From Prevotella communis (GTDB lineage Bacteria > Bacteroidota > Bacteroidia > Bacteroidales > Bacteroidaceae), in NCBI RefSeq assembly GCF_022024115.1, contig NZ_CP091792.1, positions 1,736,001 through 1,800,000 of the forward strand: 64,000 nt of DNA, given 5' to 3'. Shown here piece by piece: positions 1 to 64,000 of the stretch (position 1 is the stretch's first letter; each line of letters starts with the position of its first letter). Under the pieces are notes generated by a model that did not search any database, was not told the DNA's origin, and saw only the letters and a list, made by a program, of their open reading frames with translations. The translations under genes were made by a program, and so were the position numbers.

Positions 1-162
1 CATGTTTATACTTTATGTTGGTACAAAGGTAATAAAAAGAATACCATTTTGCAAATAAAAGCATCAGAAAAGTATTCTTTTTAATACTCTTTAAGAAAAA
101 TAGCATTCGTACAAACGATATGTCAGGTGTCTGAGTACAGAGGGGACGGGTGAGTGTCGGAA

Positions 163-197
163 GATGTCTGAAGTATGATGTCTGAAGTCTGATGTCA
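163..197. repeat. 14-bp direct repeat, 2.5 copies
   Basis: The unit gatgtctgaagtat occurs at 163-176. It recurs with one change (ending ct) at 177-190 and partly at 191-197. It is short low-complexity intergenic DNA of unknown role. Confidence 0.75.
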
Positions 198-265
198 TAT
201 TAACCCGTCAACAGATTCTAGTCGTGAGATAGAGAACTGACAACCTAAATCAGTTCCTAGCCAGT

Positions 266-658
266 TCTTAGGCAGCAATCACTCTGCTCCTCATTGCTTC
301 ATTACTCTATGGTTTTTAAGTCGTTACTCTATGGTTTACGATGTGTTAACCTATGGTTTACGATGTATAAGTCTGTGGTTTACTAAAAGGATCTGTTCCT
401 AATGAACATTGTCTGGCTTGTATTTCTTCTGTATAGGCTATGCGAATCTGATTCTGATGGAATGAAATTCATGTCACAACTTTTTAGTGCTTTCACTAAT
501 TCAGCTTCTAGCCTGCAGAGAGTGACAAGGTTTTCAGTACGATGTAAACGATGTTGACAAGTAATTCAGTTTAACCCGGTGAAAACTGTCAAGTGAGTTT
601 AGGAAAAGGCACTAATTCAGCTTCTAGCCTGCTCTTAGGCAGCAATCACTCTGCTCCT
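266..658. repeat. 26-bp dispersed direct repeat pair (266-291 and 633-658)
   Basis: The 26 bases from 266 to 291 recur exactly at 633-658; both copies begin tcttaggcagc and end ctctgctcct. A second pair, containing cttctagcctgc, lies at 494-516 and 610-632. The second copies of both are adjacent and run straight into the 11-bp array at 651, so the locus looks built by repeated local duplication. Confidence 0.8.
302..389. repeat. 22-bp imperfect tandem repeat, four copies
   Basis: Four 22-bp units start at 302, 324, 346 and 368. The shared core is tatggttt, or tgtggttt in the last copy, and copies 2 and 3 also share acgatgt directly after it. The units abut without spacers, so this is not a CRISPR. 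The period is twice that of the 11-bp arrays further right. Confidence 0.8.
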
Positions 659-712
659 AGGCTGCTCCTAAGCTGCTCCTAGGCTGCTCCTAAGCTGCTC
701 CTAGGCTGCTCC
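651..712. repeat. 11-bp tandem array alternating gctgctcctag / gctgctcctaa
   Basis: Units start at about 651 (partial), 661, 672, 683, 694 and 705 (partial). The last base alternates g and a, so the higher-order unit is 22 bp. The array carries several copies of the tetramer CTAG. Confidence 0.85.
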
Positions 713-725
713 GTGGAGCACTCAC

Positions 726-801
726 GAAGCAGGCTAGAGTATGGCTAGAGTATGGCTAGAGTATGGCTAGAGTATGGCTAGAAGCAGGCTAGAGTATGGC
801 T
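726..801. repeat. 11-bp tandem array ggctagagtat with flanking duplication
   Basis: Four exact copies of ggctagagtat occupy 732-775, and a partial copy follows. The flanking 21 bases at 726-746, beginning gaagcaggctag, recur at 781-801. The word gcaggctag is the reverse complement of ctagcctgc in the repeats at 494-516 and 610-632, so the left and right parts of the locus are related in inverted orientation. Confidence 0.85.
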
Positions 802-936
802 GAGGGATGATGTAAGAAGGAAGATGTAAGAGGGAAGAGGTCTGAAGGCTGAGGGCTGATGGCGGGAGACGTAAGAGGGATATGACTGGTGATGGATTCC
901 TTAATTGTCTTTTGAATTGTCTTTCTTGCCAAAATA

Positions 937-968
937 TTTGCGGAAATCAACTTTTATGTATATTTTTG
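937..968 (+). promoter_or_regulatory. Bacteroidetes-type promoter for the HigA-like gene
   Basis: TTTG at 937-940, a 20-bp spacer and TATTTTTG (matching TAnnTTTG) at 961-968 fit the Bacteroidetes primary sigma consensus. Transcription should start near 972. Confidence 0.7.
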
Positions 969-1021
969 CAGCAGATTTAGAAACTATATGGAAAAGAATC
1001 TGTTTATAGAGCTGTTGGAGG

Positions 1022-1327
1022 ATGGCGAGAAATATTATGAAGACTAACAGAATTATGGACGATATTCGTAGTACTATCTCTCCAGAGATGAAACTACAAA
1101 TGGAACTGTCTGTAGCTATTGCTAACCGCATCTACGACATCCTTGAAGAAAAGGGAATGTCGCAGAAGGACTTTGCCCGTCTGATGGGAAAGACAGAGAC
1201 AGAGGTGAGCCGATGGCTCTCTGGTACTCACAACTTGACAATGGCCACTATTTGCAAAATATCTGCTGCTCTTAATGCTGATGTTGTGAAAGTGGCAGAT
1301 CGCGAATTGGAGCCTGCGTGTGTGTGA
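1022..1327 (+). CDS. HigA-like XRE-family helix-turn-helix protein
   Basis: This 101-residue protein has a Cro/C1-type helix-turn-helix at about residues 36-90. The segment MSQKDFARLMGKTETEVSRW contains the first helices and the recognition helix. The family includes HigA-type antitoxins, which repress their own operon and neutralise a HigB/RelE toxin, and also solitary regulators. No toxin gene is visible on either side, because upstream is the repeat desert and downstream is a thioesterase, so I infer an orphan antitoxin or regulator. A start at 1037 (MKTNR) is equally plausible. A 19-codon frame at 988-1047 (MEKNLFIELLEDGEKYYED) overlaps the 5' end and could be a short leader peptide. Confidence 0.7.
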   Translation: MARNIMKTNRIMDDIRSTISPEMKLQMELSVAIANRIYDILEEKGMSQKDFARLMGKTETEVSRWLSGTHNLTMATICKISAALNADVVKVADRELEPACV

Positions 1328-1395
1328 TACTATAGAGATGATGTCTGATAACGCAGCAGGGCTGCCTCTATAATATACGCAAAACATAAACGACA

Positions 1396-1791
1396 ATGGA
1401 TATACAGGAATTATTGAATAGGACGGATAGGTTTGCAGCCAATGCTGGTTGTAGGATTACGGAGGTGGACGGGCAGCATGCCGTGGCGCAGATGACGGTA
1501 ACGGCGATGCACCTGAATGGTGGTAATGTGTGTCAGGGTGGGGCGCTGTTTACGCTTGCCGACTTGGCCATTGCTGCCTGGATGAACTACAACGGACAGC
1601 TGACGTTTGGCATCAATAGCAGCATCATGTTTGTATCGAGTGCTCGTGAGGGTGATGTGCTGTGGGCTGAGGCTGTCGGTATATGTGACCACCACAAAAT
1701 CCCAGCCGTAGAGGTGCGCGTGACCAACCAGGAGGGAAGGCTCATCTGTCACGTGACGGGCATGGGATATCGTAAAAATGTGATGATGTAA
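1396..1791 (+). CDS. PaaI/YdiI-type hotdog-fold acyl-CoA thioesterase
   Basis: This 131-residue single-domain protein should hydrolyse acyl-CoA thioesters in the cytoplasm. The family signature runs from N41 through QGG (47-49) to the catalytic-type acid D56 in LADLA. The common HGG of the family reads QGG here. The following GINSSIMFVSSA matches the second hotdog strand that carries the CoA-binding region. The length is typical. It lies 68 bp after the HigA-like gene and is followed by a strong hairpin terminator. The substrate cannot be read from sequence; phenylacetyl-CoA or hydroxybenzoyl-CoA type substrates are typical of the family. Confidence 0.8.
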   Translation: MDIQELLNRTDRFAANAGCRITEVDGQHAVAQMTVTAMHLNGGNVCQGGALFTLADLAIAAWMNYNGQLTFGINSSIMFVSSAREGDVLWAEAVGICDHHKIPAVEVRVTNQEGRLICHVTGMGYRKNVMM

Positions 1792-1794
1792 GAT

Positions 1795-1840
1795 ACAGCA
1801 AAAATCCTGGTGCTCATGCATCAGGATTTTTGCTGTTTTC
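1795..1840 (+). terminator. Intrinsic terminator after the thioesterase gene
   Basis: A 15-bp perfect stem joins 1795-1809 (acagcaaaaatcctg) and 1822-1836, followed by TTTT. It lies between convergent genes; the minus-strand MetE-like gene ends at 1846, so it may serve both. Confidence 0.85.
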
Positions 1841-1845
1841 AGGTC

Positions 1846-2931
1846 TTATGAGTTACTTCCCCATACTTCGTCGGATATCTCCTTGACCAGACGGAGCTTG
1901 GCCCATTGTTCGTCGACGGTGAGCTTGTTGCCGATGGCACAAGAGGCGAAGCCACATTGGGGCGAGAGCGACAGACGGTCGAGGGGGATGTACTTGGATG
2001 CCTCGCGGATGCGGGCGATGATGGCGGCCTTGTCCTCGAGTTCGGGACGTTTGGTGGTGATCAGTCCAAGTACCACGTGCTTGTCGGGGCTCACCTTGGC
2101 CAGAGGCTCGAAACCGCCTGAGCGCTCGTCGTCGTACTCCAGGTAGAGCACATCCACGTTCTCGCGTGCAAACACCCAGTCGGCCACCGAGTCGTAGGCA
2201 CCGCTGTTGAACCACGTAGAGTGGTAGTTGCCGCGACAGATGTGGGATGCTACAAGCAGGTCGGCAGGACGCCCCTCGAGTGCCTGATTGTTGACCTGCA
2301 ACAGCAGATCCTTCACGTCGTCAAGGTTGGCACTCAGACTGGCATAGCGTTGTGAGGCGGCCTCGCCCAGGACGGCACCCCATGTGCAGTCGTCGAGTTG
2401 AAGGAAACGGCCTCCTGCGTCGTAGAACTGACGGATGAAGTTCTGATATACCAGGGCTATATCGCGAATCAGTTCCTGCAGGTGGGGGTAGATGGCGATG
2501 GTGCCGGCGTAGTTGGCGGGCATGATGAGCTGCTGGAAGAACTGTGCAGGCGAGGGGATGGTGAGCTTGGCGATGGTCTGCCCGTCCTCAAACTGCTGTA
2601 CACGACGGAAATCATCGATAAAAGGGTGGGGCTGTGCCTTGAGTTTGCCTGTGAGGAATACGCGGTCCAGTCGGGCTGTCTCGCCATTAAACACCACGTC
2701 GCCGCCCTCTTCGTGGGTCACGCCGCCAAAGCCCCAGAAGAAGTCGAGGTGCCAGAAGGTGCGGTTGAACTCGCCATCGGTGATGACGTGATAGCCCAAC
2801 TGCTTCTGCTTATCGGTCAACTCGCGTACCAGTTGGTTGCGTGTGCTGTCTGACAGGTTCTGGGGACGAAGGAAACTGCCTACGAAATCGGCTCGCTGTG
2901 GAACCTGGATACCTTTGATTACTTTGCTCAT
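1846..2931 (-). CDS. MetE C-terminal-like (YxjG/YxjH-type) methyltransferase
   Basis: This 361-residue cytoplasmic protein matches the catalytic half of cobalamin-independent methionine synthase. Full MetE is about twice as long; this short form resembles the YxjG/YxjH group, which is thought to make methionine from homocysteine with a methyl donor other than triglutamyl methyltetrahydrofolate. The zinc site is intact: H230 and C232 in SHICRG, E265 in LEYD and C326 in QCGFAS. Start MSKVIKG was chosen at 2931 because the -7 box lies about 40 nt upstream of it. It is transcribed away from an Lrp/AsnC regulator at 3083, an arrangement typical of a regulator with its target. The exact methyl donor is not known from sequence. 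Confidence 0.82.
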   Translation of the reverse strand: MSKVIKGIQVPQRADFVGSFLRPQNLSDSTRNQLVRELTDKQKQLGYHVITDGEFNRTFWHLDFFWGFGGVTHEEGGDVVFNGETARLDRVFLTGKLKAQPHPFIDDFRRVQQFEDGQTIAKLTIPSPAQFFQQLIMPANYAGTIAIYPHLQELIRDIALVYQNFIRQFYDAGGRFLQLDDCTWGAVLGEAASQRYASLSANLDDVKDLLLQVNNQALEGRPADLLVASHICRGNYHSTWFNSGAYDSVADWVFARENVDVLYLEYDDERSGGFEPLAKVSPDKHVVLGLITTKRPELEDKAAIIARIREASKYIPLDRLSLSPQCGFASCAIGNKLTVDEQWAKLRLVKEISDEVWGSNS

Positions 2932-2972
2932 TGTTGCTATTTAAGTTTATGTGATTAATGAATTTCCGGGTG

Positions 2973-2980
2973 CAAAAGTA
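2973..2980 (-). promoter_or_regulatory. Candidate -7 box of the MetE-like gene
   Basis: Read on the minus strand this is TACTTTTG, an exact TAnnTTTG match, about 40 nt before the start codon. I see no clear -33 TTTG at 19-21 bp. Confidence 0.45.
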
Positions 2981-3008
2981 GATAAAAGGTATGATATTCT
3001 GTAATTTA

Positions 3009-3040
3009 TTTGGCAAGTTCAGTAAAATATTCTATCTTTG
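3009..3040 (+). promoter_or_regulatory. Promoter of the Lrp/AsnC gene
   Basis: TTTG at 3009-3012, a 20-bp spacer and TATCTTTG at 3033-3040 match the Bacteroidetes consensus exactly. It lies in the 151-bp divergent region shared with the MetE-like gene, where Lrp operator sites would be expected. Confidence 0.75.
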
Positions 3041-3082
3041 TACCGTGAATCTATGATATAACAGAATATTATTCGGTAAATT

Positions 3083-3553
3083 ATGACATACGACGAACTG
3101 GACAACACCGACCGCAAGATATTGCGCATCTTGCAAAACGACTCTACGCTTACCGTCAAGGAACTGGCTGCCAGGGTACACCTGTCGGCCTCGCCAGCCT
3201 TCGACCGTCAGAAGCGACTGGAGCGTGAGGGCTTCATCAAGGGCTATCATGCCATCCTTGATGCGAAGAAGGCGGGTAATGGCATCACCGTGCTCTGCCA
3301 CATGCGCCTGAAGCATCACTCGCAGGTGCTGATGGACGATTTCATGGAGGCTATCCAGAGCATTGAGGAGATAACGGAGTGTTACAATACGAGTGGTGAA
3401 TATGACTTCACGCTGAAGATACAGACGCGCGACATGGAGTCGTATCAGGAGTTTATGCGCACCAAGTTGGGCAATATAGACAGCGTGGGCTATTTCCACA
3501 GCGTGTTCGTGATGAAGGAGGTGAAAAACACGCACGGTGTGCCGCTGAAGTAG
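3083..3553 (+). CDS. Lrp/AsnC-family transcriptional regulator
   Basis: This 156-residue protein has an N-terminal helix-turn-helix (about residues 8-55, with the Lrp hallmark LDNTDRKILRILQNDSTLT). A C-terminal RAM/AsnC ligand-binding domain follows at about 68-145 (ITECYNTSGEYDFTLKI). Lrp-family proteins form octamers or dimers that sense amino acids and wrap promoter DNA. It faces the MetE-like gene across a short divergent region, so I infer control of that gene, possibly in response to methionine or another amino acid. It has its own consensus promoter and a leader of about 40 nt. Confidence 0.9.
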   Translation: MTYDELDNTDRKILRILQNDSTLTVKELAARVHLSASPAFDRQKRLEREGFIKGYHAILDAKKAGNGITVLCHMRLKHHSQVLMDDFMEAIQSIEEITECYNTSGEYDFTLKIQTRDMESYQEFMRTKLGNIDSVGYFHSVFVMKEVKNTHGVPLK

Positions 3554-3571
3554 AGGAGGGCGAAAAATGCC

Positions 3572-3609
3572 CGATTTCATCGGTGGAATTGGTGTAAAAT
3601 CCGTGAAAT
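3572..3609. repeat. Intergenic repeat element, copy 1 (related to 59107-59200)
   Basis: The stretch begins cgatttcatcgg, then reads ggaattggtgt and ends ccgtgaaat. The same words in the same order occur at 59107-59144. The ends atttcatcgg and ccgtgaaat are near-complementary and could form an imperfect hairpin. It lies between the Lrp gene and ftsY. Confidence 0.65.
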
Positions 3610-3685
3610 GTACTAAATAAAGTGAAAAGGGAAGAGGTAAGAGTGAAAAATTTGTCGACGCTGCAAGGTTTTGGATTTTTCTTTG

Positions 3686-3693
3686 TAATTTTG
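3686..3693 (+). promoter_or_regulatory. Candidate -7 box of ftsY
   Basis: TAATTTTG followed by C matches TAnnTTTG, 23 nt before the ftsY start. The -33 box is not clear. Confidence 0.5.
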
Positions 3694-3716
3694 CAGTTCG
3701 TAATACGTATTCGAAT

Positions 3717-4673
3717 ATGGGATTGTTTGATTTTTTTAGTAAGAAAAAGAAGGAAGAGACACTGGACAAGGGATTGGAAAAGACCAAAACCTCCGTGTTT
3801 GACAAGCTGGCTCGTGCAGTGGCAGGTAAGTCGAAGGTCGATGATGACGTACTCGACAACCTGGAGGAAGTGCTGATTACGAGCGATGTGGGCGTGGATA
3901 CCACGCTGAAGATTATTGAGCGTATCGAGGAGCGTGTGGCTCGCGATAAGTACGTATCAACCAGTGAGTTGAATGGAATCCTTCGAGAAGAGATTGCAGC
4001 GCTGCTGGCTGAGAACAACACAGATGATAATGATAACTGGGACTTGCCTGCAGACCATAAGCCCTACGTCATCCTGGTGGTTGGCGTGAACGGTGTGGGC
4101 AAGACCACAACGATAGGTAAGCTGGCCTGGCAGTTTAAGCAGGCCGGCAAGAAGGTGTATCTGGGTGCCGCCGATACATTCCGTGCTGCTGCCGTGGAGC
4201 AGTTGTGTATCTGGGGTGAGCGCGTAGGTGTGCCTGTGGTGAAGCAGCAGATGGGTAGCGACCCCGCCAGCGTAGCCTTCGACACCTTGCAGAGCGCCAA
4301 GGCCAATGATGCCGACGTGGTGATTATTGATACTGCCGGTCGTCTGCACAACAAGGTGGGCCTGATGAACGAGCTGAAGAAAATCAAGGACGTGATGAAG
4401 AAAGTGCTGCCCGAGGCACCCGACGAAGTGATGCTGGTGCTCGACGGTTCTACCGGTCAGAATGCCTTTGAACAGGCAAGGCAGTTTGCTGCCGTGACGC
4501 AGATCACGTCGCTGGCTATCACCAAACTGGACGGTACGGCCAAGGGTGGTGTGGTCATCGGTATCAGTGACCAGTTGAAGGTGCCCGTGAAGTACATCGG
4601 ACTGGGCGAGGGTATGGAGGATTTGCAGCTCTTTAATAAAAAGGATTTCGTTGATTCGCTTTTTAAAGGGTAA
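3717..4673 (+). CDS. ftsY: Signal recognition particle receptor FtsY
   Basis: FtsY is the SRP receptor GTPase that delivers ribosome-nascent chain complexes to the SecYEG translocon at the inner membrane. The 318-residue protein has a short lysine-rich N-terminus (MGLFDFFSKKKKEE), typical of Bacteroidetes FtsY, and a four-helix N domain at about 25-100. The SRP GTPase G domain follows: GVNGVGKTTT (G1, 123-132), DTFRAAAVEQL (G2 region, from 153), DTAGR (G3, 205-209) and TKLDG (G4). The long acidic A domain of the E. coli protein is absent. It is followed after 22 bp by rimO and shares its linker style. Confidence 0.97.
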   Translation: MGLFDFFSKKKKEETLDKGLEKTKTSVFDKLARAVAGKSKVDDDVLDNLEEVLITSDVGVDTTLKIIERIEERVARDKYVSTSELNGILREEIAALLAENNTDDNDNWDLPADHKPYVILVVGVNGVGKTTTIGKLAWQFKQAGKKVYLGAADTFRAAAVEQLCIWGERVGVPVVKQQMGSDPASVAFDTLQSAKANDADVVIIDTAGRLHNKVGLMNELKKIKDVMKKVLPEAPDEVMLVLDGSTGQNAFEQARQFAAVTQITSLAITKLDGTAKGGVVIGISDQLKVPVKYIGLGEGMEDLQLFNKKDFVDSLFKG

Positions 4674-4695
4674 AGTGAATAGTGAAAAGTGAAAA

Positions 4696-5997
4696 ATGAA
4701 GACGATTGATTTTATTTCGCTTGGTTGCTCTAAGAACTTGGTGGACAGCGAGAACCTGATGGGCATGTTTGAGGCCAATGGCTTCCACGTGACCCACGAC
4801 AGCGACGACCCGCAAGGCGAGGTCGTTGTGGTGAATACCTGTGGTTTTATTGCTGACGCCAAGGAGGAAAGTATTAATACCATCTTGGAACAGGTGGCTC
4901 GCAAGAATGCTGGTGAGGTGGAAAAGATATATGTGATGGGATGTCTCTCAGAGCGCTATCTGGCCGACCTCGAAGCCGAGATTCCTGAAGTGGACGGATG
5001 GTACGGAAAGTTCAATTATAAGGAGCTATTAAAAAGACTCACCCCCAGCCCCTCTCTGCTCAGAGAGGGGAGTGGTCAGACTCGAAAACTGACTACGCCA
5101 CGCCATTATGCCTATATCAAGATTAGTGAGGGATGTGACCGCCACTGTGCGTACTGCGCCATCCCGCTGATTACGGGCAGACACCAGAGCCGCCCCATGG
5201 AGGAGATCCTGGACGAGGTGCGCTGGCTGGTGAGTCAGGGTACGAAGGAGTTTCAGGTCATCGCACAGGAACTGACCTACTACGGCATAGACCTGTATGG
5301 CGAACAGCGTATTGCCGAACTCATAGAACAGATGGCTGATATCGAGGGCGTGGAGTGGATTCGTCTGCATTACGCCTATCCCACACATTTCCCCTGGCGC
5401 CTGCTCGACGTGATGCGCGAGAATAAAAACGTGTGCCGCTACCTGGATATCGCCCTGCAGCATATCAGCGACCATATGTTGACACGTATGCGCCGCAACA
5501 CCACGAAGGCGGAGACGATGGCACTCATCGAGCGGATGCGACGTGAGGTGCCCGGCATCCATATCCGCACCACGCTGATGGTGGGATTCCCAGGCGAGAC
5601 CGACGAGGACTTCCAGGAGCTGGTGGACTTCGTGAAATGGGCGCGCTTTGAGCGTATGGGCGCCTTTGCCTATTCCGAGGAGGACGGTACCTATTCTGCC
5701 GACCACTACGAGGATGACGTGCCCGAGGACGTGAAGCAGCGCCGACTGGATAAGCTGATGCGCGTGCAGCAGAATATCAGTGCGGAGATAGAGGCCGAGA
5801 AGGTGGGACAGACGCTGCCCGTGATTATAGACCGCACGGAGGGCGACTACTACATTGGTCGCACGGAGTTCTGTTCGCCCGAGGTAGATCCCGAGGTGCT
5901 GATTCGTCAGGACGTGAAACTGGAGATTGGAAAGATATATCAAGTGAAGATAACCGACTCTGAGGAGTTTGACCTCTACGGAGAAGTGATTAATTGA
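4696..5997 (+). CDS. rimO: Ribosomal protein S12 methylthiotransferase RimO
   Basis: This radical-SAM enzyme adds a methylthio group to the conserved aspartate of ribosomal protein S12. The N-terminal methylthiotransferase domain has cluster cysteines in LGCSKN (C11), NTCGF and MGCLSERY. The radical SAM motif C147-x3-C151-x2-C154 is CDRHCAYC, and a C-terminal TRAM domain covers about the last 65 residues. Its 433 residues are close to the family length. The variable linker before TTPRHYAYIKISEGCD holds an unusual stretch, LTPSPSLLREGSGQTRK, encoded by a palindromic repeat (5035-5083), so a repeat appears to have entered the gene in frame. The stop codon lies inside a 14-bp tandem repeat. Confidence 0.96.
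   Translation: MKTIDFISLGCSKNLVDSENLMGMFEANGFHVTHDSDDPQGEVVVVNTCGFIADAKEESINTILEQVARKNAGEVEKIYVMGCLSERYLADLEAEIPEVDGWYGKFNYKELLKRLTPSPSLLREGSGQTRKLTTPRHYAYIKISEGCDRHCAYCAIPLITGRHQSRPMEEILDEVRWLVSQGTKEFQVIAQELTYYGIDLYGEQRIAELIEQMADIEGVEWIRLHYAYPTHFPWRLLDVMRENKNVCRYLDIALQHISDHMLTRMRRNTTKAETMALIERMRREVPGIHIRTTLMVGFPGETDEDFQELVDFVKWARFERMGAFAYSEEDGTYSADHYEDDVPEDVKQRRLDKLMRVQQNISAEIEAEKVGQTLPVIIDRTEGDYYIGRTEFCSPEVDPEVLIRQDVKLEIGKIYQVKITDSEEFDLYGEVIN
5035..5083. repeat. REP-like palindrome inserted in frame in rimO
   Basis: A perfect 10-bp stem pairs 5049-5058 (cccctctctg) with 5061-5070, with a 2-nt loop. The word agactc flanks the block at 5035-5040 and 5078-5083 like a short target duplication. 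The same C-rich/G-rich architecture recurs between genes at 63061-63098. Confidence 0.75.
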
Positions 5998-6024
5998 TAA
6001 TTGACAATTGATAATTGACAATTG
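5993..6024. repeat. 14-bp tandem repeat spanning the rimO stop codon
   Basis: The unit attgataattgaca occurs at 5993-6006 and 6007-6020, followed by attg. It makes up almost the whole rimO to HU linker and contains the rimO TGA. Confidence 0.85.
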
Positions 6025-6025
6025 G

Positions 6026-6313
6026 ATGAACAACAAGGAATTTATAAGCATACTGGCTGGTCGCACGGAGAAGAAAACCTCCGAGACACAGAAGATGGTG
6101 GAGTCGCTGATAGCAGTGATGAGCGACTGTTTTCAGGAGGGCGACAGCGTACAGATGGCTAATTTCGGCAATTTTGAAGTGAAGAAGAAACTGGAGCGTG
6201 TGATGGTGAACCCCACCACCGGACAGCGTATGCTGGTGCCACCAAAACTGGTGCTGGCCTTCAAGCCTAATCCTACCTGGAAGGATAAGATCAAGAAAGG
6301 AGGAGCCGAGTAA
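6026..6313 (+). CDS. HU/IHF-family DNA-binding protein
   Basis: This 95-residue protein has the HU/IHF fold, including the hydrophobic helix region [20 protein letters not shown] and the beta-arm segment with [12 protein letters not shown]. Members bend and compact DNA in the nucleoid. I start it at 6026 (MNNKEF) because the upstream in-frame codons lie in a tandem repeat. Its stop overlaps the next start (TAATG at 6311-6315), which couples it to the membrane-anchored HU-LysM protein, so the two HU domains are probably made together and may pair. Confidence 0.88.
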
Positions 6314-7467
6314 TGGGTAAGATATTCATGGCAGAGCTGGCCGACATGCTGGCTCAGAAAGCTGGTATCAGCAAGCGCGAGGCACAGCAGTTCCTGACGG
6401 ATTTCGTTGAGACGATCCAGGACGGTGTGAACAATGATAAACTGGTGAAAATCAAGGGCCTAGGCACGTTTAAGGTGATTGACGTGGATGCGCGCGAGAG
6501 CGTCAACGTGAACACGGGCGAACGCGTCACCATCGACAGTCACCAGAAACTGACGTTTACGCCCGATGCGGCGATGAAGGAACTGGTGAACAAGCCCTTC
6601 TCGCAGTTTGAGACCGTGGTGCTTAACGACGGCGTAGAGTTTGACGATGAGCCCGAGGTGGAAGAGCCCGCTATCGCTGAGGAGACACCGGAGCCCGTTG
6701 TAGAACCGACTCCCGAGCCGGAACCAGAACCAGTTGTCGTTCCCGAGCCGGAACCAGAGCCAACGATTGTTCCTGAGCCGGAACCCGAACCGGTTGTCGT
6801 TCCTGAACCGGAACCTGAACCCGAGCCTATGCCCGAGCCCGAGCCTGAGGCAGCCCCCGCTCCTGTAGAAGAGGATGTGGCAGAGGAAGCAGAGGAAAAG
6901 TCGGCTTCCTACTGGTGGTTGTGGCTGCTGATAGCCATTATCGCCTGCGTCATCAGTTTCGCTGGAGGCTATCTCTACGGCCGTCATATGGATATGCAGG
7001 AACTCTTTGCAGAAGACGCTTCTGCCGACACTGCCGCCGTACAGGCAGCACCCGTAGTAGAGGTGAAGGATACCGCCAAGGTAGACACCATGCAGGTGAA
7101 ACCCGAGGCAGAGGAGCAGGCAGAGGTGAAAGAGCCCGAGGTGAAACAGCCCGAGCCCGAGGTGAAGCAGCCAGAGCCAGAACCCGATTGGAAGAAATAC
7201 GAGGCGATGGACGTGAGGGTACGCACGGGAGCCTATGGCATCGTGGGTACCGACCGCATGGAGAAGGTACGTCCCGGCGACACCATGAAACGTATTGCCA
7301 GACGTACGTTGGGCGAAGGAATGGAATGTTATATAGAGGTTTACAATAATATCACCACGAGCGCCCTGAAAGAGGGGCAGGAGGTGAAGATTCCAAAACT
7401 GAAACTAAAGAAATTCTTAAGACAGAACAAAACAAACAAAAAAATTAACTATGGCAGAAAATATTGA
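6313..7467 (+). CDS. Membrane-anchored HU-domain/LysM protein
   Basis: This 384-residue protein joins three unlike parts. Residues 1-90 are an HU-type DNA-binding domain ([21 protein letters not shown]). Residues about 115-195 are an acidic Pro-Glu linker with three exact-length 10-residue repeats encoded by 30-bp units at 6721-6810. One transmembrane helix follows at about 201-223 ([19 protein letters not shown]). After a second PEP-rich spacer, residues about 300-365 look like a LysM domain ([33 protein letters not shown]). I infer that it tethers DNA in the cytoplasm to the peptidoglycan layer. Topology rests on the domain types, because charges around the helix are not decisive. Its 3' end overlaps the moxR start by 17 nt. 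Confidence 0.8.
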
Positions 7468-8446
7468 TATCCGCGAACTGAACATGCGGATTGAACAGCA
7501 AAGCTCATTCGTCACCAACCTGGTGACGGGTATGGATCGTGTGATTGTTGGACAGAAACACTTGGTTGACTCCCTGCTCATCGGACTGTTGAGCGACGGC
7601 AATATCCTGTTGGAAGGTGTGCCTGGTCTGGCAAAGACTCTGGCAATCAAAACATTGTCACAACTGATTGATGCGAAATACAGTAGAATACAGTTTACCC
7701 CCGACCTGTTGCCTGCCGACGTGACCGGTACGATGATCTACTCACAGAAGGACGAAAAATTCCTGGTGAAGCAGGGTCCGGTATTCGCTAACTTCGTGCT
7801 GGCCGACGAGATTAACCGTGCACCTGCCAAGGTACAGAGTGCACTGCTGGAGGCTATGCAGGAGAAACAGGTGACCATTGGCAGCGAGACCTTCAACCTG
7901 CCCACGCCATTCCTGGTGATGGCTACGCAGAACCCCATTGAGCAGGAGGGTACCTATCCGCTGCCCGAGGCACAGATGGACCGTTTCATGCTGAAGGTGG
8001 TTATCGGCTATCCCACGCTGGAAGAGGAGAAGCAGATTATCCGTGAGAACATCGCAGGCAGTCTGCCCAAGGTGACTCCCGTGACCACGAAGGAGGAGAT
8101 CCTGAAAGCCCGTGAGGTGGTGCGCGAGGTATATATCGACGAGAAGATTGAGCAGTATATCGCAGACATCGTATTCGCTACCCGTTACCCCGACCGCTAC
8201 GGTCTGAAGGATATGAAGAACATGATTTCATTTGGCGGTTCGCCCCGTGCCAGCATCAACCTGGCCAAGGCTTCACGCGCCTACGCCTTCATCAAGCGTC
8301 GCGGATACGTGGTGCCCGAGGATGTGCGTGCCGTGGCTCACGACGTGCTGCGCCACCGTATCGGACTGACCTACGAGGCCGAGGCATCTAACGTGACCAG
8401 CGAGGAAATCGTGTCTAAGATTATTAATAAGGTAGAAGTGCCCTAA
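7451..8446 (+). CDS. MoxR-type AAA+ ATPase of the Bat operon
   Basis: This 331-residue AAA+ ATPase belongs to the MoxR family, chaperone-like ATPases that work with VWA-domain partners. Visible motifs are Walker A GVPGLAKT (56-63), Walker B VLADEINR (about 116-123) and sensor 1 with [18 protein letters not shown]. The arginine finger region ([15 protein letters not shown]) is also present. It is the first gene of a run that continues with a DUF58 protein and BatA-BatE, the order known from the Bacteroides aerotolerance operon. Its start overlaps the HU-LysM gene by 17 nt, so the operon may begin further upstream. Confidence 0.93.
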
Positions 8447-8495
8447 GGAAGGTAAAAGGGTATAGTGAAAAGTGAATAATTTGCTACCGCTATAG

Positions 8496-9368
8496 ATGAT
8501 GGAGACATCTGAGATACTAAAAAAGGTAAGAAAGATTGAAATCAAGGCGCGCGGACTGAGTGCCAATATCTTTGCAGGCCAGTATCACTCGGCCTTCAAA
8601 GGTCGTGGTATGGCCTTCTCGGAGGTTCGTGAGTACCAGTATGGCGACGATGTGCGCGATATCGACTGGAACGTGACGGCCCGCTTCAACAAACCCTATG
8701 TGAAGGTGTTTGAGGAGGAGCGCGAACTGACGGTGATGCTGCTCATCGACGTGAGTGGCTCGCTGGACTTCGGTACGCAGAAGCAGCTGAAGCGCGACGT
8801 GGTGACCGAGATAGCTGCCACCCTGGCCTTCTCGGCTATCCAGAACAATGATAAGATCGGCGTTATCTTTTTCTCTGACAAGATAGAAAAATATATCCCA
8901 CCAAAGAAGGGTCGCAAGCATATCCTGTACATCATTCGCGAGATGCTGGACTTCCACGCAGAGAGCCGTCGTACGGACCTGGCACAGGCGGTGGAGTTCC
9001 TCACGAGTGTGAGCAAGCGCAAATGTACGGCGTTCATACTGAGCGACTTCTACGCACGTCAGGACTTCCTGCAGCAACTGACGATTGCCAACAGGAAACA
9101 CGACGTGGTGGCTATACAGGTGTACGACAAGCGCGCCTGCGAACTGCCTGACGTGGGACTGATGAAGGTGGTGGATGCCGAGACGGGCTACGAGCAGTAT
9201 GTGGATACGAGCAGCAGGAAACTGCGCGACACGTATCACCGCTACTGGCTGAACCGTCAGGCAGAACTGAAGGAGACTTTTGCAAAGTGCAACGTGGACA
9301 GCGTCAGTATTGCTACCGACGATGACTACGTGAAGTCGATGCTGGGTCTGTTTAAACAACGAGGATAA
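8496..9368 (+). CDS. DUF58 protein with VWA fold (Bat operon)
   Basis: This 290-residue soluble protein carries the DUF58 signature around YQYGDDVRDIDWNVTAR (residues 48-64). A von Willebrand A-like fold follows, with metal site IDVSGS (84-89). DUF58 proteins are the standard partners of MoxR ATPases. It has no membrane segment, so it probably works in the cytoplasm with MoxR and the membrane Bat proteins. The start is at 8496 or 8499 (MMET). The next gene begins 1 nt after its stop codon. Confidence 0.92.
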   Translation: MMETSEILKKVRKIEIKARGLSANIFAGQYHSAFKGRGMAFSEVREYQYGDDVRDIDWNVTARFNKPYVKVFEEERELTVMLLIDVSGSLDFGTQKQLKRDVVTEIAATLAFSAIQNNDKIGVIFFSDKIEKYIPPKKGRKHILYIIREMLDFHAESRRTDLAQAVEFLTSVSKRKCTAFILSDFYARQDFLQQLTIANRKHDVVAIQVYDKRACELPDVGLMKVVDAETGYEQYVDTSSRKLRDTYHRYWLNRQAELKETFAKCNVDSVSIATDDDYVKSMLGLFKQRG

Positions 9369-9369
9369 C

Positions 9370-10437
9370 ATGAAAAAAGTACTAATCATATTTCTCGTCT
9401 CTTATCTCTCATCCCTTTCCTCGCTGGCTCAGGTCAAGGTGGAATCCAGTCTGAGCAGTGTGGAGATGCTGGTGGGACAGCAGGTGGAGCTCTCGGTGTC
9501 GGCCACGACAGACGAGAATGCCAATGTGGTGTTCCCGAAGGAGGCCTTGCTGCCGGAAGGTATCGAGGTGCTGGGTTTCGTGGAGGTGCCCGATGAGAAG
9601 GTGGATGGCGGACAGGTGCGTCACCGCAGGAACTATGTGCTGACGTCTTTCCAGGACACGCTCTATTACCTGCCACCCTTCACGGTGAAGGTTGACGGTA
9701 AGGACTACGCGGCTAATCAGTTGGCCCTGAAGGTGCTGACGGTAGATGTGGACACCACGAACTACGAGCAGTACTTCGGTCCGAAGGACGTGCAGGACAA
9801 TCCCTTTGACTGGGAGCTCGACGACTGGGCCCTGCCTTTCTGGCTGAGCGTGCTGCTGCTGGTGCTGCTGGCTGTGCTGTATTACCTGTATATCCGCTTG
9901 CGCGACAACAAGCCCGTGATTGCCCATATCCGCATCGTGAAACGCCTGTTGCCTCACCAGAAGGCCATGAAGGCCATCGAGGAGATCAAGGCCGACAAGA
10001 TGGTGACATCGGAAGACCCGAAGGAGTACTACACACGACTCACCGATACGCTGCGTAAGTATATAGAGGAGCGCTATGGCTTCAACGCGATGGAGATGAC
10101 CAGCAGCGAGATTATCGACCAGCTGATGAAGAATGCTGATCAGGAGTCGCTCGCAGAATTGCGCCAGCTCTTCCTCACGGCCGACCTGGTGAAGTTTGCC
10201 AAGTACTCTACGCTGATCAACGAGAACGATGCCAACCTGGTGAGCGCCGTTGACTTCATCAACAAGACGAAGATAGAACAGCCTGTAAGTCAGGAGCCTG
10301 TGAAACCGCAATACACGCAGGAGGAACAGGAGACACGCAAACGCCGCCTGGTGCTGAAGACCACGATTGCTGTCATCGCTGCCGGCTGTGTGGTTATCTT
10401 CGGTGCCATCGCATACTACATCTATGAGTTATTGTAA
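9370..10437 (+). CDS. Bat-operon membrane protein with periplasmic domain
   Basis: This 355-residue protein has a cleavable signal (MKKVLIIFLVSYLSSLSSLA, cut near AQ) and a periplasmic beta-rich domain (about 20-150). A transmembrane helix lies at about 153-177, followed by a cytoplasmic helical domain of about 150 residues and a C-terminal transmembrane helix (about 332-354). It occupies the place between the DUF58 and BatA genes where Bacteroides Bat operons have an uncharacterised membrane protein; its beta domain resembles the BatD type. I infer a structural role in the Bat membrane complex. The biochemical function is unknown. Confidence 0.8.
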   Translation: MKKVLIIFLVSYLSSLSSLAQVKVESSLSSVEMLVGQQVELSVSATTDENANVVFPKEALLPEGIEVLGFVEVPDEKVDGGQVRHRRNYVLTSFQDTLYYLPPFTVKVDGKDYAANQLALKVLTVDVDTTNYEQYFGPKDVQDNPFDWELDDWALPFWLSVLLLVLLAVLYYLYIRLRDNKPVIAHIRIVKRLLPHQKAMKAIEEIKADKMVTSEDPKEYYTRLTDTLRKYIEERYGFNAMEMTSSEIIDQLMKNADQESLAELRQLFLTADLVKFAKYSTLINENDANLVSAVDFINKTKIEQPVSQEPVKPQYTQEEQETRKRRLVLKTTIAVIAAGCVVIFGAIAYYIYELL

Positions 10438-10449
10438 AACTGTTGAGTG

Positions 10450-11466
10450 ATGGAATTTGCAAATAAAGAATATCTGTTTCTGCTACTGCTCATCATACCC
10501 TACATTGTGTGGTATGTGATGTTCAGGAAGAAGAGCGAGCCTACGATACAGATGGCCGACACCTACGCCTTCCGCTTTACGGGGCGCAGTTGGAAGGTGA
10601 TGCTGATGCCCGTACAGCTCTTCCTGCGCATCCTGGCTTTCACGATGCTGGTGGTGGTGCTGGCGCGTCCTCAGACGCACGACTCCATGCAGAACGAGAA
10701 TATAGAGGGTATCGACATCATGCTGGCTATGGACGTGTCAACGTCTATGTTGGCTGAAGACCTGCGTGATGATGCCCGTGACATTACCAACCGTATGGAG
10801 GCTGCAAAGGCGGTGGCGGCAGAGTTTATCGCCGGTCGTCCTAACGATAACATCGGACTGACCATCTTTGCCGGTGAGGCCTTTACGCAGTGTCCGATGA
10901 CGATTGACCACGCCTCACTGCTGTCGCTGTTGCACAACGTGCGTACGGATATTGCCGCCCGCGGACTGATTGAGGACGGTACGGCTATCGGTATGGGTCT
11001 GGCCAATGCGGTGAGCCGACTGAAGGACTCGAAGGCGAAGAGTAGGGTGGTGATACTGCTCACCGACGGTAGTAACAACCGCGGTGACCTGTCGCCCATG
11101 ACGTCGGCAGAGATAGCCCAGAGCCTGGGCGTACGTGTCTATACTATCGGTGTGGGTACGAACGGTACGGCGCGCTATCCGTTGTCGGTAGGTGGCGGCG
11201 TGCAGTATATCCAGGTGCCGGTGGAGATTGACACGAAGACGCTGACGGATATTGCCAATACGACGAACGGAAAGTTCTACCGTGCCCGTAATGCAGAGGA
11301 ACTGCGTGAGATTTATCACGAAATCGATAAGTTGGAGAAATCCAAGATAGAAGTGCAGCGCTACAGCCGCCGCTATGAGGACTATCAGAAATATGGCCTG
11401 ATAGCACTGGGCGCCCTGTTGCTGGAGATACTTCTCAGAATAACGATCTTTAGGAGGATACCGTAA
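10450..11466 (+). CDS. batA: BatA, VWA-domain membrane protein
   Basis: This 338-residue protein has two N-terminal membrane helices (about 8-25 and 52-72). A VWA domain follows with a complete metal-ion-dependent adhesion site: D95-x-S97-x-S99 in DVSTS, the threonine of DGTAIG and the aspartate of LTDGSNN. A C-terminal membrane helix (YGLIALGALLLEILLRI) closes it. In B. fragilis the Bat proteins were linked to oxygen tolerance; their mechanism is unsettled. A GTG three bases upstream of the ATG at 10450 is a less likely start. The stop overlaps the batB start as TAATG. Confidence 0.92.
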   Translation: MEFANKEYLFLLLLIIPYIVWYVMFRKKSEPTIQMADTYAFRFTGRSWKVMLMPVQLFLRILAFTMLVVVLARPQTHDSMQNENIEGIDIMLAMDVSTSMLAEDLRDDARDITNRMEAAKAVAAEFIAGRPNDNIGLTIFAGEAFTQCPMTIDHASLLSLLHNVRTDIAARGLIEDGTAIGMGLANAVSRLKDSKAKSRVVILLTDGSNNRGDLSPMTSAEIAQSLGVRVYTIGVGTNGTARYPLSVGGGVQYIQVPVEIDTKTLTDIANTTNGKFYRARNAEELREIYHEIDKLEKSKIEVQRYSRRYEDYQKYGLIALGALLLEILLRITIFRRIP

Positions 11467-12482
11467 TGTTTAGATTTGAAAACCCTGAATATCTGTGGCT
11501 GTTGGTGGCAGTGGCTGTGTTGGCCCTGATCCGCTTTGTCACATATTTCAACCAGAAGAAAAGGCTGCGTAAGTTTGGCGACCCGAAACTGATGAAGCAG
11601 TTGATGCCCGACGTGTCGCGCTGGCGTCCGCTGGTGAAGTTCTGTCTGCTGGAACTGGCACTGGTGCTCGTCATCCTGATGCTGGCACGTCCGCAACAGG
11701 CCAACGGTATCAGTCAGGAGAAGCGCTCGGGTATAGAGACGGTGATAGCACTGGATATCAGTAACTCGATGCGTGCCGAGGATGTGGCTCCTACACGTCT
11801 GGACCGTGCGAAGATGATGGTGGAGAACCTGGTGGAGAGTTTCAGCAACGATAAGATAGGACTGATTGTCTTTGCCGGCGACGCCTTTGTGCAGTTGCCC
11901 ATCACCAGCGACTATGTGTCGGCGAAGATGTTCCTGAGCACCATCGACCCCTCGATGATTGTGAACCAGGGCACGGATATAGCCGGTGCCATAGAGATGG
12001 CCAGTCATAGTTTTACGCAGCAGGAGCACGTGGGCAAGGCCATCATCGTCATTACCGACGGTGAGGACCATGAGGGTAATGCCGTGGAGGCTGCTAAGGC
12101 AGCCCACGAGCAGGGCTTCAACGTGTATGTGCTGGGTATCGGTTCGACGAACGGTGCACCAGTGCCCGACCCTGATACGGGTAACTATATGATTGACAAC
12201 CAGGGCAACACGGTGATGTCGTGCCTCAACGAGGACATGTGCCGTGAGGTGGCTCAGGCCGGTGGCGGCGCCTATATCCACGTGGACAACAACAGTAGTG
12301 CGCAGCGCCTGCTGGACGAGGAACTGGACAAGCTGGAGAAGGGTGAGACCACCATCTACAGCGACTATGCAGAGCAGTTCCAGTATGCTGCGGCGTTTGC
12401 CCTGCTGCTCTTAATCATAGAAATATGTATCCTGGATCGCAGGAATCCTATACTCAAGAAAATAAAACTCTTTAAGCGATAA
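11466..12482 (+). CDS. batB: BatB, VWA-domain membrane protein
   Basis: This paralogue of BatA has 338 residues and the same layout: membrane helices at about 10-27 and 58-74, a VWA domain with MIDAS D97-x-S99-x-S101 (DISNS) and ITDGEDHEG, and a C-terminal membrane helix. BatA and BatB probably form a complex presenting both VWA domains on one side of the inner membrane. Translation is coupled at both ends by TAATG overlaps with batA and batC. Confidence 0.92.
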   Translation: MFRFENPEYLWLLVAVAVLALIRFVTYFNQKKRLRKFGDPKLMKQLMPDVSRWRPLVKFCLLELALVLVILMLARPQQANGISQEKRSGIETVIALDISNSMRAEDVAPTRLDRAKMMVENLVESFSNDKIGLIVFAGDAFVQLPITSDYVSAKMFLSTIDPSMIVNQGTDIAGAIEMASHSFTQQEHVGKAIIVITDGEDHEGNAVEAAKAAHEQGFNVYVLGIGSTNGAPVPDPDTGNYMIDNQGNTVMSCLNEDMCREVAQAGGGAYIHVDNNSSAQRLLDEELDKLEKGETTIYSDYAEQFQYAAAFALLLLIIEICILDRRNPILKKIKLFKR

Positions 12483-13192
12483 TGAGACATTCTGGATATT
12501 ATATTATATTGCTACTGCTGACGGCATTATCTGTCTCATCGTATGCAGATAACCGTCAGGCCCGCAAACTGATCCGTAAGGGTAACGCGCTCTACAGGGC
12601 CGACAAGCGTCAGGAGGCTCAGGTGGACTACCTGAAGGCCTACCGTGCCGACAGTACGGATGCGCGCGTGCAGTACAACCTCGCCACGTCGATGTTTCCG
12701 CAGGACTACAAACTGGTGCAGAAGGAACGTTGCGACACGATGGCAATGATGTTTGAACGCGCTGCGCAGGCTGAGACGAATCCGCTGCGTAAGGCGAAGG
12801 CTTATCATAATGAGGGCGTGGCCTATCAGGGCGTGAAGGATTTCGGTAAGGCTATTGAGGCCTACAAGAACGCGCTGCGCTGCAATCCCAATGATGATGA
12901 GTCGCGCTATAACCTGGTGTTGTGTCAGCGTCAGCTGAAGAATCAGGGCGGCGGCAACAACAACCAGCAGCAGGATAAGCAGGATAAGCAGGATCAGCAG
13001 GATAAGCAGCAGCAACAGCAGAAGAAGCAGAAGAAGCAGGACCAGCAGCAACAGCAGCAGGAACCGCCGATGAGCAAGGAGAATGCCGAACAGCTGTTGA
13101 ACGCGGCTATGCAACGTGAGAAGGAGACGCAGAAACGTATGAAGGAGGCACAGCAACAGCCTCAGCGTCGCAGAATCGAGAAGAACTGGTAG
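12482..13192 (+). CDS. batC: BatC, TPR protein with Q/K/D-rich tail
   Basis: This 236-residue protein has a signal peptide (about 1-22, ending SSYA) and tetratricopeptide repeats at about 25-145 (ALYRADKRQEAQVDYLKAYR; GKAIEAYKNALRCNPNDDES). A strongly biased Gln/Lys/Asp tract follows at about 147-195, and a charged tail ends it. TPR proteins assemble complexes, so it is probably the periplasmic scaffold of the Bat system. The tract is encoded by repeated caggataag and cag units and may vary in length between strains. Confidence 0.88.
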   Translation: MRHSGYYIILLLLTALSVSSYADNRQARKLIRKGNALYRADKRQEAQVDYLKAYRADSTDARVQYNLATSMFPQDYKLVQKERCDTMAMMFERAAQAETNPLRKAKAYHNEGVAYQGVKDFGKAIEAYKNALRCNPNDDESRYNLVLCQRQLKNQGGGNNNQQQDKQDKQDQQDKQQQQQKKQKKQDQQQQQQEPPMSKENAEQLLNAAMQREKETQKRMKEAQQQPQRRRIEKNW

Positions 13193-13272
13193 ACTGACAG
13201 ATGATAGATGATAGATGACAGATGAAAGATATGATTAGACATAGTTTTCAGAAGAAAAGTGAGCAAGGGACA

Positions 13273-15849
13273 ATGAGAAAGAATATGATTGCAGGAGTAA
13301 TCATATTTCTCATCTCTCATTTCTCCTTTCTCCCCTTGGCGGCGCAGACGCTGACTGCCAATGCGCCGCAGCAGGTGGCCGTGAACCAGCAGTTCCGACT
13401 GACCTACACGGTGAACACGCAGGATGTGAAGGGATTCCGTATCGGTCAGATTCCGTCGGAGGCTTTCGAGGTGCTGATGGGTCCGAGCACCAGCACGCAG
13501 TCGAGCTTCAGCATGGTGAACGGACGCACGTCACAGTCGTCGACGGTGACCTATACCTATATATTATGTGCCCTGAAGAATGGTACGTTTACGATTCCTG
13601 CCGCCACGATTACGGCCGAGGGCAAGCAGATCTCGTCTAACGCGCTGAAGATTCAGGTGAGCGGGACGGCGCAGGCCAACGGCGGTCGCAGCAGTCAGCA
13701 GCCTGAGACACGTGCTGCCGGTTCGCGGATATCAGGTTCTGACCTGTTTATCAGGGTGAGTGCATCCAAGAAACGTGTGGTGGAACAGGAGCCTGTGCTG
13801 CTGACCTACAAGGTGTATACGCTGGTCAGTCTGACTCAATTGGAGGGAAAAATGCCCGACCTGAAAGGCTTCCACACGCAGGAGATTCCCCTGCCTCAGG
13901 AGAAGAGCTTCAAGATAGAACAGTTTAACGGGCGCAACTATAAGACAGTGACGTGGAGCCAGTATGTGATGTTCCCGCAGATGTCGGGCAAACTGCAGGT
14001 GCCACCTATCACGTTCAATGGCGTCGTGGTGCAGCAGAACCGCAACATAGACCCGTTTGAGGCATTCTTCAACGGCGGCTCTGGCTATGTGGAGGTGAAG
14101 AAACAGATCCAGGCACCTGGCGTCAAGATTGAAGTAGACCCGCTGCCCACGCGTCCGGCCAATTTCTCGGGCGGTGTAGGTAAGTTCACGATGAAGACGG
14201 AGATTGACAAGACGTCGTTGAAGGCCAACGACCCCTTCACGGTGAAGGTGACCATCAGTGGTACGGGTAACCTGAAGCTGATGAAGCAGCCGGTGGTGAA
14301 TTTCCCGAAGGATTTTGATACCTATGATGCCAAGACGACGGATAAGTCGCGCCTGACGATGAGCGGACTGGAGGGAAGCATGGTCTATGAGTTCCTGGCC
14401 GTGCCGCGTCATCAGGGACAGTACACCATCCCTCCCGTGGAGTTTGTGTATTACGACACGCAGGCCAAGCAGTATAAGACGCTGACATCTGAGGAGTATC
14501 ACCTCGATGTGGCCAAGGGTGAAGGTGGCGAGAGTCAGGTACAGACCTTCTCGGATCAGGAGGATATCCAGATGCTGGGTAGTGACATCCGTCATATCAA
14601 GTTGGGCGGAGCAAGCATCAAGGCCGACGGCGATTATTACTTCGGTTCGGGACGTTACCTTTGGACGATTGTGATTCTGCTGAGCTTCTTCATGATGCTG
14701 TTCCTCGTATTCCGCAAGCGTGCCATCGAGAATGCCGACCTGGGCAAGGTGCGTGGAAAGAAGGCCAACAAGATTGCCACGAAGCGACTGAAGAAGGCGG
14801 CTAAGTTGATGAAGGACAACAAGCCTGGCGAGTTCTATGATGAAGCACTCCGTGGTCTGTGGGGTTACGTAGGCGATAAACTGAATATCCCCGTAGAACA
14901 GTTGTCGCGCGAGAATATCAGCGAGCGTCTCTCGGCCCATCAGGTAGATGGCGATGCCGTGAACCAGTTCCTGAGTGCTATCGATGAGTGTGAGTTTGAA
15001 CGCTACGCCCCCGGTGATCCCAAGGGTAATATGAATAAGGTGTACCAGACGGCAATGACTGCCATCGAGAAAATTGAAGAGGGTATGAATCGCAAACCGA
15101 AGAAAGGGGTGGCTACGGCTGTCCTGCTGCTCCTGATGCTGATGCCTTCATCGGCTTTCGCACTGTCGAAGGCAGAGGCAGACAGCAGTTATGTGAACGA
15201 GAACTACCAGCAGGCTATTCAGCAGTATGAACAGTTGTTGAAGGTAGGACCCAGTGCAGAACTGTATTACAATCTGGGTAACTCGTACTACCGTATGGAG
15301 AATATCACGCGTGCGGTATTGAACTATGAACGCGCATTGCTGCTCTCGCCTGGCGATGAGGATATACGTTTCAACCTGCAGCTGGCCCGCAGCAAGACGG
15401 TGGACAAGATTGTGCCGCAGTCGGAGTTCTTCCTGACCACCTGGTATCGCTCGATGGTCAACATGCTGAGCGTCGACGGATGGGCTTATGTAGCCGTATT
15501 CTGTCTGATGTGCGCCATTTGCCTGATGCTGGTCTATCTGTTCTGTTCACCTGTATGGCTGCGTAAGATCGGCTTCTTCGGCGGTCTGCTCCTACTGGTG
15601 GGCTTTGTTATGGGAAATGTCTTTGCCTGGCATCAGAAGCAGATGATTGACCATCGTGACGGCGCCATCATCATGGAGTCGGCAGTGACGGTGAAGAGTA
15701 CGCCTGCACAGAACGGTACTGACCTGTTTATCCTCCACGAGGGCACGAAGGTGACTGTCATCGACGATACGATGGACGGTTGGCGCGAGGTACGTGTGCC
15801 CGACGGAAAGCAGGGATGGGTAGAGACTTCGCAGATTGAGGTGATTTGA
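13273..15849 (+). CDS. BatD-BatE fusion protein
   Basis: This single uninterrupted frame of 858 residues joins two proteins that are separate in B. fragilis. Residues about 1-600 are BatD: a signal peptide (MRKNMIAGVIIFLISHFSF, cut near AAQ), a long periplasmic beta domain, a membrane helix (YLWTIVILLSFFMMLFLVF) and a cytoplasmic helical part. From M605 (base 15085) begins a BatE-like half: a second signal-like helix (VATAVLLLLMLMPSSAFA), TPR repeats (about 650-715), two membrane helices and a C-terminal SH3b-like domain ending GWVETSQIEVI. I chose 13273 because it gives a clean signal peptide; an ATG at 13222 would add 17 residues encoded by repeat-like linker. Confidence 0.85.
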   Translation: MRKNMIAGVIIFLISHFSFLPLAAQTLTANAPQQVAVNQQFRLTYTVNTQDVKGFRIGQIPSEAFEVLMGPSTSTQSSFSMVNGRTSQSSTVTYTYILCALKNGTFTIPAATITAEGKQISSNALKIQVSGTAQANGGRSSQQPETRAAGSRISGSDLFIRVSASKKRVVEQEPVLLTYKVYTLVSLTQLEGKMPDLKGFHTQEIPLPQEKSFKIEQFNGRNYKTVTWSQYVMFPQMSGKLQVPPITFNGVVVQQNRNIDPFEAFFNGGSGYVEVKKQIQAPGVKIEVDPLPTRPANFSGGVGKFTMKTEIDKTSLKANDPFTVKVTISGTGNLKLMKQPVVNFPKDFDTYDAKTTDKSRLTMSGLEGSMVYEFLAVPRHQGQYTIPPVEFVYYDTQAKQYKTLTSEEYHLDVAKGEGGESQVQTFSDQEDIQMLGSDIRHIKLGGASIKADGDYYFGSGRYLWTIVILLSFFMMLFLVFRKRAIENADLGKVRGKKANKIATKRLKKAAKLMKDNKPGEFYDEALRGLWGYVGDKLNIPVEQLSRENISERLSAHQVDGDAVNQFLSAIDECEFERYAPGDPKGNMNKVYQTAMTAIEKIEEGMNRKPKKGVATAVLLLLMLMPSSAFALSKAEADSSYVNENYQQAIQQYEQLLKVGPSAELYYNLGNSYYRMENITRAVLNYERALLLSPGDEDIRFNLQLARSKTVDKIVPQSEFFLTTWYRSMVNMLSVDGWAYVAVFCLMCAICLMLVYLFCSPVWLRKIGFFGGLLLLVGFVMGNVFAWHQKQMIDHRDGAIIMESAVTVKSTPAQNGTDLFILHEGTKVTVIDDTMDGWREVRVPDGKQGWVETSQIEVI

Positions 15850-15868
15850 GGTTTGAGATTTGAGGATT

Positions 15869-16564
15869 ATGGAAGAATTGATACAGTTAGACAAACAGTT
15901 GCTGCTCTGGTTCAACGGAAGTGATTCGTTGTTCCTTGATGGTCTTGTCGAGACACTGACGACGGCCACCACGTGGATACCGCTTTACCTGGGCCTGTTT
16001 TACCTGGTGCTCAAGAACAACGACAACATACAGAAGGTGTTGCTTGTCCTGGGCTGTGCAGGATTATGCGTCTTCCTGGCCGGTTCCCTCAATGACCTGT
16101 TTGTGAAACCCTGGGTGGCACGCTGGCGTCCTTCCCGTGACCCGGAGATTGCGATGCTGGTGGATGTGGTCAATGGCTATCGCGGCGGGCGCTATGGCTT
16201 CTTCTCGTCGCACGCTGCCAACACCTTCAGTCTTGCTATCTTCTTCACACTTCTGGTACGGAGCAAGGTGCTGTCGGTGGCGATGATACTGTGGTCGCTG
16301 CTGAACTGTTGGACACGTCTGTATCTGGGCGTCCATTTCCCCGGTGACATCCTCTGCGGACTGCTCTGGGGCGGTGTCGTCGGTACGGGGATGTGGTTCC
16401 TGCACCAGCACATCTACAAAAAGATTAATACACAGGATTTTTATGTTTCAACGCAATATACGGCGACAGGCTATCAGAAGTCTGACGTGGACATCGTGAT
16501 TTGCATCCTGCTGCTCACGATCGTCTATGCTATCCTGAAGTCGTGCTATACACTTTATACTTAA
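15869..16564 (+). CDS. PAP2-family membrane phosphatase
   Basis: This membrane protein of about 231 residues has the three PAP2 phosphatase motifs. They are KPWVARWRPS (KxxxxxxRP form), YGFFSSHAANT (in place of PSGH) and TRLYLGVHFPGDI (SRxxxxxHxxxD form, with threonine for the first serine). Family members dephosphorylate lipid phosphates such as undecaprenyl pyrophosphate, phosphatidylglycerol phosphate or lipid A 1-phosphate. About six membrane helices are visible. The start at 15869 (MEELIQ) is the only ATG near the 5' end. It follows the Bat operon after 19 bp of repeat-like linker. The substrate is not decided by sequence. Confidence 0.88.
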   Translation: MEELIQLDKQLLLWFNGSDSLFLDGLVETLTTATTWIPLYLGLFYLVLKNNDNIQKVLLVLGCAGLCVFLAGSLNDLFVKPWVARWRPSRDPEIAMLVDVVNGYRGGRYGFFSSHAANTFSLAIFFTLLVRSKVLSVAMILWSLLNCWTRLYLGVHFPGDILCGLLWGGVVGTGMWFLHQHIYKKINTQDFYVSTQYTATGYQKSDVDIVICILLLTIVYAILKSCYTLYT

Positions 16565-16573
16565 ATACAATTA

Positions 16574-17827
16574 ATGGATACAAAACATATTCATATAAGC
16601 GATTACAATTATCCTCTGCCTGATGAGCGCATTGCGAAATTCCCATTGGCGGAGCGCGACCACTCAAAACTGTTGCTCTATAAGCACGGTGAGGTGGGAG
16701 AGGACGTCTTCTATAATCTGGCCAGTCATCTGCCAGAGGGCGCTCTCATGGTTTTCAACAATACGAGGGTGATTCAGGCGCGTCTGCATTTCCGTAAGGA
16801 GACGGGTGCCCTTATCGAGGTGTTCTTGTTGGAACCGGCTTTCCCTGCCGACTACGAACAGATGTTCCAGACACGCGGACACTGCGCCTGGTACTGTCTG
16901 GTGGGCAACCTGAAGAAATGGAAGGAGGGAACACTGGCCAGGGAACTGTCGGTCGGTGACTCAAAACTGACGATCAAGGCTACGCGCGGTGAGATGCACG
17001 GCACGAGTCATCGCATAGACTTTGAATGGGATAACCAGACGGTGTCTTTTGCGGAGATACTGGAGTCGATGGGCGAGCTGCCTATCCCGCCTTACTTGAA
17101 TCGTGAGACGCAGGAGAGTGACAAGACAACCTACCAGACGGTTTACTCGAAGATAAAGGGTAGTGTGGCTGCGCCTACGGCGGGCCTGCATTTCACGGAT
17201 GCTGTGCTTCAGTCGGTTGACGCCCACGGCATTGACCGTGAGGAGGTGACGCTGCACGTGGGTGCCGGTACCTTCAAGCCTGTGAAGAGTGAGGAGATTG
17301 AGGGTCACGAGATGCACACGGAGTATATCTGCGTGAAGCGTCAGACTTTCGAGAAACTGCTGAAGCACGACTGTCAGGCGATTGCTGTGGGTACCACGAG
17401 CGTGCGTACGCTGGAGAGCCTGTATTACATGGGCCTGAAGGTGCTTCGTAATCCCGATATCCAGGAGGATGAGTTGCACGTTAACCAGTGGGAACCGTAT
17501 GAAAGGGAAGAGGGAAGAGTGAAGAGTGAAGAATCTGCTTCCGCTGCCATGGATGTCTCTCCACGTGCTGCTATCCAGGCTTTGCTCGACTGGCTCGACC
17601 GTAACGGGTTGGCATCGCTGCACAGCAGTACGCAGATTATCATTGCCCCTGGCTATGAATATAAGATAGTGAAGATGCTGGTCACGAATTTTCACCAGCC
17701 GCAGTCAACGCTGCTGCTGTTGGTGAGTGCCTTTGTAAAGGGTGACTGGCATAAGATTTACGACTACGCCCTTGCTCATGATTTCCGCTTCTTGAGCTAC
17801 GGCGACAGTTCGTTGATAATTCCTTAA
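16574..17827 (+). CDS. queA: QueA-type tRNA ribosyltransferase-isomerase with repeat-derived insert
   Basis: QueA transfers the ribosyl group of S-adenosylmethionine to 7-aminomethyl-7-deazaguanine in tRNA, making epoxyqueuosine. The family motifs are clear: LPDERIAKFPLAERDHSKLL, VFNNTRVIQARL, GSVAAPTAGLHFT and HVGAGTFKPV. The C-terminus reads TNFHQPQSTLLLLVSAF. At 417 residues it is the longer of two QueA forms seen in Bacteroidales. Near residue 310 an unusual charged stretch (EREEGRVKSEESASAAMD) is encoded by purine-rich text (17501-17533) that matches the intergenic linkers of this window. It seems to be an in-frame insertion into a surface loop. Confidence 0.93.
   Translation: MDTKHIHISDYNYPLPDERIAKFPLAERDHSKLLLYKHGEVGEDVFYNLASHLPEGALMVFNNTRVIQARLHFRKETGALIEVFLLEPAFPADYEQMFQTRGHCAWYCLVGNLKKWKEGTLARELSVGDSKLTIKATRGEMHGTSHRIDFEWDNQTVSFAEILESMGELPIPPYLNRETQESDKTTYQTVYSKIKGSVAAPTAGLHFTDAVLQSVDAHGIDREEVTLHVGAGTFKPVKSEEIEGHEMHTEYICVKRQTFEKLLKHDCQAIAVGTTSVRTLESLYYMGLKVLRNPDIQEDELHVNQWEPYEREEGRVKSEESASAAMDVSPRAAIQALLDWLDRNGLASLHSSTQIIIAPGYEYKIVKMLVTNFHQPQSTLLLLVSAFVKGDWHKIYDYALAHDFRFLSYGDSSLIIP
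17501..17533 (+). repeat. Purine-rich linker-type repeat inside queA
   Basis: A nearly all-purine run of gaaaggg, aagaggg and aagagtg words matches the linkers before ftsY (3622-3650), rimO (4674-4694) and the DUF58 gene (8455-8477). It encodes an extra charged segment in QueA. Confidence 0.65.
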
Positions 17828-17838
17828 ACCTCAAATCA

Positions 17839-19767
17839 ATGAAGTACGGATTAATCAAAGTGGCTGCTGCCATACCAGGTGTGCGCGTAGCCGATGTGGA
17901 CTATAACGTTCAACAGATAGAGAACCTCATTGCCCAGGCTGAGGGAAAAGGTGCTGAGGTCATCGTGTTCCCGGAGCTGTCTGTCACGGGTTACACTTGT
18001 CAGGATCTGTTCCGTCAGCAGTTGTTGCTCGAGAAGGCCGAGGAGGCTATCATCAAGTTGCTCGACTTCACCCGCAAGCTGGATATCATCAGTGTGGTAG
18101 GTGTGCCTGTGCGCATCGGTCCACTGCTTTATAATTGTGCCGTTGTCGTACAGGGTGGCACCATCCTGGGTGTTGTTCCCAAGACTTATCTGCCCAATTA
18201 TTGTGAGTTCTATGAGAAGCGCTGGTTTGCTTCTGCTGCCGACCTCATGCCGCAGGATATCTATCTGGCTGGCAGTCTGATTCATGTGTCTGCAGAACCT
18301 ATCGTCTTCCGTACTTGCGACGGGGTTGGTTTCGGTATTGAGATTTGTGAGGATGTATGGGCTCCGCTGCCTCCAAGTAATAACCTGGCGCTGGCTGGGG
18401 CGGATATCATCCTGAACCTGTCGGCAACGGATGAGCTGCTGGGCAAGCACAACTATCTGTGTTCGCTGCTGGCTCAGCAGAGTGCCCGCATGATGTGTGG
18501 CTACGTCTATAGCAGTTGCGGCTTTGGCGAGTCCACGCAGGATGTGGTGTATGGCGGTAACGCTATGATTTTCGAGAATGGACGACAGCTGGCTACGGGT
18601 GACCGCTTCTCATTGGAGCCTCAGTTGCAGATTCAGCAGATTGACGTGGAGCGTCTGCGCGGTGAGCGACAGAATAACACGACGTTCCGCACGGCACAGG
18701 ATGGTGCTACGGCACGTGTCGTCTATGCGAAGAGCGTCAACGCGCGTCCCTTCGAACTGGTTCGTCCGGTCAATCCGCATCCGTTTATCCCTGAAGATGG
18801 ACAGATGACTTCTTCGTGCGAGGAGATCCTGAATATCCAGACGATGGGACTCTGTCGCCGGTTGCACCATACGCATTGCGACAAGGCGGTGATTGGTATC
18901 AGCGGTGGTCTCGACTCTACGCTGGCACTGCTCGTCGTGGTACGTGCTTTCGATAAGCTGGGGCTCTCACGCAAGGGTATCATCGGTATCACCATGCCTG
19001 GCTTCGGCACTACCGACCGCACGCACGATAATGCTGTCAGTCTGATGACTTCCCTGGGTATCTCCCAGCGGGAAATCAGTATTGCCAAGAGTGTCACCCA
19101 GCATTTTGAGGATATCGGCCATGATGCCGCTGTTCATGATGTGACCTATGAGAACTCGCAGGCGCGCGAGCGTACGCAGATATTAATGGATGTAGCCAAT
19201 CAGGTAGGCGGTATGGTTATCGGTACGGGCGACCTCTCAGAACTGGCTTTGGGCTGGTGTACGTATAATGGTGACCACATGTCTATGTATGGCGTCAATG
19301 GCGGCGTTCCCAAGACGCTGGTACAGTATCTGATTCGCTATCTGGCACAGTTGCCCGCATTTGCCGAACAGCGTGATGTGCTGATTGATGTGATAGAAAC
19401 GCCTATCTCGCCAGAACTGACACCTGCCGATGAACAGGGAAATATCCAGCAGAAGACGGAAGACCTCGTAGGTCCCTATGAGCTTCATGATTTCTTCCTT
19501 TACTATATGTTGCGCTGGGGATTCCGTCCTTCGAAGATATTCATGCTGGCACAACATGCCTTCGAGGGGAAATATGATGATGACACCATTTGTCATTGGC
19601 TGCAGACGTTCTGCCGTCGCTTCTTTAACCAGCAGTTCAAACGCTCTTGCCTGCCCGACGGGCCCAAGGTGGGAAGTGTCAGTCTATCACCCCGTGGAGA
19701 CTGGCGAATGCCAAGTGATGCATTCAGTACTTTATGGCAAAAAGAGTGTGAAGCACTGGAAAGATAG
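17839..19767 (+). CDS. nadE: Glutamine-dependent NAD(+) synthetase
   Basis: NadE makes NAD from deamido-NAD, ATP and glutamine, the last step of NAD synthesis. The 642-residue protein has an N-terminal nitrilase-type glutaminase with the Glu-Lys-Cys triad E46 (FPELS), K115 (PKTYLPNY) and C170 (EICEDVW). The C-terminal synthetase domain starts near residue 345 with the PP-loop GISGGLDST (about 354-362). STAELAxG-like GTGDLSELALGWCTYNGDH is also present. It is separated from queA by 11 bp, so it is probably the last gene of the long Bat series. A ribosomal-protein promoter follows. Confidence 0.96.
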   Translation: MKYGLIKVAAAIPGVRVADVDYNVQQIENLIAQAEGKGAEVIVFPELSVTGYTCQDLFRQQLLLEKAEEAIIKLLDFTRKLDIISVVGVPVRIGPLLYNCAVVVQGGTILGVVPKTYLPNYCEFYEKRWFASAADLMPQDIYLAGSLIHVSAEPIVFRTCDGVGFGIEICEDVWAPLPPSNNLALAGADIILNLSATDELLGKHNYLCSLLAQQSARMMCGYVYSSCGFGESTQDVVYGGNAMIFENGRQLATGDRFSLEPQLQIQQIDVERLRGERQNNTTFRTAQDGATARVVYAKSVNARPFELVRPVNPHPFIPEDGQMTSSCEEILNIQTMGLCRRLHHTHCDKAVIGISGGLDSTLALLVVVRAFDKLGLSRKGIIGITMPGFGTTDRTHDNAVSLMTSLGISQREISIAKSVTQHFEDIGHDAAVHDVTYENSQARERTQILMDVANQVGGMVIGTGDLSELALGWCTYNGDHMSMYGVNGGVPKTLVQYLIRYLAQLPAFAEQRDVLIDVIETPISPELTPADEQGNIQQKTEDLVGPYELHDFFLYYMLRWGFRPSKIFMLAQHAFEGKYDDDTICHWLQTFCRRFFNQQFKRSCLPDGPKVGSVSLSPRGDWRMPSDAFSTLWQKECEALER

Positions 19768-19817
19768 ACCAAATCTCATATAATATGTTAAATTGTGGGC
19801 GTAAAAGTACGAAAAGT

Positions 19818-19848
19818 TTTGTTAATTCACGAAAAAGTCGTACCTTTG
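19818..19848 (+). promoter_or_regulatory. Promoter of the rpsF-rpsR-rplI operon
   Basis: TTTG at 19818-19821, a 19-bp spacer and TACCTTTG at 19841-19848 match the consensus. The leader to rpsF is about 45 nt and AT-rich. Confidence 0.8.
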
Positions 19849-19896
19849 CGCCCGCATTTTGCAAAATAATATTATTTTAACTTTTTAATTAAACGT

Positions 19897-20241
19897 ATGA
19901 ATAAGTACGAAACCGTTTTCATTTTAACTCCCGTTTTGTCTGACGAACAGACAAAGGAAACGGTCGCTAAGTTCAAGAAGGTTCTCGCCGACAAAGGCGC
20001 TGAGATCGTGAACGAAGAGGCCTGGGGATTGAAGAAACTGGCTTACCAGATTGAGAAGAAGACCTCTGGCTTCTATTTCCTCATCGAATTCAACGCTGAG
20101 CCAGCTGTGATTAAGACATTGGAGACTGCCTATCGTCGTGACGAGAAGGTTATCCGTTTCCAGACTGTTAAACTTGACAAGTATGCTGCTGAATATGCTG
20201 AGAAGCGTCGTAGCAAGCTTGGTAAAAAAGAGGAGGCTTAA
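19897..20241 (+). CDS. rpsF: 30S ribosomal protein S6
   Basis: This 114-residue S6 protein sits in the platform of the 30S subunit and binds as a pair with S18. The family N-terminus [15 protein letters not shown] and the segment [20 protein letters not shown] are typical. It is the first gene of the rpsF-rpsR-rplI operon and ends 3 nt before rpsR. No single-strand binding protein gene intervenes, which is normal for Bacteroidetes. Confidence 0.97.
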
Positions 20242-20244
20242 ATT

Positions 20245-20511
20245 ATGGCAGAACAGAGTGAAATCCGTTATTTGACTGCTCCTTCTATCGATACAAAGAA
20301 GAAGAAGTACTGTCGTTTCAAGAAGAGCGGTATCAAGTATATCGACTACAAAGATCCCGAGTTCCTGAAGAAGTTCCTGAACGAGCAGGGTAAGATTCTG
20401 CCCCGTCGCATCACCGGTACCTCTCTGAAGTACCAGCGCCGTGTGGCTCAGGCCGTTAAGCGTGCACGTCAGATTGCATTGCTGCCTTACGTAACCGATT
20501 TGATGAAATAA
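20245..20511 (+). CDS. rpsR: 30S ribosomal protein S18
   Basis: This 88-residue S18 carries the hallmark [21 protein letters not shown] and the basic stretch [20 protein letters not shown]. It contacts 16S rRNA next to S6. It is followed after 18 bp by rplI, with a purine-rich aaaggagg just upstream of that next gene. Confidence 0.98.
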
Positions 20512-20529
20512 ACAAAGGAGGACGCAAGA

Positions 20530-21048
20530 ATGGAATTGATTTTGAAAGAAGATGTTATCGGCTTGGGATTCAAGAACGATATCGTAAATGTTAAGTCGGG
20601 TTATGGCCGTAACTACCTGATTCCTCAGGGTAAGGCCGTTATCGCTTCTCCCTCTGCTAAGAAGATTCTCGCTGAGAACCTGAAGCAGCAGGCTCACAAG
20701 TTGGCTGCTCTGAAGGCTGCCGCTGAAGAGAAGGCTGCCGCTCTCGAGGGTGTTGCACTTACTATCGCTGCTAAGGTTAGCGCTACTGGTCAGCTCTATG
20801 GTTCTGTTACTAACATGACCGTTGCTGAGGAGCTCGCTAAGCTGGGCAAGGAAGTTGATCGTAAGATCATCGTCCTGAAGGATATTAAGAAGGTTGGCGA
20901 CTATGTTGCTGTTGTTCGCTTCCACAAGGAAGTAAGCGCTGAGATTCCCGTTAAGGTTGTTGCCGAGGGTGCTCCCGCTGAGGAAGTAGCAGCTCCTGCT
21001 GTTGAAGAGGCTCCTGCTCAGGAAGCAGAGGCTCCCGTAGCTGAGTAA
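20530..21048 (+). CDS. rplI: 50S ribosomal protein L9 with acidic tail
   Basis: L9 is the elongated 50S stalk-base protein that limits ribosome slippage. The N-terminal domain (MELILKEDVIGLGFKNDIVN, GYGRNYLIPQGKAV) and the long helix rich in Ala and Lys are clear. At 172 residues it is longer than the roughly 149 of E. coli because of a C-terminal tail of about 25 residues made only of Ala, Pro, Glu and Val with one Gln. The tail is probably disordered. A terminator follows. Confidence 0.97.
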   Translation: MELILKEDVIGLGFKNDIVNVKSGYGRNYLIPQGKAVIASPSAKKILAENLKQQAHKLAALKAAAEEKAAALEGVALTIAAKVSATGQLYGSVTNMTVAEELAKLGKEVDRKIIVLKDIKKVGDYVAVVRFHKEVSAEIPVKVVAEGAPAEEVAAPAVEEAPAQEAEAPVAE

Positions 21049-21085
21049 GTTCGCTGTAAAGCAATATCATTGATATTACAACGCA

Positions 21086-21125
21086 AATCCCAGTCACTGT
21101 CAGGTGGCTGGGATTCTTTATTGTT
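21086..21125 (+). terminator. Intrinsic terminator of the rpsF operon
   Basis: A 12-bp stem with one G-U pair joins 21086-21097 (aatcccagtcac) and 21104-21115, followed by a T-rich tract. It lies between convergent rplI and trmD and may serve both. Confidence 0.8.
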
Positions 21126-21143
21126 TCAACTTTAATAATCTGA

Positions 21144-21821
21144 TTATTTTTTCAGCAGGTCAGGACGCAGTCGCTTGGTACGTTCCATGGCTTGTTCCAT
21201 TTCCCAGTCGCGTATCTTTGCTTCGTTACCGCTCAGCAGGATATCGGGCACTTTCCAGCCTTTATAGTCGGCAGGACGGGTGTAGATAGGCGCTGCGAGG
21301 ATGTCATCCTGGAAGCAGTCGGAGAGGGCACTTTGTTCGTCGCCAATGACGCCAGGTACAACGCGTACCACCGCGTCGGCTATCATTGCAGCAACAAGTT
21401 CTCCGCCAGTAAGCACAAAATCGCCAATTGAGATTTCACGGGTAATCAGGTGGTCGCGCACGCGCTGGTCAATACCCTTGTAATGACCTGCCAGGATGAT
21501 AAGGTTGCCTTTGAGCGACAGTTCATTGGCCATGTGCTGGTCGAAGCGCTCACCATCGGGTGAGGTGAAAATAACTTCGTCGTAGTCGCGTTCTGCTTTC
21601 AAGGCTGTGATGCAACGGTCAATTGGCTCGCATTGCATCACCATACCGGCACTACCGCCATAGGGATAGTCGTCTACGCGGCGCCATTTGTCGAGTGTAT
21701 AGTCACGCAGATTATGAAGGCGTATTTCGGCCAGTCCTTTTTTCTCGGCACGTGCCAATATAGATTCATGTACAAAGCCCTCAAGCATCTCGGGCAGTAC
21801 GGTAATAATGTCTATTCGCAT
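21144..21821 (-). CDS. trmD: tRNA (guanine-37-N1) methyltransferase TrmD
   Basis: TrmD methylates G37 next to the anticodon, which prevents +1 frameshifting. The 225-residue SPOUT enzyme shows the N-terminal [13 protein letters not shown], the loop [14 protein letters not shown], and the knot-forming SAM region [13 protein letters not shown] and [14 protein letters not shown]. It ends [12 protein letters not shown] and the C-terminal helical domain. It lies 14 bp downstream of a small unknown membrane-protein gene and is probably cotranscribed with it, rather than with the usual rpsP/rplS neighbours of other phyla. Confidence 0.97.
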
Positions 21822-21835
21822 ATAAAAATGTGTGT

Positions 21836-22435
21836 TTACTCTGCTATTTCTGTTTTTCCTTCGTGTATCATGTATATCTCATTGAAGGACACGATGTCCT
21901 TGTAGTCGCGCTCAAACTGCGCCTTGGCCTCCTTGCTGCTATTGGCATCGTATTCGTGTTCGCCTGACTCGTCACGCCAGCCTTTGTATGCAGCACGAAT
22001 CTGCCACAGATGGTTGTCGCTGAGCACCTGATGCTCATTCTGGTATTGGATCACCTCCTCAAGTTTTCCTTCGCCCAGCATCGTCACGATATCATGATAG
22101 CCATTGACCAGATTGATAAAGGTGGAATCACAATGGGATGCGTTGATACTGTCCTGAAGCCACTCGTACATGTTGTCAACATAGACGTAGAGCAGATTGT
22201 CGCTTTCCAGCTGGCTCTTGAATTCCTGCACCTTGCTATCGTCGAATTGCTCCTTGGGCTGGGGCTCCTGGACGGTCTCAATAGGTGCTTGTGCCTGTGC
22301 GGTATCGTTCTCGTCAGTGTTGGTGAACAGGCTGATAATGCCCACACCGGCAAAGCCAATGATGAATGTCACGCATGCCGATGCAATCAGTTTTTTCTTA
22401 TCCTGAGTACTTATTTTTCTTTGATTTGGTTTCAT
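21836..22435 (-). CDS. Unknown membrane-anchored protein upstream of trmD
   Basis: I do not recognise this 199-residue protein. It has a basic N-terminus ([15 protein letters not shown]), one membrane helix at about 17-38 ([19 protein letters not shown]) and a short Ala/Pro/Gln-rich spacer. A helical, mostly acidic domain of about 140 residues follows, rich in Tyr, Trp and Asp ([30 protein letters not shown]). The helix has the layout of an uncleaved anchor, so the domain is probably periplasmic. I start it at 22435 because a full consensus promoter ends 6 nt upstream, which would make the mRNA leaderless or nearly so. An in-frame start further upstream would lie in the promoter. Confidence 0.7.
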
Positions 22436-22441
22436 AATCTG

Positions 22442-22473
22442 CAAATTTACCGTTTTTTCTTTAATCATACAAA
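22442..22473 (-). promoter_or_regulatory. Promoter of the unknown gene and trmD
   Basis: On the minus strand TTTG (22473-22470), a 20-bp spacer and TAAATTTG (22449-22442) match the consensus exactly. The start codon begins at 22435, only 6 nt after the -7 box. Confidence 0.75.
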
Positions 22474-22512
22474 TTTTTTGCGCGTTTTGTGTTATTAGCG
22501 GTATATTTTTTG

Positions 22513-22520
22513 TAATTTTG
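22513..22520 (+). promoter_or_regulatory. Candidate -7 box of ligA
   Basis: TAATTTTG followed by C lies 20 nt before the ligA start. The nearest TTTG (22486-22489) is 23 bp away, slightly longer than usual. It is back to back with the divergent promoter at 22442-22473. Confidence 0.5.
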
Positions 22521-22528
22521 CGGATTGA

Positions 22529-25205
<2,677 letters not shown>

Positions 25206-25209
<4 letters not shown>

Positions 25210-25934
25210 GATATTTTATAACACTGAGTTACGATGGAACACGTTTCCACGGATGGCAGGTACAGCCTAATGGTATCTCTGTGCAAGGTGAACTGCAGCG
25301 GGGCTTGTCGCTATTGCTTCGCGAAGAGATACAGATTACCGGTGCCGGTCGTACGGATGCGGGGGTGCATGCCAAGATGATGGTGGCTCATTTCGATACG
25401 GAGTCTGCGGTTGATTGCAAACAGTTGGCATATAAGTTGAACAAACTGCTGCCACAGGATATCGCTGTGCAGAAAGTAGAACCTGTCAGCGATGACTTGC
25501 ATGCCCGGTTCTCTGCTACCTCGCGCACCTATTATTATTATGTACATACAGTAAAGTCTCCTTTTGCGCGTCATTATTCCTGCGAATTGCATTATCCGCT
25601 GGATTTCCAAAAGATGAACGAGGCAGCACGGATGCTCCTGGAGTATGAAGATTTTGGTGCTTTCTGCAAGAGTCATGCAGATGTGAAGACTACGCTCTGT
25701 AAGGTGACGTGTGCTGAGTGGCATCAGACATCCCCGTCAACATGGTATTTCGAGATTTCGGCCAACAGATTCCTGCGTAATATGGTGCGTGCCGTTGTCG
25801 GTACGTTGATTGAGGTTGGCCGGGGTAGAATGTCAATAGATGATTTTCGTCGTGTGATAGAGGGCAAACGCCGTACGGAGGCTGGCGAGTCGATGCCGGG
25901 CAATGCCCTTTTCCTAGTAGATATTAAATATTAA
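25206..25934 (+). CDS. truA: tRNA pseudouridine(38-40) synthase TruA
   Basis: TruA makes pseudouridine at positions 38-40 of the tRNA anticodon arm. The 242-residue enzyme has [14 protein letters not shown] at the N-terminus and the catalytic aspartate in [11 protein letters not shown] (near residue 53). Later motifs are [13 protein letters not shown] and [15 protein letters not shown]. It overlaps the B3/4 gene by ATGA, and the transporter gene follows 2 nt after its stop, so the four genes from ligA form one operon. Confidence 0.97.
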
Positions 25935-25936
25935 TT

Positions 25937-26854
25937 ATGTGGTTAATCTTAGCATTTTTGTCGGCTGCCTTTTTGGGTATCTATGATTCTCTGAAGAAAA
26001 AGGCATTGAAGGATAACGCCGTCATTCCAATTTTGTTTCTTAACACGCTGTTCTCATCGCTGATATTCCTGCCGTTTATCCTATTGAGTGGTATGACGGA
26101 TATGCTTGATGGCAGCATCTTCCATGTGGCCAGTGGTGGTTGGGAGGTTCATAAGTTTATCGTGTTGAAAGCACTTATCGTACTCTCTTCATGGATACTG
26201 GGCTATTTCGGTATGAAGCATCTGCCGCTTACCATCGTTGGACCTATCAACGCCACGCGACCGGTGATGGTGCTGGTAGGTGCGTTATTGTTCTTTGGCG
26301 AGCGACTGAATGTGTGGCAATGGGTGGGTGTGTCACTTGCTGTCATATCATTCCTGTTGCTCAGTCGTAGCGGAAAGAAGGAAGGTATCGACTTCAAGCA
26401 TGATCATTGGATATATATGATTGTAGGCGCTGCTGCGCTGGGAGCTGTCAGCGGCCTGTACGATAAGTATCTGATGGCACCAGCAGGTCAGGGTGGTGTA
26501 GGACTGGATCGTATGATGGTACAGTCTTGGTATAATATCTACCAGTGTTTCATGATGCTGGTGATGTTGCTGCTCTTGTGGTGGCCAAAACACAATCAGA
26601 CAACCCCTTTTCATTGGGATTGGGCTATCATTGGCGTCAGCGTGTTCTTGTCCACGGCCGACTTCATGTATTTCTATTCGCTCTCTTTGCCAGAGGCCAT
26701 GATCAGTATCGTGTCAATGGTACGTCGTGGTTCGGTCATCGTGTCGTTCCTTTGTGGGGCGATGTTCTTCCGCGAGAAGAACCTGAGGGCAAAGGCTGTT
26801 GACCTGGCTTTAGTTCTCCTTGGAATGATATTCTTATATATTGGAAGTCATTAG
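25937..26854 (+). CDS. EamA/DMT-family membrane transporter
   Basis: This 305-residue integral membrane protein has about ten hydrophobic helices in two EamA halves (residues about 1-140 and 155-305). The first half ends with the typical GPINATRPVMVLVGALLFFG segment and the second contains SLPEAMISIVSMVRRGSVIV. Drug/metabolite transporters move metabolites, amino acids or nucleotide sugars; the substrate cannot be told. It is the last gene of the ligA operon and faces convergent tilS with 19 bp between and no clear terminator. Confidence 0.88.
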   Translation: MWLILAFLSAAFLGIYDSLKKKALKDNAVIPILFLNTLFSSLIFLPFILLSGMTDMLDGSIFHVASGGWEVHKFIVLKALIVLSSWILGYFGMKHLPLTIVGPINATRPVMVLVGALLFFGERLNVWQWVGVSLAVISFLLLSRSGKKEGIDFKHDHWIYMIVGAAALGAVSGLYDKYLMAPAGQGGVGLDRMMVQSWYNIYQCFMMLVMLLLLWWPKHNQTTPFHWDWAIIGVSVFLSTADFMYFYSLSLPEAMISIVSMVRRGSVIVSFLCGAMFFREKNLRAKAVDLALVLLGMIFLYIGSH

Positions 26855-26873
26855 TGCTTCTTGGAGATTTGAA

Positions 26874-28190
26874 TTATTCTTGTATCTCCAGTGTAATAAT
26901 AAGGGTGGAGTGGGTAGATGAAGTGACGCAGAAATGGGCATCTGGGCGGTAGCCTGCGAGCCAGAGGATGGTGCCATCAGACTGGCATAATACCAGGGTG
27001 CGACGTTTCTCGAAGACGGAGAGATGTAGGTCGGTGAGATAGTCGCTGATAAGTTTTGAACCTTTCATGCCAAACGGTGTGAAGCGGTCGCCAGTAGCGA
27101 CGGGACGCAGGATGAGGGGGAAATGTATCTTCTCTGCATCGAGACAGGCCGTGGCTGGTTGTTTGATAACGGTGGAACCTTTCTGTTGCGACAAGCGAAT
27201 TTTGGTGGCTTCATCGTAGATATATACTCCAGTCTCAGGAATACGTAGGGTAGGGCGCTCTGCCTGTTTGGGTTCCACGATAAGTTTGCCGCGACAGATG
27301 GTGAGCTGATGGGTGGATGAATACCACTCTGCACCCGACTGTGATGTGGCTACCGACTGCCAGATGTTCTCAATCAAGGCGGAAGTGAAGCCGAGGGGAC
27401 TGAGCCACTGGTGCAGGATACTTTCGGGAGATGGCTCCTGAAGCAGAGTGTCGATAGTGATGGAATCATTATCTACCAGGCGGCCAATGGCCTCCTGCAT
27501 ATAATGGTCATAGACGGTGGTAGCCTCGCTGATGTGTTGGGCCGTCTGGAGAATATTGCTGACGGCACTCGGCGTGATGGCTTGCAGTTGTGGAATGACG
27601 TTCAAACGGAGTTTGTTGCGTACCACATCGGCCTCCAGATTGGTGGAGTCGGTGACGTAAGTCTGATGTTGTCCGGCCAGCCATGCTTCAATCTCCTTGC
27701 GACTGACACAGAGCAGGGGACGGAGAATAAAACCATTGCGAGGCTTGATGCCTGAGAGTCCGTGAATACCTGTTCCACGTAGCAGATTCATGAGGATGGT
27801 CTCTACGGAATCGTCCTGGTGATGGGCCACGCAGATACCCTCTGCCTGAATATCACGTCTGAGATTCTCGAAATACTGATAACGCAGGTCGCGGGCTGCC
27901 ATCTCGATGCTGACCTTATGCAATTGGGCGTAAGTGCGTGTGTCGAAATGGATGACATGGAAGGGGATATCGTGCTCGTTGCAGAGCGTCTGGGCAAAGG
28001 CTTCGTCACGATGGCTCTCGTCGCCACGCAACAGGAAATTACAATGCGCGCCCTCCACCTGATAACCCAGTTGTTTTAAAACAAGAAGCAGACAGACGCT
28101 ATCGGCGCCACCACTGAGGGCCACCAGATAGCGTTTGTCTGCATCCAGCAAACGATGTTCGGAGATATACTGCCTAACTTTATTCAACAT
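26874..28190 (-). CDS. tilS: tRNA(Ile)-lysidine synthetase TilS
   Basis: TilS converts cytidine-34 of the CAU-anticodon tRNA-Ile to lysidine, so that it reads AUA. The 438-residue enzyme has the PP-loop ALSGGADS (24-31), VAHHQDDSVETILMNLLRGTG and SGIKPRNGFILRPLL, then a C-terminal TilS-C domain (GDRFTPFGMKGSKLISDYL). Its start overlaps the end of rlmI by 11 nt, so it is the last gene of a three-gene minus-strand operon. Confidence 0.96.
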   Translation of the reverse strand: MLNKVRQYISEHRLLDADKRYLVALSGGADSVCLLLVLKQLGYQVEGAHCNFLLRGDESHRDEAFAQTLCNEHDIPFHVIHFDTRTYAQLHKVSIEMAARDLRYQYFENLRRDIQAEGICVAHHQDDSVETILMNLLRGTGIHGLSGIKPRNGFILRPLLCVSRKEIEAWLAGQHQTYVTDSTNLEADVVRNKLRLNVIPQLQAITPSAVSNILQTAQHISEATTVYDHYMQEAIGRLVDNDSITIDTLLQEPSPESILHQWLSPLGFTSALIENIWQSVATSQSGAEWYSSTHQLTICRGKLIVEPKQAERPTLRIPETGVYIYDEATKIRLSQQKGSTVIKQPATACLDAEKIHFPLILRPVATGDRFTPFGMKGSKLISDYLTDLHLSVFEKRRTLVLCQSDGTILWLAGYRPDAHFCVTSSTHSTLIITLEIQE

Positions 28191-29349
28191 AGAGTACGAG
28201 GCCCTTCAGATACTCACCCTCTGGGTGGTAGATATTGATGGGGTGATCAGCAGGCTGGTGCAACTGGTGCAGGATGCGCACCTTGCGCTTGGCCTGTGCT
28301 GCAGCCGTGAATACGGCATTGCGAAAATGATCCTTGGAGACCACCTGAGAGCAGGAGAATGTGAACAGGATGCCACCTTTCTCAATCTTCTCGAATGCCT
28401 TCTCATTCAGACGGGTGTATCCCTTCAAAGCGTTATGCAGCGCTCCACGATGCTTTGCAAAAGCTGGTGGGTCAAGGATAATGAGATCGTAAGTGTGTGA
28501 TGAGCTGTCCAAATACTTGAAGGCATCCTCACAGAAAGCCTCATGACGTGGGTCGCCAGGGAAGTTGAGTTCCACATTGCGACGGGTCAGCTCGATAGCC
28601 TTGGCAGAACTGTCGACAGAGTGTACCAGCTGGGCACCACCGCGCATGGCGTAGAACGAGAAACCACCTGTATAGCAGAACATATTGAGAACACGCTTAC
28701 CCTTGGCATATTTTTCCAGCAAAGCGCGGTTCTCGCGCTGGTCCACGAAGAAACCGGTCTTCTGGCCACGGAGCCAGTCCACATAGAAACGCAGGCCGTT
28801 TTCAATGGCGATGTTATCATCACTATTACCAAGCAGGAATCCATTCTCGGGCTCCATAAAGGGTAGGGTGGTCTCACTCTTGTAGTAGATATTCTCAATA
28901 CGACCCTTCATGACCTCAGCCAGGGCTTTTGCAATAGCGTGGCGCGACATGTGCATGCCAATGCTATGAGCCTGCATCACGGCGGTCTTATCATAGACGT
29001 CGATAATCAGTCCTGGTAGCAAGTCACCTTCACCATGCACCAATCGGAAGGCATTGGTATTGCTACTGTTGGCCAACCCGATGTCCTGACGCATGTTGAG
29101 GGCCGACTGAATGCGAGAGTGCCAGAAAGCGTCATCTATTTCTACATCATTAAAGGTGAGTACGCGTACGGAAATAGAGCCTTGCTGATAGTGACCTACA
29201 GCGATGAAAACGCCCTTTTCTGATACGACACGTACCACGTCGCCCTCCTCAATGCCATCGTCAAGATGATGGATGGCACCTGAAAAAACCCATGGATGGA
29301 AACGTAACAGACTTTCTTCTTTACCCCTTTTCAGATATACTTGCTTCAT
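28180..29349 (-). CDS. rlmI: RlmI-type 23S rRNA methyltransferase
   Basis: This 389-residue class I SAM-dependent enzyme has an N-terminal PUA domain (VYLKRGKEESLLRFHPWVFS) followed by an EEHEE domain. The Rossmann methyltransferase has SAM loop VLNMFCYTGGFSFYAMRGGA and catalytic-type DPPAFAKHRG. RlmI methylates C1962 of 23S rRNA in E. coli; I infer the same kind of target here. It overlaps the exonuclease gene by 29 nt upstream and tilS by 11 nt downstream. Confidence 0.92.
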   Translation of the reverse strand: MKQVYLKRGKEESLLRFHPWVFSGAIHHLDDGIEEGDVVRVVSEKGVFIAVGHYQQGSISVRVLTFNDVEIDDAFWHSRIQSALNMRQDIGLANSSNTNAFRLVHGEGDLLPGLIIDVYDKTAVMQAHSIGMHMSRHAIAKALAEVMKGRIENIYYKSETTLPFMEPENGFLLGNSDDNIAIENGLRFYVDWLRGQKTGFFVDQRENRALLEKYAKGKRVLNMFCYTGGFSFYAMRGGAQLVHSVDSSAKAIELTRRNVELNFPGDPRHEAFCEDAFKYLDSSSHTYDLIILDPPAFAKHRGALHNALKGYTRLNEKAFEKIEKGGILFTFSCSQVVSKDHFRNAVFTAAAQAKRKVRILHQLHQPADHPINIYHPEGEYLKGLVLYVE

Positions 29350-29974
29350 TCTTATCTTCTGCTTTAATAATTAGTTTGTAATCCCTTGTCTCTTTGAGTC
29401 TTATAATCTCGTTGTATATTTGTATGCATGCCCATGCATCGGTAGCAGCATAGGACTTCTGCTTGTCTGTCAGGATGTCGGCTTCCCAGTTGCTCAATTG
29501 CTGGCGTTTGCTGATTTTCTGGTCAAACAGGTTGGCATAGATTTTCTGCAGACTCAAATCCTCGATACCCAGTTCTTTGGCATGATGTTGGATGTCGATG
29601 AATCTGCCCATTTTGAATTCCTTGAGCTTATGGAGTGAGTTGATGTCATCGTGCCACGAGAGGCCAATCTTCAATACACTCTCGTCTTCCAAGAGCTGGA
29701 TGAGTGAGTCTGTCAGTCCCGTATAGTTGAGCCTGAACAGAAAACAGATGTCTGGTGTGGCCACCTGCAGGAGGGAAACTTTATGCTGATGACCTTTTCT
29801 GAAAGACGGACGCGTCTCTGTGTCGAAGCCCAGTATAGGTTGCGACAATAGGAAACGCACAGCTTTTTCTGTTTCTCCTGGCGTTAGAACGACAATGATT
29901 TTCCCTTGGAATTGCGCTATGGGAAGCGATGAAATCAATGCCTTATCGTACTTGTTGTATATTGTTTTAAGCAT
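29321..29974 (-). CDS. DEDDy 3'-5' exonuclease domain protein (RNase D-like)
   Basis: This protein of about 217 residues carries the DEDD exonuclease set. D51 and E53 lie in FDTETRPSF, the third acid in GLSWHDDINSL and the last in KSYAATDAWACIQIY, whose tyrosine marks the DEDDy class. The family trims RNA 3' ends (RNase D) or degrades DNA. It lacks the HRDC domain of full RNase D, as is usual for this short Bacteroidetes form. I start it at 29974 (MLKTIYNKYDKA), 20 nt after a -7 box. It overlaps rlmI, so an RNA role is a reasonable inference. Confidence 0.88.
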   Translation of the reverse strand: MLKTIYNKYDKALISSLPIAQFQGKIIVVLTPGETEKAVRFLLSQPILGFDTETRPSFRKGHQHKVSLLQVATPDICFLFRLNYTGLTDSLIQLLEDESVLKIGLSWHDDINSLHKLKEFKMGRFIDIQHHAKELGIEDLSLQKIYANLFDQKISKRQQLSNWEADILTDKQKSYAATDAWACIQIYNEIIRLKETRDYKLIIKAEDKNEASISEKG

Positions 29975-29994
29975 CTTCTTTCCTTTTCGAGGTG

Positions 29995-30002
29995 CAAAAA
30001 TA
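29995..30002 (-). promoter_or_regulatory. Candidate -7 box of the exonuclease-rlmI-tilS operon
   Basis: The minus-strand sequence is TATTTTTG followed by C, 20 nt before the start. No clear -33 box is seen. It is divergent to the ftsK -7 box about 45 bp away. Confidence 0.5.
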
Positions 30003-30046
30003 CAAAATATTTCATAAATCTTATACTTTAATTCATATTTATTTTC

Positions 30047-30054
30047 TACCTTTG
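30047..30054 (+). promoter_or_regulatory. Candidate -7 box of ftsK
   Basis: TACCTTTG followed by C, 27 nt before the ftsK start, fits TAnnTTTG. The -33 element is weak. Confidence 0.5.
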
Positions 30055-30081
30055 CAAAAGAATTAACGAATAATAAAGAAA

Positions 30082-32577
30082 ATGTCACGGAATACAGACA
30101 AGAAAAAGACTAAAAGAAGTCAGAATAAAGCTAATACTACAACCTTGGGTGAAGCAACGGGCTTTTCAAAAATCTTGGATTTTACAAGGAGTGAGAAAGT
30201 ACATTTCTTTCTCGGCATCATATTATTGGCCATCTCCATCTGTATGGCTTGGTCGTTTGTATCCTTTTTTACTACAGGAGCTTATGATCAGAGTATCATA
30301 GAGAACTTGCGTTCTGGTGATATGGAGAACCAGAACGAACTCTTCAAGAATGCCATCGGTAGCTTAGGTGCATGGATGTCGTATTACTTCATGAACAGAT
30401 GTTTCGGTCTGGCTGCCTTCGGTATTCCCTTGTTCCTGGTGATGCTTTCACTTTCTTTAATGCGCGCCTATAGGGTATCATTGCTGAAATGGTTTTTCTG
30501 CATTGCCCTGCTGACGGTTTGGTCGTCGGTGGCTCTTGCTATGTTTGTAAATCCCATCGTCAACGAGTCGCATTTCTGTCTGGGTGGCGAACACGGCTTG
30601 TATATCGGTGATTTCATTTCGCGCTATGTTGGTTTGCCTGGATTGGTTGCCATCCTTGCCTTGGTGGCTTTGTGTTTCCTGGGCTATGTGAGCAATCAGA
30701 CCATTATCTGGATTCGCAAGATTCTGAATCCCACGAAATTCCTGGAGAGGGTGAAGTTTACTGTGACGAATACTGCGAAGGAAGAAGACGGGGAACAGCC
30801 CAGTTCTTACGAGAACCTGATTCAGACAGAGGAAGACCCCGAGGTGTTTGACGACCCCAAGGCAGAAGAGATTGTGTTTGACCATCAGGAGCCTGCCTAT
30901 AATGAGAAGCCTGTGGTCATCGATGATTCAGACATCAAGGAGCCTGCCGGCAATAGCAAGGGTCAGGATGATACCGATATGGATATTGTAGTGGCTGAGG
31001 ATGTAGAGAAAGCCGACGGACAGAACGTGAACGAGACGGCATTTGAGAATATGGAGCCCTATGACCCCAAGCGCGACCTGGAGAATTATCATTATCCAAC
31101 GCTCGACCTCCTGCAGACTTATGAAAGCGACGGAAAGCCCTATATCGATATGGATGAGCAGAATGCCAACAAGAACCGCATCATTGAGGTGCTGCGTAAT
31201 TTCGGCATAGAGATTTCGTCTATCCGTGCTACCGTAGGTCCTACAATTACGTTGTACGAGATTACCCCTGCCCAGGGTGTGCGTATCGCTAAGATCCGTA
31301 ACCTGGAGGATGATATCGCTTTGAGTCTGAAGGCTCTGGGTATCCGTATTATCGCACCTATCCCTGGCAAAGGTACTATCGGTATTGAGGTGCCCAATGC
31401 GAAAGCCAATATCGTGTCAATGGAATCCATCCTGAACTCCAAGAAATTCCAGGAGACCACGATGGAGTTGCCCTGTGCCATGGGTAAGACCATCACCAAT
31501 GAGGTGTTTATGTTCGACCTGGCGAAGGCGCCTCACCTCCTGGTGGCAGGTGCTACCGGTCAGGGTAAGTCAGTAGGTCTGAATGCCATCCTCACCTCTT
31601 TATTATATAAGAAGCATCCGGCAGAGATGAAAATTGTGCTGGTGGACCCCAAGATGGTGGAGTTTTCTATCTATGCAAAGATAGCCAACCACTTCCTGGC
31701 AAAGGTTCCCGATGAAAACGCATCTCCCATCATCACGGATACGTCAAAGGTAATCCGCACGCTGCAGAGCCTCTGTGTAGAGATGGATGCCCGCTACGAG
31801 TTGCTGATGGCAGCAGGCGAGAGAAATATCAAGGACTACAACAAGAAGTTCATTGCCCGTAAGCTGAATCCTGAGAAGGGACATAAGTATATGCCGTATA
31901 TCGTCGTGGTCATCGATGAGTTTGGTGACTTGATCATGACTGCCGGTAAGGAGATTGAGTTGCCTATCGCCCGTATCGCCCAGAAGGCACGTGCCGTAGG
32001 TATCCACATGATTATTGCTACCCAGCGTCCTACGACGAATATCATTACGGGTACTATCAAGGCCAACTTCCCTGCACGTATTGCCTTTAAGGTGAGTCAG
32101 GGTATCGACTCTAAGACCATCCTCGACCGTATGGGTGCCCAGCAGTTGATTGGCCGAGGTGATATGTTGTATCTGCAGGGCAACGATCCAGTGCGTGTGC
32201 AATGTGCGTTTGTTGACACCCCTGAGGTAGATAATATCAACCAGTTTATTGCTCAGCAGCAGGGCTATCTGGAGCCTTATGAGTTGCCAGAGCCTCCCGT
32301 TAGCGAGAGTGATGGTATGTCATCAGGCAGCAATGATGCCGACCTGAGTCATCTGGATCCGATGTTTGATGATGCCGCCCGTCTGATTGTTCACGAACAG
32401 AGCGGTTCTACCAGTCTGATTCAGCGTAAGTTCGCCATTGGCTATAACCGTGCCGGCCGATTGATGGACCAGTTGGAGAAAGCCGGTATCGTAGGTGCTG
32501 CTCATGGTTCCAAGCCGCGTGAGGTATTGATTCAGGATGATATGAGCCTCGAGAATCTATTGAGTTCTTTAAGATAA
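30082..32577 (+). CDS. ftsK: DNA translocase FtsK
   Basis: FtsK pumps DNA across the division septum and helps XerCD resolve chromosome dimers. The 831-residue protein has a short basic N-terminus and four N-terminal membrane helices (about 35-215). An acidic linker, the alpha domain and the RecA-like motor follow (Walker A GATGQGKSVG, about 490-499; Walker B VVVIDEFGDLIM). The C-terminal winged-helix gamma domain (SLIQRKFAIGYNRAGRLMDQ) recognises the KOPS polarity sequence. It starts a plus-strand run with lolA and the DUF5687 gene. Confidence 0.97.
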   Translation: MSRNTDKKKTKRSQNKANTTTLGEATGFSKILDFTRSEKVHFFLGIILLAISICMAWSFVSFFTTGAYDQSIIENLRSGDMENQNELFKNAIGSLGAWMSYYFMNRCFGLAAFGIPLFLVMLSLSLMRAYRVSLLKWFFCIALLTVWSSVALAMFVNPIVNESHFCLGGEHGLYIGDFISRYVGLPGLVAILALVALCFLGYVSNQTIIWIRKILNPTKFLERVKFTVTNTAKEEDGEQPSSYENLIQTEEDPEVFDDPKAEEIVFDHQEPAYNEKPVVIDDSDIKEPAGNSKGQDDTDMDIVVAEDVEKADGQNVNETAFENMEPYDPKRDLENYHYPTLDLLQTYESDGKPYIDMDEQNANKNRIIEVLRNFGIEISSIRATVGPTITLYEITPAQGVRIAKIRNLEDDIALSLKALGIRIIAPIPGKGTIGIEVPNAKANIVSMESILNSKKFQETTMELPCAMGKTITNEVFMFDLAKAPHLLVAGATGQGKSVGLNAILTSLLYKKHPAEMKIVLVDPKMVEFSIYAKIANHFLAKVPDENASPIITDTSKVIRTLQSLCVEMDARYELLMAAGERNIKDYNKKFIARKLNPEKGHKYMPYIVVVIDEFGDLIMTAGKEIELPIARIAQKARAVGIHMIIATQRPTTNIITGTIKANFPARIAFKVSQGIDSKTILDRMGAQQLIGRGDMLYLQGNDPVRVQCAFVDTPEVDNINQFIAQQQGYLEPYELPEPPVSESDGMSSGSNDADLSHLDPMFDDAARLIVHEQSGSTSLIQRKFAIGYNRAGRLMDQLEKAGIVGAAHGSKPREVLIQDDMSLENLLSSLR

Positions 32578-32599
32578 ATAACTAAAAATTGTTCAGGAT

Positions 32600-33208
32600 A
32601 TGAAAAAGTATATATTAGCATTATCAATAGTATTCAGTCTTTTTACAGTTAGTAGCGTACAGGCACAGAGCGCCAAGGAGGTGCTTGATAAATGTGCGGC
32701 AAAGGTGAGTGCTCGCAATGGTGTTAAGGCTGATTTCTCAATGACAAGTGCGCAGTATGGCGATGCCAGTGGAAAGATTGCTGTCAAAGGAAAGATGTTT
32801 CATGCTACCACACCGATGGCTACAATGTGGTTTGACGGAAAGACACTCTGGACCTATATGTCAAAGACTGAAGAGGTCAATGTGGCAAATCCCTCAGAGT
32901 CGCAGCTTCAGGTTCTCAATCCCTATAACTTCGTGAATATGTATAAGAAGGGATTCAAGTACACCATGACCCAGACGGATAAGTCGTACAAGGTGCATCT
33001 CACGGCTACGGATCAGAGCCGTCGTGTCAGGGAGATGTTTATTACCGTAGACAAGAAGACGTATCATCCTACAGAGGTGAAACTGTTGCAGAAGCAGAAG
33101 TGGACCACTTTTGTGATTAGTAATCTGGTGACTTCAAAACTGCCTGATTCCGAGTTCCGTTTCAATTCCAAGGATTTCCCCTCTGCCGAGGTCATTGACC
33201 TGAGATAA
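32600..33208 (+). CDS. lolA: LolA-like outer-membrane lipoprotein carrier
   Basis: This 202-residue periplasmic protein has a signal peptide (residues 1-22, ending VQAQ) and a LolA-type half-barrel. Typical segments are SGKIAVKGKMFHATTPMATM, WFDGKTLWTYM and VNVANPSESQLQVLNPYNFV. LolA family proteins carry lipoproteins from the inner to the outer membrane. Placement directly after ftsK is a common arrangement. It is followed after 1 nt by the DUF5687 gene. Confidence 0.87.
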   Translation: MKKYILALSIVFSLFTVSSVQAQSAKEVLDKCAAKVSARNGVKADFSMTSAQYGDASGKIAVKGKMFHATTPMATMWFDGKTLWTYMSKTEEVNVANPSESQLQVLNPYNFVNMYKKGFKYTMTQTDKSYKVHLTATDQSRRVREMFITVDKKTYHPTEVKLLQKQKWTTFVISNLVTSKLPDSEFRFNSKDFPSAEVIDLR

Positions 33209-33209
33209 T

Positions 33210-34694
33210 ATGAATCGCCTACGCCTTCTCCTGCTGCTGCGTAAGCAGAATAGTCTTGCCCTGCGTCGTAATCCGGCCTTCGACCAGAATGTTGTTGCCA
33301 AGGTCATGATGTATCTGGGCGCAGGTATAATGATTATCTACCTGATATTCCTGGGCACTATGTTGGCCATGCCGGCCAGCGAGGCACGTATGTTCACGAT
33401 GGTCCTGGCCATGTCGCCCCTGTGGCTGGCTATCGATTTCGGTTCGCGTTTTGCCGTTCAGCAGACGCCTGCCATGATGGTGATGCCCTACCTGCTGCAA
33501 CCCATGCCGTTTCACTCTGTGATTGAGACATTCCTGGTGAACACGCTTCTGGCTGGCTACAACTGGGTGTGGCTGGCGCTCTATCTGCCATACGCTTTCA
33601 TCGTGCTTTGCGGCGGTGCCTCATTTGCAACAGCTCTGTTGATTATTCTTTGTGGCATCTTATTGACACTTGCCAATAGTCAGTTCTATCTCATCGTACG
33701 CACGTTGACAGCCCGTTCTATCCTGTGGTGGGTGCTGCCTATCCTGGTATATGGCGGTTTCTGGTTGCCGGTTGCTATCAATGAGAAGTGGATGGACAAA
33801 CAGATAGATTTCCTCTGCGATTTCACTTCAACCTGGTATTTCTTCCTCTTCTGTGCCGTACTGCTCTCGGGTCTGTTCATGCTCAACCGTTGGATGCAGT
33901 TCCGTTATGTGCGTGAGGAGATTATGAAGTTGGACAAGAAGGAGGCTGCCATGAAGAAGGTCTATCAGTACACCTTCCTGGAGCGCTTCGGACAGACCGG
34001 TGAGTATCTGAAACTGGAACTCAAGTCTATCTTCCGTAATAAGGCTATCCGTTCACGTGTCATCATGAGTCTGGCGCTGATTATCGTCCTGACATTACTC
34101 ATCTCTTATACATCTATCTATGATGGCAAGATGATGCTCAACTTCTGGTGCTTCTATTGCTTTGGCCTCTATGGTATGACCACGTTGGTGAAAATCATGG
34201 GACCGGAGGGAAACTATATCGACCTGCTGATGACCCACAAGGAGAATATCCTCTCCCTGCTCAAGGCAAAGTATTATTTCCATGTGGCTATCCTCATAGT
34301 GCCAATGCTGCTGATGTTACCGGCAGTCGTCGCAGGCAAATTCTCGATGCTGATGATGGTGGCCTATCTGTTGCTGTCCAGCGGATTACTTTATTTCACG
34401 TTGTTTCAGTTGGCTGTATACAACAAGCAGACGATTCCCCTGAACCAGAAAATCACGGGAAAGAATAATATAGAGAATGGTGTACAGATGATTATCCAGA
34501 TGTTTGCCATGTTCTCACCCCTGGTGCTGGTGGCTGTCCTGGTGCTGCTGTTCAATGAGACCGCGGCCTACTTGGTGCTGGGAACCGTAGGACTGATACT
34601 GACCCTGGCTCATCCGTTATGGCTCCGTCATATCTATATCCGTTTGATGAAACGGAAATATGAGAATATGGAAGGTTTCCATGCCTCCCGATAA
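33210..34694 (+). CDS. DUF5687-family ABC-type membrane protein
   Basis: This 494-residue protein has many membrane helices in two groups (about 30-230 and 285-475) flanking a cytoplasmic loop rich in charged residues (YVREEIMKLDKKEAAMKKV). It resembles DUF5687, a Bacteroidetes group of putative ABC exporter permeases. Such proteins normally work with a separate ATP-binding subunit, but no such gene is adjacent: upstream is lolA, downstream a small secreted protein. The substrate is unknown. Confidence 0.75.
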   Translation: MNRLRLLLLLRKQNSLALRRNPAFDQNVVAKVMMYLGAGIMIIYLIFLGTMLAMPASEARMFTMVLAMSPLWLAIDFGSRFAVQQTPAMMVMPYLLQPMPFHSVIETFLVNTLLAGYNWVWLALYLPYAFIVLCGGASFATALLIILCGILLTLANSQFYLIVRTLTARSILWWVLPILVYGGFWLPVAINEKWMDKQIDFLCDFTSTWYFFLFCAVLLSGLFMLNRWMQFRYVREEIMKLDKKEAAMKKVYQYTFLERFGQTGEYLKLELKSIFRNKAIRSRVIMSLALIIVLTLLISYTSIYDGKMMLNFWCFYCFGLYGMTTLVKIMGPEGNYIDLLMTHKENILSLLKAKYYFHVAILIVPMLLMLPAVVAGKFSMLMMVAYLLLSSGLLYFTLFQLAVYNKQTIPLNQKITGKNNIENGVQMIIQMFAMFSPLVLVAVLVLLFNETAAYLVLGTVGLILTLAHPLWLRHIYIRLMKRKYENMEGFHASR

Positions 34695-34726
34695 ATAGAC
34701 TCCAATAACTAACTGAATAAAAACAA

Positions 34727-35164
34727 ATGAAAAAACTAAAACTATTTACTATGGCTTGTCTGCTGTCTGTTGCCTTCACGGCACAGGCCGGGAATGTGCA
34801 GACGTTGGTGATTAATGGTGAGAAGGTGGAGAAGGTGGTTGCCCGTATCACCTTCGAGGGCGATAATGTCGTTCTAACGTTTAGCGACCAGACCGCACAA
34901 ACGGCTGATATGGAAAACGTCAAACTATCGTTCACGCCTGAAGACCTTACTGCTATCGGCACTATCAGGAATGCCGTCAACAAGACTTTCTCTATCGAGG
35001 GACTTGAACCTGGAACAGAGATCCTCATCTATAATGCTGATGGCAAACAGGTGCTCACAACGCATGCTTCCGAGGATTTGACCATTCTCAAGATGACATC
35101 CCTGAAGAAGGGTGTCTATCTGATGAAAGCCGGCAAGCAGGTCGTGAAATTCATCAAGCGCTAA
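34727..35164 (+). CDS. Small secreted protein made largely of a T9SS-type sorting domain
   Basis: This 145-residue protein has a signal peptide (residues 1-21, ending AQAG) and a short N-terminal beta segment (VQTLVINGEKVEKVVARITF). Residues about 86-145 resemble the type A C-terminal sorting domain of the type IX secretion system (FSIEGLEPGTEILIYNADGK, LKKGVYLMKAGKQVVKFIKR). Such a domain normally follows a large cargo domain, but little cargo is present here. It lies 16 bp upstream of the pectate lyase gene and is probably cotranscribed with it. Its job is unknown. Confidence 0.72.
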   Translation: MKKLKLFTMACLLSVAFTAQAGNVQTLVINGEKVEKVVARITFEGDNVVLTFSDQTAQTADMENVKLSFTPEDLTAIGTIRNAVNKTFSIEGLEPGTEILIYNADGKQVLTTHASEDLTILKMTSLKKGVYLMKAGKQVVKFIKR

Positions 35165-35180
35165 CCTAACAAGTATCAAG

Positions 35181-37475
35181 ATGAAAAAATTCCTTCTTTC
35201 TGTATGTGCTCTTCTCTCAATGGTAGGAGCACAGGCCCAGGATGTTGTCACGCATGCCGTGGCACGGGATTTCAATGTGAATCAGGCGCAGATTATACAG
35301 ACATCGGGCGACAAGAAATACTATAATACGACGGATGTGTCGGCTATAGACCTTGATCAGGCTACAGGATGCATCACCGTGAATTTGGGGACAGGGACAG
35401 ATGTCTTTAATGGTTCCGTGTCGGGTATCGTCTTTACCAAGAAACTCTCGAATGCGCAAGGTGTTCAGATTATTGATGCACAAGGATGGCTGGAATCGGC
35501 TTTCGTGAAATTTGCCGATTATGCCGGCGCCACTACTTATCATGTCTATGTGAAGGGAGGAAAGTATGCTGATTTTACCCGTATTGATGACCAGCTCATC
35601 CGTAGTTACGGCACCTATAACCGTGCTGATGCCATGGGCCTGAAAGCTGGTGAGTATGCCTTGAAGGTGGTACCTGTTATTGATGATACGGAGGTAGAGG
35701 CTGGTGCTAATGTGGTTTCCGGACTTGTGGTCAGGAATTACAACCGTGATGGTTATGCGCATCATCAGGCAACGGCAGGTATCGGTGCCTACAATAATGA
35801 TGGTACGCTGAAGTCTGATGCACGTGTGCTCTATGTCAGTAAGGCGAATGCCAAGACGGTAACCCTCGAGATGCAGGTCGGAAGTAATAAATATGAGACG
35901 CGTACCGGTATCCAGAGTATCATCCAGGCTTATGAAAAAGGTGTTGAGACGCGTCCGTTGGCCATCCGTATCATCGGTTTGCTGAAGATGGACGATATGC
36001 CTACGCTGGGTAGCAGCAGTATCGGTTTGCAGGTGAAAGGCAAGGGACAGAATATGAACCTCACTATTGAGGGCGTCGGTTCCGATGCTACTTTTCACGG
36101 CTTCGGTGTCCTGGTACGTGCCTGCAGATATGTGGAACTGCGAAATCTCGGCGTGATGATGCATGAAGAGGATGGCATCAGTTTTGATACGGATAATGAA
36201 CATGTATGGGGACACAACCTTGACATTTTCTATGGCAGGAATCATGGTGGCGACAAGGCTAAGGGCGATGGCTCTTTCGATGTGAAGGGTACGTTCTATT
36301 GCACGGTTAGCGATAACCATTTCTGGGACAGCGGTAAGTGTAACCTCAACTCGAATGGTGATGAGGTGGATTACGTGACCTATCGCCATAACTGGTACGA
36401 CCACTCCGACTCTCGTCATCCGCGTGTACGTAAGTCGAAACATCTGCATGTGTACAACAACTATTTCGATGGTAATGCGAAGTATGGCGTTGGTGCAACC
36501 ACCGGCTCATGTATCTTTGTGGAGAAGAATTACTTCCGCAACTGCAAATATCCCATGCTGATTTCCAAACAGGGGTCTGACATCCATAATGGCGTTGGTT
36601 CGGCTGCTGATACGAAAGGCACATTCTCCAGTGAAGACGGTGGTATCATCAAGGCCTACGATAATTTTATGACCGGTCAGAAGAGTTTCGAGCCTTATGT
36701 GGCTGGGCATACAACTTACAGTAAGCATTTTGATGCCTATGTAGTGGAGAACCGTGGTGACCAGGTGCCTGCGGAAGTCGTTACCCTTCAGGGAGGTACG
36801 GGCTATAATAACTTTGACACCGATGCTGATTTCTATACCTATACGCCTACAGACACTCAGGATGTGCCTGCTGTTGTTACAGGTTGGTATGGTGCAGGCC
36901 GCTGTGAACATGGTGACTTCCAGTATACCTTTAATAATGCGACGGAGGATGCGAACTACGATGTCATCCTTGACCTCTCGAATAAACTCGAAGCCTATAT
37001 CAGTTCGTTGGTGAAAATCTATGGTGACATGGGTGCTGTTACGGCCGACCCTGACCCCACACCCGATCCGACGCCCGATCCGGAACCTCAGGAAGGTAAC
37101 ATCATCTGTACTTTTGACGGGTCGCCTTCAAATTCGATGTTCACCGTCAGTTCTACCACCGCTTATGGCGATGGTAAGATAACCTATGACGGTACTTATC
37201 TGAAGAAAGGTGTTAAACTCGACAGTAAGGGCGCCATCTGCTTCACCCCTCAGAAGGATTACAACATGATCCTTGTCCTGGCTACGGCAAAGTCAGGACG
37301 TGACGTCAAACTCAACGACGTGAAGACCACCGTTAGTGGTACCGAGAATACTGCTGGTGCCTACTATGAGTTACAGCCCATCGCCCTGACATCTGGTACT
37401 ACCTACACGATACTCAAGGGTAGTGCCGAGTCACTCGTGATGATGATTAAACTGGTGGAAGTTAATCATCAATAA
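35181..37475 (+). CDS. Secreted pectate lyase, PL1-like
   Basis: This 764-residue protein has a signal peptide (residues 1-19, ending AQAQ) and an N-terminal region of about 220 residues. A parallel beta-helix polysaccharide lyase domain (about 225-615) follows. The PL1-type catalytic region reads YRHNWYDHSDSRHPRVRKSK (about 401-420), in which the second Arg-rich part holds the probable catalytic arginine, and HVYNNYFDG follows. A Pro-Asp linker (DPDPTPDPTPDPEP, about 620-635) leads to a C-terminal beta-rich module of about 130 residues, perhaps carbohydrate binding. It would cleave pectate by beta-elimination outside the cell. No T9SS signal is seen on this protein. A long terminator follows. 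Confidence 0.88.
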   Translation: MKKFLLSVCALLSMVGAQAQDVVTHAVARDFNVNQAQIIQTSGDKKYYNTTDVSAIDLDQATGCITVNLGTGTDVFNGSVSGIVFTKKLSNAQGVQIIDAQGWLESAFVKFADYAGATTYHVYVKGGKYADFTRIDDQLIRSYGTYNRADAMGLKAGEYALKVVPVIDDTEVEAGANVVSGLVVRNYNRDGYAHHQATAGIGAYNNDGTLKSDARVLYVSKANAKTVTLEMQVGSNKYETRTGIQSIIQAYEKGVETRPLAIRIIGLLKMDDMPTLGSSSIGLQVKGKGQNMNLTIEGVGSDATFHGFGVLVRACRYVELRNLGVMMHEEDGISFDTDNEHVWGHNLDIFYGRNHGGDKAKGDGSFDVKGTFYCTVSDNHFWDSGKCNLNSNGDEVDYVTYRHNWYDHSDSRHPRVRKSKHLHVYNNYFDGNAKYGVGATTGSCIFVEKNYFRNCKYPMLISKQGSDIHNGVGSAADTKGTFSSEDGGIIKAYDNFMTGQKSFEPYVAGHTTYSKHFDAYVVENRGDQVPAEVVTLQGGTGYNNFDTDADFYTYTPTDTQDVPAVVTGWYGAGRCEHGDFQYTFNNATEDANYDVILDLSNKLEAYISSLVKIYGDMGAVTADPDPTPDPTPDPEPQEGNIICTFDGSPSNSMFTVSSTTAYGDGKITYDGTYLKKGVKLDSKGAICFTPQKDYNMILVLATAKSGRDVKLNDVKTTVSGTENTAGAYYELQPIALTSGTTYTILKGSAESLVMMIKLVEVNHQ

Positions 37476-37496
37476 GATTATCTGTAGGATAACGAC

Positions 37497-37546
37497 GTAT
37501 ATAAAAAGACGGACGTGAAAACTATCACGTCCGTCTTTTTATATAC
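37497..37546. terminator. Bidirectional terminator between the pectate lyase and GGGtGRT genes
   Basis: A perfect 22-bp stem joins 37497-37518 and 37525-37546 with a 6-nt loop. Runs of A and T at the stem base give a U-tract on either strand, and it sits between convergent genes. Confidence 0.9.
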
Positions 37547-37560
37547 AAGTAATGTAGGAA

Positions 37561-38574
37561 TTACTTCTTGTTCAGGGCGAGGTCAATCTCTACTGCGATA
37601 GAAACGGTAGCACCTACCATGGGGTTGTTACCAATACCCAGGAAGCCCATCATCTCTACGTGTGCAGGAACAGAAGAAGAACCTGCAAACTGAGCGTCTG
37701 AGTGCATACGCCCCATAGTATCGGTCATACCGTAAGAAGCAGGACCTGCAGCCATGTTATCGGGGTGCAGAGTACGACCGGTACCACCGCCTGATGCTAC
37801 AGAGAAGTAGGGCTTACCAGCGAGCACACGCTCCTTCTTATAGGTACCAGCAACGGGGTGCTGGAAGCGGGTGGGGTTGGTAGAGTTACCAGTAATTGAT
37901 ACGTCAACGTTCTCCTTCCACAGGATAGCAACACCCTCACGAACGTCGTCAGCACCGTAGCACTTTACCTTAGCGCGAGGACCGTCAGAATAAGGAACTT
38001 CCTTAACGACCTTCACCTCACCAGTGTAGTAGTCGAACTGAGTCTGTACGTATGTGAAACCGTTGATACGGCTGATGATCATAGCAGCGTCCTTACCAAG
38101 ACCGTTCAGGATAACGCGGAGGGGCTTTTTACGCACCTTGTTAGCCTTCTCGGCAATCTTGATAGCACCCTCGGCAGCAGCGAATGACTCGTGACCAGCC
38201 AGGAATGCGAAGCACTCGGTCTCCTCGCGGAGCAGACGGGCAGCCAGGTTACCGTGACCCAGACCAACCTTACGGTCGTCAGCAACAGAACCGGGGATAC
38301 AGAAGCTCTGCAGACCGATACCGATAGCCTCAGCAGCCTCGGCAGCGCTCTTTACGCCCTTCTTGATAGCGATGGCAGCACCGCAAACATATGCCCATTT
38401 AGCGTTCTCGAAGCAGATACGCTGGGTCTCTTCACACATCTGATAGGGATCAACGCCAGCCTTCTCGCAAATCTCGTTAGCCTCTTCAATGCTATTGATG
38501 CCGTTCTCCTTCAGAGCAGCCAGCACCTGGTTGATGCGACGCTCGTAGCTCTCGAATGATACTTTTCTAATCAT
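37561..38574 (-). CDS. GGGtGRT-family protein
   Basis: This 337-residue soluble protein has the motif that names its family, GGGTGRT at 262-268, followed by LHPDNMAAGPASYGMTDTMG. It has many cysteines (C36, C47, C54, C64, C92, C121, C205), and H128 lies in FLAGHES. The biochemical role of the family is not established. It lies 14 bp downstream of an IscU-like scaffold gene on the same strand, a pairing found in many anaerobes, so I infer a role linked to an iron-sulfur cluster or to sulfur chemistry. Confidence 0.88.
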   Translation of the reverse strand: MIRKVSFESYERRINQVLAALKENGINSIEEANEICEKAGVDPYQMCEETQRICFENAKWAYVCGAAIAIKKGVKSAAEAAEAIGIGLQSFCIPGSVADDRKVGLGHGNLAARLLREETECFAFLAGHESFAAAEGAIKIAEKANKVRKKPLRVILNGLGKDAAMIISRINGFTYVQTQFDYYTGEVKVVKEVPYSDGPRAKVKCYGADDVREGVAILWKENVDVSITGNSTNPTRFQHPVAGTYKKERVLAGKPYFSVASGGGTGRTLHPDNMAAGPASYGMTDTMGRMHSDAQFAGSSSVPAHVEMMGFLGIGNNPMVGATVSIAVEIDLALNKK

Positions 38575-38588
38575 AATTTCTGTCCTCC

Positions 38589-39290
38589 TTACTCTTTACG
38601 TGGGTCAATAGCCTTAACAATTCCCTGCTCAGCAGTTGTACGACCATAAGAACCTGTGAACTTCTTCACAGCCTCGTTGGCGTCCATGCCGTCCTTGATA
38701 GCTTCCATCATCTTGCCCAGGTGTACGTACTCGTAACCGCAAACCTGATTGTCCTTATCCAGGAACTGCTTGGTGATGTAACCCTCAGTGAGCTCCAGAT
38801 AACGGGTACCCTTGGCAACGGTGCCATAGAGTGTACCAGTCTGTGAGCGCAGACCCTTACCCAGGTCTTCCAAACCAGCACCGATAACCAGACCGCCCTC
38901 AGAGAAAGCACTCTGTGTACGTCCGTAAACGATCTGCAGGAACAGCTCGCGCATAGCGGTGTTGATAGCGTCACAAACGAGGTCGGTGTTCAGAGCCTCG
39001 AGAATGGTCTTACCAGGCAGAATCTCAGAAGCCATAGCTGCAGAGTGAGTCATACCCGTGCAACCAATAGTCTCAACGAGAGCCTCCTGAATAACGCCGT
39101 CCTTTACGTTCAGGCTCAGTTTGCAGGCACCCTGCTGAGGAGCGCACCAGCCAATACCATGGGTATAGCCCGAAATGTCCTTGATCTCTTTGGCCTGAAT
39201 CCACTTGCCCTCTTCGGGGATGGGAGCAGGACCGTGGTTGGGGCCTTTGGCCACAACGCACATGTTTTCAACTTCCTTAGAATAAATCAT
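38589..39290 (-). CDS. IscU/NifU-like iron-sulfur scaffold protein
   Basis: This 233-residue protein has an IscU-like core: C49 and C56 (GWCAPQQGACKL), C77 in ETIGCTGMTHSAAMASEILP and C106 in LNTDLVCDAI. The order matches the cluster-holding cysteines and the GC...SA...S...GK pattern of scaffold proteins. It is longer than IscU (about 130) because of a C-terminal extension (from about 130) with FSEGGLVIGAGLEDLGKGLR. There is no cysteine desulfurase next to it; its partner is the GGGtGRT protein. Confidence 0.85.
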   Translation of the reverse strand: MIYSKEVENMCVVAKGPNHGPAPIPEEGKWIQAKEIKDISGYTHGIGWCAPQQGACKLSLNVKDGVIQEALVETIGCTGMTHSAAMASEILPGKTILEALNTDLVCDAINTAMRELFLQIVYGRTQSAFSEGGLVIGAGLEDLGKGLRSQTGTLYGTVAKGTRYLELTEGYITKQFLDKDNQVCGYEYVHLGKMMEAIKDGMDANEAVKKFTGSYGRTTAEQGIVKAIDPRKE

Positions 39291-39330
39291 TGTTACCTAT
39301 TTTAAAATAGTGAAATTAATTTCGTGGCTG

Positions 39331-39338
39331 CAAAGTTA
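39331..39338 (-). promoter_or_regulatory. Candidate -7 box of the IscU-like/GGGtGRT operon
   Basis: The minus-strand sequence TAACTTTG followed by C lies about 40 nt before the start. No good -33 box is seen. Confidence 0.5.
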
Positions 39339-39389
39339 CGAATTTTCAATGAGAATACCTAAAAATGAGTAGAAAAAAATTGTTATGTA

Positions 39390-39424
39390 AAACAGAAAAG
39401 GGGCGGATTTATATCCGTCCCCTT
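39390..39424 (-). terminator. Intrinsic terminator of htpG
   Basis: Arms at 39398-39408 and 39413-39424 form a G/C-rich stem with one bulge. On the minus strand it is followed by a T-rich run, just after the htpG stop. Confidence 0.75.
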
Positions 39425-39449
39425 GTTATGAAGTGTAATTTTGTAATCT

Positions 39450-41504
39450 CTACTTGATAAGTTCAACGCTACGCTGCAGGAACTTATCGAGTGCTTCGCC
39501 CTTAAGCATACCGTTCTGGAGCAGGGCCAGGTCGATGAGCTGATGGATGACGTCGTTCTTCTCAGCAAAGCCGCGAAGCACGCCTTCCTTCTTCTCTTTC
39601 TGTTCGTCGATAGCCTTCTGGGTATTGGCCTTGTCGTCCTTGATTTCCTGTGAAATTTCCTCAGGCTTCTTACCCTCTGTCTGCTGGTTCAGCGCAGCCA
39701 GACGGGCTTCCTGTCCCTTGATTTCACCCTCGATGGGCTTGAGCTCTTCACCCAGTTGGGCCTGAGCATCGCCAAGTACACGCTTAATCAGGGCGTGATC
39801 ACTATTCAGCACGATGTTGAATGTGTCGGGCATCTGTCCGTAGAAGCCCATGCCACTCTGATAACGGCTCATCTCCTTCATACGGCGCATCCACTCGTTT
39901 TGTGTGATGACAACAGGACGCTGTTCGCTGCCCAGGGCGTTCACCTCAACGATAAACTCAGCCTTGTCGAGTTTAGGCATCTGAGTCTGGAACATGGCTG
40001 ACAGATTGTCACGCTCTGTGTCACTCAGGTCTGTCTTGGACTTGTCTTCCTTCTGGATGAGGTGATCTACGGTGTCAGAGTCAACACGTGTGAAACGACT
40101 CTTTTCGAATTTCTGCTCCAAGGTCTGGATACAAGGAACGTCAAGCTGTCCGTCGAAGAGCAGCACAGAGTAGCCCTTGTCCTGGGCAGCCTTGATATAA
40201 GAGTACTGGTCGTCCTTTTTTGTAGCATAGAGGTAAACCAGATTGCCGTCCTTATCCTTCTGGGCAGCCTCGATGAGCGTCTTGTACTCGTCGAATGTGA
40301 AGTATTTACCCTCTGTATCCTTGAAGAGTGAGAAGTCCTTGGCACGATCATAGAAATTCTCCTCGGTCAGGATACCGTAGTTGATGAAGAGTTTCAGGTC
40401 GTCCCATTTCTCCTCATAGGCCTTGCGGTCCTCATTGAAGATAGCCTTCAGTCGGTCAGATACCTTCTTGGTGATATAGGTAGAGATCTTCTTGACCTCA
40501 CGGTCGCTCTGGAGGTAAGAACGAGACACGTTCAGAGGAATGTCGGGTGAGTCGATAACACCATGAAGCAGGGTCAGGAACTCTGGTACGATACCCTCTA
40601 CCTGATCGGTCACGAACACCTGATTGCAGTAGAGCTGAATCTTGTTCTTCTGCAGTTCCAGCGAGTTCTTGATGCGTGGGAAGTAAAGAATACCCGTAAG
40701 GTTAAATGGATAGTCCACGTTCAGGTGAATCCAGAACAGAGGTTCATCGTGCATGGGGTAGAGGGTACGGTAGAACGACTTGTAGTCCTCATCCTTCAGC
40801 GTAGAGGGAGTCTTCGTCCACAGCGGCTCTACATTATTAATAATGTTATCCTCGGCTGTCTCTACCTGTTTGCCGTCTTTCCACTCAGTCTTCTTACCAA
40901 AAGCCACGGGAACGGGCAGGAACTTGCAATACTTGTTCAGCAGTCCCTCAAGCTTGAACTTATCGAGGAATTCCTTGGAGTCATCATCGACATAGAGGAT
41001 GATGTCAGAACCGTGAGCCTCGCGCTCAGCATCATCAATCTCATAGGCTGGCGAACCGTCGCAGCTCCATTTCACGGCCTTTGAACCCTCTTTCCATGAC
41101 TTGGTGATAATCTCCACCTTCTTGGAAACCATGAATGAAGAGTAGAAACCCAGACCGAAGTGACCAATGATATTGTTGGCATTATCCTTATATTTCTCAA
41201 GGAAATCGGTTACGCCTGAGAAGGCTATCTGATTGATATACTTGTCAATCTCCTCCTCGGTCATGCCGATACCGTGGTCGCTGATGGTGATGGTTCCTTT
41301 TTCGGTATCCAGGCTGACGCGTACGGTCAGGTCATCCAGTTCACCAGTATATTCACCCTTCTCTTTGAGAGTCTTTAATTTCTGTGTGGCATCCACAGCG
41401 TTAGACACCATCTCACGAAGGAAAATCTCCTGATCGCTATAGAGAAACTTTTTGATGACGGGGAAAATGTTCTCGGTCGTAACCCCGATATTGCCTTTTT
41501 GCAT
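39450..41504 (-). CDS. htpG: Hsp90-family chaperone HtpG
   Basis: HtpG is the bacterial Hsp90, an ATP-driven dimeric chaperone of the cytoplasm. The 684-residue protein has the GHKL ATPase domain: EIFLREMVSNAVDATQKL, SDHGIGMTEEEID, and GHFGLGFYSSFMV with the ATP lid. A middle domain (DEPLFWIHLNVDYPFNLTGI, LNVSRSYLQSD) and a C-terminal dimerisation part with a charged coiled segment near residue 600 follow. It has its own terminator, and lies downstream of the uvrB terminator, so it is probably transcribed alone. Confidence 0.97.
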   Translation of the reverse strand: MQKGNIGVTTENIFPVIKKFLYSDQEIFLREMVSNAVDATQKLKTLKEKGEYTGELDDLTVRVSLDTEKGTITISDHGIGMTEEEIDKYINQIAFSGVTDFLEKYKDNANNIIGHFGLGFYSSFMVSKKVEIITKSWKEGSKAVKWSCDGSPAYEIDDAEREAHGSDIILYVDDDSKEFLDKFKLEGLLNKYCKFLPVPVAFGKKTEWKDGKQVETAEDNIINNVEPLWTKTPSTLKDEDYKSFYRTLYPMHDEPLFWIHLNVDYPFNLTGILYFPRIKNSLELQKNKIQLYCNQVFVTDQVEGIVPEFLTLLHGVIDSPDIPLNVSRSYLQSDREVKKISTYITKKVSDRLKAIFNEDRKAYEEKWDDLKLFINYGILTEENFYDRAKDFSLFKDTEGKYFTFDEYKTLIEAAQKDKDGNLVYLYATKKDDQYSYIKAAQDKGYSVLLFDGQLDVPCIQTLEQKFEKSRFTRVDSDTVDHLIQKEDKSKTDLSDTERDNLSAMFQTQMPKLDKAEFIVEVNALGSEQRPVVITQNEWMRRMKEMSRYQSGMGFYGQMPDTFNIVLNSDHALIKRVLGDAQAQLGEELKPIEGEIKGQEARLAALNQQTEGKKPEEISQEIKDDKANTQKAIDEQKEKKEGVLRGFAEKNDVIHQLIDLALLQNGMLKGEALDKFLQRSVELIK

Positions 41505-41537
41505 ATCTTTAATATTTTGAATTGTCCGATATGCCTA

Positions 41538-41578
41538 AAAGCAAAATCCGTGCCAAGATACAACCAAGGCACGGATTT
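41538..41578 (-). terminator. Intrinsic terminator of uvrB
   Basis: An 11-bp perfect stem joins 41544-41554 (aaatccgtgcc) and 41568-41578. On the minus strand it is followed by TTTTGCTTTT. It lies 8 bp after the uvrB stop and also occupies the htpG promoter region. Confidence 0.8.
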
Positions 41579-41585
41579 CCTTGCG

Positions 41586-43604
41586 TTATTTCAGTTCTAT
41601 TTCCTTCTGCAGACGGATAATCTCGTCGCGATACTGGGCCGCTTGCAGGAAGTCCAACTGCTTGGCTGCCTCCTTCATGCGTTTGGTTGTCTCGACAATG
41701 AGCTTCTCTATCTGCGGACGTGTCATCCGTTCTACGATAGGGTCTGCAGCCATGCTGGCAGGCTGGCTTGTCGTGGCAGTCAGCTTGAGTTCCTTGATAT
41801 CCGGACGGTCGTCGCGCGACAGCGAACTCTTCAAGGACTTCTGCACCTGTTTTGGCGTGATATGATGTTCCTCGTTATAGCGCAACTGTTTCATACGGCG
41901 GCGGTTGGTCTCGTCGATCGTTTCCTGCATGGAGCGCGTGATGGTATCGGCATACATAATCACCCTGCCATTGATGTTTCGGGCTGCACGGCCGGCCGTC
42001 TGAACCAACGAACGGCGACTGCGAAGGAATCCTTCCTTGTCGGCATCGAGAATTGCCACCAACGACACCTCAGGCAGGTCCAGTCCTTCACGCAGCAGGT
42101 TGACACCCACCAGCACATCATATTCTCCCTGACGCAGTTTTTCCAGAATCTGCACACGGTCCAGTGTGGCCACATCACTATGGATATAGGCTGTGTTCAC
42201 GCCGTGGTTCAACAGGAATTCCGACAGTTCCTCCGCCATGCGTTTTGTCAGCGTTGTTACCAGCACACGTTCCTGACGCTCTATACGGATGCGGATCTCC
42301 TCCAGCAAGTCGTCAATCTGATGCTCGCTGGGACGCACCTCAATCTCAGGGTCTAGAAGACCGGTAGGACGGATCACCTGTTCTACGACAACGCCTTCCG
42401 ACTCTTCTAGCTCAAAGTCAGCAGGCGTAGCACTCACATATATCACCTGGTTGACCTCCTTCTGGAACTCGTCGAATGTCAGCGGACGGTTGTCGAACGC
42501 CGCAGGCAGACGGAAACCGTATTCCACCAAGTTCGTCTTGCGTGCACGGTCGCCACCATACATGGCCCCTATCTGGGGTACAGACACATGGCTCTCGTCA
42601 ATGAAGAGCAGGAAGTCATCAGGGAAGAAATCCAGCAGGCAATATGGACGCTCGCCAGGCTGACGCCCATCAAAATAGCGTGAATAGTTCTCGATGCCGG
42701 AACAATGTCCCAGTTCCTTGATCATCTCCATGTCATATTCCACGCGTTCCTTGATGCGCTGTGCCTTGATTCCATCGCCCAGTTCCTCAAAGAAAGCCAC
42801 CTGTTTGGTGAGGTCATCCTGAATATCATGTATGGCCTTGTTGGTTTGCTCCTGCGTAGTCATAAAGAGGTTGGCAGGGTATATCTTATACTCCGCATAG
42901 CGACCCATACGCAGCATGGTGACAGGTTCCAGTTCCTCGATCGTGTCAATTTCGTCATCCCAGAAATTGATGCGCAGGATCTTCTCGCTGTAGGCCATGT
43001 AGATATCTACGGTATCACCCTTCACACGGAAGTTTCCACGTTCCAGCGCCAGGTCGTTCCTGACGTAGAGAGACTGCACTAATTTTCTTAACAAAGCATT
43101 ACGCTCGATGTTCTGCCCCTGGCGGATTTCTATCACGTTTTCTGACAAGGCGTTAGGGCTTCCCATGCCGTAGATGCATGAAACAGAAGATACAACGACC
43201 ACATCTTTTCGTCCTGAAAGCAAACTGCTTACGGCCGAAAGGCGCAGGCGGTCTATCTCCTCGTTGATAGCCAGGTCCTTTTCGATATACGTATCGCTGG
43301 ATGGCAGGTAAGCCTCCGGTTGGTAGTAGTCATAATAGCTGACATAATACTCAACGGCGTTGTCAGGGAAGAAGCCCCGCATCTCATCGTACAACTGGGC
43401 TGCAAGGGTCTTGTTGTGACTAAGAATCAGGGTAGGGCGGTTCACGTTGGCAATCACGTTTGCCATCGTAAATGTTTTTCCTGATCCGGTAACACCCAGC
43501 AATACCTGGGCCCGGTCACCGCGGTTTACACCGTCGGTCAGTTCTCGAATTGCCTCTGGCTGATCACCAGTAGGTTTGTATTTAGAAGTCAGTTTAAAGT
43601 CCAT
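41586..43604 (-). CDS. uvrB: Excinuclease ABC subunit UvrB
   Basis: UvrB is the damage-verifying helicase of nucleotide excision repair. The 672-residue protein shows Walker A LGVTGSGKTFTMANV, the beta-hairpin region YYVSYYDYYQPEAYLPSSDT, DEAD-type FIDESHVSVPQ and helicase motif VGVNLLREGLDLPEVSLV. The C-terminal UVR coiled coil (MKEAAKQLDFLQAAQYRDEI) that binds UvrC is present. I start it at 43604 (MDFKLTSKYKP); an upstream TTG overlaps the promoter -7 box. The ATG is only 9 nt from that box. Confidence 0.97.
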   Translation of the reverse strand: MDFKLTSKYKPTGDQPEAIRELTDGVNRGDRAQVLLGVTGSGKTFTMANVIANVNRPTLILSHNKTLAAQLYDEMRGFFPDNAVEYYVSYYDYYQPEAYLPSSDTYIEKDLAINEEIDRLRLSAVSSLLSGRKDVVVVSSVSCIYGMGSPNALSENVIEIRQGQNIERNALLRKLVQSLYVRNDLALERGNFRVKGDTVDIYMAYSEKILRINFWDDEIDTIEELEPVTMLRMGRYAEYKIYPANLFMTTQEQTNKAIHDIQDDLTKQVAFFEELGDGIKAQRIKERVEYDMEMIKELGHCSGIENYSRYFDGRQPGERPYCLLDFFPDDFLLFIDESHVSVPQIGAMYGGDRARKTNLVEYGFRLPAAFDNRPLTFDEFQKEVNQVIYVSATPADFELEESEGVVVEQVIRPTGLLDPEIEVRPSEHQIDDLLEEIRIRIERQERVLVTTLTKRMAEELSEFLLNHGVNTAYIHSDVATLDRVQILEKLRQGEYDVLVGVNLLREGLDLPEVSLVAILDADKEGFLRSRRSLVQTAGRAARNINGRVIMYADTITRSMQETIDETNRRRMKQLRYNEEHHITPKQVQKSLKSSLSRDDRPDIKELKLTATTSQPASMAADPIVERMTRPQIEKLIVETTKRMKEAAKQLDFLQAAQYRDEIIRLQKEIELK

Positions 43605-43613
43605 TTCAACCTG

Positions 43614-43621
43614 CAAAGTTA
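43614..43621 (-). promoter_or_regulatory. Candidate -7 box of uvrB
   Basis: The minus-strand sequence TAACTTTG followed by C lies 9 nt before the uvrB ATG, so the leader would be only a few bases. The -33 box is unclear. Confidence 0.5.
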
Positions 43622-43672
43622 CTAATTTTCTGTGAAATGTGTATAATCTGCGGTTAAAAAATATGTAAACGC

Positions 43673-43703
43673 TTTGTATTTTGAGGGGAAATTTGTAATT
43701 TTG
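43673..43703 (+). promoter_or_regulatory. Promoter of the bamD operon
   Basis: TTTG at 43673-43676, a 19-bp spacer and TAATTTTG at 43696-43703 match the consensus, 20 nt before bamD. Confidence 0.75.
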
Positions 43704-43723
43704 CAGTCCAAAATCTGTAATTA

Positions 43724-44551
43724 ATGAAAATCAGAACCATCATATTGTGCTCCGTCGCAGCCATGATGACGGGATGCGCAGGCGAGTTTAACAGGGTTAT
43801 CAAGAGTAGCGACTATGATTATCGTTACGAATATGCCAAGCAATGTTTTGCAGAAGGCAAGTTTGGCCGTGCAGAAATATTGCTGCAGGACCTGATAACT
43901 TTGAAGAAGGGTACTGACGAGGCAGAGGAAGCCCTCTATATGTTGGCCATGTCGCAGTATATGAACCACGACTTTGAGTCAGCTGAAGCCACGTTCAGGA
44001 AGTACTTCTCTTCTTACCCCAAGGGTTTTTATGCTGAGCAGGCTATGTTCTATGTAGGCCAGTCGCTTTATGAGAGCGCTCCGGAGCCCCGTCTGGACCA
44101 GACGCCTACCATTGGTGCCATCAACGCCTATCAGCAGTTCCTGGATTTCTATCCCAACTCCCAGTTGCGTGAACGTGCTCAGGACAGGCTCTTTGAGTTG
44201 CAGGACAAGCTGGTCATGAAAGAGCTCCTGTCTGCCCAGCTCTACTACAATCTGGGTGGCTATTTCGGAAATATCAACTCCAATAGCGAGAGCAATTACA
44301 GCTCAAGCATCATTGTCGCTCAGAATGCCCTGAAGACATACCCTTATTCCAATCACCGCGAGGAATTCTCGCTGCTGATTATGAAGAGTAAGTTCGAACT
44401 GGCCGAGAATTCCAGCGCAGACAGGAAACTGGAGCGCTATCAGGATGCTGAGGATGAATGCTATGGATTCCTGAATGAGTATCCTGAGTCCAAGGACAAG
44501 GCCTTGGCTGAGAAGTATATTGAGAAATGCAAGAAAATAACGAAAGATTAA
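43724..44551 (+). CDS. bamD: Outer membrane assembly lipoprotein BamD
   Basis: BamD is the essential lipoprotein partner of BamA in outer-membrane beta-barrel assembly. The 275-residue protein has a lipoprotein signal with lipobox MTGC (lipid cysteine C18). It then has about five TPR-like repeats (YEYAKQCFAEGKFGRAEILL; YMNHDFESAEATFRKYFSSY; NAYQQFLDFYPNSQLRERAQ). It is followed after 15 bp by the omega subunit gene, so a membrane assembly gene and an RNA polymerase gene share a transcript. Confidence 0.93.
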   Translation: MKIRTIILCSVAAMMTGCAGEFNRVIKSSDYDYRYEYAKQCFAEGKFGRAEILLQDLITLKKGTDEAEEALYMLAMSQYMNHDFESAEATFRKYFSSYPKGFYAEQAMFYVGQSLYESAPEPRLDQTPTIGAINAYQQFLDFYPNSQLRERAQDRLFELQDKLVMKELLSAQLYYNLGGYFGNINSNSESNYSSSIIVAQNALKTYPYSNHREEFSLLIMKSKFELAENSSADRKLERYQDAEDECYGFLNEYPESKDKALAEKYIEKCKKITKD

Positions 44552-44566
44552 TTTTATAATACAAAG

Positions 44567-44905
44567 ATGGATTACAAGAAATCAAAAGCACCGGTTAATA
44601 CCGTGACTCGAAACATTATGGATCTCTGCGATGAGACTGGAAACATTTACGAAAGTGTAGCTATCATAGCTAAGCGCGCTAATCAGATTTCAGTTCAGAT
44701 TAAGGAAGATCTCTCAAAGAAGTTGGCAGAGTTTGCCTCTTATAACGAATCTTTGGAGGAGGTTTTCGAGAATCGCGAGCAAATCGAGATATCACGTTAC
44801 TACGAGAAGCTTCCCAAGCCCTCTCTGCTTGCTACACAGGAGTTTATTGAAGGTAAGGTTTATTGGCGCGACCCCGCTAAGGAGTCACAGACTGCAGAGG
44901 CATGA
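44567..44905 (+). CDS. rpoZ: RNA polymerase omega subunit, Bacteroidetes type
   Basis: This 112-residue protein matches the Rpb6/omega family form of Bacteroidetes. The core reads NIMDLCDETGNIYESVAIIA followed by KRANQISVQIKEDLSKKL, corresponding to the ESVAxxAxRANQI signature of omega. A C-terminal tail (FIEGKVYWRDPAKE) is lineage-specific. Omega helps assemble RNA polymerase and is the ppGpp site 1 component in Proteobacteria. The ATGA overlap at 44902 couples it to the DUF4293 gene. Confidence 0.88.
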   Translation: MDYKKSKAPVNTVTRNIMDLCDETGNIYESVAIIAKRANQISVQIKEDLSKKLAEFASYNESLEEVFENREQIEISRYYEKLPKPSLLATQEFIEGKVYWRDPAKESQTAEA

Positions 44906-45243
44906 TCCAGCGTATCCAGACCGTATACCTCTTGCTGGCAGCAATCGCTTTAGTGGTGGGGTGTATCTTTGAGCCGATGGGCTATAACAAAGGTCTCACG
45001 GGAAGCATGGCTCTCCTGACTCTGCTTATTGTGTTTCTGTATAAGAACCGTACATACCAAGCAAATATCTGTTCTGTTCTTATGGGAATAGGCATAGTCT
45101 ATTATGTAGCGTTGGCTGTGATGCAGCCTTTACTTGAGTGGTTTGCCGTGATGCCTATGGTGGCAGTTCTCTTCCTGTTCCTTGCCAGAAAAGGAATTCT
45201 GAAAGACGAGAAGCTGGTAAAATCGCTCGATAGGATTAGATAA
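44902..45243 (+). CDS. DUF4293 small membrane protein
   Basis: This 113-residue protein has four membrane helices and almost no loops. The N-terminus MIQRIQTVYLLLAAIALVVG is the conserved start of DUF4293. Its function is unknown. It is translationally coupled to the omega subunit gene by ATGA. A hairpin with a T-run follows its stop. Confidence 0.82.
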   Translation: MIQRIQTVYLLLAAIALVVGCIFEPMGYNKGLTGSMALLTLLIVFLYKNRTYQANICSVLMGIGIVYYVALAVMQPLLEWFAVMPMVAVLFLFLARKGILKDEKLVKSLDRIR

Positions 45244-45257
45244 TCAGAAATATTTTA

Positions 45258-45308
45258 TTGAGGGGCGTCGAGCACAGGAAAATGGCGAGTCGCCCCTTCT
45301 TTTGTCTT
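45258..45308 (+). terminator. Possible intrinsic terminator before engB
   Basis: Complementary arms aggggcg (45261-45267) and cgcccct (45291-45297) flank a 23-nt loop and are followed by TTCTTTTG. The stem is short, so it may be a weak terminator or attenuator. Confidence 0.5.
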
Positions 45309-45315
45309 CAACCGT

Positions 45316-45912
45316 ATGGATATCAAGACCGCAGAATTCACACTTTCAGCCCCCAGGGTTTCCATGTGTCCTAACGACACAAAGCCCGAGTATGCATTCA
45401 TAGGCCGTTCAAATGTAGGAAAGTCGAGCCTGATCAATATGTTGTCGCGCAACAAGAAGTTGGCGAAGACATCATCCACTCCGGGTAAAACGCTCCTGAT
45501 TAACCATTTCCTGATTAATCGCGAGTGGTATCTGGTAGACCTTCCCGGCTATGGCTATGCCAAGCGTTCCAAGACTGAAGTAGCCAAACTCGACCAGATG
45601 ATCCGTGGCTATATCCTGGAGCGCGAGCAGCTGGTGAACGTGTTTGTCCTGGTAGATATCCGGTTGGAACCCCAGAAGATTGACTTGGAATTTATCAATT
45701 GGCTGGGATTGTCGTCTATTCCCTTTGCCATCATCTTCACGAAGGCCGATAAACTTTCAGAAGGAAAGGTGAAGGCCAGTGTTGACGCTTATGTCAGGAA
45801 GATGCTGGAGACATGGGAAGAGATGCCCCCATATTTCGTCACGTCATCAGAAAAAGCCCGTGGACGTGATGAGGTATTAGACTATATTGACCAAATCAAT
45901 AAGTCCCTGTAA
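45316..45912 (+). CDS. engB: Ribosome biogenesis GTPase EngB/YsxC/YihA
   Basis: EngB is an essential GTPase for late 50S subunit assembly. The 198-residue protein has G1 GRSNVGKS (30-37), the switch I region [14 protein letters not shown]3 [12 protein letters not shown] and G4 TKADKL. The length is typical. The ABC-F gene follows 3 nt after its stop, which starts a close-packed run of six genes. Confidence 0.96.
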
Positions 45913-45915
45913 TAG

Positions 45916-47697
45916 ATGGCCAAGGAAATACCATACTTGGAAGTCCAGAACCTGACGAAATCGTTTGGTTCGCTGGTCCTTTTTGAGAATATCAGCTTTT
46001 CTATTGCCGAACGTCAGCGCGTAGGACTGATTGCCAAGAACGGCACAGGTAAGTCTACGCTCCTGTCATTACTGTCGGGTAAGGACGGTTATGATACGGG
46101 TGACATCATCTACAAGCGTGATCTGAAGGTAGGATTCCTGGAACAGTCGCCTGTGTTCGACCCCGACGACTCCGTGCTGGATGCCTGTTTCAATCATCAG
46201 GGTGACGACGAGAAGGTGCTGAAGGCCAAGCAGATTCTGACCCAACTGAAGATTCGCGACTTGCATCAGCCCATGAGGCAGTTGAGTGGCGGACAGCAGA
46301 AGCGTGTGGCCCTGGCCAATGTGCTGATTACCGAACCCGACCTGCTGATTCTCGACGAGCCCACCAACCATCTGGACCTGGAGATGATTGAATGGCTGGA
46401 AGGATTCCTGAACCGTGGCAATAAGACGCTGCTGATGGTTACCCACGACCGTTATTTCCTGGACCGCGTATGTTCCGTGATTCTCGAGATCGACGACCGC
46501 ACCATATATACCTATCGTGGCAACTATTCCTATTATCTTGAGAAGCGACAGGAGCGCATCGATAATCGCAGGGCAGAGATAGCACGCGCCAATAATCTGT
46601 ATCGTACCGAACTGGACTGGATGCGCCGCCAGCCTCAGGCTCGTGGTCATAAGGCCAAATACCGAGAGGATGCCTTCTACGACCTGGAACGTCTGGCCAA
46701 GTCGCGTATCGAGGAACGTGCCATCCGCCTGAAAGCCTCCAATGTCTATATCGGTTCCAAGATTTTCGAATGCCAGTATATCTCGAAGGCCTTTGATGAT
46801 ACCATTATCATGAAGGACTTCTACTATAATTTCTCGCGCTTCGAGAAGATGGGTATCGTCGGCAATAACGGCACGGGAAAATCTACGTTTCTGAAGATGC
46901 TGTTAGGACAACAGCAGCCCGATGAAGGCCGCATCGTTATTGGCGAGACGGTACGCTTCGGCTATTTCTCACAGGAAGGCCTGAAATTTGACGAGCAGCA
47001 GAAAGTGATCGATGTGGTCCGTGATATTGCTGAAGAGGTTGACCTGGGAAGCGGACGCCGCCTGTCGGCCAGCCAGTTCCTGCAGCATTTCCTCTTCACC
47101 CCCGAACAGCAGCACAACTATGTCTATAAACTCTCGGGTGGTGAGAAACGCAAGCTCTACCTCTGTACGGTATTGATGCGAAACCCCAACTTCCTGGTAC
47201 TCGATGAGCCTACCAACGACCTGGATATCGTGACCCTTCAGATCCTGGAGGAATACCTGCAGGATTTCCCCGGTTGTGTGATTGTGGTCAGTCACGACCG
47301 CTATTTCATGGACAAGGTCGTTGACCACCTGCTGGTCTTCAAGGGACAGGGCGAGATTAAGGACTTCCCCGGCAACTATACCCAGTATCGCGAGTGGCAG
47401 GCCCTCCAGCCTAAGGAATCCGCATCTGCCGCCCAGAAACCTGCCAAGGTGACCACCGATACAAGGAGCGAGCGCGAGACGAAGCGCAAGATGTCGTTCA
47501 AGGAAAAGCGTGAGTTCGAGCAGCTGGAGAAAGATATCGCCACCCTGGAGGACGAGAAGAAGCAGATTGAGGATGCCCTCAGTTCCGGCACCCTTTCTGT
47601 TGACGAGATAACGCAGATGAGCAAACGTCTGCCATTGTTGAATGACGAGTTGGACGAGAAGTCCATGCGCTGGTTAGAACTAAGTGAGTTAGCATGA
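45916..47697 (+). CDS. ABC-F ATPase, Uup-like
   Basis: This 593-residue soluble protein has two ABC ATPase domains and no membrane segment. Domain 1 has AKNGTGKST (about 40) and [15 protein letters not shown]; domain 2 has GNNGTGKST (about 316) and [16 protein letters not shown] linker of about 80 residues joins them, and a C-terminal charged coiled coil (about 515-593, [20 protein letters not shown]) matches the DNA-binding tail of Uup. ABC-F proteins act on the ribosome exit site; Uup has also been linked to branched DNA. Its 4-nt overlap with recR fits either view but favours a genome-stability link. Confidence 0.92.
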
Positions 47698-48308
47698 TAC
47701 AACAATATCCTTCACGACTATTGGAGCGGGCAGTACAGGAGTTCTCCCAACTGCCGGGCATCGGACGCAAGACCGCCTTGCGACTGGTGCTCCACCTCTT
47801 GCGTCAGGATGCCGATGATGTGTTTCAGTTTACCGATGCCATCAGCCGGATGAAGGAAGAAGTGAAATTCTGCAAGGTCTGCCATAACATCAGCGACCAG
47901 GACGTCTGTCCTATCTGTTCCAACGACCGTCGTGACAGTTCTACTATCTGTGTGGTAGAGAATATCCAGGACGTGATGGCAGTAGAGAATACCCAACAGT
48001 TCACCGGCCTGTATCATGTCCTTGGCGGACTCATCTCGCCGATGGACGGCATTGGCCCCGCCGACCTGGAGATAGAGTCGCTGGTGTCGCGCGTTTCCGA
48101 GGGTCATGTGAAGGAAGTGATCCTGGCGTTGAGTTCCACCATGGAAGGCGACACCACCAATTTCTATATCTTCCGCAAGCTGGCCCCTTATGATGTGAAG
48201 ATATCCATTATCGCCCGTGGTATTGCCGTGGGCAATGAGTTAGAATATACCGATGAGGTGACGTTAGGACGCTCTATCCTGAACCGGACCCCCTTCGATG
48301 GCAAATAA
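47694..48308 (+). CDS. recR: Recombination protein RecR
   Basis: RecR works with RecO and RecF to load RecA on gapped DNA. The 204-residue protein has an N-terminal helix-hairpin-helix ([20 protein letters not shown]) and a four-cysteine zinc finger ([16 protein letters not shown]). The Toprim domain ([29 protein letters not shown]) and a C-terminal GVxxGxELEYxDE-like end ([20 protein letters not shown]) follow. It is coupled to the ABC-F gene by ATGA. Confidence 0.97.
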
Positions 48309-48319
48309 AACATATAGTG

Positions 48320-48787
48320 ATGAAGAAGACACGAAATATACTGATGTTCGTCTATTGGCTGCAACTCCTGGCTGCTGCCATCATCTATGTCTGTGGCGAC
48401 TATCTGGAGTTTGACATGGCAGTCCTCGCTTCCGACGAGGCCCGTCATACAGGCTATTATGTCCAGATGGTGATGATACTCCTGACACTCGGTCTCGTCC
48501 CCCTGGCTCTGCGCCTGTTTAAGTTCAGGAGCATCCATGCCTCCCTGCTGGCCCATCCGGCCAAGGCCCTGATGAAGTGGGGCGGTCTCCGCGTCCTGAT
48601 CCTGGGTCTGCTTCTGTTTGCCAACACCTTATTATATTATGTATACGGTTTCGAACCCACCTACGGCTATCTGGCCGTGATGGTGATGCTGACCATGCCT
48701 TTCGTGCTCCCCACCATGGGACGTTGCAAGGCTGAGACAGAAGAACCTGCAGAGACAAAAGAAGAAACAGAACCAGAAGAAGCATGA
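48320..48787 (+). CDS. Unknown four-helix membrane protein
   Basis: I do not recognise this 155-residue protein. It has about four membrane helices (near residues 8-25, 45-65, 85-105 and 112-128) and a very acidic C-terminal tail (ETEEPAETKEETEPEEA). It lies between recR and a glycosyltransferase and overlaps the latter by ATGA at 48784-48787. A GTG at 48317 is a less likely start. The close coupling suggests a role with the glycosyltransferase in the membrane. Confidence 0.75.
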   Translation: MKKTRNILMFVYWLQLLAAAIIYVCGDYLEFDMAVLASDEARHTGYYVQMVMILLTLGLVPLALRLFKFRSIHASLLAHPAKALMKWGGLRVLILGLLLFANTLLYYVYGFEPTYGYLAVMVMLTMPFVLPTMGRCKAETEEPAETKEETEPEEA

Positions 48788-49884
48788 AACTGTCAGTTAT
48801 CATAGTCAACTATAACGTACGCTACTATCTTGAACAGTGTATCTACAGCGTGCAGCGTGCTGCCGAGGGCCTGGAGTACGAGATCTTCGTGGTTGACAAT
48901 CACTCCAGTGATGATTCCATCAGATATCTCAAGAAGCGCTTCAAGGATAGTATCAACCTGATAGAATGCAGTCATAACCAGGGTTTTGCCAAGGCCAATA
49001 ATATTGCTATCCGACAGTCGGAAGGTGAATATGTGCTTCTGTTGAATCCTGATACGATTGTTGGCGAGAAGTGTATCCGTGAGGTTCTGGATTTCATGGA
49101 TGCCCATCCACAGGCGGGTGGGGCAGGTGTGAAGATGTACGATGGTGCCGGACATGTGGCCCGTGAGTCGCGCCGCGGTCTCCCCACACCCTTCGTCTCC
49201 TTCCTGAAGATGCTGGGCTTCACCCGACGCTATTACATGAGTCATTTGTCATGGGACGAACCGGGCCAGATTGAGGTGGTGAGTGGCGCTTTCATGATGC
49301 TGCGTCGTGAGGCACTCGATAAGATTGGTCTCCTGGACGAGGATTTCTTCATGTATGGCGAGGATATCGACCTGTCATACAGAATCCTGAAGGCAGGTTA
49401 CGAGAACTGGTATGTGCCGGGCCGTATCGTTCATTACAAGGGCGAGTCTACGCAGAAGTCCAGCTTCCGTTATGTCCACGTTTTCTATCAGGCCATGCTG
49501 ATTTTCTTCCGTAAGCACTATGGTCACCTCAGTCTGCTGGTCACACTGCCCATCAAGGTGGCTATCTATTTCCGTGCGCTGATAGCCCTGATACAGATGT
49601 TGTATATGCGCTTGCGTAAGTCGCTGGGTTTCTTCCCCAAACGCCGATACGACATCGTCTATATCTATAAAGGCAGCAAGAGGGTGCGGTCGCGCTTCAA
49701 TGCTATCGTCAAGCGTAAGGGACTGACCACTGCAACAGGTGGAAACGGCTGTTTTGTTTATGATACGAGCACCATATCCTATGAGGATATCATATCCGAT
49801 ATGGCCGCGAATCCTGGTCATATCCTGGGCACATATACCAAGGAGAGCAACGTGATTATAACCCCGATGGAGATAGTAGGATGA
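48784..49884 (+). CDS. Family 2 glycosyltransferase
   Basis: This 366-residue GT-A fold enzyme starts MKLSVIIVNYNVRYYLEQCI and has the nucleotide-binding VVDNHSSDDS, the metal site LLNPDT (DXD-like) and the acceptor-side FMYGEDIDLSYRI. A hydrophobic stretch (ALIALIQMLYMRLRKSLGFF) near residue 270 suggests membrane contact. It resembles rhamnosyl- or galactosyltransferases of surface polysaccharide. No polysaccharide cluster is nearby, so it may be a housekeeping glycosylation enzyme. It overlaps the genes on both sides by ATGA. Confidence 0.88.
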   Translation: MKLSVIIVNYNVRYYLEQCIYSVQRAAEGLEYEIFVVDNHSSDDSIRYLKKRFKDSINLIECSHNQGFAKANNIAIRQSEGEYVLLLNPDTIVGEKCIREVLDFMDAHPQAGGAGVKMYDGAGHVARESRRGLPTPFVSFLKMLGFTRRYYMSHLSWDEPGQIEVVSGAFMMLRREALDKIGLLDEDFFMYGEDIDLSYRILKAGYENWYVPGRIVHYKGESTQKSSFRYVHVFYQAMLIFFRKHYGHLSLLVTLPIKVAIYFRALIALIQMLYMRLRKSLGFFPKRRYDIVYIYKGSKRVRSRFNAIVKRKGLTTATGGNGCFVYDTSTISYEDIISDMAANPGHILGTYTKESNVIITPMEIVG

Positions 49885-50393
49885 AACAGGTTCAGCAGAT
49901 ATCACTCAGGGCGATGGAGCCTGAAGACCTGGATTTGCTCTATCGTATAGAGAACGACGAGTCTATGTGGGGCATGAGTCTCACCAACGTGCCATACTCC
50001 CGTTTTGTATTGCACGAGTTCATGTCAGATACCACCGGCGATATCTATACCGACAAACAAGTCCGCCTGATTGTCGAGGATGACCGGCACCAGCCCATCG
50101 GACTGGCCGATATCATGAAGTTCGACCCCAAGAACCAGAAAGCAGAGATAGGCATCGTTATCTGTAAGTCCTGTCGCTGTCAGGGTTATGCAAAGGCAGC
50201 TGTAGAGCGCCTGCATCAATATGCCCACGACACCCTTCATCTGCACCAGTTGTATGCCGTTGTTGCCGTGGAGAACGAAGCCTCTCTGCACCTGTTCCAG
50301 GGAATGGGCTATCGCCAGACAGGCAGCCTGAGTGACTGGCTTTTCGATGGAAAAACCTATCACGACGCCATCGTCCTGCAACGCCTGTTATAG
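49881..50393 (+). CDS. GNAT-family N-acetyltransferase
   Basis: This 170-residue acetyltransferase has the GNAT core. The segment IGIVICKSCRCQGYAKAAVE carries the acetyl-CoA loop (R/Q-x-x-G-x-A form), and LHQLYAVVAVENEASLHLFQ is followed by GMGYRQTGSLSDW. It resembles the SpeG/RimJ-like group, but the acceptor is not clear. It is coupled to the glycosyltransferase by ATGA and overlaps the end of convergent trmH by 6 bp, so no terminator is possible between them. Confidence 0.88.
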   Translation: MKQVQQISLRAMEPEDLDLLYRIENDESMWGMSLTNVPYSRFVLHEFMSDTTGDIYTDKQVRLIVEDDRHQPIGLADIMKFDPKNQKAEIGIVICKSCRCQGYAKAAVERLHQYAHDTLHLHQLYAVVAVENEASLHLFQGMGYRQTGSLSDWLFDGKTYHDAIVLQRLL

Positions 50394-51110
50394 GGGATAG
50401 CGACGCCTGAATTCCGAACAGGTGATAGCTGTGGCAATAGCCACATTAAGACTTTCCGGACCTTCGTGAAACTGTGGTATCAGCAGCCTGCGGTTAATCA
50501 GCTTACGGATAGGTGCCGAGATGCCATTTCCCTCGTTGCCCATCACGATGATACCCTCCTTGCTCAGTTCCTGCGTGTAGATATCTTGTCCGTCGAGCAG
50601 CGTGCCGTAGACAGGTACCTGTGCCTTACTGATCAGTTCCTGTAAGTCTGTATAAATAATGTTCACGCGCGCAATACTGCCCATCGTAGCCTGTACCACC
50701 TTGGGACTCCATGCATCCGCCGTATTCTCCGAACAGTAGATGGTGTCAATACCAAACCAGTCGGCTATCCTGATGATCGTACCCAGGTTGCCCGGGTCTT
50801 GCACGTCGTCAAGGGCCAGTGACAGACTGGAAACCGATGGTATCGATTCCGTAGGGATGAAAAACAGCGCCAGAACCCTTTGTGGATGCTGCAGGAAACT
50901 CACCCGGCGCAGTTCCTCATCGCTGACCTCCTGGAAGGTCTGCCCCTGACTTTCCCATTCGCTTGTGGCAAATATGGTGTGAGCCTTGAATCCTGCACGC
51001 AGCAGGTCGCCAACCACCTTTGGTCCTTCTGCCACGAAGAGACCTTCCTTCTTGCGGTATTTCTTTTGCTCCAGTTGGCGCACAAATTTTATCTGGTTTT
51101 TGCTAATCAT
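50388..51110 (-). CDS. TrmH/SpoU-family RNA 2'-O-methyltransferase
   Basis: This 240-residue SPOUT-class protein has an N-terminal substrate-binding part (KIRFVRQ-like KFVRQLEQKKYRKKEGLFVA) and the SpoU knot motifs LDDVQDPGNLGTIIRIADWF, IVMGNEGNGIS and PQFHEGPESLNVAIATAI. Family members methylate ribose in 23S rRNA or tRNA; the site is not decided. The ATG lies 4 nt after a TAATTTTG box, so the mRNA is probably leaderless. Confidence 0.9.
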   Translation of the reverse strand: MISKNQIKFVRQLEQKKYRKKEGLFVAEGPKVVGDLLRAGFKAHTIFATSEWESQGQTFQEVSDEELRRVSFLQHPQRVLALFFIPTESIPSVSSLSLALDDVQDPGNLGTIIRIADWFGIDTIYCSENTADAWSPKVVQATMGSIARVNIIYTDLQELISKAQVPVYGTLLDGQDIYTQELSKEGIIVMGNEGNGISAPIRKLINRRLLIPQFHEGPESLNVAIATAITCSEFRRRYPL

Positions 51111-51114
51111 ATTG

Positions 51115-51122
51115 CAAAATTA
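51115..51122 (-). promoter_or_regulatory. Candidate -7 box of trmH
   Basis: The minus-strand sequence TAATTTTG is followed by CAAT and then the ATG. No clear -33 box is seen. Confidence 0.5.
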
Positions 51123-51165
51123 CTAATTTTTTTTATAATACCGTCAGATTTTCTTATTTAATTAG

Positions 51166-51173
51166 TACCTTTG
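51166..51173 (+). promoter_or_regulatory. Candidate -7 box of tamL
   Basis: TACCTTTG followed by C lies 9 nt before the ATG at 51183. The -33 box is weak. Confidence 0.5.
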
Positions 51174-51182
51174 CATCTGATT

Positions 51183-53405
51183 ATGCGAAACGTACACTTT
51201 CTGACCTCTTTTTTTCTGGGTGCGATGGTCTTTTTCTCATCGTGCTCCAGCACAAAATATGTACCAAAAGACCAGTATCTGCTGAAAAGCGTGAAGGTGA
51301 AGTCGGAAAGCAACTATCATGATATCAATACGTTGGCTCTGCGCAATTATGTCAGACAAATGCCCAATAGCCGATGGTTCTCGCTCTATAAGCTTCCCCT
51401 TGCCGTCTATTCCCTGTCGGGCAGGGACAGCACGAAGTGGATCAACCGCACGTTGAAGTCGATGGGCGAGGCTCCTGTCGTGTTCGACAGTCTTTCTTCC
51501 GTACAGACTTGTGCCGACCTGGCCCAGCAGTTGAAGAACGAGGGCTTCCTTGACGCACAGGTCAGGCTGCAGGTATCCACGAAAGGACGCAAGGCGAAGG
51601 TCGAATATCTCCTGCAACCCGGCGAACCCTATTTCGTGGATAGTATCGGCTATGCGACTCAGGATACCACCATCGCCCGTATCTTGTCCCAGCAGGGTGC
51701 GTCTGCCAGTCTGTTATACAAGGGCATGAAGTTTGACGTGTCCAAACTGGATGCCGAGCGCAAGCGTATCAGCACGCTCCTCTCAGATTCCGGCTATTAC
51801 CGTTTTCATAAGGACTATATCACCTATCAGGCTGATTCCATATCCCATTCGCGACTCATCAACCTGACGTTGCATCTGGCGCCTTATCAGCTGCCCAACG
51901 AGGAATATGTGCCTCATACGCGTTACTGGATGCGTCATATCAATTACGGTAGCGGCAGCCCCGGTGATAACCAGATTCACCTCCGCCAGCATGTGCTCCA
52001 GGAGTGCACGCACCTGCATTCTGGCAGTCCTTATTCCGCCTCCGGTTTGCAGAATACGTATAACCACTTCGGACGCCTGCAGGCCGTGAAATATACGAAT
52101 ATCACCTTTAAGCAGGTGCCGGATGCCGACTCGCTGGATTGCCAGATCCTCCTGCAGAACAACAAGCCCTCTACGCTGAGTTTCCAGCCTGAAGGTACGA
52201 ATACGGCGGGCGACCTGGGCGCTGCGGCCTCGCTGACTTACCAGAACCGCAACCTGTTTCGTGGTAGCGAGGTGCTGAGCGTCCAGTTGCGTGGTGCCTA
52301 CGAGGCCATCCGCGGTCTGGAGGGCTACTCCAATCAGAACTTCGTGGAATATAGCGCCGAGGCCAAGTTGCAGTTCCCCCGATTCATCTCGCCCTTTGTC
52401 AACCGGCGAATCCGTCGGCTGGTCAATGCCACCAGCGAGGTGTCCCTGCTTTACGATATGCAGGACCGTCCTGAGTTCCACCGCCGGCTCCTCTCTGCTG
52501 CCTGGCGCTACAAGTGGAGCTTCCCGCATCGCAAGGATAAGTTCCAGGTGGATGTGCTCGACCTCAACTATGTCTTCATGCCCTGGATATCAGAGACGTT
52601 TCATAATGAGTATCTGAGAAATGACAACAACCGTAACGCCATCCTGCGTTATAACTACGAGGATCTGTTTATCACCAAGATTGGTTTCGGATATTCCATC
52701 ACCAAGGGCAATACGGCGTTTAAGTCGAATATCGAGACCTCGGGTAACCTGCTCTCACTGGCGTCTCGCATGTGGAATGCCAAGAAAGACGAACTGGGTC
52801 ATTATCAGGTGTTTAACATCGCCTTTGCGCAGTATGTGAAGTGCGATTTGGATCTGAGTCATGTCCTGATGATTGATAAGAACAACCAACTGGTTTTCCA
52901 TGCTGGTCTTGGCGTGGCCTATCCCTATGGCAACTCCACCGTGATGCCCTTTGAAAAACGCTATTTCTCCGGTGGTGCCAATAGTGTGCGTGGATGGACC
53001 GTGCGTTCTTTGGGACCGGGACAGTATAAGGAACAGGACGGACGTATCAACTTCATCAACCAGACGGGTGATATGAAGCTCGACCTGAATGCCGAGTATC
53101 GCACGTACCTGTTCTGGAAATTCAACGGAGCCCTCTTCGTGGATGCCGGTAATATCTGGACCATCCGCCAGTACGACGAACAGCCCGGCGGACAGTTCAG
53201 CTTCAAGGATTTTCCCCGTCAGCTGGCAGTCAGCTATGGACTGGGCCTGCGCCTGAACTTCGACTATTTCATCCTGCGTTTCGACCTGGGTATGAAGGCG
53301 GTCAACCCGGCTTACGAGGCCGAGGACGATGAGCACTATCCTGTGCTTCATCCTAACTTCAAGCGCGACTATGCCTTCCATTTCGCCGTGGGAATGCCGT
53401 TCTGA
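51183..53405 (+). CDS. tamL: TamL: TamA-like outer-membrane barrel lipoprotein
   Basis: This 740-residue protein belongs to the BamA/TamA (Omp85) family. It has a lipoprotein signal with lipobox FFSSC (lipid cysteine C21), as in the Bacteroidetes form called TamL. POTRA-like domains lie at about 90-380, and a C-terminal 16-strand surface-antigen barrel follows from about 385, with the conserved RYFSGGANSVRGWTVRSLGP segment near residue 600. It should help assemble or insert outer-membrane proteins. No TamB gene is adjacent in this window. A TTG start 12 nt upstream lies in the -7 box and is rejected. Confidence 0.9.
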   Translation: MRNVHFLTSFFLGAMVFFSSCSSTKYVPKDQYLLKSVKVKSESNYHDINTLALRNYVRQMPNSRWFSLYKLPLAVYSLSGRDSTKWINRTLKSMGEAPVVFDSLSSVQTCADLAQQLKNEGFLDAQVRLQVSTKGRKAKVEYLLQPGEPYFVDSIGYATQDTTIARILSQQGASASLLYKGMKFDVSKLDAERKRISTLLSDSGYYRFHKDYITYQADSISHSRLINLTLHLAPYQLPNEEYVPHTRYWMRHINYGSGSPGDNQIHLRQHVLQECTHLHSGSPYSASGLQNTYNHFGRLQAVKYTNITFKQVPDADSLDCQILLQNNKPSTLSFQPEGTNTAGDLGAAASLTYQNRNLFRGSEVLSVQLRGAYEAIRGLEGYSNQNFVEYSAEAKLQFPRFISPFVNRRIRRLVNATSEVSLLYDMQDRPEFHRRLLSAAWRYKWSFPHRKDKFQVDVLDLNYVFMPWISETFHNEYLRNDNNRNAILRYNYEDLFITKIGFGYSITKGNTAFKSNIETSGNLLSLASRMWNAKKDELGHYQVFNIAFAQYVKCDLDLSHVLMIDKNNQLVFHAGLGVAYPYGNSTVMPFEKRYFSGGANSVRGWTVRSLGPGQYKEQDGRINFINQTGDMKLDLNAEYRTYLFWKFNGALFVDAGNIWTIRQYDEQPGGQFSFKDFPRQLAVSYGLGLRLNFDYFILRFDLGMKAVNPAYEAEDDEHYPVLHPNFKRDYAFHFAVGMPF

Positions 53406-53446
53406 TTCAATTAAGAATTAAGAGTTAAGAGTTATATATATCATAA

Positions 53447-54250
53447 ATGCTGAGATTTATATCATTTGGAAGCGGAAGCAGTGGTAACTGCTATTATCTA
53501 TACACAGAGACGGACAGTCTCATTATTGATGCCGGCGTAGGCATCCGTTCGTTGAAGAAGTATTTTCGTGACTACGGACTGGACATCTACAAGGTGCATC
53601 GCATCCTGATTACGCATGATCATGCCGACCATATCAAGTGTGTGGGCAGCCTGAGCCATGATTACCAACTGCCCGTCTTTGCCACCCGTACCGTCCACGA
53701 GGGTATTGACCGTAATTTCTGTGTGGTACGTAAGGTTGGTGCCGAACTGCGTCATTACGTGGAGCCAGGTGTCACGGTACAGTTGGGCGAGTTCGCCGTA
53801 ACCCCGTTCACCGTGCCCCACGACAGTAGTGATAACGTGGGCTATATGATTGAGGTCCAGGACACCACGTTCTGCATCATTACCGATGCCGGCCGTGTGA
53901 CCGACGAGATGGCACAGTATATCGGTCGTGCCCAGCACCTGGTCATCGAGGCCAATCATGATTGCGAGATGTTGCAGCAGGGACCCTATCCGCAGTATCT
54001 GAAGGAACGTATTGCCAATGGCTTCGGTCATCTGAACAACGAGGCGTGTGGTCAGGCTATTGCCACGAACATGTGCGAGCACCTGCGTCACGTATGGCTT
54101 TGCCATCTCTCGGAGGAGAACAACCACCCCGAACTGGCACGCAAGACCATCGAGACCATCCTGCGCTCCTATGGTATCGTGGCCGGCAAGGATTTCGAAC
54201 TGGAAGTGCTGAAACGCACCAAGCCTACGGGTATTTTTGACTGCGTCTAA
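53447..54250 (+). CDS. MBL-fold metallohydrolase, YycJ/WalJ-like
   Basis: This 267-residue metallo-beta-lactamase-fold enzyme has the metal motif THDHADH (H57, H59, D61, H62) after SFGSGSSGNCYYLY, the standard start of the YycJ group. Later metal ligands are in VPHDSSDNVGYMIE, IITDAGRV and IEANHD, then LCHLSEENNHPELA. The family is thought to be an exonuclease or phosphodiesterase tied to mismatch repair or cell-wall control. It follows tamL after 41 bp of AT-rich linker built from aagag/ttaag repeats. Confidence 0.88.
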   Translation: MLRFISFGSGSSGNCYYLYTETDSLIIDAGVGIRSLKKYFRDYGLDIYKVHRILITHDHADHIKCVGSLSHDYQLPVFATRTVHEGIDRNFCVVRKVGAELRHYVEPGVTVQLGEFAVTPFTVPHDSSDNVGYMIEVQDTTFCIITDAGRVTDEMAQYIGRAQHLVIEANHDCEMLQQGPYPQYLKERIANGFGHLNNEACGQAIATNMCEHLRHVWLCHLSEENNHPELARKTIETILRSYGIVAGKDFELEVLKRTKPTGIFDCV

Positions 54251-54325
54251 TTAACAGCCGCCTGCATATTTATTCGTATAGCGTATTTTTTTTTCCTTTT
54301 ATACCTGATATTCAATATAATTTTG

Positions 54326-54333
54326 TAACTTTG
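54326..54333 (+). promoter_or_regulatory. Candidate -7 box of the Fur-family gene
   Basis: TAACTTTG followed by C lies 10 nt before the ATG at 54344, so the leader should be very short. The -33 box is unclear. Confidence 0.5.
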
Positions 54334-54343
54334 CGGTCGGTTT

Positions 54344-56124
<1,781 letters not shown>

Positions 56125-57480
56125 ATGGCAAATAAACCTTCTATTCCAAAGGGAACGCGCGACTTTGGCCCCGTAGAGATGGCCAAGCGCAACTATATCT
56201 TTAATACCATCCGTAGCGTGTACGAACTCTACGGATTCCAGCAGATTGAGACTCCTGCGCAAGAGACCCTTCAAACCTTGATGGGTAAGTATGGCGAGGA
56301 GGGCGACAAACTGCTCTTCAAGATTCTGAACTCTGGCGACTACCTGTCGAAGATTGAGGATAGCGAACTGACCGAGCGCAACACGCTCCGCCTGGCTTCC
56401 AAAATCTGCGAAAAGGGTTTGCGCTACGACCTCACCGTGCCTTTCGCCCGCTATGTGGTGATGCACCGCGAGGAACTGCAGTTGCCCTTCAAGCGCTATC
56501 AGGTGCAGCCCGTGTGGCGTGCCGACCGTCCCCAGAAGGGCCGCTATCGTGAGTTCTATCAGTTCGATGGCGATGTGGTGGGCTCTGACTCGCTGCTCAA
56601 CGAGGTGGAACTGATGCAGATCGTCGACACCGTGTTCACCCGTTTTGGCGTGCGTGTGCAGATAAAAATCAACAACCGCAAGATCCTTACGGGCATTGCC
56701 GAGGTGATCGGTGCTGCCGATAAGATCGTGGATATCACCGTGGCTATCGACAAGCTCGATAAGATTGGTATCGACAATGTGAATGCCGAACTGCGTGAGG
56801 ATGGTCTCACCGACGAGCAGATAGAGAAGCTGCAGCCTATCATCATGCTCGAGGGTACTAACGAGCAGAAGCTCGAGACCATCGCCCAGGTGCTTGCTTC
56901 CAGTGAGACCGGCTTGAAGGGCGTCGAGGAAACCCGTTATATCTTGAGTTTCCTGACTTCACTTAACAATGAGATTCAGCTCGACCTGACCCTGGCTCGT
57001 GGCTTGAGCTACTATACCGGTGCTATCTTCGAGGTGAAGGCGCTCGACACACCTATGGGCTCTATCTCTGGTGGTGGTCGTTACGACAACCTCACGGGTA
57101 TCTTCGGCATGCCTGGTCTTTCAGGTGTAGGTATCTCGTTTGGCGTGGATCGTATCTACGACGTGCTCAACGCGCTCGACCTCTATCCCAAGGACTCGCT
57201 GCAAACCACTCAGGTGCTCTTCATCAATTTCGGTGAGAAGGAGACAGCCTACTGTCTGCCCATCATCGCCAAAGTGCGCCAGGCTGGCATCCGTGCCGAG
57301 ATTTTCCCCGACAGCACGAAGATGAAGAAGCAGATGTCGTACGCCAATGCCAAGCAGATTCCTTTCGTGGTGCTGGCTGGCGACAACGAGATGGCTGAGG
57401 GCAAGGTGACGCTGAAGAATATGGAGACGGGTGAACAGACACTCGTTTCGCCCGAGGAGCTCATTGCGAAGCTGTCGTAA
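56125..57480 (+). CDS. hisS: Histidine-tRNA ligase HisS
   Basis: HisS charges tRNA-His. The 451-residue class II synthetase shows motif 1 near [17 protein letters not shown], motif 2 with [20 protein letters not shown], and the histidine signature [14 protein letters not shown] (HisA/HisB region). Motif 3 is [13 protein letters not shown] with SFGVDRIY, and the C-terminal anticodon domain starts near residue 355 ([15 protein letters not shown]). It is coupled to purA with no gap, so the two are very likely cotranslated. Confidence 0.97.
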
Positions 57481-57501
57481 ACCCTTTATAAAAACAAATC
57501 A

Positions 57502-58332
57502 ATGAAACAAATCAAACTACTTACTGTATTGTTGGCCTTGGTGCTTCTCTGCACCTCGGCCACCAAACAGAAAACTACAACAATATTTATTATAGGAGAT
57601 TCTACCGCCGCACAGAAAGATCTCTCTAAAGGCAAGCAAGAGCGAGGGTGGGGGATGGCCTTGCAGGAATACTTTGACGAAGAGTATATAGTCGTTGACA
57701 ATCATGCAGTTAACGGACGCTCGTCGCTCTCGTTTCACAACGAGGGTCGCTGGGAAAAGGTGCTGCAGAAGATGAAGCCCGGCGACTATGTCATCATCCA
57801 GTTCGGACATAATGACGAGAAGCCCAAGGCCGACCGCCACACCGACCCCGGCTCTACGTTCGACTATATGTTGGCACGCTATGTGCGCGAGACGCGCGAG
57901 CATGGTGGCATCCCCGTGCTGATGAACTGTGTGGTGCGCCGCAACTTCTTTGTCGAGGCACCTCAGATCGAGGATGATGAACTGCTACGTACCACCACCT
58001 TCAAGGATGGTGTGAAGATGGTGGAGGGCGACTCGCTGATAGATACCCACGGCCTCTATCGTGTGGCGCCGCGTGATGTGGCTCGCCGCATGAACGTGCA
58101 TTTCGTCGATGCCAACAAGATTACGCACGACCTGGAACAGGGACTGGGGCGCGAGGCATCCAAGAAGCTCCACATGTGGTATCGTCCGGGCGAAGAGCCC
58201 AGCGAACCCAAGGGTAAGCAGGACAACACTCACTATAATGTCTATGGTGCCCATGTAGTGGCTGGTCTGCTGGCCGATGCCCTATGCGAGGAGATTCCCC
58301 TGCTGAGCAAATATCGCACGAAGAAAAAATAA
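57502..58332 (+). CDS. Secreted SGNH esterase, CE12-like rhamnogalacturonan acetylesterase
   Basis: This 276-residue protein has a signal peptide (residues 1-20, hydrophobic LLTVLLALVLLCTSA) and an SGNH hydrolase fold. Block I is GDST (32-35, catalytic serine), block II VNGRSS, block III GHND and block V DNTHYN with the catalytic Asp and His. It fits carbohydrate esterase family 12, which removes acetyl groups from rhamnogalacturonan and is often paired with pectin lyases. The position of the cysteine near the signal (LLCTS) leaves lipoprotein attachment possible. A PL1 pectate lyase lies elsewhere in the window. Confidence 0.87.
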   Translation: MKQIKLLTVLLALVLLCTSATKQKTTTIFIIGDSTAAQKDLSKGKQERGWGMALQEYFDEEYIVVDNHAVNGRSSLSFHNEGRWEKVLQKMKPGDYVIIQFGHNDEKPKADRHTDPGSTFDYMLARYVRETREHGGIPVLMNCVVRRNFFVEAPQIEDDELLRTTTFKDGVKMVEGDSLIDTHGLYRVAPRDVARRMNVHFVDANKITHDLEQGLGREASKKLHMWYRPGEEPSEPKGKQDNTHYNVYGAHVVAGLLADALCEEIPLLSKYRTKKK

Positions 58333-58339
58333 TAACATA

Positions 58340-58372
58340 AAATCCTGCAAAAAACTTGCAGGATTTATTTTT
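58340..58372 (+). terminator. Terminator of the esterase gene, overlapping the rubrerythrin -33 box
   Basis: An 11-bp perfect stem joins 58340-58350 and 58356-58366, followed by a T-rich tract. The right arm contains the TTG that serves as the -33 box of the next promoter. Confidence 0.85.
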
Positions 58373-58386
58373 TATCCTTATCTTTG
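58356..58386 (+). promoter_or_regulatory. Promoter of the rubrerythrin gene
   Basis: TTG at 58356-58358, a 20-bp spacer and TATCTTTG at 58379-58386 match the consensus. The leader is about 40 nt. Confidence 0.7.
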
Positions 58387-58430
58387 CAAAAAATAATACC
58401 TATTACTAACCAAATACTAGTTTAAACATT

Positions 58431-58988
58431 ATGAAGAAAAAGTTTATCTGCGCCGTTTGTGGATATATCTACGAAGGCGATGAAGCTCCCGAGAAGTGTC
58501 CCATCTGTAAGGCTCCTGCCTCAAAGTTCTCTGAACTGAAGGATGATGCTGATATGACTTATGCTACCGTTCATAAGATTGGTGACGGCAAGCCCGAGGG
58601 AGTTAGTGAGGAAATGATCAACGACCTGCGTGCCCATTTCAATGGTGAGTGTGGTGAGGTTGGTATGTATCTGGCAATGGCTCGTCAGGCCGATCGTGAG
58701 GGTTATCCCGAGATTGCCGAGGCCTTCAAGCGCTACGCTTTCGAAGAGGCCGACCATGCCTCTCGTTTCGCTGAGCTGCTGGGCGAGGTTGTATGGGACA
58801 CCAAGACCAACCTTGAGAAGCGTGCTGCTGCCGAGGCAGGTGCCTGCGAGGACAAGTTCCGTATTGCCAAGAACGCCAAGGCTGCCGGTTTCGATGCCAT
58901 CCACGACACCGTACACGAAATGGCCAAGGACGAGGCCCGTCATGGTGCCGGCTTCGCTGGTCTGCTGAAGCGCTATTTCGGCAAGTAA
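58431..58988 (+). CDS. Rubrerythrin with N-terminal rubredoxin domain
   Basis: This 185-residue protein reduces peroxide or oxygen in anaerobes. Its rubredoxin-like iron site comes first, with C7-x2-C10 (CAVC) and C23-x2-C26 (CPIC). The ferritin-like diiron domain follows (about 50-185), with ExxH-type ligands in [38 protein letters not shown] and [11 protein letters not shown]. This is the reverse of classical rubrerythrin and matches reverse-type rubrerythrins described in clostridia. It has its own promoter and terminator. An oxygen-stress role fits the Bat genes in the same window. Confidence 0.9.
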
Positions 58989-59014
58989 GTATTATCTGAA
59001 AATATATATTGAAA

Positions 59015-59047
59015 GCGAGCTCGGCAAAATTGCCGGGCTCACTCTTT
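59015..59047 (+). terminator. Intrinsic terminator of the rubrerythrin gene
   Basis: An 11-bp stem with one G-U pair joins 59017-59027 (gagctcggcaa) and 59030-59040, followed by a run of six T. Confidence 0.85.
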
Positions 59048-59106
59048 TTTACATGTCTGTAGACATTAAAATTCTAAGGAGTAGGGGAGCCGGAGAAGGT
59101 TTTTAG

Positions 59107-59200
59107 ACGATTTCATCGGAATTAGGTGTTAGAATTCGCGGAATTTTAACACCTAATTCCGTAATTTTAAACACCTACTTGGAATTTTAAACACCTTATT
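59107..59200. repeat. Repeat element, copy 2: inverted unit plus three direct 20-bp units
   Basis: Units at 59140-59160, 59161-59180 and 59181-59200 share aattttaa(a)cacct. A fourth, inverted copy at 59118-59137 gives a hairpin of about 18 bp with the first. The left part (59107-59144) repeats the wording of 3572-3609. It lies just before a promoter -7 box. Confidence 0.8.
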
Positions 59201-59214
59201 ATAAAAAAAATGTG

Positions 59215-59222
59215 TACCTTTG
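59215..59222 (+). promoter_or_regulatory. Candidate -7 box of the surface protein gene
   Basis: TACCTTTG followed by C fits TAnnTTTG, about 94 nt before the start. The expected -33 region falls inside the repeat array, and no TTTG is seen. Confidence 0.5.
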
Positions 59223-59315
59223 CGGGCGTTTTTTGGGATTTTTCAACGATGAGAAAGTTTGAGGTCATATTTATACCCTACGAGACAATTAAATAATCAA
59301 TAATAAACAATAACA

Positions 59316-62300
59316 ATGAGTATTAAGAAAGACTTTTTCGCGCCCTTAGCCTCGGGGCTGGGCGCAACGCGACGGGCAGCCATGCTGCTGCTTGTGATGA
59401 TGCTCACGACTGCAACGGCATGGGCACAAACCACAATTACGCCAACCACCCCCTCGCAGGATGGTGACGGCTTTTACAGCATCGGCTCTGCCGCAGAACT
59501 TTACGGCTTTGCTGAGCTTGTCAACAATGGCAATGCTTCAGCCAACGCTAAACTGACCGCTGACATTGTGGTCAATGAAAACGTGTTGGACGCCAACGGA
59601 GAAGCCAACACCGGCGACTTTGTGCAATGGACACCGATAGGAAATGATTATTTTGAGGGCAAGGTTTATTCCGGCACATTCGATGGGCAGGGACACACCG
59701 TCAGCGGACTCTATGTCAGCGGCAGTAGCTGGCGTGTCGGACTTGTTGGTGCAGTAAGCGGTTCAGCCGTCGTCAAGAACCTCGGCATTGTGGATTCGTA
59801 TTTCAGCAGTTCCAACAACTTCCTTGGTTCGATAGTAGGTGGAGTCGCTAATAACTCTTCCGTTACTCTCGCCAATGTGTATAGCACAAGTACCGTAAAG
59901 GGCGACAACTGGATTGGCGGGCTTGCGGGCGGTGGCGATGGCTCCGTCTCTGTCGTCAATTCCTATTTTGCAGGAAAGACAAGTGCAAATTGGGCCTACG
60001 GCACTCACCACGACGATCTTGTGGCGGGCGATTTTGACAGGTCCACTCTCACTGTGTGCAACGCTTTTGTCCTCGGTACTTCGCAATATGGCACATCGGT
60101 TACGGCAGAGCAACTTTCCGACGGCACGGTGGCTGCGGCTCTGCATTATTATCAGGACGCGCTTGCCGACGGCTCGATGTTTGGTCTGAGTGGTGGCAAG
60201 ACGAATTTCTCCGGCACGATTGACGGTGTGAGCGTAACTACTGCAAACATCACTTTGCACACCTTTGACGGTGACGCAACGGCTTATTCGTCAAAATACA
60301 TTGTCGGGAATACCACGCCGCTGCCCGTAAACGTAGAGCGTGAGGGTTACACATTCTTTGGCTGGTACGACAATGCCGACCTTGAAGGCGATGCCGTTAC
60401 AAGCATTTCTTCTTCCGAAACCGACGACAAAGAATATTGGGCGAAATTTGAAAGAAGTCACGCTGTGTCGTTTGTCCTTGGTGGCGGCACAATCCGAAGC
60501 GGAGAAATCGACCATTACATTGAGGGAGAAACAACGGTACTTCCCACATATGTGACGAAGGTCGGTGCTTCGTTCGAGGGCTGGTACACGACGGAGGACT
60601 TCACAGGCAGCCGTTATTACTCCATTCCAGCCACGGCAACCGAGGATATGACGTTTTATGCGAAATGGGGCGAAGTAAAAACGACATTCTATCTTGTTCA
60701 AGGCGGCAGTCCTGAGCCTGTGAGCATCCTCTACGAAGGCGAGAGCATTGTCTGGCTCGACAAAACGACGACGGAAAGATATGTTATTTCCGATAACTTT
60801 TACAATTATTGGGGTTCTAATCCAGATATCAATGTGCCTTACACCGGCGGAGAATCCACATTCGGCAATTACGCAAGTGAGTTTAGTGTTGCTCAAAGCG
60901 GATTCTATGTGTTCACTCTGACGGACAAGGGCGGTGAAAGTTGGTTTGTGTCGATATTGAAGTCTATGCTGAACTGCGACGTGGCATCTATACCCACCCA
61001 GGTCTATACGGGCTCGGCAATCGAACCTGACGTGACCGTTAAAGATGGAGAAACAACGCTCACTCTTGGCACGGATTACGAGGTGGCTTACAGCAATAAC
61101 GTCAACGCAGGAACAGCCACAGTCACCATCACCGGCAAGGGCAACTACTCGGGCGAGAGCGCAGCAACGTTCACTATTGTAAAGTCCATGACCAATGATG
61201 GCATCACTATTGCCGCCATCGCTGACCAGACCTACACCGGCTCTGCCATCGAACCTGCCGTGACCGTAACCGATGGAGAAAAAACCCTCACGCTTGGAAC
61301 AGATTATACCATCGGGTATTTTGCCAATGTGAATGTGGGTACAGCCACTGCTACCATTACCGGCAAGGGCAACTACACGGGCTCAAGAGAGGCGACGTTC
61401 ACTATTGTCTATCCCACCGTCACCACGTCGTATGTCGAGGCCGACGGCACACTGCACGAGAATGTTGTCGCCATCCCGCTAATCAATGCCATGACAACAC
61501 TGCCGGCGGGCACCTATGTGGTGAACAGCGACGTGGCCTATACGGGCACCGTGACACTCAGCGGCGACGTGACGCTGATTCTCGGCGACGGCAAGACGAT
61601 GACTGTGACGAACACGGGAACGGACGTAAAGGATCGTGCCATCTATGGTGATGAGAAGACGCTACACATCTACGGACAGAGCCAGGGCACGGGTGCCCTG
61701 ACGGCTACGGCTGTTGGAGGCGATGCTGCAATCTGTTTGTTGATTAATCAAAAAGCTACAAGTCTGCTTGGCATCCACGGCGGTGTGGTATCGGCTTCGA
61801 CAGAGTACGCCAGTGGCAACGGTATCCTAGTGCAGTGCGAAACTGATGCCGGCGGCATCGTTATCGATGGCGGACAGGTAACGGCCTCGGGTAACAATTT
61901 TGGCATCTACTGCGAGGGCGGACACTTCGACATACTGGGCGGACAGGTAACTGCCACGGGCACAAACTTTGGCGGATTAGGCATTTGTGACTGTAGTTTA
62001 CCCGGTGTGCTGACACTTGGCTACTCAAAGGCAAGCGACTTTGTTAGCACCAACAGTATATACAACTACTGCGGCGAGAGTTTTGCCGGCGAGGTTAAGA
62101 TTGCCGACGACCAGACGCTGGTTGACGGAAATGGAAACATTTGGAGTGGAACGCTCAGTAATGATGAGATCCAGAGCATCCACAACCAGACACTGCGACC
62201 TGTTACGGGCGTGGCGCTGACGAAGGATGGCAATAACGTCTCCGCCACATTCAACGGCTCATCGGAGACGACGGTGAGCATCCCTGTGGATGTCAATGTA

Positions 62301-63056
62301 ACTAGCGTGACCTACAACCGCGCATTTACCGAGGGCAAGCCATCCACTGTGATGTTGCCGTTCTCGCTTGGCGAAGGACAGACGCTGACGGGCGGCAAGC
62401 TCTATAAGTTCTCGGGTGTTACGAAGAATGAAACGACAGGCAAGTGGGAGGCTACGATGACCGAAACGACGACGCTACAGGCAAACACTCCGTATCTGCT
62501 GATGCCAGACAATAAACTGACAGACGCCAAAGTGACCTTCGATCTCAACAATAATACTGTGACGCTCAACACCAATGGCGGCGGCAACTGCGAGACGGCT
62601 GCCCCTGGCAGTCACTGGACGTTTAAGGGAACATACAGATTTAAAGAATGGAATTCCAACGATTATAACGACGCTGAAGAGATAGGCCGTGCCTACGGCT
62701 TTGCCGGTGTGGCGAAAGATGGCATTAATGTGGGTGACTTCGTAAGGGTAGCCAGCGGCGCCAAGATTCGCCCGATGAGAGCATACCTGCTGTGGAACGA
62801 CATGCCGAATGCGGCTAATGCGCGTTCCTTCACACGTGGTGCAGCAGCTAAGGACGAGGAACTGCCACAGAGCATCATCGTGCGCCTGGTAGGCAGCAAT
62901 GGCGAGACAACCGCCATCGGCACGCTCGATACTGAAACGGGCGAGATGACCTTCGACAGCGAGGCATGGTACACGCTCGACGGTGTGCGTCTGAGTGGCA
63001 AGCCAAGCAAGAAGGGACTGTATATTAATAATGGACGTAAAGTAGTAATTAAATAA
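59316..63056 (+). CDS. Large secreted surface protein with GLUG, InlB-type and Ig-like repeats
   Basis: This 1246-residue protein has a long signal peptide (to about residue 38, ending TAWAQ). A GLUG-type repeat region (about 100-215: GTFDGQGHTVSGLYV, NWIGGLAGGG) is followed by two InlB/Listeria-Bacteroides repeats (about 343-380 and 417-452, GYTFFGWYDN and ASFEGWYTTEDF). Two Ig-like repeats begin near 564 and 640 (both YTGSAIEP), with matching GTATxTITGKGNY segments. A later beta-helix-like part is rich in GG and DGGQVTA. The C-terminus (WYTLDGVRLSGKPSKKGLYI ...) fits a type A T9SS sorting signal. I infer a cell-surface adhesin exported by type IX secretion. Tandem domains and A+C-rich codons suggest horizontal spread in pieces. 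Confidence 0.83.
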   Translation: MSIKKDFFAPLASGLGATRRAAMLLLVMMLTTATAWAQTTITPTTPSQDGDGFYSIGSAAELYGFAELVNNGNASANAKLTADIVVNENVLDANGEANTGDFVQWTPIGNDYFEGKVYSGTFDGQGHTVSGLYVSGSSWRVGLVGAVSGSAVVKNLGIVDSYFSSSNNFLGSIVGGVANNSSVTLANVYSTSTVKGDNWIGGLAGGGDGSVSVVNSYFAGKTSANWAYGTHHDDLVAGDFDRSTLTVCNAFVLGTSQYGTSVTAEQLSDGTVAAALHYYQDALADGSMFGLSGGKTNFSGTIDGVSVTTANITLHTFDGDATAYSSKYIVGNTTPLPVNVEREGYTFFGWYDNADLEGDAVTSISSSETDDKEYWAKFERSHAVSFVLGGGTIRSGEIDHYIEGETTVLPTYVTKVGASFEGWYTTEDFTGSRYYSIPATATEDMTFYAKWGEVKTTFYLVQGGSPEPVSILYEGESIVWLDKTTTERYVISDNFYNYWGSNPDINVPYTGGESTFGNYASEFSVAQSGFYVFTLTDKGGESWFVSILKSMLNCDVASIPTQVYTGSAIEPDVTVKDGETTLTLGTDYEVAYSNNVNAGTATVTITGKGNYSGESAATFTIVKSMTNDGITIAAIADQTYTGSAIEPAVTVTDGEKTLTLGTDYTIGYFANVNVGTATATITGKGNYTGSREATFTIVYPTVTTSYVEADGTLHENVVAIPLINAMTTLPAGTYVVNSDVAYTGTVTLSGDVTLILGDGKTMTVTNTGTDVKDRAIYGDEKTLHIYGQSQGTGALTATAVGGDAAICLLINQKATSLLGIHGGVVSASTEYASGNGILVQCETDAGGIVIDGGQVTASGNNFGIYCEGGHFDILGGQVTATGTNFGGLGICDCSLPGVLTLGYSKASDFVSTNSIYNYCGESFAGEVKIADDQTLVDGNGNIWSGTLSNDEIQSIHNQTLRPVTGVALTKDGNNVSATFNGSSETTVSIPVDVNVTSVTYNRAFTEGKPSTVMLPFSLGEGQTLTGGKLYKFSGVTKNETTGKWEATMTETTTLQANTPYLLMPDNKLTDAKVTFDLNNNTVTLNTNGGGNCETAAPGSHWTFKGTYRFKEWNSNDYNDAEEIGRAYGFAGVAKDGINVGDFVRVASGAKIRPMRAYLLWNDMPNAANARSFTRGAAAKDEELPQSIIVRLVGSNGETTAIGTLDTETGEMTFDSEAWYTLDGVRLSGKPSKKGLYINNGRKVVIK

Positions 63057-63060
63057 AGGC

Positions 63061-63098
63061 GCCCCCACCCTTTACCCTCCCGAGGGAGGGGGTAGGGC
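63061..63098. repeat. REP-like palindrome after the surface protein gene
   Basis: A perfect 7-bp stem (63075-63081 ccctccc with 63084-63090) has a 2-nt loop and sits inside a longer C-rich to G-rich arch (gccccc ... gtagggc). Its architecture is like the insert in rimO. It may also act as a weak terminator. Confidence 0.7.
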
Positions 63099-63118
63099 TA
63101 TTTAAAAATTATAAAGCA

Positions 63119-63319
63119 ATGAAAAAGAAAACATACGAGAAACCCACAATGACAGTTGTCGAACTACAATATCGTACATGTCTGCTTCAGGCAAGTGGAG
63201 AGCAAAAACCTGACGCTAAAGACTACGACGACTGGCTGGGTGCCCGCGAGTTCGTACTCGATGACGACGAGCCCAGTGGCCGAAAAGCAAACGGCATATG
63301 GGACGGCGAAGAAGACTGA
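63119..63319 (+). CDS. Small acidic peptide of a Prevotella-type conserved family
   Basis: This 66-residue peptide has a basic start (MKKKTYEKPTMTVVELQYRT), a short middle (CLLQASGEQ) and a very acidic, aromatic C-terminal part (AKDYDDWLGAREFVLDDDEP). Peptides with the same KPTMxVVxLQ...LLQAS layout occur in Prevotella, often after surface protein genes (recalled, not searched). The design of a conserved front and a variable back resembles a leader-core precursor, but no modification enzyme or peptidase gene is next to it. There is no clear signal peptide. Function unknown. Confidence 0.62.
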   Translation: MKKKTYEKPTMTVVELQYRTCLLQASGEQKPDAKDYDDWLGAREFVLDDDEPSGRKANGIWDGEED

Positions 63320-63340
63320 AATGAATAATAAATAATTACA

Positions 63341-63380
63341 ACTGTTCCTATACGACTGGTATGGGAGCAGTTTTTTTATT
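63341..63380 (+). terminator. Intrinsic terminator after the small peptide gene
   Basis: Arms 63341-63353 and 63359-63371 (with G-U pairs) are followed by TTTTTTATT. Confidence 0.75.
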
Positions 63381-63451
63381 CACCATATTCAACTATAAGC
63401 ATTTGCAGTAAAGGGAAGATGAGGACCTGAGATAACAGCCCTGAATATTCA

Positions 63452-63538
63452 GTCTACGGATTCTTGGGACTAAAGGGATAGTGGCAGCGCCAGCGCCGCC
63501 TTGGCGGCAAGTCCTATAAGTCCTTGAAGTCCGTAGAC
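63452..63538. repeat. 87-bp structured element with long inverted ends
   Basis: The ends gtctacgga (63452-63460) and tccgtagac (63530-63538) are perfect inverses, and the pairing continues imperfectly for about 27 bases. In the middle gccgcc-tt-ggcggc (63495-63508) forms a G/C-rich hairpin. The element lies between a terminator and the 3' end of the AbiEii gene. It is shaped like a MITE or a structured 3' UTR. Confidence 0.7.
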
Positions 63539-63549
63539 AATTATAAAAT

Positions 63550-64000
63550 TCACTTAAACACAATCATGTCGGCCAATTGCAGGAAGTAGTCGTTGCTCCA
63601 GATATCGAGCTCTCGCTTGTCAATGATATAAGGGATGACATCGGCCTTTACCACATCAATGTCCGCTTTGGAAATACGTTCCTTTAGAAGCTCCAAAAAG
63701 AGTTCCTTGGTAAGGTCAATATCATTAAACTCCTTTGTCCTGACCTTTAGATGTTCAAAATCCAATGTCACACGATTTCGCACATACCATTCGAAATCGT
63801 ACCAGTCGCGTCCCTTGATACGATTCTTCCAAGCACGAAAAGTAAGAGCATGCATCTTGCCGGCATACAGATCGGGCAGGGTAAAGCAACGCGTGGTAAA
63901 CGAGAAAGGCTGCATAAGTAGCTTCTGCTCCGTAGAAAACTCAAGAGGAGGATTGACATCTACCTCTATCTTTATCTTCAATGCTTTTTCGGTCTGAAAC
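63550..64000 (-). CDS. AbiEii-family nucleotidyltransferase toxin, 5' end outside window
   Basis: The visible 150 residues are the C-terminal half of a protein whose frame stays open to the window edge (FQTEKALKIKIEVDVNPPLE at the edge). The visible text matches the AbiEii/AbiGii group: FTLPDLYAGKMHALTFRAWK, NRIKGRDWYDFEWYVRNRV. AbiE systems pair an antitoxin AbiEi with this toxin, which modifies tRNA or other targets and blocks phage spread. The nucleotidyltransferase GS-motif and any AbiEi gene would lie beyond 64000. The gene ends 11 bp before the 87-bp element. Confidence 0.82.
   Translation of the reverse strand, partial: FQTEKALKIKIEVDVNPPLEFSTEQKLLMQPFSFTTRCFTLPDLYAGKMHALTFRAWKNRIKGRDWYDFEWYVRNRVTLDFEHLKVRTKEFNDIDLTKELFLELLKERISKADIDVVKADVIPYIIDKRELDIWSNDYFLQLADMIVFK

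What the first reader, a model, noticed from the sequence alone, without database searches (positions are those of the whole stretch)
6313..7467. HU domain anchored in the membrane with a periplasmic LysM domain
One protein appears to bind DNA in the cytoplasm, cross the inner membrane once and bind peptidoglycan outside. It is coupled to a free HU gene and overlaps the Bat operon. A DNA-to-cell-wall tether would link nucleoid position to envelope growth. This is the most promising little-described system in the window.
Basis: partly seen in the sequence, partly recalled or inferred. Interest (0 to 1): 0.75.

Follow-up and report, generated by a model that had tools for sequence, protein, structure and literature searches.

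The report
Two-gene HU tether, DNA to wall
This bacterium encodes a pair of DNA-binding-type proteins, one of them threaded through the inner membrane and ending in a cell-wall-binding domain, and the pair looks like one device that ties the chromosome to the cell wall.

Summary
In detail: window 6313-7467 encodes 384 residues with an HU domain (7-93), acidic linker, one membrane span (about 197-223) and a LysM domain (318-361); it starts on the stop codon of a free HU gene (6026-6313). The reading needs one change. In the membrane HU ("HU-B") the arms are near-neutral and the arm proline is gone in 52 of 52 Bacteroidales members; the free HU ("HU-A") has basic arms and keeps the proline in 61 of 61, though not in 4 more diverged relatives. 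HU-A precedes HU-B in 61 of 61 loci. Each forms one group across two classes of the phylum. Five genomes fuse them, with the HU-B arm cut short; where HU-B's HU domain is lost from the site, HU-A is lost too. I think HU-A and HU-B form an asymmetric dimer: HU-A grips DNA, HU-B anchors it to membrane and wall. The genome also encodes an HU-HU-span-SPOR protein, a known kind, so this is a LysM, two-gene variant of that kind. The Bat overlap is local. DNA binding, wall binding and topology are inferred.

The parts
6026..6313 (+). HU-A: free HU protein, 95 aa, basic arms, keeps the arm proline (NPTTG)
   Evidence: PF00216 E 4.9e-22; adjacent to HU-B in 61 of 61 loci; groups with HU-A of a second class
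6313..7467 (+). HU-B: HU - acidic linker - membrane span - LysM protein, 384 aa
6331..6591 (+). HU domain of HU-B (residues 7-93); arm residues 54-81; V66 stands where HU/IHF have the arm proline
   Evidence: Pfam; AlphaFold2 model of residues 1-118, mean pLDDT 80.8, matching IHF/HU chains, best Foldseek E 7.7e-9; alignments
6589..6648 (+). conserved tail after the HU fold (residues 93-112, [20 protein letters not shown]), a family signature
   Evidence: N93, P95, F96, F99, T101 invariant in 20 rows; N93 and P95 invariant in 23 rows that include the second class; not seen in G129 and G133; residues 102-118 have pLDDT under 50
6649..6900 (+). acidic Pro/Glu-rich linker, by inference cytoplasmic (residues 113-196)
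   Evidence: net charge -28 over the 81 residues from 116 on; 42 to 247 residues long in the 61 members and net negative in 60
6901..6981 (+). single membrane span (residues 197-223)
   Evidence: hydropathy
7264..7395 (+). LysM domain (residues 318-361)
   Evidence: Pfam; AlphaFold2 model pLDDT 80.3; Foldseek matches are weak (best E 0.016, none under 0.001), many of them LysM proteins
4696..5997 (+). RimO (radical SAM, TRAM), frequent upstream neighbour, not part of the device
   Evidence: upstream in 38 of 40 close loci, 2 of 11 other-family loci and 0 of 9 f130 loci

Best explanation
A two-component tether. HU-A and the HU domain of HU-B pair as an asymmetric HU heterodimer (IHF-like). HU-A supplies the basic, usually proline-tipped arm that grips DNA; HU-B supplies mainly the dimer body and carries the complex, through a long acidic linker, to one span of the inner membrane and a LysM domain on peptidoglycan in the periplasm. 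The nucleoid would thus be held to the wall at many low-specificity sites. Shown from sequence: architecture, adjacency, arm asymmetry, fusions, joint loss at the site, shared ancestry. Inferred: heterodimer, DNA binding, N-in topology, peptidoglycan binding, and any role in nucleoid position or segregation.
For: (1) HU-A lies directly upstream of HU-B in 61 of 61 loci read: 52 Bacteroidales and 9 of family f130 of another class. (2) On the HU core alone, HU-A rows of both classes form one group (support 99/94) and HU-B rows another (95/94) (12 of the 52 and 9 of the 9 pairs used). (3) Five genomes of three genera carry HU-A and HU-B in one frame ahead of a span and a LysM: G128, G253, G260, G124 and G144 (its LysM read by eye). 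(4) Of 17 family genomes without a first-pass match, 15 could be judged: both halves present in 6, both HU parts gone from the site but span+LysM left in 3, nothing left at the site in 6; never one half alone. (5) Arm net charge +4.2 / +4.9 for HU-A, +0.5 / +0.6 for HU-B (Bacteroidales / f130); proline kept in HU-A in 61 of 61 and lost in HU-B in 52 of 52 Bacteroidales; HU-B arm 8-21 residues in 11 of 15 diverged relatives, HU-A arm 26-28 in those 11. (6) Lys+Arg more frequent on the N side of the span: 34 members against 18, 9 ties, Wilcoxon p 0.0024. (7) In 3 of 5 genomes of genus g124 whose site I read, the HU-HU-span-SPOR gene lies downstream on the same strand.
Against: HU-B of f130 keeps the proline (9 of 9), so its loss is a Bacteroidales feature, though the charge asymmetry holds there. 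HU-A lacks the proline in 4 diverged genomes: G209, G235, G124, G144. Another free HU of this genome, L002, also lacks it while staying basic, so proline loss alone does not show loss of DNA binding. The window's own span flanks are uninformative (1 K/R each side), and the 61 members are related, so the p value overstates the case. LysM is below Pfam's cut-off in 9 of 9 C-terminal pieces from other families and 4 of 9 f130 members do not match the LysM profile built here. Span+LysM persists without HU in G137, G156, G171. A diverged HU-A elsewhere in the 'loss' genomes is not excluded. In G229 and G266 (genus g124) no SPOR gene was found in the 1.7-1.8 kb read downstream. No experiment.
Confidence: 0.6

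Rival explanations
1. One reading: HU-B homodimers bind DNA by themselves and tether it; HU-A is an ordinary free HU that happens to be co-transcribed.
For: HU-B has a complete HU fold, keeps one arm arginine in 61 of 61, and in f130 keeps the proline.
Against: Fusions, joint loss, 61 of 61 adjacency and arm decay in HU-B.
Confidence: 0.13
2. Regulatory capture: HU-B holds HU-A at the membrane and releases it according to wall state, so the device senses the envelope and acts on transcription or DNA packing, with no mechanical tether.
For: The evidence for a heterodimer fits this equally well; gene overlap (25 of 61 loci with a 4- or 1-base overlap) would keep the amounts matched.
Against: The five fusions cannot release HU-A unless cut; no further domain above its cut-off was seen in the Pfam scans of HU-B and of four fusions.
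Confidence: 0.13
3. The HU pair has become a protein-protein scaffold (as proposed for CCDC81, recalled) and no longer touches DNA; the protein organises envelope machinery.
For: Arm loss in HU-B; acidic linker; span+LysM kept without HU in G137, G156, G171; HU-A without the proline in 4 diverged genomes; membrane-related neighbours FtsY and MoxR/Bat in many loci.
Against: HU-A keeps basic arms, with the proline in 61 of 61 of the main set, and full-length arms in the diverged relatives.
Confidence: 0.11

Closest known systems
HU-CCDC81 prokaryotic proteins with SPOR (Pfam PF18174, PF18175, PF05036)
   Same: Two HU domains, one membrane span, C-terminal wall-binding domain; one is encoded in this genome (L052: PF18174 5e-28, PF18175 3.7e-27, SPOR 3.5e-8; span). 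The natural fusions found here have the same order HU-HU-span-wall domain.
   Different: SPOR, not LysM; both HU domains in one chain; HU-B reaches PF18175 only below its cut-off (28.9 of 35 bits). PF18175 matched in 34 of 37 genomes of the order tested and in 0 of 9 of f130, which have the LysM kind.
IHF alpha/beta and HU (DNABII family)
   Same: HU fold, Pfam E 2.2e-23; single-chain IHF is the best solved-structure match by sequence (1.8e-11); a pair of unequal subunits is the IHF pattern (recalled).
   Different: One subunit is membrane-anchored with decayed or shortened arms; scores lie far below the HU and IHF equivalog cut-offs of NCBIfam.
FimV/HubP polar landmarks of gammaproteobacteria
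   Same: LysM-like domain, in P. putida shown to bind peptidoglycan, one transmembrane region, long acidic cytoplasmic part (abstract of PMC12918733; only the abstract and section list were seen).
   Different: Reverse order of parts, a TPR-type FimV domain and no HU; reach the chromosome only through other proteins (recalled).

Membership tests
HU/IHF (DNABII) domain | Sequence match to PF00216 over the whole domain and the HU fold | tested here: met
   HU-A 4.9e-22, HU-B 2.2e-23; HU-B model matches IHF/HU; HU-A was not modelled
HU/IHF (DNABII) domain | Proline at the arm tip and basic arms | tested here: not met
   HU-B of Bacteroidales: V/I in 52 of 52, mean arm net charge +0.5. HU-A meets it in 61 of 61 of the main set, not for the proline in G209, G235, G124, G144
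HU/IHF (DNABII) domain | Binds and bends duplex DNA | not testable with these tools
   needs EMSA or a structure with DNA
LysM domain | Match to PF01476 above cut-off | tested here: met
   22.0 bits, cut-off 20.9; 26.2 bits on the C-terminal piece; 21 of 23 relatives match at E up to 0.01. Below cut-off in 9 of 9 pieces from other families; the two of these compared with solved structures match LysM proteins at best E 1.4e-4 and 1.2e-5
LysM domain | Binds peptidoglycan or another GlcNAc polymer | not testable with these tools
   not assayed
HU-CCDC81_bac / SPOR tether | HU domains matching PF18174 and PF18175 above cut-off | tested here: not met
   PF18175 28.9 bits against 35; PF18174 not listed at E up to 1
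HU-CCDC81_bac / SPOR tether | C-terminal SPOR domain | tested here: not met
   LysM instead; the two SPOR matches of the genome lie elsewhere
Bat (aerotolerance) operon | Conserved place next to MoxR/BatA-E | tested here: not met
   MoxR downstream in 30 of 40 close loci, 7 of 11 and 0 of 9 in further loci
FimV/HubP | Cytoplasmic TPR-type FimV domain | tested here: not met
   no such match in Pfam or NCBIfam at E up to 1

The most novel reading that the evidence does not exclude
A one-armed HU heterodimer: a nucleoid protein pair in which one subunit gave up its DNA arm to become the membrane and wall anchor, kept since before two classes of Bacteroidota parted (or passed between them as a pair), and running beside a second HU tether (SPOR) in the same cell, so that general wall (LysM) and division-site wall (SPOR binds septal, stripped glycans; recalled) each hold the chromosome.
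Probability: 0.4. Interest if true: 0.82.

Novelty: new variant of a known kind. Interest (0 to 1): 0.63.

Why it matters
How Bacteroidota place and segregate their nucleoid is, to my knowledge, poorly known. The arm loss gives a sharp biochemical prediction, and the natural fusions give ready single-chain constructs.

Tried and rejected
Rejected: the Bat operon as the functional partner (neighbourhood counts). Rejected: HU-B as a plain member of HU-CCDC81_bac (below cut-off). Rejected: the 339-residue frame in G601 as a family member; it is an ordinary HU behind an unrelated stretch of frame. Rejected: 76 of the 109 (of 296) matching genomes of the phylum-wide search, which match only through short frames of ordinary HU type; 33 have long frames, 3 in the window's family and 30 in f130. 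In one search, G138's only match is a 115-residue frame, so 133 rather than 134 of 151 is the better count. A class-wide sample (109 genomes, E up to 1e-13) gave family members only in 4 rows, all of the window's order. A genome without a match is not proof of absence: 6 of 17 such family genomes proved to have the pair in diverged or fused form. Not fetched with wide flanks: 2 of the 13 other-family hits (G041, G080) and 21 of the 30 long f130 hits.

Led nowhere: ten literature searches; four gave no paper, and in the listings of the other six I saw none on an HU-LysM protein or on bacterial HU-CCDC81. Of the listed papers I opened two: PMC12918733 (abstract and section list) and two passages of PMC10434189, which lists a B. 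thetaiotaomicron LysM protein and an HU protein as separate rows of an iron-response table, with no link between them. The library lacks most subscription journals. I recall a 2017 Cell Cycle paper by Burroughs and colleagues on new HU clades that predicts a chromosome-partition role for Bacteroidetes HU proteins; it is not held, I saw nothing of it, and I cannot say whether it mentions LysM. Promoter scan: 3 found, 1.9 expected. Foldseek on the LysM model: nothing below E 0.001.

After the self-check I lowered confidence in the best explanation from 0.62 to 0.60, because HU-A lacks the proline in four diverged genomes and the SPOR neighbour is missing in two of five g124 genomes; rivals were raised to match.

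Full report
What is there. The ORF at 6313-7467 codes for 384 residues. It carries an HU domain at 7-93 (PF00216, E 2.2e-23), an acidic Pro/Glu-rich linker, one hydrophobic span and a LysM at 318-361 (PF01476, E 1.6e-4, 22.0 bits against a cut-off of 20.9). The C-terminal 92 residues alone match LysM at 7.7e-6, and 21 of 23 relatives match it at E up to 0.01. AlphaFold2 on residues 1-118 (20-row alignment) gives an HU fold, mean pLDDT 80.8, which Foldseek places with IHF and HU chains, best E 7.7e-9. The C-terminal piece gives pLDDT 80.3; its Foldseek matches are weak (best E 0.016) but many are LysM proteins. The free HU gene 6026-6313 (HU-A) ends on the base that starts the finding (HU-B). 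The genome, G000, is one contig of 3.57 Mb; Prevotella communis L017 is a near relative (99% over residues 1-135).

The pair is the conserved unit. I dropped L045 (fragment), L050 (broken frame) and L051. In the 40 left, HU-A is the gene directly before HU-B in 40; RimO is upstream in 38 and MoxR downstream in 30. Whole-genome searches with the first 118 residues (A1) matched 134 of 151 genomes of the family at E 1e-12 (one of these, G138, only by a short frame), 15 of 119 of the order at 1e-15 and 109 of 296 of the phylum at 1e-12, of which 33 are long frames: 3 in the window's family and 30 in one family, f130, outside the window's class. I fetched 11 loci from other families of the order (of 13 hits) and 9 from f130 (of 30): HU-A directly precedes HU-B in 20 of 20. 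With the window that is 61 of 61. In 25 of 61 the frames overlap by 4 bases or 1 (longest-frame starts).

Same module in two classes. A tree of 53 HU domains (12 of the 52 Bacteroidales pairs, the 9 f130 pairs, 11 ordinary HU or IHF-like rows) on the HU core puts HU-A of both classes on one side of a branch (99/94, 98% of 200 bootstrap trees) and HU-B of both on one side of another (95/94, 94%) (the tool warns of few columns). With the tail included HU-B has 99/95 and HU-A 99/94. The tail after the HU fold (N, then P and an aromatic) is shared by HU-B of both classes, though not by G129 and G133. So the asymmetric pair is old, or was passed on as a pair. Outside the window's family the LysM is divergent: below Pfam's cut-off in 9 of 9 pieces tested. 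The LysM profile built here matches 11 of 11 other-family members of the order at E 4e-4 or better, and 5 of 9 f130 members at E 0.013 or better; 4 do not match, but one of those four, L128, and another f130 piece, L126, match solved LysM proteins at best E 1.2e-5 and 1.4e-4.

Division of labour. Over 61 pairs the arm of HU-A has mean net charge +4.2 (Bacteroidales, 52) and +4.9 (f130, 9), that of HU-B +0.5 and +0.6; three ordinary rows have +5, +3 and +3. The arm proline, which intercalates in HU and IHF (recalled), is kept in HU-A in 61 of 61 and in HU-B of f130 in 9 of 9, but is V (50) or I (2) in HU-B of Bacteroidales. In 15 diverged relatives read by eye (5 fused, 10 not), the HU-B arm, 28 residues in the window, is down to 8-21 in 11, and not shortened in G258, G189, G129 and G133. 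HU-A keeps an arm of 26-28 residues in the 11. Results against: HU-A of G209 (Q), G235 (L), G124 and G144 lacks the proline, and L002, another free HU of this genome, lacks it too while staying basic.

Fusion and joint loss. The 17 family genomes without a first-pass match were re-searched with HU-A and HU-B profiles, and the site was read where it could be found. G128, G253, G260, G124 and G144 have HU-A and HU-B in one frame, followed by a span and a LysM (Pfam above cut-off in G260 and G124, below it in G128 and G253; read by eye in G144). G209 has both as separate genes. G137, G156 and G171 have a span+LysM protein without HU and no HU-A at the site. G122, G123, G143, G160, G175 and G186 have neither at the site. 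G131 and G226 could not be judged (no RimO match). So in 15 of 15 judged genomes the two HU halves stand or fall together at this site. In the nine loss genomes the best HU-A-profile match elsewhere (49.6-71.2 bits) lies at a place that also matches the HU-B profile, so it looks like ordinary HU; a strongly diverged copy elsewhere is not excluded. Fused genes are classical evidence that the separate homologues act together.

Topology. The HU domain begins at the N end, which leaves no room for a signal peptide. Across 61 members Lys+Arg within 15 residues of the span are more frequent on the N side (34 against 18, 9 ties, p 0.0024). This fits N-in, C-out, but members are related and the window itself is 1 against 1.

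A second tether. G000 also encodes a protein with HU-CCDC81_bac_1, HU-CCDC81_bac_2 and SPOR and a predicted span between. Of 46 genomes tested, PF18175 matched at 1e-6 in 34 (33 above its cut-off): 34 of 37 in the order, 0 of 9 in f130. In genus g124 this gene lies downstream of HU-B on the same strand in G150 and G253 (about 130-150 bases on) and G260 (about 1.3 kb on), but was not found in the 1.7-1.8 kb read downstream in G229 and G266: 3 of 5 read. The fused HU-A-HU-B-span-LysM proteins have the same plan as HU-HU-span-SPOR. I read the finding as a LysM, two-gene variant of that kind.

How it would work. HU-A and HU-B pair through the HU body; HU-A's arm holds DNA with little sequence preference; the linker of HU-B (42 to 247 residues, net negative in 60 of 61) spans the gap from nucleoid to membrane, and its acidity would keep it off DNA; the span and LysM fix the complex to membrane and wall. 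Many such weak links could spread or position the nucleoid and couple it to wall growth. The dimer, DNA binding, wall binding and the cell-level role are inference.

Novelty. My paper searches (listed in Tried and rejected) showed nothing on HU-LysM; they do not cover most subscription journals, and a 2017 paper that I recall on HU clades could not be read. I therefore claim a new variant, not a new kind.

Noticed in passing
G000:C1 about 2083969-2084964 (L052:1321-2316, start codon not determined), outside the window: HU-CCDC81_bac_1 + HU-CCDC81_bac_2 + span + SPOR protein: a second candidate DNA-to-wall tether in the same genome; a close downstream neighbour of HU-B in G150 and G253 of genus g124.
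   Followed up: partly
window 7451-7467: 17-base overlap of HU-B with MoxR; in Prevotella communis L017 two bases lie between the two frames, so the last residues of HU-B in the window are a local extension.
   Followed up: partly
window 5994-6024: Three overlapping copies of TTGATAATTGACAATTG (0, 2 and 0 mismatches) between RimO and HU-A, 0.01 expected by chance; they cover a promoter-like match, in a scan that found 3 where 1.9 are expected.
   Followed up: partly
L235, L239 (G156, G171) and L238 (G137): Span+LysM proteins at the same site without any HU domain and without HU-A; those of G156 and G171 have a coiled-coil-like cytoplasmic part by eye.
   Followed up: partly
L180:2859-3922 (G261): HU-B in two frames: the HU half stops and a span+LysM frame starts beside it; sequencing error or a real split, not judged.
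   Followed up: no
window 6649-6900: The PEPEPE linker is made of near-repeats and differs in length between close relatives (81 residues in the window, 89 in L010, 91 in L017).
   Followed up: no
L002 (G000:C1:2383504-2383773): A further free HU of this genome has basic arms but no arm proline.
   Followed up: no
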